DNA of 37,256 nucleotides, from positions 1-37,256 of the forward strand of contig DAOVAI010000005.1 in assembly GCA_030671085.1 (NCBI GenBank), read 5' to 3'. A program made the translations under genes and the position numbers. The notes under the pieces were generated by a model, which saw nothing but the letters and a program-made list of their open reading frames with translations, ran no database searches and had not been told where the DNA came from. This DNA is from Pseudomonadota bacterium (lineage in GTDB: Bacteria > Desulfobacterota > Desulfobulbia > Desulfobulbales > Desulfocapsaceae). Shown here piece by piece: positions 1 to 37,256 of the stretch (positions are counted from its first letter, which is position 1; each line of letters begins with the position of its first letter).

Positions 1-140
1 ACCGGCTCATTCACATATTCCCAGTCATCAATCTTTTCCTTCTCCTCCTCCTCGATAACCGAGGCGGTATAACTCAGCTGCGCCCCCAGTGCCAAAAAGC
101 AGAGGGCGATAAGGGTAATCTTCTTTCCTGTTCTTTTCAT
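1..140 (-). CDS. N-terminus of a secreted protein (partial, runs off window start)
   Basis: Reverse-strand ATG at 140 gives MKRTGKKITLIALCFLALGAQLSYTASVIEEEEKEKIDDWEYVNEP, with signal-peptide-like n- and h-regions; open to the window edge. Confidence 0.6.
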   Translation of the reverse strand, partial: MKRTGKKITLIALCFLALGAQLSYTASVIEEEEKEKIDDWEYVNEP

Positions 141-362
141 AAGGGATTCCTCCAATAGAGTTGATATCACTGTTTGCACCAACAAACTCTCAGAGAGTCT
201 GACGGACAGGATATGCCCTTGTGTCGCGGATTGGAAAAAAAGCTTGTTATTATCCTGAGCAGCGGGAATACTATTGCTCTTTTCCAGGAAGAAGAGAGCT
301 GGAGGACTACGTTAACAATCGGGCAGCAGAATTTTCCAATCTTTGCCGCTCATTTATGACAC

Positions 363-1055
363 ATGAGAAAGACTATGACTAAAAGAATTCCACTGTTCTC
401 CATTCTGTTGCTGTTGCTTTTATCAGCAAGTTTTTGCCATGCAGACGACAATGAATCGATTTCCGGACAGATTATCACCGGCTTTCGTGTCCTGCCCGTT
501 GATCCTGCCGACAAGAAGGCCAGTTTCACTGTATACAGAGGAGACTATATCAAGTTCAGCTATCCGAAAGATTTCGCTTCCCTCCCCTTCTCTGTGCCTG
601 CACTCAAGTACAAAGATACGCTCATGCCCGACCCGACCAAATCGCCTTTTTTCAAAATGAAGGCAACCGGCACCTACCCATTTTCTCTTGGGCCTGTTAC
701 CGGGAGCATCAAGGTTATCGATCTTGTCCGGGTCAATTACACAGAGGTTACGGCTGAACAGGCCTCGGAGATCCTGCATAATCTCACTCCGTTCATACTT
801 GATGTGCGGACACCGCAGGAATACAGACAACTGCACCTTGCAGGCTCTCACCTGATTCCCATCCAGGAACTGCAGGCCAGAACAGGGGAACTGGATTCAA
901 GGAAAGATGACGATATTTTCATCTACTGCGCCACTGGCAACAGATCCACAGTGGCAGCAAGGATCCTGGCAGACAGAGGCTTCAAGCGGATCTACAACCT
1001 GCGCTATGGAATCCACGATTGGGCCCGAAGAGGCTACCCTTTCAACAGGCCCTGA
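363..1055 (+). CDS. Secreted rhodanese-domain protein
   Basis: Signal peptide; C-terminal rhodanese fold with LDVRTPQEY and active-site loop CATGNRS. Confidence 0.85.
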   Translation: MRKTMTKRIPLFSILLLLLLSASFCHADDNESISGQIITGFRVLPVDPADKKASFTVYRGDYIKFSYPKDFASLPFSVPALKYKDTLMPDPTKSPFFKMKATGTYPFSLGPVTGSIKVIDLVRVNYTEVTAEQASEILHNLTPFILDVRTPQEYRQLHLAGSHLIPIQELQARTGELDSRKDDDIFIYCATGNRSTVAARILADRGFKRIYNLRYGIHDWARRGYPFNRP

Positions 1056-1194
1056 TCGTATTACTTAAGGGTACCTTGAAAAATTTGGATTTTCCTTCAA
1101 GATCAACGCATAGATAACGCGAGAGACGAGACAGTGGTCCCAATTTTCCCCTGACACGGGCTGCCGTCCGGATCAGGGGAAAGGGAAAATCGGA

Positions 1195-2187
1195 TCAACG
1201 AAGAGAGATCTCCGCATCTTCTGCTGTCTCAGCAATGTGGGAGACATAAATCTGGACAAAGGCCGGATCCTCACCAAGCCCCTTGATCACCGGGGTTACT
1301 GCAAAACCCTCCTTTTTCAAGACAGAAAGCCAGGAATCTTCCTCAGGACCTGCCATATCGTTCATGGCGTGATCGCCTGCCACGACCATGAAGGGTTTCA
1401 AAAGCACACGTTTCACCCCGTCCTTCTTAAGCTGCTGCAGGACATCGTCCAGGTTGGGAAAGCCCTCTACGGTACCGATGAGGGTCAACACATCCGGATA
1501 GAACTCACGCATACGGGCGGCGAACTCCAGATAAGGTCCCCCTGAGGGAAAATGGTCGTTACCATGCCCCATGTAAACCAGGGCGGCCTGATCTTTTCTT
1601 GCCAGTGCGGCATCACCAGCCAGTGCCTTTGCCGCCTGTCGCACGTCCTCAGCATAGGCATGGGTGGTGCCGAAGGTACCCAGGGCAGGCCTGCCGACCA
1701 CCAGCTGCTGAAAGGGTTTATATTTGGCCTTGATGGTCTTGATGGAAGCCAGTCCCTCCACATAGGAACAGAGATCCAGATACTCTTCCGCCGGGGCAAT
1801 ATGTGTGGACTGGACAATGATGGAGTCAATCCCCTGATCCTGAAGCCCGGCAATGGTGGCCAGGGGACCCTGGATATGAAGGATCTCTTCCGGGATCTCT
1901 GGATGTACCTTCCGATATTCAGGGTCAGCACTTCGTTCCTGCCAGATTCCACGAATAATATTGGAGGTAAAGGCCATCCGCACCGGGGTCTCGGGGTAGG
2001 CCTTCTGCACGGCCTTCTGAATGTTGAGCAGGCTCTGCAGTGCGGGCTCAACCGTGGTACCGAACATGGCGAGAACGATTCCGTTTTGCTGAGTTGTTTG
2101 AGTCTTTTTATGGTTCGCAGCCTGTAAGGGCAGGACCAGAAGAGAGGTGAGAAAAAGAGTGAAGAGGACTACGCGGCTGTGCTTCAT
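1195..2187 (-). CDS. cbiK: Sirohydrochlorin cobaltochelatase CbiK, periplasmic type with signal peptide
   Basis: MKHSRVVLFTLFLTSLLVLPLQA signal peptide, then CbiK-type motifs (LAMFGTT, TSNIIR, QSTHIAPAEEY, GHGNDHFP, LLKPFMVVAGDHAMNDMAG). ORF-track start at 2235 lies inside the riboswitch terminator, so Met at 2187 is preferred. Confidence 0.88.
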   Translation of the reverse strand: MKHSRVVLFTLFLTSLLVLPLQAANHKKTQTTQQNGIVLAMFGTTVEPALQSLLNIQKAVQKAYPETPVRMAFTSNIIRGIWQERSADPEYRKVHPEIPEEILHIQGPLATIAGLQDQGIDSIIVQSTHIAPAEEYLDLCSYVEGLASIKTIKAKYKPFQQLVVGRPALGTFGTTHAYAEDVRQAAKALAGDAALARKDQAALVYMGHGNDHFPSGGPYLEFAARMREFYPDVLTLIGTVEGFPNLDDVLQQLKKDGVKRVLLKPFMVVAGDHAMNDMAGPEEDSWLSVLKKEGFAVTPVIKGLGEDPAFVQIYVSHIAETAEDAEISLR

Positions 2188-2215
2188 GGGATATGCTCCT
2201 TGATTTGGGACCCGG

Positions 2216-2253
2216 AAATAAAAATCCCGGATCAATTCATATTGATCCGGGAT
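2216..2253 (-). terminator. Rho-independent terminator (riboswitch expression platform)
   Basis: Perfect 12-bp stem atcccggatcaa(2224-2235)/ttgatccgggat(2242-2253), 6-nt loop, followed on the minus strand by TTTTATTT. Confidence 0.85.
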
Positions 2254-2309
2254 ATCCCTGAATTTCCCAGAAGCGTCATTCCACCTCCTCTGCCGGAGAA
2301 AGATGGCTA

Positions 2310-2472
2310 TGCTCCAGACAGGTCTTCTGACTCCCGGATCATTCCGTTACCGCGTCTTCCCATCTGCAGAACAGACAGTGACATCAAGCGGCAACAGTCC
2401 CCGGTTACAGCGGCGGGCCCGTCCCGGAGTTACACCGGGTTCCCTTTTAAGCCTTGTTGCAGGCATCTGAAA
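2310..2472 (-). promoter_or_regulatory. Cobalamin (B12) riboswitch
   Basis: Minus strand contains the conserved core: AAAAGGGAACCCGGTG..CTCCGGGACGGGCCCGCCGCTGTAACCGGGGAC...GGGAAGACGCGGTAACGGAATGATCCGGGAGTCAGAAGACC. Confidence 0.95.
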
Positions 2473-2538
2473 CAGAATCAAAACTACTGACAACTCCTTA
2501 TTCGGTCAAGAAGTTTTTCGTCAGCGCAGGCTGACTCA

Positions 2539-2889
2539 TCAGGGTTTGATATAGGCAAACCCATCATTTTGCAGATCAATAAGGGCCACGATACCGGCCG
2601 GGATGATCTCGCACTCGTCAATGACCATATCTTCACTGATCTCAAAACGGACCATGGCATTTCTGCACACCTGGAAACGCACACCTTTTGCCACGAGTTC
2701 CTTGATCCGCTCCAGAAAGGGGACCACATCATCCCAGGCAACAAGTTTGGCACCCGGTCCGTTGAAGAGAACCACCAGGTCATGCTCCTGCTCGGGAATA
2801 GCACTGAGCAGGTTGACAACATTGTTCAGGGCCAGATTCATGACCGGCTCCTCGTTCTGATCCACATGGAAAATCGCTTTGTATGTCAT
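2539..2889 (-). CDS. DsrE/DsrF-like family protein
   Basis: 116 aa; DsrE-like pattern (VNLLSAIPEQEHDLVVLFNGPGAKLV...GVRFQVCRNAM...AGIVALIDLQNDGFAYIKP). Confidence 0.75.
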   Translation of the reverse strand: MTYKAIFHVDQNEEPVMNLALNNVVNLLSAIPEQEHDLVVLFNGPGAKLVAWDDVVPFLERIKELVAKGVRFQVCRNAMVRFEISEDMVIDECEIIPAGIVALIDLQNDGFAYIKP

Positions 2890-2946
2890 GGAAATATCCT
2901 TTTCAAAAAAGTTTTTACTTAGCCATTTTAAATTGTTACGAGATTG

Positions 2947-3225
2947 TTATTCTTTGCCCAGCAGGGCATCACGAAGGTCATCGTTCACCGGCTCATCTCC
3001 GAGCCAGATCGAAAGCAGGGCCTGGTTAAAGGCTGGCCCTCCATATCTCCTTTGACCTCTCCTGCAATCTGCACAGCAGTCCCCTGCCCCGGACGATAAT
3101 CAAGATCAATCTCTTCACCCTTATCCACCTGCACACTCTCGGGAAACAGCGGTTCCAGCGATCTCCAGGCCCATGGCCGGGCTGCTGAAGAAGAGAAAAA
3201 GGAGGCAGACAATATTTTTAAACAT
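2947..3225 (-). pseudogene. Chalcone-isomerase-like domain protein, frameshifted with internal deletion
   Basis: Three frames carry consecutive pieces: MFKNIVCLLFLFFSSPAMGLEIAG (frame 1), LFPESVQV/DKGEEIDLDYRPGQGTAVQIAGEVKGDMEG (frame 2), FNQALLSIWLGDEPVNDDLRDALLGKE* (frame 3). The middle of the expected domain is missing. Confidence 0.7.
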
Positions 3226-3331
3226 GGTAAAAATTCCTTGCTTGCGTATGATAGACGAAGAATAGCACCACCACCCGGAATAATCCTTTCAACGACCTAG
3301 CACCCTACTAGAATCTTACAGCTCCTGACAA

Positions 3332-4228
3332 ATGGAAAATTTCATTCTCATCTTCATCTGTCTCGCTGCAGGTATATTCCTGCAGCGACTGGCTATTTTT
3401 GCCGACAATGGTCCGCTGACCCTGAACCTCTATGTCATCTGGATCGCGCTTCCTGCCCTTATCCTGCGCCAGGTGCCAACGCTTTCCTTTTCCACGGATC
3501 TCTTTATCCTGCTTCTCATGCCCTGGCTGATGACAGGGCTCGGGGCTGTTCTGGTATTAGCTGCCAGCCGCCTGTTTGCTTGGTCCAGGGAGGTTACGGC
3601 AGTCCTTCTCCTCACCGTTCCCCTGGGCAACACCTCTTTCTTAGGCATTCCCATGATTGAGGCCTTTTGGGGCACTGACATGGTCTCCTACGGGATTATC
3701 TATGACCAGTTCGGCTCTTTTCTGGCACTGTCCACCTACGGTTCCTTTATTCTGGCGCTCTACAGCGAACAGCAGCGCCAGAGCGCCGGGGCCATTGTCA
3801 AAAAAATTCTGACTTTTCCGCCTTTTCTCGCTCTGCTCTTTGCACTCCTTTTTGCAAAACAGCTGCAGCAGCAAGCCATTGCAGGAAGCCTGTCTCTGAT
3901 TGCCTCCTCCCTTGTACCCGTGGTCATGTTCGCCATCGGCCTGCAGCTGAAAATCAAGCTGGCCCCTGGACAGACCCTGCCTTTCTGCTTCGGTCTGACA
4001 ACAAAACTGCTCATCGCCCCCTTTGCTGCCCTCTTCATCTGCCAACTCTCAGGGATTGACACCTCAGCATCGCGTATTGCCGTCTTTGAGGCGGGCATGC
4101 CGCCCATGGTCACGGCAGGGGCCATGGCTATGAGCGCAGGACTAGCCCCCAGACTGACAGCCGCCCTGGTGGGCTGGGGCATCCTCCTCTCCTTTGGCAG
4201 CCTCTCCTTCCTTGCCCTGTTTCTGTAG
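3332..4228 (+). CDS. AEC (auxin efflux carrier) family transporter
   Basis: 298 aa hydrophobic protein with AEC-type helices (LPLGNTSFLGIPMIEAFWG; FEAGMPPMVTAGAMA). Confidence 0.85.
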   Translation: MENFILIFICLAAGIFLQRLAIFADNGPLTLNLYVIWIALPALILRQVPTLSFSTDLFILLLMPWLMTGLGAVLVLAASRLFAWSREVTAVLLLTVPLGNTSFLGIPMIEAFWGTDMVSYGIIYDQFGSFLALSTYGSFILALYSEQQRQSAGAIVKKILTFPPFLALLFALLFAKQLQQQAIAGSLSLIASSLVPVVMFAIGLQLKIKLAPGQTLPFCFGLTTKLLIAPFAALFICQLSGIDTSASRIAVFEAGMPPMVTAGAMAMSAGLAPRLTAALVGWGILLSFGSLSFLALFL

Positions 4229-4265
4229 GAAAAAAACAACTTTTTTATCAACACAGGTGAATATC

Positions 4266-5282
4266 ATGAAAATAATCGACCTAAGAAGCGACACCGTGAC
4301 CAGCCCCAGCTCCGAGATGCGTTCGGCCATGGCCCAGGCAGAGGTTGGTGATGATGTCTTTGGCGAAGACCCGAATGTCAACCGCCTGGAGGAGATGGCA
4401 GCCGAGATGCTGGGCGTTGAATCCGCCATTTTTGCCTCAAGCGGCACTCAGACAAATCTCCTGGCCCTGCTGAGCCACTGTCAGCGCGGAGACGAATACA
4501 TCGTTGGACAACAGGCCCACACCTACAAATATGAGGGAGGCGGAGGGGCAGTTCTCGCCTCCATTCAGCCGCAGCCAATCGAGTTTGAACCCGATTCCAC
4601 CCTGGATCTTGCCAGGGTGAAGATGTATATCAAACCCGATGATTTTCATTTTGCCCGTACCCGGCTGCTCTGCCTGGAAAATACCCAGGCCGGCAAGGCC
4701 TTGCCCATGCACTATCTGGCAAGGGCGGCCTCCTTTGCCAAAGACGAGGGACTGCGAATTCACCTCGACGGTGCCCGGATCTTTAATGCAGCCCTGAAGC
4801 GCAATGTATCGGCGGCGGCCATTGCCTCATCCTTTGACTCCGTGTCTGTCTGCTTGTCAAAGGGGCTCGGAGCCCCTGTCGGCTCCCTGCTCTGTGGAAA
4901 CGGAGAACTTATCCGGGAGGCGAGAAAATGGCGGAAGATGCTCGGGGGCGGTATGCGTCAGGCAGGGATACTGGCAGCTGCAGGGATCTATGCCCTCCAA
5001 CACAACAGCCAGAGGCTGGCAAAAGATCATGAAAATGCAGCCCTGCTGGCTCAAGGCCTGGGGGAAATAGATGAGATTGGTGTAGACTTTCATGAAGCCC
5101 AGACAAACATGGTCTATGGTGCTTTTTCTCCTGAATCCGCTGCCCTGTTACCGGAATTTCTTCAGCAGCGCGGTATTCTGGTTAGCGGAGGGGAAACGGT
5201 TCGACTGGTCACCCACCTGGATGTTGCAGGCGAGGATATTCCACGGGTGGTGGAGGCCTACAAAGAGTTTTTCTCAGGCTAA
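4266..5282 (+). CDS. ltaE: Low-specificity L-threonine aldolase
   Basis: MKIIDLRSDTVTSPSSEMRSAMAQAEVGDDVFGEDP...HLDGARIFNAA...CLSKGLGAPVGSLLCG, typical PLP-dependent threonine aldolase. Confidence 0.92.
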   Translation: MKIIDLRSDTVTSPSSEMRSAMAQAEVGDDVFGEDPNVNRLEEMAAEMLGVESAIFASSGTQTNLLALLSHCQRGDEYIVGQQAHTYKYEGGGGAVLASIQPQPIEFEPDSTLDLARVKMYIKPDDFHFARTRLLCLENTQAGKALPMHYLARAASFAKDEGLRIHLDGARIFNAALKRNVSAAAIASSFDSVSVCLSKGLGAPVGSLLCGNGELIREARKWRKMLGGGMRQAGILAAAGIYALQHNSQRLAKDHENAALLAQGLGEIDEIGVDFHEAQTNMVYGAFSPESAALLPEFLQQRGILVSGGETVRLVTHLDVAGEDIPRVVEAYKEFFSG

Positions 5283-5470
5283 AATTCCCTAGGCCCCCAT
5301 GCGTGAACAATGGCTGGGGTTCCCTTTTCCAGCCAAAACTTCCTGGTCAGAACAACGCTCTGCCCAAAAAACATCTCTTTTTTTCCTTTTTTTCAGACGG
5401 TGCTCACTCTGTGAGCACCTGACCCTGTTACACTCCCCTCATAACACAAAGAAACAAGGAGGGATGTATC

Positions 5471-5698
5471 GTGAAAAAAAGGATCTGCATCAGTCAAACC
5501 CATTATCTCCAGGAAGCACTGCCCACAGGAAGCTGGACACAGGTCAGTCGTAAAAAGCATAATCCACTCAAACGACTGCTCAAACGCTATCAAAAAGGGA
5601 TCGACACCGCCTTGGCGGCCATGGCCATTGGCATCATGTTCCTTGCCGGGATCTGGGTATTCCTGATCCAGCTGGCAGAATTTGGCTTTAACTCCTGA
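5471..5698 (+). CDS. Small single-TM protein, GTG start
   Basis: 75 aa; SD AAGGAGG 8 nt upstream of GTG; one predicted TM segment (TALAAMAIGIMFLAGIWVFLIQLAEF). Confidence 0.5.
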   Translation: MKKRICISQTHYLQEALPTGSWTQVSRKKHNPLKRLLKRYQKGIDTALAAMAIGIMFLAGIWVFLIQLAEFGFNS

Positions 5699-5710
5699 CT
5701 TCGAGACATC

Positions 5711-5758
5711 TAGAGCAATAAGCGCACCACGGGTGACTCCGTGCCGCAGTTGCTCTTT
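5711..5758 (+). terminator. Stem-loop, probable terminator of the small TM ORF
   Basis: agagcaa...cacgg gtgact ccgtg...ttgctct followed by TTTAGTGTGATTTT. Confidence 0.5.
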
Positions 5759-5809
5759 AGTGTGATTTTGTGAATTTCACGAGATCAGTTGGAAGGGGCC
5801 ATTTTTCTC

Positions 5810-6328
5810 TTATTTTTTTCGCCTGAGCCATACATTTCCTTGTCTGGAAATCGTTTCTCGTTTGACAGGTCTTTTTTTATACAGGGCAAGGCCCTGCAGG
5901 AAATGGCGAAGGAATTGATCGCCACACTCCTTGTAATGTTTGTGGCTCCTTCTCCTGAAAAAGGCTGATAATTCAGACTTGGAGATCTTTGTCCCGGCAA
6001 GCCTGAAGACCTCCAGCATATCCGTATCCTGGTAGGCAAGGGCAATGCGTATTTTTCGTAATATAGTGTTATTGTTTATCTTTATCGGTTTCTCCGGTGC
6101 AGACGTTTTTTTGAGGGAACCTCGGTAGAAAATGATCAGGCCATCAAGAAAACCATTTAACAGAGGTTGAGAACAGAGTACAAATCCCTGCTCATCCTCT
6201 TTTTTCAATAACGTAAAAAGCTGAGCCCTTTCTATTTCCTGCCCGGAGGCGTGAAATATCCGTAGCATCTCTTCATCTTTCAGATCAAGGCTGTAGCGAA
6301 TCTTTCGCAAAAAATCGTTGGTCAGCAC
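5810..6328 (-). CDS. DUF1456 / YehS-like protein
   Basis: Two tandem copies of the family pattern: LTNDFLRKIRYSLDLKDEEMLRIF...LLKKEDEQGF and NNTILRKIRIALAYQDTDMLEVF...FFRRRSHKHY; GTG start at 6328 chosen over the long ORF extension. Confidence 0.75.
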   Translation of the reverse strand: MLTNDFLRKIRYSLDLKDEEMLRIFHASGQEIERAQLFTLLKKEDEQGFVLCSQPLLNGFLDGLIIFYRGSLKKTSAPEKPIKINNNTILRKIRIALAYQDTDMLEVFRLAGTKISKSELSAFFRRRSHKHYKECGDQFLRHFLQGLALYKKRPVKRETISRQGNVWLRRKK

Positions 6329-6389
6329 TGGATTTTCACAGGAACGATTGAGGATGAGTGGAGCGGCAGGGAGAGGGAAGCTGAAAAGA

Positions 6390-6421
6390 CGGCAGTCACC
6401 GCAGGAAGGCGATGACTGCCG
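6390..6421 (-). terminator. Rho-independent terminator downstream of aspS
   Basis: Perfect 9-bp stem CGGCAGTCA/TGACTGCCG followed on the minus strand by TCTTTTC. Confidence 0.65.
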
Positions 6422-6431
6422 ATAATCATGA

Positions 6432-8219
6432 TCAGGACTCTTTCCAGTCCGGCCGCAGGTAGAGCTCGGTGAGCTGCTTCCTGGAGACTCCTGCCGGGGC
6501 CTCGGTGAGGGGGCAGGTGGCCTTCTGAGTCTTGGGAAAGGCAATGACCTCACGAATGGAATCGCTGCCGGTGATGATCATGAGCAGCCGGTCCAGGCCA
6601 AAGGCCAGACCGCCATGGGGCGGAGCGCCAAGCTCCAGGGCGCGAAGGAGGAAGCCGAACTTGTCATTGGCCTCTTCCTCACCAATACCGAGCGCTGACA
6701 GGACCCGGGCCTGGATATCACGCTGGTGGATACGGATGGATCCGCCGCCAATCTCAGTACCGTTCAGGACCAGGTCATAGGCCCGGCTGTAAACGGATGC
6801 CGGGTCTATCTCCAGCTTATCGATATCTTCTTCTTTGGGGGCAGTAAAGGGATGATGCAGGGCCTGGAAGCGTTTCTTGTTCTCATCGTACTCCACCAGG
6901 GGAAAGTCAGTGACCCAGACAAAGTTAAAGCTCTTCTTGTCCAGGAGATCCAGACGGCGGGCCAGCTCCACCCGAAGCTCGGCCAGGACCGGGAAAACAA
7001 CGGAAGCCTTATCAGCCCCAAAGAAGAGAAGATCTCCTTCCTCAGCATCCAGGGCCTTGCTCATGGCTGCCCGCTCCTCATCGCTGAAGAACTTGGCAAT
7101 GGGTGACTGCCACTCTCCGTCTGCCTTCATCTTCACCCAGGCAAGCCCCTTGGCCCCAAACTGGGCCACATAATCGGTGAGGACATCGAGATCCTTACGG
7201 GAAAACGTGGCACAGCCCTTGGCATTAATAGCACGTACGGTTCCATCGCCATCAGCTATGGAACGGAAGACCTTGAAAGAACAGGTGCGGGCAATCTCAG
7301 TGAGATCCACCAGCTCAAAGCCAAAACGGGTATCAGGCCGATCAGTACCGAAACGATTCATGGCCTCGTCATAGCTAATCCGATTAAAAGGCGGAGCCAC
7401 ATCAAGGCCCAGGGTGTCCTTGAAGAGCTTGGCAATCATGCCCTCGGTAATGGCTATGATCTGCTCCTCATCCATAAAAGAGAGCTCCATATCGATCTGG
7501 GTAAACTCGGGCTGACGGTCGGCACGGAGGTCCTCGTCACGGAAGCATTTAACGATCTGATAGTAGCGATCCATACCGGCTATCATCAGCAGCTGCTTAA
7601 AGAGCTGGGGTGACTGGGGCAGGGCATAGAACTTCCCGGCATTGACCCTGCTCGGCACCAGGTAGTCCCGAGCCCCTTCCGGGGTGGAACGGGTGAGCAT
7701 GGGCGTCTCAACCTCAAGAAACTCATTCTCGTTCAGATAGTTACGGATAGACTGGACCGCGGTATGGCGCATGAGCAGGTTGGATGCCATCTCCGGTCGT
7801 CTGAGATCCATGTAGCGATACTGGAGGCGGATATTGTCAGAAACATCGCTGTCTTCATCCAGGGGGAAAGGCGGGGTCTCTGAGGTATTGAGGATACGGA
7901 GCTCATCAATAAAGACCTCGATCTCACCGGTTGCTAATTTTTTGTTGGCCATACCGTCAAGCCTGGCCGCGACCTTGCCGCGGACAGCAACAACCCATTC
8001 GCTGCGAAGTTGGTGGGCCTTGCTGTGGATATCAGCGTTGACCTCGGGATTAAAGATCACCTGTGTTAATCCATACCGATCACGCAGATCGATAAAAATA
8101 ACACCGCCGTGATCCCGCCTGCGCAGGACCCAGCCCATGAGGATTACTTCTTCACCGATATTGGCGCTTGTCAGATCATTGCAGGAGTGTGTCCTGCGCA
8201 TAGTTCCCATTGATTCCAT
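6432..8219 (-). CDS. aspS: Aspartyl-tRNA synthetase (start may be 8201, MRRTHSCND)
   Basis: Class II aaRS motifs (FLEVETPMLTRSTPEGARDYLVPSR; FRDEDLRADRQPEFTQID; GGLAFGLDRL). Confidence 0.96.
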   Translation of the reverse strand: MESMGTMRRTHSCNDLTSANIGEEVILMGWVLRRRDHGGVIFIDLRDRYGLTQVIFNPEVNADIHSKAHQLRSEWVVAVRGKVAARLDGMANKKLATGEIEVFIDELRILNTSETPPFPLDEDSDVSDNIRLQYRYMDLRRPEMASNLLMRHTAVQSIRNYLNENEFLEVETPMLTRSTPEGARDYLVPSRVNAGKFYALPQSPQLFKQLLMIAGMDRYYQIVKCFRDEDLRADRQPEFTQIDMELSFMDEEQIIAITEGMIAKLFKDTLGLDVAPPFNRISYDEAMNRFGTDRPDTRFGFELVDLTEIARTCSFKVFRSIADGDGTVRAINAKGCATFSRKDLDVLTDYVAQFGAKGLAWVKMKADGEWQSPIAKFFSDEERAAMSKALDAEEGDLLFFGADKASVVFPVLAELRVELARRLDLLDKKSFNFVWVTDFPLVEYDENKKRFQALHHPFTAPKEEDIDKLEIDPASVYSRAYDLVLNGTEIGGGSIRIHQRDIQARVLSALGIGEEEANDKFGFLLRALELGAPPHGGLAFGLDRLLMIITGSDSIREVIAFPKTQKATCPLTEAPAGVSRKQLTELYLRPDWKES

Positions 8220-8228
8220 AAGCTTATT

Positions 8229-8361
8229 TGTAACTCGTCCAGAGCTCCCCAGGTAAGCGAGTGAAACGAGACTCCGCTCGTCCGATTTATTATTGGCGTA
8301 TAGCTCTACTATTACGTCAATAATAAATCGAACGAACCTGAGGCACTCTGAACAAGTTACA
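8229..8361. repeat. MITE-like palindromic element (family C), 133 bp
   Basis: Imperfect terminal inverted repeats tgtaactcgtccagagctccccaggt / acctgaggcactctgaacaagttaca plus a perfect internal inverted pair cgatttattattg (8283-8295)/caataataaatcg (8318-8330). Confidence 0.65.
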
Positions 8362-8425
8362 TTCCGTGGTTATTGTTAGTTTTTCTATTCAAAATTCGAT
8401 GTTAGACGTTCGATGTTCGACGTTC

Positions 8426-9703
8426 TCAACAGGTATCTGTTTTTGCAATGCGTTGTAAGAGTAACTGAGTCATTTCAATAATATTTTGATCTATCGCAAT
8501 CTCAGCCTGTTCCTGGCTCTGCATGTCTCGTAAAACGGCCTGGCCCTGTTCCAATTCATTGTCGCCAATGATCAGAACATATCGTGCTCCAGCCTTGTTC
8601 GCCTGTTTCATTTGGCTTTTCAGGCTGCGGCCTTCATAGTCCATGGCAGCACGCAAGCCCTTTTGGCGCAGAGCATGGACCAGGGGAAAGACAAATTCAG
8701 AGGCTGCCTCTCCCAGACCAGCAATAAAGAGGTCTATCTCGCCTTGAGCTGTCTCTACTCCGTCTTTCTGCTGCAGGAGGAGTACCAGTCGTTCTATGCC
8801 CAGGGCAAAACCAACTCCGGGAACTTTTGGGCCGCCCAGCTGTTCGATCAAGCCGTCATAGCGTCCTCCGGCACCCACAGCTGCCTGGGCACCAAGGTCA
8901 CCGGTGATAAACTCAAAGGTAGTCCGGGTGTAGTAATCCAGGCCCCGAACCATAAACTTGTTCAGACTGTAGCTGACTCCGAGCTGCTGCAGCCCAGCCT
9001 GGACCACACTGAAATGGTCACTGCATTCCTGACAGAGATGTTCCTGGATGGAAGGCGCCTCCTCCACCTGGACTCGGCAGGAATGATTTTTACAATCCAG
9101 AACCCGCAACGGGTTGGTCGTGCTGCGCCGCATGCAATCATCGCAAAGCGACCCATATCGATCTTCTATAAAGGCAAGCAGGGTCTCACGAAAACCAGGG
9201 CGACACGCTGGACAGCCCAGGGAATTCAGCTCCAGGGTCACTGTCACTCCAAGCTCTTCCAGGAGCATGGCCCCCATGGCCATGAGTTCGGCATCAACTC
9301 GTGGGTTTGATGCCCCAATCACCTCAACATCCATCTGGTGAAACTGACGAAGCCTGCCCTTCTGGGGACGTTCATGGCGGAACATGGGGCCGATGGTAAA
9401 GAGACGCTGGATGGGTTTCTGCACATGAAGACCGTGCTGGACATAAGCACGAAGCAGAGATGCCGTGGCCTCGGGCCGCATGGTGATCTGCTTGTCGACA
9501 AAGGTGTACATCTCCTTTTCAACAATATCGGTGGCCTCACCAATGGAACGGGCAAAAAGCTCGGTCTTCTCCAGTATGGGCATCCTGATTTCGGAGAAGT
9601 TGAAACGTGTAAAAATATCACGGGCAACGGTTTCCACCCGCTGCCACAACTCCACCTCACCCGGCACGATGTCTTTAAAGCCTTTCAGGGCCTTGATCTT
9701 CAC
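8426..9703 (-). CDS. hisS: Histidyl-tRNA synthetase
   Basis: KALKGFKDIVPGE..., TMRPEATASLLRAY, MFRHERPQKGRLRQFHQMDVE, GLDYYTRTTFEF, AAVGAGGRYDGL. Confidence 0.96.
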   Translation of the reverse strand: MKIKALKGFKDIVPGEVELWQRVETVARDIFTRFNFSEIRMPILEKTELFARSIGEATDIVEKEMYTFVDKQITMRPEATASLLRAYVQHGLHVQKPIQRLFTIGPMFRHERPQKGRLRQFHQMDVEVIGASNPRVDAELMAMGAMLLEELGVTVTLELNSLGCPACRPGFRETLLAFIEDRYGSLCDDCMRRSTTNPLRVLDCKNHSCRVQVEEAPSIQEHLCQECSDHFSVVQAGLQQLGVSYSLNKFMVRGLDYYTRTTFEFITGDLGAQAAVGAGGRYDGLIEQLGGPKVPGVGFALGIERLVLLLQQKDGVETAQGEIDLFIAGLGEAASEFVFPLVHALRQKGLRAAMDYEGRSLKSQMKQANKAGARYVLIIGDNELEQGQAVLRDMQSQEQAEIAIDQNIIEMTQLLLQRIAKTDTC

Positions 9704-9889
9704 TACTCTTCCTCCAAGATTTTACAGTTGTAAAAAAGAATAAAATTAAACGCAATTCCCGGGAAATGTCAAGCATATGCGGACAACGCATGGAAAATTC
9801 ACCACTTCCGTATTATTTTCCACCCCTTTTAGTGGAGAATGATCCTGGAGAAATGCCACTGTTCTGCTCCCTTATCCCGCCATCACTGC

Positions 9890-9918
9890 TTGACAAAAGC
9901 AGGCAAGCAAGGCATTAT
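9890..9918 (+). promoter_or_regulatory. Putative sigma70 promoter for the pcnB leader
   Basis: TTGACA, 17-nt spacer, CATTAT. Confidence 0.45.
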
Positions 9919-9964
9919 CATTTTTTGCTCAAAAGATTATAGAGAAGAGTATTAAACCAGATAG

Positions 9965-10057
9965 ATGAAACTAGCCGAGTTAAAAATTGCAGACATCAGT
10001 ATACAAAGAAGGACAAGGATTCAGTCCGGCAGCATCCTGACCACCTCCCGCTTATGA
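9965..10057 (+). CDS. Possible 30-aa leader ORF overlapping the pcnB start
   Basis: MKLAELKIADISIQRRTRIQSGSILTTSRL*; its stop codon overlaps the pcnB ATG (ATGA). Confidence 0.35.
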   Translation: MKLAELKIADISIQRRTRIQSGSILTTSRL

Positions 10058-11394
10058 CTTTTTCCCGCGATCCCCGGATCATTCCCCCTGACGATCATCC
10101 CATTCGGCATCACATGCTTGACCGGGATGCCATGCATGTGCTCCGTGTGCTCCGTGATAATGGCTACTCAGGATACCTGGTGGGTGGCGGCGTTCGTGAC
10201 CTCTATCTGGGCAAGGCGCCCAAGGATTTCGATATCAGCACCGATGCCCGACCAGGGCAGATCCGCAAACTCTTCCGCAACAGCCGAACCATTGGCAGAC
10301 GCTTCCGCCTGGTTCAGATCCTTTTTCGCGGCAAGGAGATAGAGATCTCCACCCTGCGTTCCTTAAGCGAGTATGATATCGATGGCCCAGAGGCAGTCCT
10401 TGCACCCAACAACACTTACGGCAGCCTGGATGAAGATGCCCAGCGCCGGGATCTTACCATCAATTCCCTGTTCTACGAGATCGAAAATAATACTATTATT
10501 GATTACGTAGGCGGCATTGACGACCTCGATCATTCCATGGTCCGCATCGTCGGCGATCCGGAACGGCGTATTACCAGGGATCCGGTACGTATGCTGCGGG
10601 CCATCCGCCACGCAGCCAGACTCAACTTTACCATCGCACCTGAGAGCTGGCAGGCCATCTGTTCCCACCATGAAAAGCTCACCCTCTGCCCGCCTTCACG
10701 GATTCGCGATGAATTTTTCAGGGATCTGCACGGTGGTGCCTTGTGTCAATGGCTTGACCTGGCCCTGGAGTCGGAACTCTTTTTCGGTGTTCTGGGACTG
10801 TATAAAAAGACGCTTTTCAAAAAAGAAGCCGCTGAGGAACAGCCCTACCGGGAGCAGTTGATGGCCCTGGCAAAGGTTGTTGACCGCAGTGCACTGCTGG
10901 CCAAGGAATCTGGACAGCGAGGCTTGGCCAATGACTTTCTCCTGGCCTTTCTTCTCATTCCCTGGGCCAATGCACGTTTTGACCTGGTTCGTCAGAACCT
11001 GAAAGGGGCAGCAGCCTTTCGTTTCTCCAAAATTCTGCGCGAAAGCCTGGACCAGGAACTGGGTACGCAGCTGAATCTGCGTCGCTCCATCCGCCAGGAG
11101 ATGGTGATTCTCCTTTCCAACCTGCCCCAGTTCCTTCGCTACCGGAAAAATGACTCCTGGCCCAAGTGGTTAAAAAAGAAAAGCTATTTCAAGGCCTGTT
11201 CACTGTTCTGCGAACTCTATCTGGAGTCTGTCACCGGCAAGCAGGCAGATCTTCACCTGTCCTCTCTGCAGAAAAAGCCTCACCGGGAAAGCGAAAATCA
11301 CCCGCGTTCCAAAGGACGGAGCTCTTCCCGTAGAAAACGCTATCGTCCAGCATTTTCCTCAGAGAAAAAAGGTGTTTTCGGTCTGAAGAAATAA
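10054..11394 (+). CDS. pcnB: Poly(A) polymerase / tRNA nucleotidyltransferase family
   Basis: YLVGGGVRDLYLGKAPKDFDISTDARPGQIRKLFRN nucleotidyltransferase motif, RRDLTINSLFY, RDPVRMLRAIRHAARL; basic C-terminus. Confidence 0.93.
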   Translation: MTFSRDPRIIPPDDHPIRHHMLDRDAMHVLRVLRDNGYSGYLVGGGVRDLYLGKAPKDFDISTDARPGQIRKLFRNSRTIGRRFRLVQILFRGKEIEISTLRSLSEYDIDGPEAVLAPNNTYGSLDEDAQRRDLTINSLFYEIENNTIIDYVGGIDDLDHSMVRIVGDPERRITRDPVRMLRAIRHAARLNFTIAPESWQAICSHHEKLTLCPPSRIRDEFFRDLHGGALCQWLDLALESELFFGVLGLYKKTLFKKEAAEEQPYREQLMALAKVVDRSALLAKESGQRGLANDFLLAFLLIPWANARFDLVRQNLKGAAAFRFSKILRESLDQELGTQLNLRRSIRQEMVILLSNLPQFLRYRKNDSWPKWLKKKSYFKACSLFCELYLESVTGKQADLHLSSLQKKPHRESENHPRSKGRSSSRRKRYRPAFSSEKKGVFGLKK

Positions 11395-12132
11395 GGCCTG
11401 GAATTGATTAGAGGGCCAAGTTACAAACTGCTTTCTTTGACCTTCCCCCTGTTTCCTTTCCGTTCTGCGGTTCAAAATCCCCTGTTCGATATTCGACATT
11501 CTCTATTTAAATCCCTTCAGCCTAATCAACCTCCCCCTCTCCCTTGCTGTGCAGGAAGGGAGTCCACTTTTTATCAGTTTTCCTGATATAAATTGACCAA
11601 CCACTCCTGAAAAAACCCCATCAGCTCAAGGGAACTTTGACACCTCTTCCTACGCAGGTTTGAGCTTGCCGGCGAATTCCACTGGCCGCTCTCCGAGATC
11701 TTCACCGATGGCCACACCTAATAGGGTAATCAGCTTCTGCAAGAGAAAACTCATCACAGCACCTTTCATCCCTCTTCCTTCCAACAGATTGAACATACCC
11801 TGAAGAACAGTGCTTTCACAAACAGTCATGAACAACTATTTTCCCGTATCTGTGACACTTTTAGTCTCATATCAAAATTTTTTATGGAAACATCAAAAAT
11901 TACTGCCATTATTGAGTCATTTTCTTTTGACTTCTTATTTAACATCGCTATACCATCACAATGAGACTAGAGCTGTCCCGTTTTTTCTCAGATTGGAACA
12001 GCCAGCTGTTTCCAATCCGGTAGAGCAGGAAAAGCCCCCTTCCCGGCTCAGACACACCAGGTAACAAAACAGGCTCTCGTGATGCACCCTTCTTTCACGA
12101 TTGATCCGCTGCCAGGGGGATAACCAGAGGAG

Positions 12133-13224
12133 ATGAGTATGGAAGAGCAAGCAGGCAACATCGATCTGAATCCCGATATCAGTAGACGCGGGTTTCTTAA
12201 GAGCTGTACCATTGCCGCAGCCGCCCTGGGCCTTTCCGAGGCCATGATCCCAAGACTTGTAGCAGCTGCTGAATCTGCCCAGCGGCCAACAGTGATCTGG
12301 CTCCACTTTCAGGAATGCACCGGTTGTACCGAGAGCCTGCTTCGCGGATCCCACCCGGATATTGCTCGTCTCATCCTGGATATCATCTCCCTTGACTATC
12401 ATGAAACGGTCATGGCCCCCTCCGGTCACCAGGCCGAAAAAAGCCTGCACGACTCCATGGAAAAAAATGCAGGAAAATTCATCCTGGTGGTGGAAGGAGC
12501 GATCCCTACCGCGGACAATGGTATCTACTGTAAGATTGCGGGACGCACTGCCATGGACATCCTGGCAGAAGCAGCGCCCAAGGCAGCTGCAGTTATTGCC
12601 ATCGGCAGCTGCGCTTCCTTTGGCGGGATCCAGGCTGCCGCCCCAAACCCTACAGGGGCCAAAGGGGTGCAGGACCTGGTTTCCGGAGTTCCCATCGTCA
12701 ACATCCCCGGCTGTCCGCCCAACCCTGTAACCTTCCTGGGCACCGTCCTGCACTATCTGACCTTCAAGCGCTTGCCGAACTGTGACAACCTGGGTCGACC
12801 GCTCTTTGCCTATGGCCGCAGAATTCACGATCACTGCGAACGTCGTGCCCATTTTGATGAGGGCAGATTCGCCGAGCAATTCGGTGACTTTGGTCACAAA
12901 AACGGCTACTGCCTCTATAAGGTGGGCTGCAAAGGACCAGAGACCTTTTCCAACTGTCCGGCTGCCCGCTTCAATGATGTAGATGTGTGGCCGGTATCTG
13001 TGGGCCACGGTTGTGTTGGCTGTACGGAACCGGGGTTCTGGGATACCATGACCCCCTTTTATGAAAGACTGCCCCAGGTTTCCATTCCCGGAACCGGGAT
13101 TATTACCGATGCCGACAGTGCCGGCAAAAAAATCCTTGGTGTGGCAGCAGCAGCAGCCGGTATCCATGCAGCAGTAGGTATCGGCAAGTCCATGATCAAA
13201 GGCAAAGACAAGGATAAGGCATAG
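12133..13224 (+). CDS. hyaA: [NiFe]-hydrogenase small subunit (Tat-exported)
   Basis: Tat motif SRRGFLKSC; WLHFQECTGCTESLLR; IPGCPPNP; Fe-S cluster Cys motifs (KVGCKGPETFSNCP, GHGCVGCTEPGFWD). Confidence 0.95.
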   Translation: MSMEEQAGNIDLNPDISRRGFLKSCTIAAAALGLSEAMIPRLVAAAESAQRPTVIWLHFQECTGCTESLLRGSHPDIARLILDIISLDYHETVMAPSGHQAEKSLHDSMEKNAGKFILVVEGAIPTADNGIYCKIAGRTAMDILAEAAPKAAAVIAIGSCASFGGIQAAAPNPTGAKGVQDLVSGVPIVNIPGCPPNPVTFLGTVLHYLTFKRLPNCDNLGRPLFAYGRRIHDHCERRAHFDEGRFAEQFGDFGHKNGYCLYKVGCKGPETFSNCPAARFNDVDVWPVSVGHGCVGCTEPGFWDTMTPFYERLPQVSIPGTGIITDADSAGKKILGVAAAAAGIHAAVGIGKSMIKGKDKDKA

Positions 13225-13321
13225 AAGGCGGGGAACCGTTCCCGCCGTACAAAAAAACGACACGATACTTACGACGCCATCAATTATTGCCGGCAACCTT
13301 TTTTCATACGGAGAAAACACA

Positions 13322-15022
13322 ATGGCTCAGCGAATCACCATCGACCCCATCACTAGAATTGAGGGTCATTTACGCATAGACGCAGAAGTAGACGGAGGAA
13401 AAGTGACCAAGGCCTGGTCCTCAGGCCAGATGTGGCGAGGCATTGAGGCCATCCTCCAGGGCCGTGATCCCCGTGATGCCTGGATCTTTACCCAGCGTAT
13501 CTGCGGTGTCTGTACCACGGTCCATGCCCTGGCTTCAGTTCGGGCCGTGGAAAACGCCCTGAACATGCAGATTCCCATCAATGCCCAGTACATCCGTAAC
13601 ATTGTGATGGCCATCCATGCCCTTCAGGATCATATTGTTCATTTTTATGTGCTGTCAGCCCTGGACTGGGTAGATGTGGTTTCAGCCCTTTCTGCAGATC
13701 CCAAAAAGACCGCGGCCCTGGCCTCAAGCCTCTCGGAGTGGCCCGGCAACAGTGCCAAACGCTTTGCCGCAGTACAGGGCAAGGTCAAGGCTCTGGTGGA
13801 TAGCGGCCAGCTCGGTCCCTTTGCCAACGGCTACTGGGGACATCCAGCCATGACCCTGCCGCCCGAAGCCAATCTGATGGCAGTTTCCCACTATCTCGAA
13901 TCCTTTGATTACCAGAGAAAGGCCACCCAGGCCCTGGGAATCATTTCAGGCAAAAATCCGCATATCCAGAATCTTTCTGTGGGCGGGGTAACCACAGCCC
14001 TGAACCCGGACAGCGATTCAGCCCTGAACATGGAACGCCTGTACTGGATCAAACAGCTGATCGATGATGTTCGCGGATTCATCCAGCAGGTCTATCTGCC
14101 GGATGTGGTTGCCGTGGGCGCACTCTACAAGGACTGGCTTCCTTACGGAGCAGGAGTCACCAACTATCTGGCCGTTCCGGACATGGTCCTGAACAAAGAG
14201 GCCACAGAATTTGATCTTCCCGGCGGTACCATCATGGGCGGCGACCTATCTACGGTCAAGGGGATCAACTCCTTCCAGGACGACTACTTCAGTAAAAATA
14301 TTGTGGAAAACATCTCCCACGCCTGGTACGACGGAGACTGGTCTAAACATCCCTATGAGGAAGAAACCGTCCCCAACTACACCGATTTTCAAGATGATGG
14401 AAAATATTCCTGGATCAAGGCTCCCCGTTTCCAGGGAAAACCCATGCAGGTCGGGCCCCTTGCCCAGATGCTGGTGGGTTATGCCCAGGGCCACAAGGAT
14501 ATCGTCAAAAATGTCAATGGTGCACTGAATATGATCTCCAGTGTGGCCGGGGTCACGGTTGGACCGGAGATTCTGCACTCCACTCTGGGCCGCCATGTGG
14601 CACGGGCGGTTCGCGCATCCATGCTCGGCGACCTGGCCATCAAACACTGGGAACTGCTGGTGGACAATATCGGCAAGGGCGATCTGGAGATCTTTAACAA
14701 ACCGGTCTTTCCCAAGGGTGAACAGCAGGGCTATGGGATCCATGAAGCGCCACGGGGTATGCTCTCTCACTGGGTCGTCATCCAGGACGGTAAGATCAAG
14801 AACTACCAGTGCGTGGTCCCCTCGACCTGGAACGCCGGTCCGCGTGATGCAGAAGGTGAACCTGGTCCCTATGAGGCATCTCTTGTGGGCAATCCGGTGG
14901 CTGATGCTGAAAAACCCCTGGAGGTCCTGCGGACCATCCACTCCTTTGATCCCTGTATCGCCTGCGCCGTGCACATGGTTGACCCCAATGGTCAGGAAAT
15001 GATCAAGGTGAAAGCACTATAA
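13322..15022 (+). CDS. hyaB: [NiFe]-hydrogenase large subunit
   Basis: DPITRIEGHLRI, RICGVCTTVHA near the N-terminus, DPCIACAVHMV near the C-terminus followed by a cleavable tail. Confidence 0.97.
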   Translation: MAQRITIDPITRIEGHLRIDAEVDGGKVTKAWSSGQMWRGIEAILQGRDPRDAWIFTQRICGVCTTVHALASVRAVENALNMQIPINAQYIRNIVMAIHALQDHIVHFYVLSALDWVDVVSALSADPKKTAALASSLSEWPGNSAKRFAAVQGKVKALVDSGQLGPFANGYWGHPAMTLPPEANLMAVSHYLESFDYQRKATQALGIISGKNPHIQNLSVGGVTTALNPDSDSALNMERLYWIKQLIDDVRGFIQQVYLPDVVAVGALYKDWLPYGAGVTNYLAVPDMVLNKEATEFDLPGGTIMGGDLSTVKGINSFQDDYFSKNIVENISHAWYDGDWSKHPYEEETVPNYTDFQDDGKYSWIKAPRFQGKPMQVGPLAQMLVGYAQGHKDIVKNVNGALNMISSVAGVTVGPEILHSTLGRHVARAVRASMLGDLAIKHWELLVDNIGKGDLEIFNKPVFPKGEQQGYGIHEAPRGMLSHWVVIQDGKIKNYQCVVPSTWNAGPRDAEGEPGPYEASLVGNPVADAEKPLEVLRTIHSFDPCIACAVHMVDPNGQEMIKVKAL

Positions 15023-15056
15023 GGAAGCAACTTCTTTCATGACAAAGAGGGCTGAC

Positions 15057-15701
15057 ATGAACTATGAAATAAAAAATGTCTGGAGTATTCTGCTCCGTCT
15101 GTTCCACTGGTCCCTGGTGCTGTCCATTGTTACCCTGGTGGTGACCGGGTTCTATATTAATTCTCCATGGACCAATACGACCCTGGAGGGAACCGGGGCC
15201 TTCCCCATGGCCACCATGCGCTACTTCCATTTTCTGGCAGGCTATCTCTTTGCTGCGGCTGTACTGGTGCGACTGTATCTCTATCTCTTTGGCAACCGGC
15301 AGGAGCGAATCTGGGATATCCTTCCAGTCACTCCCAGAAATATCAAAAGCCTGACCACAACCGTTGGCTATTACAGCTATCTCAGCGACAAGCATGATAA
15401 ACGGCTGGGACATAATGTCCTGGCAGGCCTTACTTATGTCCTCACCATTGCAGCTGCTGTTTTTCAGTTGATCGGCGGTTTTTATATGCTCTATCCGGAA
15501 TCCCTGTTCTGGCAGGGGTGGGGTGGAGCCGTCTTCGGCTCTCAGCAACAGGGCCGCTTTATTCACCACCTGCTGATGTGGTACTTTATTCTTTTTGCCT
15601 TTGTTCATATCTACCTGGTGATCTGGAATGACATCAGGTCTCCGGAAGGGCTGACTTCTTCAATCATTACCGGGAAAAAATTTAAACAGAAGAATGGGTG
15701 A
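15057..15701 (+). CDS. hyaC: Ni/Fe-hydrogenase b-type cytochrome subunit
   Basis: Four-TM protein with LLRLFHWSLVLSIVTLVVTGFYI and HHLLMWYFILFAFVHIYLVIW; follows the large subunit. ORF-track start 15039 is an alternative. Confidence 0.9.
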   Translation: MNYEIKNVWSILLRLFHWSLVLSIVTLVVTGFYINSPWTNTTLEGTGAFPMATMRYFHFLAGYLFAAAVLVRLYLYLFGNRQERIWDILPVTPRNIKSLTTTVGYYSYLSDKHDKRLGHNVLAGLTYVLTIAAAVFQLIGGFYMLYPESLFWQGWGGAVFGSQQQGRFIHHLLMWYFILFAFVHIYLVIWNDIRSPEGLTSSIITGKKFKQKNG

Positions 15702-15728
15702 TAGATTCACAAAAAGATCGATGTTCCC

Positions 15729-15847
15729 GATGGCTAAGAAAAACTTCATCTGCGAGGCATGCAAATTTGACGGAATAGAGCGTACAGAGAATTCGTCGCA
15801 GTGACTGACAATTTGCAACAAGAAAGCAGATGAAGAATTTTTACGAC
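15729..15847. repeat. Palindromic MITE-like element, family B copy 1
   Basis: gatggctaag-aaaaacttcatctgcgaggc...aagcagatgaagaatttttacgac aligns with 35942-36062 (family B copy 2). Confidence 0.7.
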
Positions 15848-18178
15848 CCCTCTAGGGTGGAAATCATTGTCCAGGGCACAGTCCAGGGCGTTGGTTTCCG
15901 CCCCTTTGTCTATCGTCTGGCAAAGCAGCTGGGCATTACCGGTACCATTATAAATACAGACCAAGGCGTTGTCATAGAGGCTGAAGGGGAACGGGAATCC
16001 ATTCAGGGATTTATTGAGGCACTCCGCTCTGAACCACCTCCGCTGGCCCGTATCAGTTCCCTGGTGCAGCATCCCCGGCAGACCCTGAAAAAATTCACAG
16101 AGTTCTCCATCCTCAAAAGTCTCTGCACAGACAGCAGCAGGACTATCATCCCGGCAGATATTGCCCTCTGCAAAGACTGTCTGCAGGATATCCATGACCC
16201 GAAAAACAGACGTTTTACCTACCCGTTCACCAACTGCACCAACTGCGGGCCGCGCTTCACCATTGTGGAATCCATTCCCTATGACCGCCCAGGCACCTCC
16301 ATGAAACAGTTTCCGCTCTGTTCTGCCTGCAGAACAGAGTATGAAACCCCAGAAGACCGTCGATTCCATGCCCAGCCCAATGCCTGTCCAGACTGCGGGC
16401 CACAGTTGTCATGGCATGACGACTGTGGAACAAAGCTTACCGTCTCCTCTCCCCTTCGAGAGGCAGCCCAGGCCCTAAGCCAGGGGAAGGTCGTGGCTCT
16501 CAGGGGGCTGGGTGGTTTTCACTTGGCCGTGGATGCAGACTCGGAGTCGGCGGTGGAGCGACTTCGCAGGCGCAAGGGGCGAAAGTCCAAACCCCTGGCA
16601 GTGATGGCAGCGAATCTGGAAGAGGCGGGCAGGATCTGCCGGATAAGCACAGAGGCGAGTAAGCTGCTCTCAGGAGTGGAGCACCCCATTGTCCTGCTTC
16701 CCCGCAAGAAGGGGCAGCTGACTGAAGACCTTACGCCTGGTATTGATGAAATCGGGGTCATGCTGCCCTATACCCCCCTCCATCAGCTTCTCTTCCGGCA
16801 ACCAGACTGTCCGCAAATCCTGGTCATGACCAGTGGCAACAAGAGTGGTGCCCCAATCTTCACCGGTAACGATGCGGCCCTGACTGGCCTTTCAGGGATT
16901 GCAGACTGCTTCCTTCTTCACAACAGGGAGATTGTCACCCGTGTCGATGACTCGGTGGCAAGGATCACCCCGCGTGGCCCGCAACTCCTGCGCCGAGCCC
17001 GCGGCTATGTCCCTTCAGCAACTTCCCTTCCCTGGCAGCTGCCGCAGGTTCTGGCATGCGGGGGGGGCCTCAAATCCACCTTCTGCCTGACCCGGGATCA
17101 GGATGCATTTCTCAGTCAGCACATAGGCGACCTTTTTAATTTGGAATCACTGGATTTTTATAAGGAAAGCATCTATCATTTCAAAAAGCTTCTGCAGGTG
17201 GAGCCAGAGGCAGTGGCCTGCGACCTCCACCCCGATTACTTGAGCAGCCATTATGCACGAGAGCTGGGCCTGCCCCTGTACAAAGTGCAACACCACCATG
17301 CCCATGCCGCGGCAGTGCTGGTTGAACATAACATCCAGGAAAAAGTCCTGGCCCTGGTCCTGGACGGCAGCGGACTTGGCGACGACAACACCGTATGGGG
17401 CGGAGAAATTCTGGAGGCAGACTGCTCCAGCTACAGACGGATCGGCTCCCTGGCACCCATGCTGCTTCCGGGCGGTGATGCTGCTGCCGAGACCCCCTGG
17501 CGCATGGGACTATCCCTGCTCCACCACGCCCTTGGCAGTGCTGGAATGAGAGAATCACAACTCCCCCAGGGGCTCAGCCAGGTGGACAGCAAAAAACGAC
17601 TGGCCCTGCAACAGATGATGGACAAGGGCTTCAACTGCCCCCTCAGCTCCAGCTGCGGCCGTCTCTTTGACGGAATTGCGGCACTCCTTGGCATCTGCCT
17701 GGAAGCAGACTACGAAGGCCAGGCAGCCATGGAACTGGAATCCCTGGCCAGGCAGGCAAAGACCAGTCAATCACTGGAAGAACTTCTTGCACATTGCAGA
17801 TGGAAGCCGGAAATCACTCGTGCTGACAATCGTCTGCTGCTGCAACAGGCAGGACTGATCCGGCAACTCCTTGATCAGCTGGCAGAGGGAGAACAAGCAG
17901 CCCAGATAGCCCTTGATTTCCATCTCTGCCTCATTCAAAGCCTGTTTCTCTGCCTGCGTCAGCTTGCTGAAGAAACGGGAATACGCAGCATCGTCCTGAG
18001 CGGCGGCTGCATGCAGAACAGACTTCTCCTTGAAGGTCTTTTTATTCTTCTGGAACAGGAACAGTTCGCAGTCCATACCGGGGAAACAATTCCGGTAAAT
18101 GATGGCGGCATCTCCCTGGGACAGGCAGTTATCGGAGGTTTACGCCATGTGTCTGGCAGTACCCATGAAGGTCCTTGA
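15830..18178 (+). CDS. hypF: Hydrogenase maturation carbamoyltransferase HypF
   Basis: Acylphosphatase VQGTVQGVGFRPFVYRLA; zinc motifs CKDC..CTNCGP, CSAC..CPDCGP; VQHHHAHAAAV; LSGGCMQNRLL. Confidence 0.97.
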   Translation: MKNFYDPSRVEIIVQGTVQGVGFRPFVYRLAKQLGITGTIINTDQGVVIEAEGERESIQGFIEALRSEPPPLARISSLVQHPRQTLKKFTEFSILKSLCTDSSRTIIPADIALCKDCLQDIHDPKNRRFTYPFTNCTNCGPRFTIVESIPYDRPGTSMKQFPLCSACRTEYETPEDRRFHAQPNACPDCGPQLSWHDDCGTKLTVSSPLREAAQALSQGKVVALRGLGGFHLAVDADSESAVERLRRRKGRKSKPLAVMAANLEEAGRICRISTEASKLLSGVEHPIVLLPRKKGQLTEDLTPGIDEIGVMLPYTPLHQLLFRQPDCPQILVMTSGNKSGAPIFTGNDAALTGLSGIADCFLLHNREIVTRVDDSVARITPRGPQLLRRARGYVPSATSLPWQLPQVLACGGGLKSTFCLTRDQDAFLSQHIGDLFNLESLDFYKESIYHFKKLLQVEPEAVACDLHPDYLSSHYARELGLPLYKVQHHHAHAAAVLVEHNIQEKVLALVLDGSGLGDDNTVWGGEILEADCSSYRRIGSLAPMLLPGGDAAAETPWRMGLSLLHHALGSAGMRESQLPQGLSQVDSKKRLALQQMMDKGFNCPLSSSCGRLFDGIAALLGICLEADYEGQAAMELESLARQAKTSQSLEELLAHCRWKPEITRADNRLLLQQAGLIRQLLDQLAEGEQAAQIALDFHLCLIQSLFLCLRQLAEETGIRSIVLSGGCMQNRLLLEGLFILLEQEQFAVHTGETIPVNDGGISLGQAVIGGLRHVSGSTHEGP

Positions 18179-18422
18179 AATCCAGGGGAGTCCGGATGAT
18201 TTTCTCTCAGGCCAGACCGCACTGGTCGATGCTGATGGGATCAGGAAGGAAACCCGGCTTGATATTGTGGACCGCTGGCCCAAGATTGGTGACTACCTGA
18301 TCATCCATGCCGGTTTTGCCATCCACACCCTGGAGGCCGAGGAAGCAAAGACCAATCTCCGCCTCATGCGCGAGATGGCCGAAAAGGTGGAAGCCCGAGA
18401 AGCAACAGGCAACAGATCATGA
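18147..18422 (+). CDS. hypC: HypC/HybG/HupF chaperone
   Basis: MCLAVPMKVLEI N-terminus; overlaps the 3' end of hypF. Confidence 0.95.
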   Translation: MCLAVPMKVLEIQGSPDDFLSGQTALVDADGIRKETRLDIVDRWPKIGDYLIIHAGFAIHTLEAEEAKTNLRLMREMAEKVEAREATGNRS

Positions 18423-19504
18423 AATATGTTGATGAATTCCGGGATCAGGCCCTGGCAGCGCCTCTCCTTGAAGAACTGCATCGTTCCGTAAGCAGACCTT
18501 TCCGGGTCATGGAGGTCTGCGGCACCCATACCATGGCCATTTTTCGCAGCGGGCTTCGATCCCTGCTTCCGGAAGGAGTGAAACTGATCTCCGGCCCCGG
18601 CTGTCCGGTCTGTGTGACCTCCGCCTCCCATATTGATGGTATCCTGGCCATGGCTGAAATGGATAATGTACGGATTGCCCTCTTTGGCGACCTGTTCCGT
18701 GTTCCCGGCAGCAGCGGCCTGTCCCTGGCCCATGCCTCTTCCCAGGGAGCCAGGGTGGACATCGTCTACTCCCCCATGGACAGTCTGGAGCTTGCCCGCA
18801 AGAATCCGGAAGAGCTGGTGGTCTTCCTCGGGGTCGGTTTTGAGACCACCACCCCTGGAATAGCAGCAACCATCATGGCCGCCAAAAACAGCCATGTAGA
18901 CAACTTTGCTGTCTTTTCCACCCATAAGGTCATGCCCCCGCCGCTCATGGCACTGCTCGATGACCCTGATCTGCAGATTGACGGCCTTCTCTGTCCCGGC
19001 CATGTGAGCAGTATCATCGGGGCAAGGGCCTACCAGCCCCTTGCAGAGACCTATAAGCTGGCCTGTGTAGTGGGAGGCTTTGAACCGGCAGATATCCTCC
19101 AGGCCCTGATCCTGCTGGCCAGACAGATAGCCCGGAAGGAGGCCAAGGTGGAAAATGCATACACCCGTGCAGTGAGCTGGCAGGGGAATGCAAGGGCACA
19201 GCAGATGGTAAACGAAATCTTTCAGCCCGTTGACATGGAATGGCGCGGTCTGGGGATGATCCCAGAGAGCGGCCTGGCCATTCGGGACAGCTATGCCCAT
19301 TTTGATGCGGAAAAACGGTTCGACATCAAACTGGAGCCTGCCGAGGAACCAAAGGGCTGTCGCTGCGGTGAGATCCTCAAAGGAAAAGAGCAGCCTCCCC
19401 AGTGTCCTTTATTCGGCAGCCGCTGTACCCCCACCAATCCTGTGGGTCCCTGTATGGTCTCCAGTGAAGGGACCTGTGCCGCTTTTTACAAGTATGGCGG
19501 GTGA
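18419..19504 (+). CDS. hypD: Hydrogenase formation protein HypD
   Basis: MEVCGTHTMAIFRSGL, SGPGCPVCVT, GFETTTPG, ATG overlaps hypC stop. Confidence 0.97.
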   Translation: MKYVDEFRDQALAAPLLEELHRSVSRPFRVMEVCGTHTMAIFRSGLRSLLPEGVKLISGPGCPVCVTSASHIDGILAMAEMDNVRIALFGDLFRVPGSSGLSLAHASSQGARVDIVYSPMDSLELARKNPEELVVFLGVGFETTTPGIAATIMAAKNSHVDNFAVFSTHKVMPPPLMALLDDPDLQIDGLLCPGHVSSIIGARAYQPLAETYKLACVVGGFEPADILQALILLARQIARKEAKVENAYTRAVSWQGNARAQQMVNEIFQPVDMEWRGLGMIPESGLAIRDSYAHFDAEKRFDIKLEPAEEPKGCRCGEILKGKEQPPQCPLFGSRCTPTNPVGPCMVSSEGTCAAFYKYGG

Positions 19505-19508
19505 AGGC

Positions 19509-19552
19509 GGTGTGAGGTGTGAGGTGTGAGGTGTGAGGTGTGAGGTGTGAGG
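19509..19552. repeat. Heptanucleotide tandem repeat (ggtgtga) x 6.3
   Basis: Direct count of six perfect ggtgtga units plus gg between hypD and hypE. Confidence 0.97.
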
Positions 19553-19587
19553 AAAAAATATCATATTTGTGGAGTATTGCATAAAAA

Positions 19588-20607
19588 ATGAATTCGAAAA
19601 ACTGTATATTGCTTGATCACGGCAGTGGAGGTATTGCCAGCCAGGAACTTATCTCCGGGCTTTTTCTCAAGCATCTGGATAATGATGTCCTTGCCTCTCT
19701 GGAAGACAGTGCCGTGCTCGACAACCAGCCGGGAAAGCTGGCCTTCAGTACAGACAGTTATGTGGTAGACCCGATATTTTTCCCGGGCGGCAACATCGGT
19801 ACCTTGGCCGTTCATGGCACCATCAATGATTTGGCCATGCGCGGGGCCCGACCCCTCTGTCTGAGTCTTGCTCTGATCCTTGAGGAGGGGCTGGATCTGG
19901 AGGAACTGGAGCGTGTCATCGTCTCCATTGGAGTGACCTCCAAAGAGGCGGGCGTTCCCATTGTCACCGGTGACACCAAGGTTATTCCCAGGGGCAAGGG
20001 CGACAAGATTTTTATCAATACCTCGGGCATCGGCATTGTGACTGAAGGAGTCAATGTCTCCTCAACCATGGCCCGGGAGGGAGATGTCATCCTCCTTTCC
20101 GGCTCCATGGGAGATCATGGCATCACCATCATGACCCGAAGAGCAGGCATCAGCCTTGATGGAAACCTTGCCAGTGATTCAGCCCCTCTCCACGAACTGG
20201 TGTCGGACCTGCTTGACGCCCTTCCTTCCGGCTGCCTGCACACCCTCAGAGACCCAACCCGGGGCGGAGTGGCAACCTCGCTCAATGAGATCGCTACGGC
20301 CAGTGGACTTACGGCAGTAATTCAGGAAACAACTATTCCCATAAACAATGAGGTACGGGCCGCCTGTGAGATCATGGGACTCGACCCCCTCTACCTGGCC
20401 AATGAAGGAAAATGTCTTGCCCTGGTGGCACCAGAACGGGCGGAAGAGGCCCTGCAAATCATGCAGTCCACTTCTGTTGGCAAAGAGAGTGCTATTATCG
20501 GGACTCTGAAGAGAGGAACCCCTGGCCAGGTTGTGTTGCGTACTAATATAGGCGGTTCCAGGGTCATCCCCCCCCTGCATGGGGAACCTCTGCCCAGAAT
20601 CTGCTAA
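19588..20607 (+). CDS. hypE: Hydrogenase maturation protein HypE
   Basis: LLDHGSGG N-terminal motif, DPTRGGVATSLNEIA, C-terminal PLPRIC. Confidence 0.97.
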   Translation: MNSKNCILLDHGSGGIASQELISGLFLKHLDNDVLASLEDSAVLDNQPGKLAFSTDSYVVDPIFFPGGNIGTLAVHGTINDLAMRGARPLCLSLALILEEGLDLEELERVIVSIGVTSKEAGVPIVTGDTKVIPRGKGDKIFINTSGIGIVTEGVNVSSTMAREGDVILLSGSMGDHGITIMTRRAGISLDGNLASDSAPLHELVSDLLDALPSGCLHTLRDPTRGGVATSLNEIATASGLTAVIQETTIPINNEVRAACEIMGLDPLYLANEGKCLALVAPERAEEALQIMQSTSVGKESAIIGTLKRGTPGQVVLRTNIGGSRVIPPLHGEPLPRIC

Positions 20608-20617
20608 AGGAAACGGA

Positions 20618-21133
20618 ATGGAAAAAGAGATCAAAAAGATTGGAATTCTAGGTATCGGCAATCTCCTTCTCTCTGATGAGAGTTTTGGTATTCATGTTGT
20701 CCGTTATCTTGAGGAAGAGTACCTCTTTCCCGACTCCGTCACCATAATGGACGGGGGAACAGCAGGCATCTACATGGCGCCCTTTCTCGAAACACACGAC
20801 CCGATATTTATCGTTGATGTGGTCAACCTCCAGGATGCAGCACCCGGCAGTCTCTACACGTTTACGGCCGAAGAGGCAAAAAATGGCTCCATGCAGACGC
20901 GGATGTCACCGCATCAACTGGGGATCCTTGAGATCCTCGATATCTGTAAGCTGCGTGAGATAAGCCCTGAGACCGTTGAATTTTTCTGTGTGGTACCGGA
21001 AAGCCTGGCCACCGGACTTGAGATGTCTGATTCCGTGGCATCTCAAGTAGAAAAAATCAGTGACCTGCTCGTGCAGCGGCTCAGAGAGCTGGGACACGAA
21101 ATAGACCGGAAAAAGACAAGCAGCCATGCATGA
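20618..21133 (+). CDS. hyaD: Hydrogenase maturation endopeptidase (HyaD/HybD family)
   Basis: GILGIGNLLLSDESFGIHVV, MDGGTAG, SPHQLGILEIL. Confidence 0.92.
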   Translation: MEKEIKKIGILGIGNLLLSDESFGIHVVRYLEEEYLFPDSVTIMDGGTAGIYMAPFLETHDPIFIVDVVNLQDAAPGSLYTFTAEEAKNGSMQTRMSPHQLGILEILDICKLREISPETVEFFCVVPESLATGLEMSDSVASQVEKISDLLVQRLRELGHEIDRKKTSSHA

Positions 21134-21470
21134 GATGTCCCTTGTCCAGGGGTTGCTCAGCCAGCTTCATGGTCTGGCCCGGGAACATAACAAGAGCAAA
21201 GTTATCACCGTGCGCATGGAAATTGGTCCCCTTTCCGGGGTAGTCATTGACTCGTTTCAATTCGGTTTTGACATCCTCTCCAAAGAAGCCCCATTGACCC
21301 GAGAGGCCAGCCTGGTCATAGAAAGTTCGCCCGCCACCTATCGATGCTGTGGCTGCGGTTTAGAAATAGAGACAGAGCAGAGACCAGACGCCTGTCCAGC
21401 TTGTACAGAGACCCTTCTCATCCCCCAAGGAGGAGATGATATTATTCTCCGCCAGGTAGAGATGGAATAA
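21126..21470 (+). CDS. hypA: Hydrogenase nickel incorporation protein HypA
   Basis: MHEMSLVQGLL; CxxC-type zinc site (CCGCGLE...CPAC). Confidence 0.95.
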   Translation: MHEMSLVQGLLSQLHGLAREHNKSKVITVRMEIGPLSGVVIDSFQFGFDILSKEAPLTREASLVIESSPATYRCCGCGLEIETEQRPDACPACTETLLIPQGGDDIILRQVEME

Positions 21471-21492
21471 AGAGCAAAAGCTCCCCAGTAGT

Positions 21493-21541
21493 CCGCCATC
21501 TCTGTCATTCCAGGTCAAGCCCGGAATGACAGAGATGGCGG
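21493..21541. repeat. Perfect 19-bp inverted repeat (hairpin)
   Basis: ccgccatctctgtcattcc (21493-21511)/ggaatgacagagatggcgg (21523-21541), 11-nt loop, between hypA and hypB. Confidence 0.95.
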
Positions 21542-21567
21542 ATTAGCCAAATAAGAAAGGTATATTT

Positions 21568-22278
21568 ATGTGCGATTCATGCGGCTGTGACCTGACTCCT
21601 GACCACTCCCACGACTCAAAGGTAATTGAGGTACACCAGAGCCTGCTGGCCGCCAATACGGCCATGGCAGAAAAAAACAGAGCCCACATTGAAAAGATGG
21701 GGGCAGTGGCCATCAACATGATCTCCAGCCCTGGTTCGGGAAAGACCACACTCCTGGAAAAGACCATTGAGGCCCTGGGAAACAGCCTTCGGATCGGCGT
21801 GATAGAGGGAGATATTGAAACAGACAGGGATGCGGAACGGATTCGGGCCAAGGGCGTTCCAGTGATCCAGCTGACCACTGGCGGGGCCTGCCACCTGGAC
21901 GCTGCCCAGATCCACAAGGGGCTGCATCTCCTGGAAAAAGAACCTGGCGGTGACCAGCTCGATCTGCTCTTTATTGAAAACGTGGGCAATCTGGTATGCC
22001 CGGCCACCTTTGACTTAGGAGAACATCACCGATTGGTCCTGGTTTCAGTTCCGGAAGGCCCGGACAAGCCGGCAAAATACCCCAAGGCCTTTATCAGCTC
22101 TCAACTCTTTATCATCTCCAAGACCGATCTCCTTCCCTACTTTGATTTCCCTGTTGAGGAGGCCAAGGCCGAGGCCCTGCAGCTGAATCCTGAGTTGGAG
22201 GTCATGCCCCTTTCCTCCACCAGCGGAGAGGGATTTGAGCAGTGGCTTGAGTATTTAACACGAGTCTGCGGGAAATGA
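21568..22278 (+). CDS. hypB: Hydrogenase nickel incorporation GTPase HypB
   Basis: MCDSCGC N-terminus; NMISSPGSGKTTLLEKT P-loop; FIENVGNLVCPA. Confidence 0.96.
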   Translation: MCDSCGCDLTPDHSHDSKVIEVHQSLLAANTAMAEKNRAHIEKMGAVAINMISSPGSGKTTLLEKTIEALGNSLRIGVIEGDIETDRDAERIRAKGVPVIQLTTGGACHLDAAQIHKGLHLLEKEPGGDQLDLLFIENVGNLVCPATFDLGEHHRLVLVSVPEGPDKPAKYPKAFISSQLFIISKTDLLPYFDFPVEEAKAEALQLNPELEVMPLSSTSGEGFEQWLEYLTRVCGK

Positions 22279-22282
22279 CGGC

Positions 22283-23215
22283 TCAGCCCTGGATGCGTCG
22301 AATTTCAGCCAAGATCTCTTGGCCGCCGTTTTCCAGAATATAACTGCCCAGTCGCTGTCCGATCTCATCGGCCGTGGCTCTGGGACCTGTTTCCGTCTTC
22401 ACCAGAACCGTTTTTCCATCCAGACTGGCCAGGCCCCCGCGCAGGACAATCTGCTCCCCGTCAAGAACTGCCAAACCAAAGGCCGGGATGGAACAGCCCC
22501 CTTCCATGGTCCGCAGGTAGGCTCGTTCGGCAAGCAGACAATCTTCTGAATCCACGTTGTTGAGGCAGGCCCGGATTTTCTCTCGTTTTTCCGAATCCAT
22601 GCCTTCTGCCGCCTCAATAGCGATGCAACCCTGTCCCACCGGAGGAATGAACTCTTCCTCGGAAAAGACCTTGATGATCATATCATCATATTCCATACGC
22701 TTTACTCCAGCATAGGCCAGCATGAGCGCATCGCAGGCGCCGTCCTCCATTTTTTTGATCCTGGTCTGCAGGTTCCCACGCATCTCAACGGCTTCCACAT
22801 GAGGGTAAAAATGCCTGAGAAGGGCAATACGCCGTACTGAAGAGGTGCCGATTCGAATCTTGCGGCTCTTCTCTTCCAGGTCTATGGACTTATCCCCGGA
22901 CACAAGGACATCATTGACCTTTTCCCGGTCAGTAAAAGCAATAAGACCAAAACCTGCAGGCAGGACGGACTGCATATCCTTGGCACTGTGCACAGCTATA
23001 TCGGTTGCTCCGCTACTCAGCTGGTCTTCGAGTTCTTCGGTGAAGACTCCCTTGCTGCCGATCTTGGCAATGGAGACATCCAGAATCTTGTCGCCCTTGG
23101 TCTCCATGGAACTGATCACCGTCTTCAGGCCACTTTCTTCGAGCATGGCGGCAACGGTGTTTGTCTGCCACATGGCGAGTTTACTCTTTCTTGATCCGAT
23201 ATGTATTGTGGTCAT
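22283..23215 (-). CDS. hemC: Porphobilinogen deaminase
   Basis: IHIGSRKSKLAMWQT, GVFTEELEDQL, DIAVHSAKDMQ, RGNLQTRIKKM, GGCSIPAFG. Confidence 0.96.
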   Translation of the reverse strand: MTTIHIGSRKSKLAMWQTNTVAAMLEESGLKTVISSMETKGDKILDVSIAKIGSKGVFTEELEDQLSSGATDIAVHSAKDMQSVLPAGFGLIAFTDREKVNDVLVSGDKSIDLEEKSRKIRIGTSSVRRIALLRHFYPHVEAVEMRGNLQTRIKKMEDGACDALMLAYAGVKRMEYDDMIIKVFSEEEFIPPVGQGCIAIEAAEGMDSEKREKIRACLNNVDSEDCLLAERAYLRTMEGGCSIPAFGLAVLDGEQIVLRGGLASLDGKTVLVKTETGPRATADEIGQRLGSYILENGGQEILAEIRRIQG

Positions 23216-23510
23216 GGTCTGTCCTGTCTAAAAAACCGATAGGTTACAGAATTCAGGAGTCAGAATTCAGCATGACCTTACCCGGCTTCGCCAGAACGAA
23301 ACAGCAAAGGCAAGAACACACCCCATTTTGCCATGCGCCGATGGCGCCTGACTGAATTCTGAATAGTGACTCCTTCATTCTAACTTCTTCATCCTTGCTG
23401 AAAACCGAATAATGAATCAATTTCCAACCATAAGAGCATTACTCTACCATATGCAATAAATCAAAAAAAGGCATGATTGCAAAGCAATGTGAAAACCGTT
23501 ATTATAATGC

Positions 23511-24245
23511 ATGCGCTTTTTACTCTATAACATACGTTACGCCACAGGCCATGGCGCCGGGTATCATCTGCCCCTGCCCTTTACCGGATTTTTCAAACAG
23601 ACCGGAAATATCCTTGACCAGATAGTGGCCTTTATCCGTTCTGTCAGTCCCGATGTCATAGCCCTCGTTGAAGTTGATTCCGGCTCCTACCGCTCCGGGA
23701 AGTGCTGCCAGGCTGAGGCCATTGCCAAAAAACTGGACCACTTTCATGTGGTGGAAACCAAGTATGGCGACAAGTCGCTGGCCAACCGGATTCCCGTACT
23801 GAATAAGCAGAGTAATGCCCTGCTCACCAACAGGGCAATCAGCAGGCATCACTTTCACTATTTTAACGAGGGGATCAAACGGCTGGTCATTGAGGTGGAA
23901 CTCGAGGAGGTCTCTATCTTCATTGTCCACCTCTCCCTGAAATTCAAGCACAGGCAGCAGCAGCTCGAGCATCTCCATCGCCTCCTCGCGCACACCGAAA
24001 AACCGATGATCGTGGCCGGTGATTTCAACACCTTTGGCGGAGATCGTGAACTGCAGCTTTTTATGGCCGCCTCAGGGCTTGTCAATGCCAACCTCACAGG
24101 ACTGCCGTCACATCCCAGCCATGCTCCCAAACGTCACCTGGATTTCATCTTCCATAGTCCGGAACTCAGCGTCTCAAACTTTTCCATCCCCGATATCCGC
24201 CTCTCCGACCATGCCCCGCTGATCTGTGACTTTGAGGGTCCCTGA
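23511..24245 (+). CDS. Endonuclease/exonuclease/phosphatase family protein
   Basis: LLYNIRYATG, DVIALVEVD, VAGDFNTFG, LDFIFHS, LSDHAPLICDF. Confidence 0.88.
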   Translation: MRFLLYNIRYATGHGAGYHLPLPFTGFFKQTGNILDQIVAFIRSVSPDVIALVEVDSGSYRSGKCCQAEAIAKKLDHFHVVETKYGDKSLANRIPVLNKQSNALLTNRAISRHHFHYFNEGIKRLVIEVELEEVSIFIVHLSLKFKHRQQQLEHLHRLLAHTEKPMIVAGDFNTFGGDRELQLFMAASGLVNANLTGLPSHPSHAPKRHLDFIFHSPELSVSNFSIPDIRLSDHAPLICDFEGP

Positions 24246-25631
24246 CTGTTTGCCTTCGCAAAGGGGCAAGCTTACCTCAAAACAGGATCCCTCCCTGATT
24301 TTGCTCGTAACCAGGATCTGCCCGCCATGGGCCTCAACCACGGCCTTGACGTAGTTCAATCCCAAGCCTAAGCCCTGACGACTGCGGCTGCGATCACCGC
24401 GGTACAGCCGTTCCCAGATGCGGTCAATTTCTGTGGCAGAAATTCCCATACCATCATCGCAAAAGCGGACAACAGCCTGGTCGTTTCTTCGCTCAACATG
24501 AATCTCCACTGTTCCGGATTCATGGCCATATTTTATTCCGTTATCAAGAAGATTGGCCCACACCTGACTGATACGAGTTTTGTCACCACGGACAAAGATC
24601 CCTTCTTTCCCTTTACAGGAGACAGCGATCTGTGCTTCTTCCGCCACATATTGATAGAGGCTCACCACATCCTCCAGCGTCTTCATAAGATCCAGTTCTT
24701 CCAATTCCAGACGCATGGTGCCGGCCTCGGCCTCGGCCACACTCATCATGACTTTGAGCATAGAGAGTACCCGCTCCGATTCTTCCAGGCAGTCAGAAAG
24801 CGCATTGCGATAGTGCTTCGGATCATCTCTCTTAGACTGCAGGGCATACTCTGCCACTGCCCGCAATCTGGTCATGGGCGTTCTCAGGTCATGGGCGACA
24901 TTATCCAGTGAAGACTGCATCTCCTGGATCAACTGCCTGTTCTGGCGAAAGAGCTGCTCAAGCTGCAGATACAACGGTGTGAGTTCCTCATATTGCTTGT
25001 GCCTCTGCGGCAGCGGCAGCGGCCTTTGCCCCAGAACCCTTTTTATATCATCCTCGAGTTGCTGCAAAGGCCGCGTCTGCAGATACCTCAGGAAAAAAGA
25101 AAGCCCAAGAGAGGGAAGGACAGCCAGGAGAAAAATCCACAGAGAGACGCTCACCGCTTTTCTGTATATGGCAATTCCTGCGCTGGTGTCATCTTTACCG
25201 GCCTGAACCACTCCTCCACCGGCAAGCTTCCTGGACACCAGGAGCCAGTTGCCAGAATCAGCCGGTTGCAGAAGATCTACCCAAATTCCATGGGCTAAGG
25301 GGTCCAAATCCACCAATCCTGTGAAATCCATCGTTGTATTGCCGGTAAAGAGCAGCTGATCCCGGTCTCTCACAAGACGGATAAAATCCATCTCCCGGGG
25401 AACTTCTCTCTCCAGGATAAAATTTCCTCTGGCATTGACTCCGCTTCTTTGAAGATAGTTGTCAAGGCCGAGCTGCAGACGCTGTACTCCCTGGTTCTGA
25501 ATCTGACTTTTCAGGATCTGGAGATGAGCAAAGAGAAAAAGGCCGGAAAGCAGCCAGATAAGGAGGAAGAAAAAGAGGGGCCTGCCTGGTCTGAGCTTGA
25601 GCAGCAGGCGGTTATTCAGCACGAAGGACAT
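24174..25631 (-). CDS. Sensor histidine kinase (HAMP-HisKA-HATPase)
   Basis: N-terminal TM, SLDNVAHDLRTPMTRLRAVAEYAL H-box, ANLLDNGIKYG N-box, RQGLGLGLNYVKAVVEAHGG G-box. Confidence 0.93.
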   Translation of the reverse strand: MSFVLNNRLLLKLRPGRPLFFFLLIWLLSGLFLFAHLQILKSQIQNQGVQRLQLGLDNYLQRSGVNARGNFILEREVPREMDFIRLVRDRDQLLFTGNTTMDFTGLVDLDPLAHGIWVDLLQPADSGNWLLVSRKLAGGGVVQAGKDDTSAGIAIYRKAVSVSLWIFLLAVLPSLGLSFFLRYLQTRPLQQLEDDIKRVLGQRPLPLPQRHKQYEELTPLYLQLEQLFRQNRQLIQEMQSSLDNVAHDLRTPMTRLRAVAEYALQSKRDDPKHYRNALSDCLEESERVLSMLKVMMSVAEAEAGTMRLELEELDLMKTLEDVVSLYQYVAEEAQIAVSCKGKEGIFVRGDKTRISQVWANLLDNGIKYGHESGTVEIHVERRNDQAVVRFCDDGMGISATEIDRIWERLYRGDRSRSRQGLGLGLNYVKAVVEAHGGQILVTSKIREGSCFEVSLPLCEGKQSGTLKVTDQRGMVGEADIGDGKV

Positions 25632-26286
25632 AGCCCATGCCTCTGACAGTATGGATGAGTTTGACACCGTACCCCTTGTCCACCCGGTTACGCAGGCGGC
25701 AGACCAGGACATCAATCACATTGGTCTGGGGGTCAAAGTTGTACTCATAGATCCTTTCCAATATGGATGTTTTGGAAAGCACACGTCCTGGATTGCGCAT
25801 TAAGAGCTCCAGGAGTGCATACTCCTTGGCGGGAAGATCGATCTTCTCCCCCTGTCGTCTTACCTCACGCTTTAGTGGATCAAGCTGCAATTCTCCCACA
25901 GTGAGTGTTCCGGTCTCACCGCCTTTCTGCCCTCGTCGGAGGAGGGCCTGAATACGTGCCAGCAGCTCGTTAAAGGAGAAGGGTTTGACCATGTAGTCAT
26001 CCCCGCCCCGCTGCAGGCCTTCAACGCGATCGTCCACAGACTGCCGGGCACTGAGGATAAGGACAGGGGTCTGGATGCCTCGCTCCCTGATCCGCTCAAT
26101 CAGGCTCAGACCGTCAAGACCGGGGAGCATAATATCAATCACTGCCGCCTCATAGGGCTCAGTCAGGGCAAGAGAGAGACCGTCCAGGCCATCATGGCAG
26201 ATATCCACACTGAATCCTGCCTCCTGCAGACCCCTCTCCAGGAAGGATGCAATTTTTTTGTCATCTTCAACAACGAGTAAGCGCAT
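25612..26286 (-). CDS. OmpR/PhoB-family response regulator
   Basis: MRLLVVEDDKKIASFLERGLQEAGF, DIMLPGLDGL, winged-helix C-terminus; overlaps the kinase start. Confidence 0.95.
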   Translation of the reverse strand: MRLLVVEDDKKIASFLERGLQEAGFSVDICHDGLDGLSLALTEPYEAAVIDIMLPGLDGLSLIERIRERGIQTPVLILSARQSVDDRVEGLQRGGDDYMVKPFSFNELLARIQALLRRGQKGGETGTLTVGELQLDPLKREVRRQGEKIDLPAKEYALLELLMRNPGRVLSKTSILERIYEYNFDPQTNVIDVLVCRLRNRVDKGYGVKLIHTVRGMGYVLRAE

Positions 26287-26309
26287 GTTGAACTACACCG
26301 GATTGGAAT

Positions 26310-27062
26310 TTATTTGTTAGCTCTAAGAGCAATTATGGTGGCGCATCGGCCGGTACGTCCATCTGCCTGACGACAGGCACGGCGGTAAGAAAAGTAATCG
26401 CTTGAGCAGGAGGTACATTGACCTGCTGTTCGTATATTTTCCGCATACAGACCTGCCTTGATCAGCTGCATTTTTGAGATACTCCAAAAATCAAAATAGT
26501 TCTCTTTTACTTGAAAGGCAAGGAAGGAGGGTGGGAGCTCTTTTGCGTGATTTACAAACTCAGCACAGCAGGGCCCAAGAGAAGGACTGATATAGGCATG
26601 AAGAGTGGTTGCCAGGGAGGAATACTTTTCTGCCATGGCCTGAACAGTGTTCGCAAGGATATTCAGGACACTCCCCTTCCAGCCGCAATGGACTGCGGCA
26701 ATGGCGGAATGAATTGGATCATAAAGGGTTACAGCCTGACAATCGGCCTGTTGTATCATGAGGCCGATACCGGAAATATCAGTCATCAGGGCGTCGTAGC
26801 CATCTACTTCAAGGTCTTCATTGAGGCTCTCTTCAGCCACAAAGATATCATCACCATGTACCTGCCTGGCAGAAAGAAGATGAATAATTGAGAGCTGTTC
26901 TTTGAGGCGTTTACGGTTTTCTAGAACAGACAGGACATCGTCACCAACGCCATAACTGAGGTTCCTGGAATGAAAGGGGACGCGACTGACTCCATGATGT
27001 CGATCAGTGCTTGCGATGACTATTCTGTTTTCGGTTAAATGACTTTGCACAAAAATCACCAT
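26310..27062 (-). CDS. Polyphenol oxidase / laccase-domain (YfiH family) protein
   Basis: QVHGDDIFVAEE, DALMTDISGIGLMIQQADCQAV, AAVHCGWKGSVLNIL, ISPSLGPCC. Confidence 0.9.
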   Translation of the reverse strand: MVIFVQSHLTENRIVIASTDRHHGVSRVPFHSRNLSYGVGDDVLSVLENRKRLKEQLSIIHLLSARQVHGDDIFVAEESLNEDLEVDGYDALMTDISGIGLMIQQADCQAVTLYDPIHSAIAAVHCGWKGSVLNILANTVQAMAEKYSSLATTLHAYISPSLGPCCAEFVNHAKELPPSFLAFQVKENYFDFWSISKMQLIKAGLYAENIRTAGQCTSCSSDYFSYRRACRQADGRTGRCATIIALRANK

Positions 27063-27072
27063 GAAACCAAAT

Positions 27073-27112
27073 ATATATGGGGAAGACTCCTTACGGAATC
27101 TTCCCCATATAT
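27073..27112 (-). terminator. Strong hairpin between the porin stop and the YfiH start
   Basis: atatatggggaaga / tcttccccatatat, 14-bp stem with 12-nt loop; no long U tract. Confidence 0.5.
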
Positions 27113-27141
27113 ACTACTGCATGTGGAACAGGTAAAACGGC

Positions 27142-28749
27142 CTAGAAGAATGCCTCAAAGGTCAGGTAAACCTGATCTGCACTGTCAACAGGATCCATAC
27201 CCTGCGAATTTAAAGCGGCCATGTAAGCCTCATCATCCAGGTCATATGGTCTCATGTTCCAGTCCATGGAGCCGGAGTAGTCATACTCGTAACGCTGGTA
27301 TCCAAAACGGATAAAGGTCTTGGCGTATTTGGAGATGGCCTCACCTGTGGGCAGGTCATAAATTCCATATACCTCAAAGACATGACCACGGGTAGCCAGT
27401 TTAGATGCGTAAAAATCATCATGACCAGGAGACATGGAAATCCAGTATTCGGAACCGTAGTTCCACTCAGCACCAAGTTTCAGGCCAACGGAATCTATGT
27501 TGTAGCGGGCACCAAGATAAACGGAATAACCGTCTTCTGAATCGGTATGCGGGGTGATTTCCGCATCTCCCATACCCATCTGAGCCAATGCACCTTGAAT
27601 CATGGCTGGAGACAAGCCCATAGCTGACATCTGCTGAGCAGCGCCCATTCCAACCAAATCGTTGAACATACCATTCTCGCTTGGATCTGTCATGGACCAA
27701 CCTGCTACACCAAAGATATCCACATCTCCAAACTTATCCTCATAAACGGCTGAAGTATGGAGAATATTACCAACGTTTAGCTGAGGACCAAACATATCCG
27801 GAGCAAAAGCGTTCACCAGATCACTGGAGAAGGCCGGATAGTTAAAGACATTAAAGGCCATGAATGACTGAAGGTATGCAAAGCGATTTCCCTTCTTCAT
27901 GACATCCCAGCTGAGGCCGGCAAAATCGGTGTCAGCCAGACGGTTCTGAGAGTCATCAGACTGCAGTCCATTCTCGAATCCACGTCCATAGCAGAAACGG
28001 ACACGACCGGTTCCCATGGCCTCGGATCCCCAACGATAGGCATAGCCCATGGAAATACCATCAAATGGCCAATCCATATAGAGTGACGGCGTTGCCAGAC
28101 GGTGATCGGTACCCATGCGAAGCTCGGCAGGGGGTCCATCAGTGGTGGGACGACGACCAATGGAGAACCAGAGAGGATTTCCGCCGATGTTGTTCCAGTT
28201 TACAAAGGCCCGATCAACATACAGGGCGCTATCGCTGACTGAACGGGTAGTGTTCCCATCAAACAAGGGGTACTGTCCACCAACAAAGGGGCTGATATCG
28301 TTTGTAGCAGGGGTTTGCATACCCCAGGCCTTATACATGGCAAGACGAGCCTTAAACTCAACGTTCTCAGTGGCCTTGACACGCATGTTCAGACGAAAAC
28401 GATTGGTCCAGTTTATATCATTTTTGTATGTGGTACCGGAAACGCCCTCGGCGCGGTAGTAGTCCATGCGGGCACGGAAATCACCGTAGAATTTTATGCG
28501 AGCAGCCAGGTCCCAGCTATCGGAACGCTCTTCCATATCACTGACGGTATCGGCCAGATCATCAAAATCTGCCTTGCTCACAGCACCTACACCTTCCTCG
28601 GCCATTTGAGCTTTCAGCTGATCCAGCTGCAGACTCAACTCTTCAATTTTCCGCTCCAGATCATTGGCATTTGCTCCACCGCTTGCAGAAGCTACTGCAG
28701 GCAGCGCGATCAGACCGGCAAGAGCCAACATGGAAAATTTTTTCACCAT
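27142..28749 (-). CDS. Putative outer-membrane porin (DUF3373-like) with N-terminal coiled coil
   Basis: Signal peptide MVKKFSMLALAGLIALPAVASASG, coiled coil LERKIEELSLQLDQLKAQMAE, many amphipathic beta strands, C-terminal aromatic YLTFEAFF. Confidence 0.75.
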   Translation of the reverse strand: MVKKFSMLALAGLIALPAVASASGGANANDLERKIEELSLQLDQLKAQMAEEGVGAVSKADFDDLADTVSDMEERSDSWDLAARIKFYGDFRARMDYYRAEGVSGTTYKNDINWTNRFRLNMRVKATENVEFKARLAMYKAWGMQTPATNDISPFVGGQYPLFDGNTTRSVSDSALYVDRAFVNWNNIGGNPLWFSIGRRPTTDGPPAELRMGTDHRLATPSLYMDWPFDGISMGYAYRWGSEAMGTGRVRFCYGRGFENGLQSDDSQNRLADTDFAGLSWDVMKKGNRFAYLQSFMAFNVFNYPAFSSDLVNAFAPDMFGPQLNVGNILHTSAVYEDKFGDVDIFGVAGWSMTDPSENGMFNDLVGMGAAQQMSAMGLSPAMIQGALAQMGMGDAEITPHTDSEDGYSVYLGARYNIDSVGLKLGAEWNYGSEYWISMSPGHDDFYASKLATRGHVFEVYGIYDLPTGEAISKYAKTFIRFGYQRYEYDYSGSMDWNMRPYDLDDEAYMAALNSQGMDPVDSADQVYLTFEAFF

Positions 28750-29098
28750 CTTGTTTCCTCCTTCCTCTTTAAATGTTACGACTCGGCCTCTCCTGAAAAG
28801 CCAAAGTCGGCGTCCAACCTGCCAATCCATCTCAATAACAGAGTGTAACAACTTGAACTGTTCCGTCTAACATGTACATGCTGTTCGAGTACAAAAGTAA
28901 CAACTCGTACAAATTTTTTTACTTCAATTCTTTGTACTATCGTATTTGCTCTTCCGTGTCAACTGATTATCCATATTTCCTGAGTGTTCTCATTTATTTT
29001 CCCCCAATCATATGCACAGCGTGGTATTTCCTTTTTCTCCACCACAACATATGGTATAAAAAACTACTATTTCTTTTCTCAATCATTGACAATATTCC

Positions 29099-29881
29099 AT
29101 GAACACCCCCATTATCATAAGCGCATTCGGCACTACCTCCAAGGCCTTGAGTACATACACCTTCCTTGACTCCCAGATCCGTAAGCGTTTCTCCGGACAC
29201 GAAATCTTGTGGAGTTTTTCCTCTCGCGTTATCAGCGCAAAAAAAAGTGGAAAAGATGGACAGGAATATCCCAGCCCGGAGGCGATCTTAGAGAAACTCT
29301 CTCAGCAAGGTTGCAAGCAGGCAGTGCTGCAGTCTGCGCATCTGTGGCCCGGCCATGAATTCCATAAACTTGTCCAGACAGCACGGAGCAGTCCGGTCAG
29401 CGTATCCATGGGTATGCCCTTACTCAGCGCGCCTGCGGATTATGAAAAAATTTGTGCCTGCCTGGACGGTATCGCCCATGAGCACTCCAATCAGGCCCTG
29501 ATTATTGCCGGTCATGGCACCAGCCATCCCGCCTGGACCGGATATTTAGCCCTTGAACATTTCCTGGAGAAGCGTTTTGGAAAACGAATCTTTCTCGCCC
29601 TGCTGAAAGGCTATCCAGCGCCGGCAGAAATGGTCAAACGCGTTCAGGAAGCAGGCTTTGACTCAGCCTGTCTTATTCCCTTTATGCTGCTGGCAGGCAG
29701 ACATTTCGAGCGGGAATTGACCGGGCCGGATCCGGATTCGTGGAAGTCACAACTGGCAAAAGCCGGCGTTTCCATATCTGCCATAGACCATGGCCTGGGA
29801 ATGCTGGAAGGAGTAGGGGAAATCTTCTGCGATCACATCAGCAAGGCACTGGAGAACTGTTCAACTCTGCAGCCCGGATAA
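29099..29881 (+). CDS. cbiK: Second CbiK-type sirohydrochlorin cobaltochelatase (no signal peptide)
   Basis: IIISAFGTTSKAL, WSFSSRVI, LQSAHLWPGHEFHKL, IIAGHGTSHPAWTGY, CLIPFMLLAGRHFERELTG. Confidence 0.85.
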   Translation: MNTPIIISAFGTTSKALSTYTFLDSQIRKRFSGHEILWSFSSRVISAKKSGKDGQEYPSPEAILEKLSQQGCKQAVLQSAHLWPGHEFHKLVQTARSSPVSVSMGMPLLSAPADYEKICACLDGIAHEHSNQALIIAGHGTSHPAWTGYLALEHFLEKRFGKRIFLALLKGYPAPAEMVKRVQEAGFDSACLIPFMLLAGRHFERELTGPDPDSWKSQLAKAGVSISAIDHGLGMLEGVGEIFCDHISKALENCSTLQPG

Positions 29882-30006
29882 AATCCATTGCTTCATCAAA
29901 TTGCCGGGCAAGCACTCATTCAAGACAGATGGTTCACCGCGACATCCGCAAACAGTTGCGACCACTTTTTTTTAGGGTTGGTAGAATAAATTATCTGCAA
30001 CCATTC

Positions 30007-30555
30007 TCATCTGCCCCAGCTTGTCCGGCTTCTCTCTACAGACACCGGTTGAGCCCGAGGAATGCTCTTGGCAAGCACTGTTTTTTCTGTTGCATGACGG
30101 ACTGTGGTGCCGAGCACAGAGAACTGAAAACAGTGCCTGTACCAGTCGCCCATCTGCCGGGTGACAACCCAGACCCCAGACAGACCGTTCTCTTGGGCCC
30201 ACTGCTCCCAGTATCGAACAAAGATGGAAGCAACCCCCCTGCGACGAAATTCCGGAAGGACCATGAGACCGGTGCCGCAAGCATAGTTCTGCAGAAGATT
30301 GACTGCGGCTGCATCCAGCCCTTGCGGCGCGTCTGAGCGATTGATGATGGTGGCAAATCCGATTATTTTGCTCTCATGTTCGGCAAGAAAAAGAGCCCGA
30401 TCCGGCTTGGCAGCATAGCGTTGCAGCTTATCCAGGAAGACATGGACCAGGTTGGGATCCATGTCTCTGCTCAGGTCGTGGAAGGCCCTGTCCACATCAC
30501 TTGGAACTGCTGGGAAAATTGTGCAGGAAAATGGCGCAGATCGATCAGAGTTCAT
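30007..30555 (-). CDS. GNAT-family N-acetyltransferase
   Basis: GTGLMVLPEFRRRGVASIFVRYWEQWAQENGLSGVWVVT, acetyl-CoA binding motif. Confidence 0.8.
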   Translation of the reverse strand: MNSDRSAPFSCTIFPAVPSDVDRAFHDLSRDMDPNLVHVFLDKLQRYAAKPDRALFLAEHESKIIGFATIINRSDAPQGLDAAAVNLLQNYACGTGLMVLPEFRRRGVASIFVRYWEQWAQENGLSGVWVVTRQMGDWYRHCFQFSVLGTTVRHATEKTVLAKSIPRAQPVSVERSRTSWGR

Positions 30556-31126
30556 CGAGAATTGCGGCCCTTTTTTGCTCATACTCTTCCTGCGTAATCA
30601 ACTGCTCCTTATGGAGCAGATCAATGACCCGGAGGCGTTGCTCAGGTGTTTGCGGCGGCGCAGCGGACGAAGAGGGTGAAGGCGATATTGCCATTTTTCG
30701 GGTGTCACGCACAGGCACGACACGCAGAGCAAAAGAAAGCGCCTTTTCCATCCAACTACAGCCTCCCATTGTAAAATTGCAGCTGGCGCCTTTCGTATCA
30801 TTGGTCTCGGCAGCCCAGACCAGGGTGTCACGAATGGTGATTGCTCCTTCGTCTTTCTTGATCCCGGCCTTATAAAGGGCTGCTAATTCCGTTTTCTTAG
30901 GCAGTCGCCAGTCGTTGTGCCCACCACCTGTGTAAGAACGGCAGTATTCCTTGGCATCCGGCCATGCCAGGGACTGCCCATTGTCGGCAGCAGCCCACAT
31001 GAGCCCTGTCTCCTCATCAAGGATTGTCCCATCGTTGTAGGCCAGAAAACGTTGCTTTTCGTCGCCCGGACGTGCACAGGCGAAAAGCAGCAGCAAAGAC
31101 AAAACTATCAAACATCTTCGTATCAT
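30545..31126 (-). CDS. DUF1566-domain lipoprotein with C-terminal SHOCT-like segment
   Basis: Lipobox LLLLFACARP; DEETGLMWAAADNGQSLAWPDAKEYC...HNDWRLPKKTELAALY; C-terminal RVIDLLHKEQLITQEEYEQKRAAIL. Confidence 0.85.
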   Translation of the reverse strand: MIRRCLIVLSLLLLFACARPGDEKQRFLAYNDGTILDEETGLMWAAADNGQSLAWPDAKEYCRSYTGGGHNDWRLPKKTELAALYKAGIKKDEGAITIRDTLVWAAETNDTKGASCNFTMGGCSWMEKALSFALRVVPVRDTRKMAISPSPSSSAAPPQTPEQRLRVIDLLHKEQLITQEEYEQKRAAILDEL

Positions 31127-31219
31127 ATTTCTCCCTGAAAAAAAGATCGAATCATCAGCTCCTGTTCTACCCCATAGATACTCGTAATGCCAGGGAGAAA
31201 CGTCTGTCAAAATTGGCTT

Positions 31220-31380
31220 GTGTCACGTCAAGGATGAAATGTCGTATATTGCGCCACCATTTTTTGTGCTTGCGAGGCATGGATTGATAAGCATAGTTGT
31301 GCTATGTGAGTCAAGCCGTAACGAAGCAAGCGCGAAAAAGGGTAAGCAAGATGCGTCATTTTAGAGTTGACGGGGCACTA
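31220..31380. repeat. Palindromic MITE-like element, family A copy 1 (161 bp, uninterrupted)
   Basis: gtgtcacgtcaaggatgaaatgtcgtatattgcgcc...gacggggcacta; ends are imperfect inverted repeats; near-identical to 35832-36154 minus its insertion. Confidence 0.85.
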
Positions 31381-31797
31381 AAGACTTTTAACAAATTCTC
31401 GTATCTCCAGGCAGACTCGTTGATAGCAGGCCAGCTCTTCTTCCTCGCAGCCTGCATTTTTTGCCAGTTGCGGGGGGTCATCAAAGGGGTGATGCATCAC
31501 CTTGGCATCCCCCGGAAACAGGGGACAGTTCTCATCAGCATGGCCGCAGACAGTAATGACCAGGTCGAAATCTGTTTCCGCCAGCTCATCCACATGTTTT
31601 GACCAGTGACTGCTGATATCCGCTCCCGCCTCCTGCATGGCCTTGACTGCCATAGGGTTCAGGCCATGGACCTCTATTCCTGCCGACCAGGCCTCAATGC
31701 GCTCCCCATGCAGATGACGGGCCCAGCCCTCTGCCATCTGACTGCGGCAGGAATTTCCGGTACAGAGAAAGAGGATTTTTTTGCGTTTTTCACCCAT
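31378..31797 (-). CDS. arsC: Thioredoxin-type arsenate reductase
   Basis: KILFLCTGNSCRSQMAEGWARH, VITVCGHADENCPLFPG, HHPFDDPP. Confidence 0.93.
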   Translation of the reverse strand: MGEKRKKILFLCTGNSCRSQMAEGWARHLHGERIEAWSAGIEVHGLNPMAVKAMQEAGADISSHWSKHVDELAETDFDLVITVCGHADENCPLFPGDAKVMHHPFDDPPQLAKNAGCEEEELACYQRVCLEIREFVKSL

Positions 31798-31805
31798 TAT
31801 CAAGC

Positions 31806-32033
31806 TCAATGGTTAAGAAGAAGTGAGCCGCTGATCTCGTCCACCGCCCGGCGGACATCGGCCAGGCATCACCTGCCCTTTGGATTTGTCTCCTGGCAGC
31901 GGCACTCCCCGGCCCTGGAAGCGGCCATAATCGCCTCCAGAATGGTGGATCTCCCATTTTTTCTGAAATCCTCTTCAATATCCTTACGGCTGTGAGCAAA
32001 ACAGTAGCAGAGCAATTCGTCTTTTGTATCGAT
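31806..32033 (-). CDS. Candidate selenoprotein: CopZ N-terminal-like (2Fe-2S) metallochaperone with in-frame TGA (Sec) at 31869-31871; start codon unresolved
   Basis: Minus strand reads (I)DTKDELLCYCFAHSRKDIEEDFRKNGRSTILEAIMAASRAGECRCQETNPKGR-[TGA]-CLADVRRAVDEISGSLLLNH*. TGA falls at the first Cys of the NPxGxCCLxDV motif. Hairpin GTCCGCC-GGGC-GGTGGAC follows. Confidence 0.75.
31839..31856 (-). promoter_or_regulatory. Putative bacterial SECIS element
   Basis: 7-bp stem GTCCGCC/GGTGGAC (one G-U pair) with loop GGGC; 19 nt between the UGA and the loop G. Confidence 0.7.
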
Positions 32034-32087
32034 GATAATCTCCTGTTCTCTTTTCCTTCAGTCTTCTGCCTTAATACCTCTTACTCT

Positions 32088-33188
32088 CTATATCAGCAGG
32101 TTAAAAAGATATCCGGTAAAGAGGATGCCTCCTCCCACCACCATGATAAAGGTTGCGATCAGCCTGGGTTTGAGCACCTTGCGCAGAATCACCATTTCCG
32201 GCAGGGACAGGGCAATCACACTCATCATAAAGGCAAGGACTGTGCCAAGGGCTGCCCCCTTGCCAAGCAGGGCCTCGACTACGGGTACCATGCCTGCAGC
32301 ACCGGAATACATGGGGATTCCAACAAGGACTGCAGCCGGTACTGACCACCAGGCATCTTTTCCCATGAGAGAGACCATCAGGTTTTCCGGAACATAGCCA
32401 TGGATGAGTGCACCCACCGTGATTCCTGCCACCACATAAAGCCACACCTTCCCCACAATATCACGCACAGCCTCTTTACCAAATTCAAATCGATCTCCCC
32501 AGGTAAATTTCTGTGCCAGGACAAGGGCTTCACCCGAGCGCATCTCCCCCACCCAATCCTCAACATACTTTTCCATCTTCATCCTGCCGATAATCCATCC
32601 TGCGACAACAGCAATAGTCAGCCCTGTCACCAGATAGAGTGCAGCCACCTTCCACCCCAGAAGTCCGTACAGCAGGATCAGGGCTACTTCATTAACCATG
32701 GGTGCTGCAATGAGGAAAGAGAGGGTGACTCCCAAAGGAATGCCGGCCTGCACAAATCCCAGGAAAAGAGGCACTGCCGAACAGGAGCAGAAGGGGGTGA
32801 TGATGCCAAACATGGCTGCCAGGACATTGCCAGTGGCCTCCCGCCTGCCTGCCAGTATTTTCCGTGTTCGCGCCGGGGTGACAAAGGTACGTGAAACCCC
32901 AACCCCAAAGACCACAAGGGTGAGAAGGAGCATAACCTTGGGAGTATCATAGACAAAAAACTGCACAGCTGCACCAAGATGGCCCCCCTGCTCAAGCCCC
33001 AGAACGGTATAGGAAAAATAATTGGAAAAGGGCAGGAGACTGCCATAGAGAAGATACCAGGCCGCAAGGGCTGCAATTCCCAGGGCCAGAGACCTTCCGG
33101 TGGATACATGTTTTTTATCGGCTGAAGAGCCTGACTTTTTATCAGCACAGCCGCAGCCGGCCTGCGGTAAGGTTTGTAATGGTTCCAT
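32088..33188 (-). CDS. COG0701-type permease (ArsP / metal efflux-like)
   Basis: Multi-TM with FGIITPFCSCSAVPLFLGFVQAGIPLGVTLSFLIAAPMVNEVA; N-terminal GCGCADKK. Confidence 0.9.
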   Translation of the reverse strand: MEPLQTLPQAGCGCADKKSGSSADKKHVSTGRSLALGIAALAAWYLLYGSLLPFSNYFSYTVLGLEQGGHLGAAVQFFVYDTPKVMLLLTLVVFGVGVSRTFVTPARTRKILAGRREATGNVLAAMFGIITPFCSCSAVPLFLGFVQAGIPLGVTLSFLIAAPMVNEVALILLYGLLGWKVAALYLVTGLTIAVVAGWIIGRMKMEKYVEDWVGEMRSGEALVLAQKFTWGDRFEFGKEAVRDIVGKVWLYVVAGITVGALIHGYVPENLMVSLMGKDAWWSVPAAVLVGIPMYSGAAGMVPVVEALLGKGAALGTVLAFMMSVIALSLPEMVILRKVLKPRLIATFIMVVGGGILFTGYLFNLLI

Positions 33189-33197
33189 CGTTGTTCC

Positions 33198-33545
33198 TCA
33201 GGGGCTACACGTTTCTTTTATTTTACACACCAGTCCAAGTTTTCGGTGCATCTGTTTCAACTCATCATCATCTTCAAGCCATTCAGCAAGACAAGAAAGC
33301 ATCTCACTTCCATACACGGACTGGCAATGTGTGATCAGACGATAGATAATCCACGTTCCCTGGCGCTCATGCTCAACCAGACCAGCATCTTCCAGGGTCT
33401 TCATATGCCTGGAGACCGTGGATTGGGCCAGCTGCAAAAGTTCCTGTATCTCACAGACACAGAGCGGCCTTTCCTGTAGAAGCTTCAAGACCCGTACGCG
33501 GTTGGGATCTGACAGGGCCTTCATCACTCGTATAAACTCTTTCAT
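33198..33545 (-). CDS. arsR: ArsR-family metalloregulator
   Basis: MKALSDPNRVRVLKLLQERPLCVCEIQELLQLAQSTVSRHMKTLEDAGLVEHERQGTWIIYRL. Confidence 0.94.
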   Translation of the reverse strand: MKEFIRVMKALSDPNRVRVLKLLQERPLCVCEIQELLQLAQSTVSRHMKTLEDAGLVEHERQGTWIIYRLITHCQSVYGSEMLSCLAEWLEDDDELKQMHRKLGLVCKIKETCSP

Positions 33546-33560
33546 CCGTTCTCTCCTTGC

Positions 33561-33598
33561 CCTATCTATATATCGCCATATAACGATAAATAGATAGG
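33561..33598 (-). promoter_or_regulatory. Probable ArsR operator palindrome
   Basis: cctatctatatatcg (33561-33575)/cgataaatagatagg (33584-33598), 15-bp arms with one mismatch, just upstream of arsR. Confidence 0.7.
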
Positions 33599-33696
33599 GA
33601 CAATTCATCTGTCAAGAACTCTTTACCTCGGGCAAACCGTTCCCCTCACGTATCGTATTCGACTATCTTTCTAGAATAAAAGAACTTTATTAAAAC

Positions 33697-33767
33697 CACA
33701 GAGAGCACAGAGGAGACAGAGAAAAACAAAAAAATGCTTTCCCTCCATCTCCTCTGTGCTCTCTGTG
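33697..33767. repeat. Perfect 20-bp inverted repeat, 31-nt spacer
   Basis: cacagagagcacagaggaga / tctcctctgtgctctctgtg. Confidence 0.95.
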
Positions 33768-33786
33768 TGAAAAAAATCTTCGCTAA

Positions 33787-34800
33787 CTATATTATATTGC
33801 CGAGGCTTATACCCCCTTCCCTGATCCGCTGCAACTGGTCCTGCAGGTCAGCGATCTCAGTCTGCCAGTATTCCCCTGAACCAAAATCTGGAATAATAGG
33901 GGCCGTTCCATCTGCCACATACTGGTAGGTCAACCAGGCAATATAGTGGAGGAAACGCATGGCGCGCAGAGGCTCAATGAGCCGAAAACTGCGTTGGTCA
34001 AAATGGTGGAATGTCTCATACCCTTCCAGGAACAGATCAATCTCAAGGAGGGATTCTTCGGGTATGCCGGGAAGGAGCATCCACAGGTCCTGGACCGGCG
34101 GACCCATGGCCATATCATCAAAATCAATGAGATAGAAAGATTCTCCCGGGCGGTGGATGATGTTGGAGAAATGGCAGTCTCCATGGATTCTGCTGAGTGT
34201 TATATCCTTGAACAGCGGGGCTATCTCATCAATAATCTCACTGCACAATGATGAAAACCTGCCAGCAGTCTCCGGCTGGGCGATGACTCCGCTCTCCAGA
34301 ATAAAGTCTACCTGCTCTCTTGTTGAATGCTCCGGAGCCATGGTCAGCCTGTCCCGGGAGGGGTGAACAGCACCTACCGCATGACAACGACCGAGCAGAC
34401 GCCCAAGCTCCAGCCATTGATCTTCGCTGAATTCATCGAAACTGCGCCCCCCGCAACGGGGGAAGATGCAGAAAGAGAGTCCCTCGTGCTCAGCAAGGGT
34501 TCCTCCATTGGCCAAGACCAGAGGCGGAATTACCGGAATCTCATGCTGGTCAAGCTCAAGCAGGAAGTCGTGCTCATCCTGTAATGCCGTTTGCGACCAG
34601 CGACCCGGCCGGTAAAACTTCACCACCAATCCTCTGCCGTCCACGGCTTCCAGCTCAAAAACACGGTTGATATAGCTGTTCAGCGGTCTGCAGAGATTCG
34701 TGCAGGGAATTTCCAGGCTTGACTCAACAAGATTGAGTACGGTTTCTGGCCCAAGTTCCCGAAACGCATGGGGCTGACGCCTCTTTTCCTGATCACTCAT
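33787..34800 (-). CDS. srkA: SrkA/YihE-like serine/threonine kinase (APH fold)
   Basis: VVKFYRPGRWSQTALQDEHDFLLEL, RIHGDCHFSNIIHRPGE, LIDFDDMAMGPPVQDLWMLL. Confidence 0.9.
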   Translation of the reverse strand: MSDQEKRRQPHAFRELGPETVLNLVESSLEIPCTNLCRPLNSYINRVFELEAVDGRGLVVKFYRPGRWSQTALQDEHDFLLELDQHEIPVIPPLVLANGGTLAEHEGLSFCIFPRCGGRSFDEFSEDQWLELGRLLGRCHAVGAVHPSRDRLTMAPEHSTREQVDFILESGVIAQPETAGRFSSLCSEIIDEIAPLFKDITLSRIHGDCHFSNIIHRPGESFYLIDFDDMAMGPPVQDLWMLLPGIPEESLLEIDLFLEGYETFHHFDQRSFRLIEPLRAMRFLHYIAWLTYQYVADGTAPIIPDFGSGEYWQTEIADLQDQLQRIREGGISLGNII

Positions 34801-35489
34801 GGTCTGTAGCCTATGTCCTCAGGCAAATTATCTTTTCTGGCATTCTCTACGGCCAGCTGATCGCAACGTTCGTTCAATGGGTGGCCCGCATGTCCCTTGA
34901 CCCAGTGAAAACTGATGTCTAAGTCCTCTACGAGGTCGAGCAGCTGTGCCCAGAGATCGGAGTTCAGGGCCGGCTTGTTGTCGGATTTCAGCCAGCCACG
35001 CCTGCGCCAGCCCCTGGCCCAGCCTTTGCTGATACCATTGACCACATAGCTGGAATCAGAGTAGAGAGCAACCGGCTTGTCACGCACCGGCAGGGCCTCA
35101 ATACCCTTGATGCAGGCCATAAGCTCCATCCGGTTATTAGTGGTGAGCTGATACCCGCCAAAGAGCTCCCGTGCCTGCCCCTCTGCAAGGATGATCGCCC
35201 CATAGCCGCCAGGCCCTGGATTATTGATGGCCCCGCCATCGGTGTATATTTCCACTCGGTCAACAGGAATTGCAGGCTGCTCCTGCTGCACTGTTTTCTT
35301 GACCTGCTTCTTCCGCTTCTCCTGCCACTCAGGATTTGCCATCCACGCCTCTGCCTCGGAGCGCAGGGCAAAACCCTTGTACCTGGCACCAGCAAAGCCC
35401 TTGACCTGAGCCTCGGCATCCGGCCAGGAGGTGTAGATCCCTGGCCTACGCCCGCTTGCCACTGCATAAAACTTTTTTTTCCCAGCCAT
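34797..35489 (-). CDS. rnhA: Ribonuclease HI with N-terminal viroplasmin/hybrid-binding domain
   Basis: KKFYAVASGRRPGIYTSWPDAEAQVKGFAGARYKGF; YTDGGAINNPGPGGYGAI; TTNNRMELMACIKGIEAL; HWVKGHAGHPLNERCDQLA. Confidence 0.95.
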   Translation of the reverse strand: MAGKKKFYAVASGRRPGIYTSWPDAEAQVKGFAGARYKGFALRSEAEAWMANPEWQEKRKKQVKKTVQQEQPAIPVDRVEIYTDGGAINNPGPGGYGAIILAEGQARELFGGYQLTTNNRMELMACIKGIEALPVRDKPVALYSDSSYVVNGISKGWARGWRRRGWLKSDNKPALNSDLWAQLLDLVEDLDISFHWVKGHAGHPLNERCDQLAVENARKDNLPEDIGYRP

Positions 35490-35513
35490 ACGCCTCCAAC
35501 ACAAAAGCAAAAA

Positions 35514-35548
35514 AAAACCGCCAGGGAGTTCTCTCCCTGGCGGTTTTA
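35514..35548. terminator. Bidirectional-capable Rho-independent terminator
   Basis: aaaaccgccagggag-ttct-ctccctggcggtttt. Confidence 0.85.
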
Positions 35549-35567
35549 CTCATTCTGTCCGCTTGCT

Positions 35568-35681
35568 TCAGTTGATCATACCAATTACAAAAAAACCTAC
35601 AATAACAAAGACAAAGAAAACTCCAACCTTTGTGTAGATTGAATGATCTTCTTCCGGTGTCTCGTGTCCATGTCCACTCAT
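35568..35681 (-). CDS. 37-aa single-TM small protein
   Basis: MSGHGHETPEEDHSIYTKVGVFFVFVIVGFFVIGMIN*; preceded by AGGAGGAG and followed by the 35514-35548 terminator. Not in the supplied ORF track. Confidence 0.65.
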   Translation of the reverse strand: MSGHGHETPEEDHSIYTKVGVFFVFVIVGFFVIGMIN

Positions 35682-35831
35682 CCTAAGCTCCTCCTTCTGT
35701 TTCTGATTGTGTCAAACAAAGCCTTGCGAGTATATGAACAATTTTAAAATGATTTGTCGATCTCTTTTTTCATCCCCTTGGAAGTAAAGCAGTGACCTTG
35801 ACTTCATCCTGGTTATCATGACAAGATGGCG

Positions 35832-36154
35832 AGTGTCACGTCAAGGATGAAATGTCGTATATTGCGCCACAATTTTTTGTGTTTGCGAGGCACGGATTGA
35901 TAAGCATAGTTGTGACAAGTTCGTAAAAACTTAAAATTTGAGATGGCTAAGTAAAAAACTTCATATGCGAGGCGCGTGAATTTTCTATCATTTCGGCGGA
36001 CTAAAGTGCGTCGTAATGATAGAAAATTCGCAGCAACGAAGCAGATGAAGAGTTTTTACGACGCCATCAGTTGTACTATGTGAATCAAACCGTAACGAAG
36101 CAAGCGCGAAAAAGGGTAAGTAAGATGCGTCATTTCTGAGTTAACGGGACACTA
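35832..36154. repeat. Palindromic MITE-like element, family A copy 2 (interrupted by family B copy 2)
   Basis: Ends match 31220-31380; removing 35914-36074 restores an uninterrupted family A element of about the same length as copy 1. Confidence 0.85.
35914..36068. mobile_element. Family B palindromic element (copy 2) inserted into family A, flanked by AGTTGT direct repeats
   Basis: AGTTGT at 35908-35913 and 36069-36074; termini gacaagttcgtaaaaactt / gagtttttacgacgccatc are imperfect inverted repeats. Confidence 0.75.
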
Positions 36155-36195
36155 GAGAGAGATTACAGATAAATAATCGGCCTGAGGTGAAGAGA

Positions 36196-37256
36196 ATGAA
36201 CAACACACTGCGCATCTTTTTTTCAACACTCCTTACACTCTTCATAAGCTGTCCGAGTATTTCAGCTGCTCCGCCCATGACAAAGGCGGTCCAGCAGCTG
36301 ACCTTTATCGGCACAGCCGACCTGCAGGGACACCTGGAGCCAGTCCACCGCTCCATTGATCTGGCCGGCCGGGGCGAAAAAATTGCGGTTATTGGCGGGA
36401 TAGCCCGAATCGCTGCCCTTATCAAGGAAATCAAAAATCAGGGCCAGGGACCTGTCATCGTCCTCTCCTCAGGTGATGACCTGATGGGGCGTTACTTCCA
36501 TACATTCGATGGGAAGGCCATCTTTGATCTTCTTGGAACAGCAGGTTATGAAATCCTGGCCCTTGGCAATCACGAATTTGACCGGGGGCCCGGCCTGCTC
36601 GCTGAGGCCCTGGAAAAAACGGCTTTTGTTTCTCTCTGTTCAGACCTGGCAGTCAAGGAGACTCCGCTGCAGGGGAGCTGTCAGCCGCTACTGATCAGGA
36701 AGTACAATACAGTCCGTATTGGCTTTTTTTCTTTGATGACCCCAAAGTTTCCCTATGTGACCACCAGTGGCAATGTATCTTTAAGTGGGTCAAGCCTTGC
36801 AGTGGCTGAAAAAATGGTCTCTGAGCTGAGGCAAAAGGGTGCCGATCTGATAGTGGCTGTAACCCATATTGGTGCTGATCTTGACCGTGAGCTTGCTGCC
36901 GGGGTTGAGGGGATTGATCTTATCTTTGGCGGCCATTCCCATGAATACCTGCCACAGCTGGAAACCGTAGACAGGACCCTGATCGTCAACGGAGGAGAAA
37001 AGGGGGCGGCCCTTGTTCGCCTGGATGTGAGGCTCAACAGCGAAAATAAGATCATTCCAGGATCGGCCGCTTACAGTCTGATTCCCGTAACAGAGTCGGT
37101 TGCTGAAGAGCCGAAGACAGCTCAACGACTGCAACACTATAGCGACCAGCTCCCGGCCGCCGTGGTCCTCGGCAGGACCGATACCGCCTGGCAGCTTGAC
37201 AAGAAATCTGTCAGATCTGGAGAATCAGCAGTGGCTGACATGATCAACGATCTGAT
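36196..37256 (+). CDS. 5'-nucleotidase / metallophosphatase family protein (partial at 3' end)
   Basis: Signal peptide; FIGTADLQGHL, SSGDDLMGRYFH, ILALGNHEFDRG, VAVTHIGADLDRELA, DLIFGGHSHEYLP. Confidence 0.9.
   Translation, partial: MNNTLRIFFSTLLTLFISCPSISAAPPMTKAVQQLTFIGTADLQGHLEPVHRSIDLAGRGEKIAVIGGIARIAALIKEIKNQGQGPVIVLSSGDDLMGRYFHTFDGKAIFDLLGTAGYEILALGNHEFDRGPGLLAEALEKTAFVSLCSDLAVKETPLQGSCQPLLIRKYNTVRIGFFSLMTPKFPYVTTSGNVSLSGSSLAVAEKMVSELRQKGADLIVAVTHIGADLDRELAAGVEGIDLIFGGHSHEYLPQLETVDRTLIVNGGEKGAALVRLDVRLNSENKIIPGSAAYSLIPVTESVAEEPKTAQRLQHYSDQLPAAVVLGRTDTAWQLDKKSVRSGESAVADMINDL

Follow-up and report, generated by a model that had tools for sequence, protein, structure and literature searches.

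The N-terminal domain of Archaeoglobus fulgidus CopZ (AfCopZ), which is fused to a copper HMA domain, is Cys-only and has the pattern CYC...NPxGRCC. The profile family NF047645 (CopZ_Nterm_CC), named as a putative iron-sulfur cluster-binding metallochaperone, describes a 138-residue form, again with a Cys pair and with an N-terminal extension that is the zinc-binding part in AfCopZ. In NF045877 (Csac_0668, CopZ form 2), selenocysteine (Sec) lies in the CC pair of a CopZ-type domain and, by its motif name (CU), is the second residue of that pair. A further Sec family has been catalogued as "(2Fe-2S)-binding protein (copper chaperone CopZ family) form 1", with domain cd10141, motif GxUC and example WP_245779778.1; it was predicted from marine metagenome work, appears as a single table line without context or function, and its role is left open by the reviews (PMC9312934, PMC13188914).

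We analyzed a 37,256-nucleotide stretch of DNA (the window; contig DAOVAI010000005.1) from a bacterium of the Desulfocapsaceae, which encodes a protein that fits the form 1 entry. Window protein and entry share the domain type and a Sec that follows NPxG(R/K) and takes the leading place in the CC pair. The motif is GRUC in the window and GxUC or a close variant in relatives; the CopZ-like Fer2_BFD domain is recognized through NF047645 and Fer2_BFD (both below cut-off) and through the 2hu9 fold, not through cd10141. From motif and domain we infer that the entry and the short, window-type protein are the same. The preliminary description had allowed that the family might already be known to contain Sec, and this is so: the window protein is another member of a catalogued Sec family, not a new family.

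The window operon and its CopZ-type protein

Four genes lie in the order arsR, ArsP_1-family permease gene, selenoprotein gene and arsC, all on the minus strand. The first gene of this putative operon, arsR (33198..33545), encodes an ArsR/SmtB-type metalloregulator (PF01022, 68 bits; NF033788, 95.9 bits, above cut-off). The permease gene (32088..33188), whose product has the motif TPFCSCSAVPLF, belongs to ArsP_1 by PF03773 (251.5 bits) and not to SaoE by NF040736 (138.3 bits, below the cut-off of 325). The product of arsC (31378..31797; start ATG at 31797 or an overlapping TTG at 31809) is a thioredoxin-type arsenate reductase of the LMWPc fold that matches PF01451 with 66 bits and TIGR02691 with 147.8 bits (E 1.9e-43; below the cut-off of 174.3). 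The arsenic-type operon proposed from the sequence is borne out.

The selenoprotein gene occupies 31806..32033 on the minus strand. Its frame, read from 32033 through the TGA at 31871–31869 to the stop TGA at 31808–31806, was confirmed in the sequence, as was the overlap of its end with the arsC start region; the product, IDTKDELLCYCFAHSRKDIEEDFRKNGRSTILEAIMAASRAGECRCQETNPKGR-U-CLADVRRAVDEISGSLLLNH, has about 75 residues. There is no clear ATG start, as had been noticed earlier. The best candidate is ATC (32033–32031), 6 nt past a Shine-Dalgarno-like AGGAG (32040..32044, minus strand). ATC is a very rare initiator. Because near relatives have ATG (L053), GTG (L054) or TTG (L055) at this position, translation of the window copy probably starts at the ATC, unless this reflects a late base change in the assembly; TTG at 32015–32013 is the alternative start.

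A CopZ-type iron-sulfur fold had been suggested for the protein, and structure prediction agrees. The AF2 model (pLDDT 88, pTM 0.75) was compared with the PDB using Foldseek; the best match was the AfCopZ N-terminal domain (2hu9; probability 0.96, E 0.17) and the next real match was Bfd. By sequence, too, no solved relative ranked above this domain (E 0.0081). Profile matches were weaker: Fer2_BFD gave 24.1 bits (E 4.7e-5), just under its cut-off of 26; NF047645 gave 55.2 bits (E 8e-15) over profile positions 83–137 of 138, with the cut-off of 100 missed; and NF045877 gave 26.1 bits, with the cut-off of 190 missed. The window protein differs from NF047645 in having Sec for Cys and in lacking the N-terminal extension, and from NF045877 in that Sec is the first residue of the pair. 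No HMA domain with CxxC was detected in it with Pfam and NCBIfam profiles; the HMA-type family NF041115 (UxxU_metal_bind), which has a different fold, is likewise absent from the window protein. Of the earlier label, metallochaperone, the CopZ-type domain therefore stands, whereas a copper chaperone is poorly favored: the HMA domain is lacking and the recurrent neighbors are arsenic and mercury genes.

Six Cys/Sec positions are invariant among the aligned relatives (C10, C12, C45, C47, U56 and C57, alignment numbering). Sec aligns with Cys118 of AfCopZ and the following Cys with Cys119; AfCopZ is without the extra Cys that forms the second CxC of the window family. Since a cluster needs four ligands and six Cys/Sec are kept, the Sec may be a ligand of a [2Fe-2S] cluster or a free selenol next to it.

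Selenocysteine codon, SECIS hairpin and decoding machinery

The Sec codon (TGA, 31869..31871, minus strand) was said to sit at the first Cys of a CC pair. The Cys homologues L038 and L217–L221, like AfCopZ, have CC here, and the codon aligns with the first of the two. Relatives mostly have TGA at this codon, with few Cys forms. A protein search in which TGA was optional gave relatives in 31 of the 58 kin genomes; TGA was present in 34 of the 36 matches, nearly all with a single TGA at the window's codon, and the remaining two were divergent Cys forms. When 396 genomes from the phylum were searched with a profile, again with no TGA requirement, 71 gave a match. The best 59 of the 72 matches from this search all had TGA, and 7 of the 72 were without a stop. 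Within the phylum the gene nearly always occurs in its Sec form. Relatives do not end before the TGA but read on past it, and similarity beyond the codon is of a coding kind (pN/pS 0.47 in frame versus ~1.05 in both shifted frames). A TGC or TGT misread as TGA, another way in which the idea might have failed, does not agree with a TGA common to relatives across several phyla.

The spread of the Sec form was surveyed with a DNA pattern (NPxxx-TGA-TGY plus a preceding CxC) in one genome per GTDB species. Matches were obtained on at least 119 contigs, and each translated match was a family member; the pattern includes TGA, so the scan measures spread and not the frequency of Sec. Among the matches listed, TGA occupies the GxUC codon in 147 distinct loci. 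By name, the organisms in the scan are chiefly Desulfobacterota (Desulfobulbales, Desulfobacterales, Desulfovibrionales and others), joined by Nitrospirota and a handful of stray bins. Genomes labeled Desulfocapsa fall in the window's genus. A tree of the family was built from 72 usable columns, and its branches to the Cys forms are long. We also observed a second, divergent GRUC group of Sec proteins (L228–L231; CYCSGVTKGDILxAK...NPRGRUCSREI), by score nearer NF045877; L038, L085 and L086 contain Cys relatives. This group may correspond to form 1 of the reviews or represent an additional subfamily.

The bacterial SECIS (bSECIS) hairpin was found as it had been described: GTCCGCC-GGGC-GGTGGAC (31839..31856, minus strand), with a stem of 7–8 bp, a 4-nt loop (GGGC) and 19 nt between UGA and loop. 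The published rule asks for a loop of 3–9 nt, G in the first two loop positions and a distance of 16–37 nt from the UGA (PMC13188914). As coded here, with 5 bp required and the energy term omitted, the rule is passed by the window and by 142 of the 147 loci among the matches listed, compared with 33% of random nearby TGAs. Across 32 sequences, the seven-pair stem (columns 16–22/27–33 after the UGA) is 94.2% paired, versus 30–66% when the partners are slid by 1–3 columns. The stem overlaps codons, so part of its conservation comes from the protein. Pair 18/31, which is U-A in 17 and C-G in 13 of the 32 sequences, is a compensatory change, and in this alignment such double changes are not accounted for by the protein alone.

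The genome of the window has all four of selA, selB, selC and selD: SelA scored 604.7 bits, SelB 377 bits and tRNA-Sec 72.3 bits (gathering threshold 47), and there are two SelD genes (G000:C82:2134-3072 and C248:9904-10830), each with an in-frame TGA (Sec-type SelD). One other genome with the TGA gene (G032, locus L076; 94% complete) gave no SelA, SelB or tRNA-Sec match at the thresholds used, for which masking, incompleteness, a binning error or real loss are possible causes. Complete genomes with SelB and tRNA-Sec but seemingly without SelA or SepSecS were considered as a separate candidate finding (L317, L322 and L323, in G012, G027 and G034). This was rejected for G027 and G034, where the apparent absence of selA is an artefact because the site by the conserved selA neighbor is a run of N. 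G012 has a masked region of 19 kb or more, and in that genome the selA neighbor was not found either. The earlier selenoprotein reading is upheld by the conserved TGA, the coding constraint, the hairpin covariation and the Sec machinery. By these sequence tests the window gene is a selenoprotein gene, at whose UGA Sec would be inserted.

Metal-resistance neighbors and fusions of the GxUC family

Seed families for the neighborhood survey were taken from the window and from Pfam-checked neighbors; for controls, 40 stretches, each 8 kb long, were drawn from genomes within the same group. Among the matches listed, 47 of the 147 loci have ArsP, ArsC, ACR3, MerA, MerC or ChrA within 4 kb, versus none of the 40 controls (one-sided Fisher p 1.7e-6, a value that serves as a guide only, as related loci are counted as independent, the controls come from fewer genomes and one control is half masked). 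The core arsenic, mercury or chromium gene is on the same strand as the GxUC gene in 44 of the 47. With the seed families used, the other 100 loci have no such neighbor within 4 kb; 57 of the 147 loci end at contig ends.

Several layouts recur, and those of ars and mer type do so in different parts of the GxUC tree. The gene follows arsR-ACR3-arsC in L097 and L178 and arsR-arsC-permease in L095, L136 and L180; it lies between merR and merC or merA in L072, L114, L174 and L204, and precedes merC-merA in L122 and L150. Further arrangements are arsR-arsC-permease-gene-TauE-Trx-ACR3 and merR-gene-merC-merA. MerA of L122, L101 and L218 scored above the NCBIfam cut-off, and MerC was identified by Pfam. 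Strict linkage to arsP and arsR was rejected: L053 and L055, which are the nearest relatives, retain just the pairing with arsC, and in L054, a near relative, that pairing is also gone in the stretch seen. Neighbors are mixed (arsenic, mercury and chromium genes, TauE exporters, PiT and MntP), so no single substrate fits.

Horizontal mobility on plasmids was also rejected, as the window protein matches only distant Cys homologues in 14 records, all below 60% identity. Cys homologues annotated as "copper chaperone Copz family" or hypothetical adjoin mer genes on plasmids (merR and merB in Deinococcus, merF in Stanieria, merA/merB in Halorussus). An Enterococcus Cys homologue has ArsR and a P-type ATPase as neighbors.

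Three Desulfobacterota loci (all plus strand) encode an N-terminal HMA domain with UxxU joined to the GxUC domain: L118 (2249-2740; Candidatus Desulfacyla euxinica), L141 (4049-4543) and L233 (3-551). Each frame has three in-frame TGA codons, or three Sec in one chain. The UxxU motif is GMTUMGU or GMTUMSU, and NF041115, which is here a natural fusion partner, matches with 50–57 bits, below its cut-off of 95. L094, truncated where its contig stops, resembles a fourth copy. In L218 (2516-4426, minus strand), a Cys-type CopZ/BFD domain and MerA share one open frame, the MerA part scoring 568.6 bits against a cut-off of 454; given an internal ATG before the MerA part, these are possibly two genes. 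The frame lies between MerT-like and MerP-like genes, both named by eye. A Planctomycetes plasmid gene annotated as merA also spans a Cys-type CopZ/BFD domain. The predicted fusions point in the same direction as the arsenic and mercury context.

In the literature searched, a set outside which Haft and Tolstoy (2025) and Haft and Gwadz (2023) fall, we found no mention of ars or mer linkage of the GxUC family, nor of a triple-Sec fusion. As far as that literature goes, the arsenic, mercury and chromium context is new, and we claim no priority. Recurrence of GxUC genes in arsenic and mercury resistance clusters suggests that selenium is used on toxic metals.

A proposed metal carrier and its alternatives

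We slightly favor a reading in which the window protein binds soft metal(loid) ions through its CxC and UC motifs and delivers them to the permease, to ACR3 or to MerA. UGA would be decoded as Sec at GRUC in a small, single-domain protein of the BFD/CopZ-N type, expressed as part of the arsR-arsP-like permease-[gene]-arsC operon. The product would be a cytoplasmic carrier of soft metal(loid)s, of arsenic in this window. A [2Fe-2S] cluster, or else the metal itself, would probably be held by its CxC pairs, and UC, a selenol-thiol pair, would provide very tight yet exchangeable binding of As(III), or of Hg(II) in relatives. The efflux permease would then receive the ion, a part that MerA would play in mer operons, and the protein may also assist in reduction of the ion. 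Such a Sec carrier would be a selenium-based counterpart of the MerP/NmerA- and ArsD-like hand-over. What speaks against the carrier is the absence of a core neighbor at most loci, the mixed neighbors elsewhere, the genome (G032) without matches to Sec machinery and the ATC start.

In the main rival reading, the protein would not carry metal but be a redox partner, either a Bfd-like [2Fe-2S] electron carrier or a selenol reductant that feeds ArsC, MerA or a related reductase; Sec would then act by thiol/selenol exchange and not as a metal ligand. We regard this as possible but rather unlikely. Bfd is the next real structural neighbor and Fer2_BFD the Pfam match, ArsC is a reductase and so is MerA, some loci contain thioredoxin and DsbD-type genes, and most Sec proteins of known function are, according to a review, redox proteins. 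At many loci, however, the 4-kb stretch contains an exporter or transporter but lacks a reductase (L195 with ACR3 alone; a permease in L115, L184 and L198; ChrA in L093, L161 and L194; MerC in L072 and L204), and both the HMA(UxxU) fusions and the MerA-fused homologue point to metal transfer. The CopZ/BFD domain of this homologue sits where a metal-binding HMA domain is found in many MerA proteins.

A role in metal sensing or in iron-sulfur or selenium housekeeping, with the metal operons as incidental surroundings, appears improbable. It would suit the 100 of 147 loci (among the matches listed) that have no core arsenic, mercury or chromium gene within 4 kb, and several loci that adjoin unrelated genes such as those for RlmL-like methyltransferases (named by eye), but not the enrichment over control stretches, scattered as it is over the tree, the fusions to metal domains or the Cys homologues that lie among mer genes in other phyla. 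That there is no selenoprotein at all, the TGA being either a stop or a misread base and the conserved tail an untranslated remnant, has almost nothing to recommend it beyond the non-canonical start codon of the window copy; for practical purposes it is refuted at the level of the family by a TGA shared across several phyla, by the coding constraint that continues after it, by covariation in the SECIS and by the full set of Sec machinery.

Extended from the window to the family, the carrier reading becomes more tentative, with the chances a little under even: a widespread system of Desulfobacterota and Nitrospirota in which Sec would ligate the metal(loid) in an intracellular carrier dedicated to arsenic and mercury, including three-Sec proteins with UxxU and GxUC. 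If a standard gene caller is used, reading TGA as a stop leaves the gene too broken, and it is also too short to call; the ars and mer operons of sulfate reducers may therefore often show a gap at this place. Anaerobic sediment bacteria are major players in arsenic and mercury cycling. For a Sec protein that has so far been catalogued, the context amounts to a testable proposal, namely that selenols would capture soft toxic metals in these organisms.
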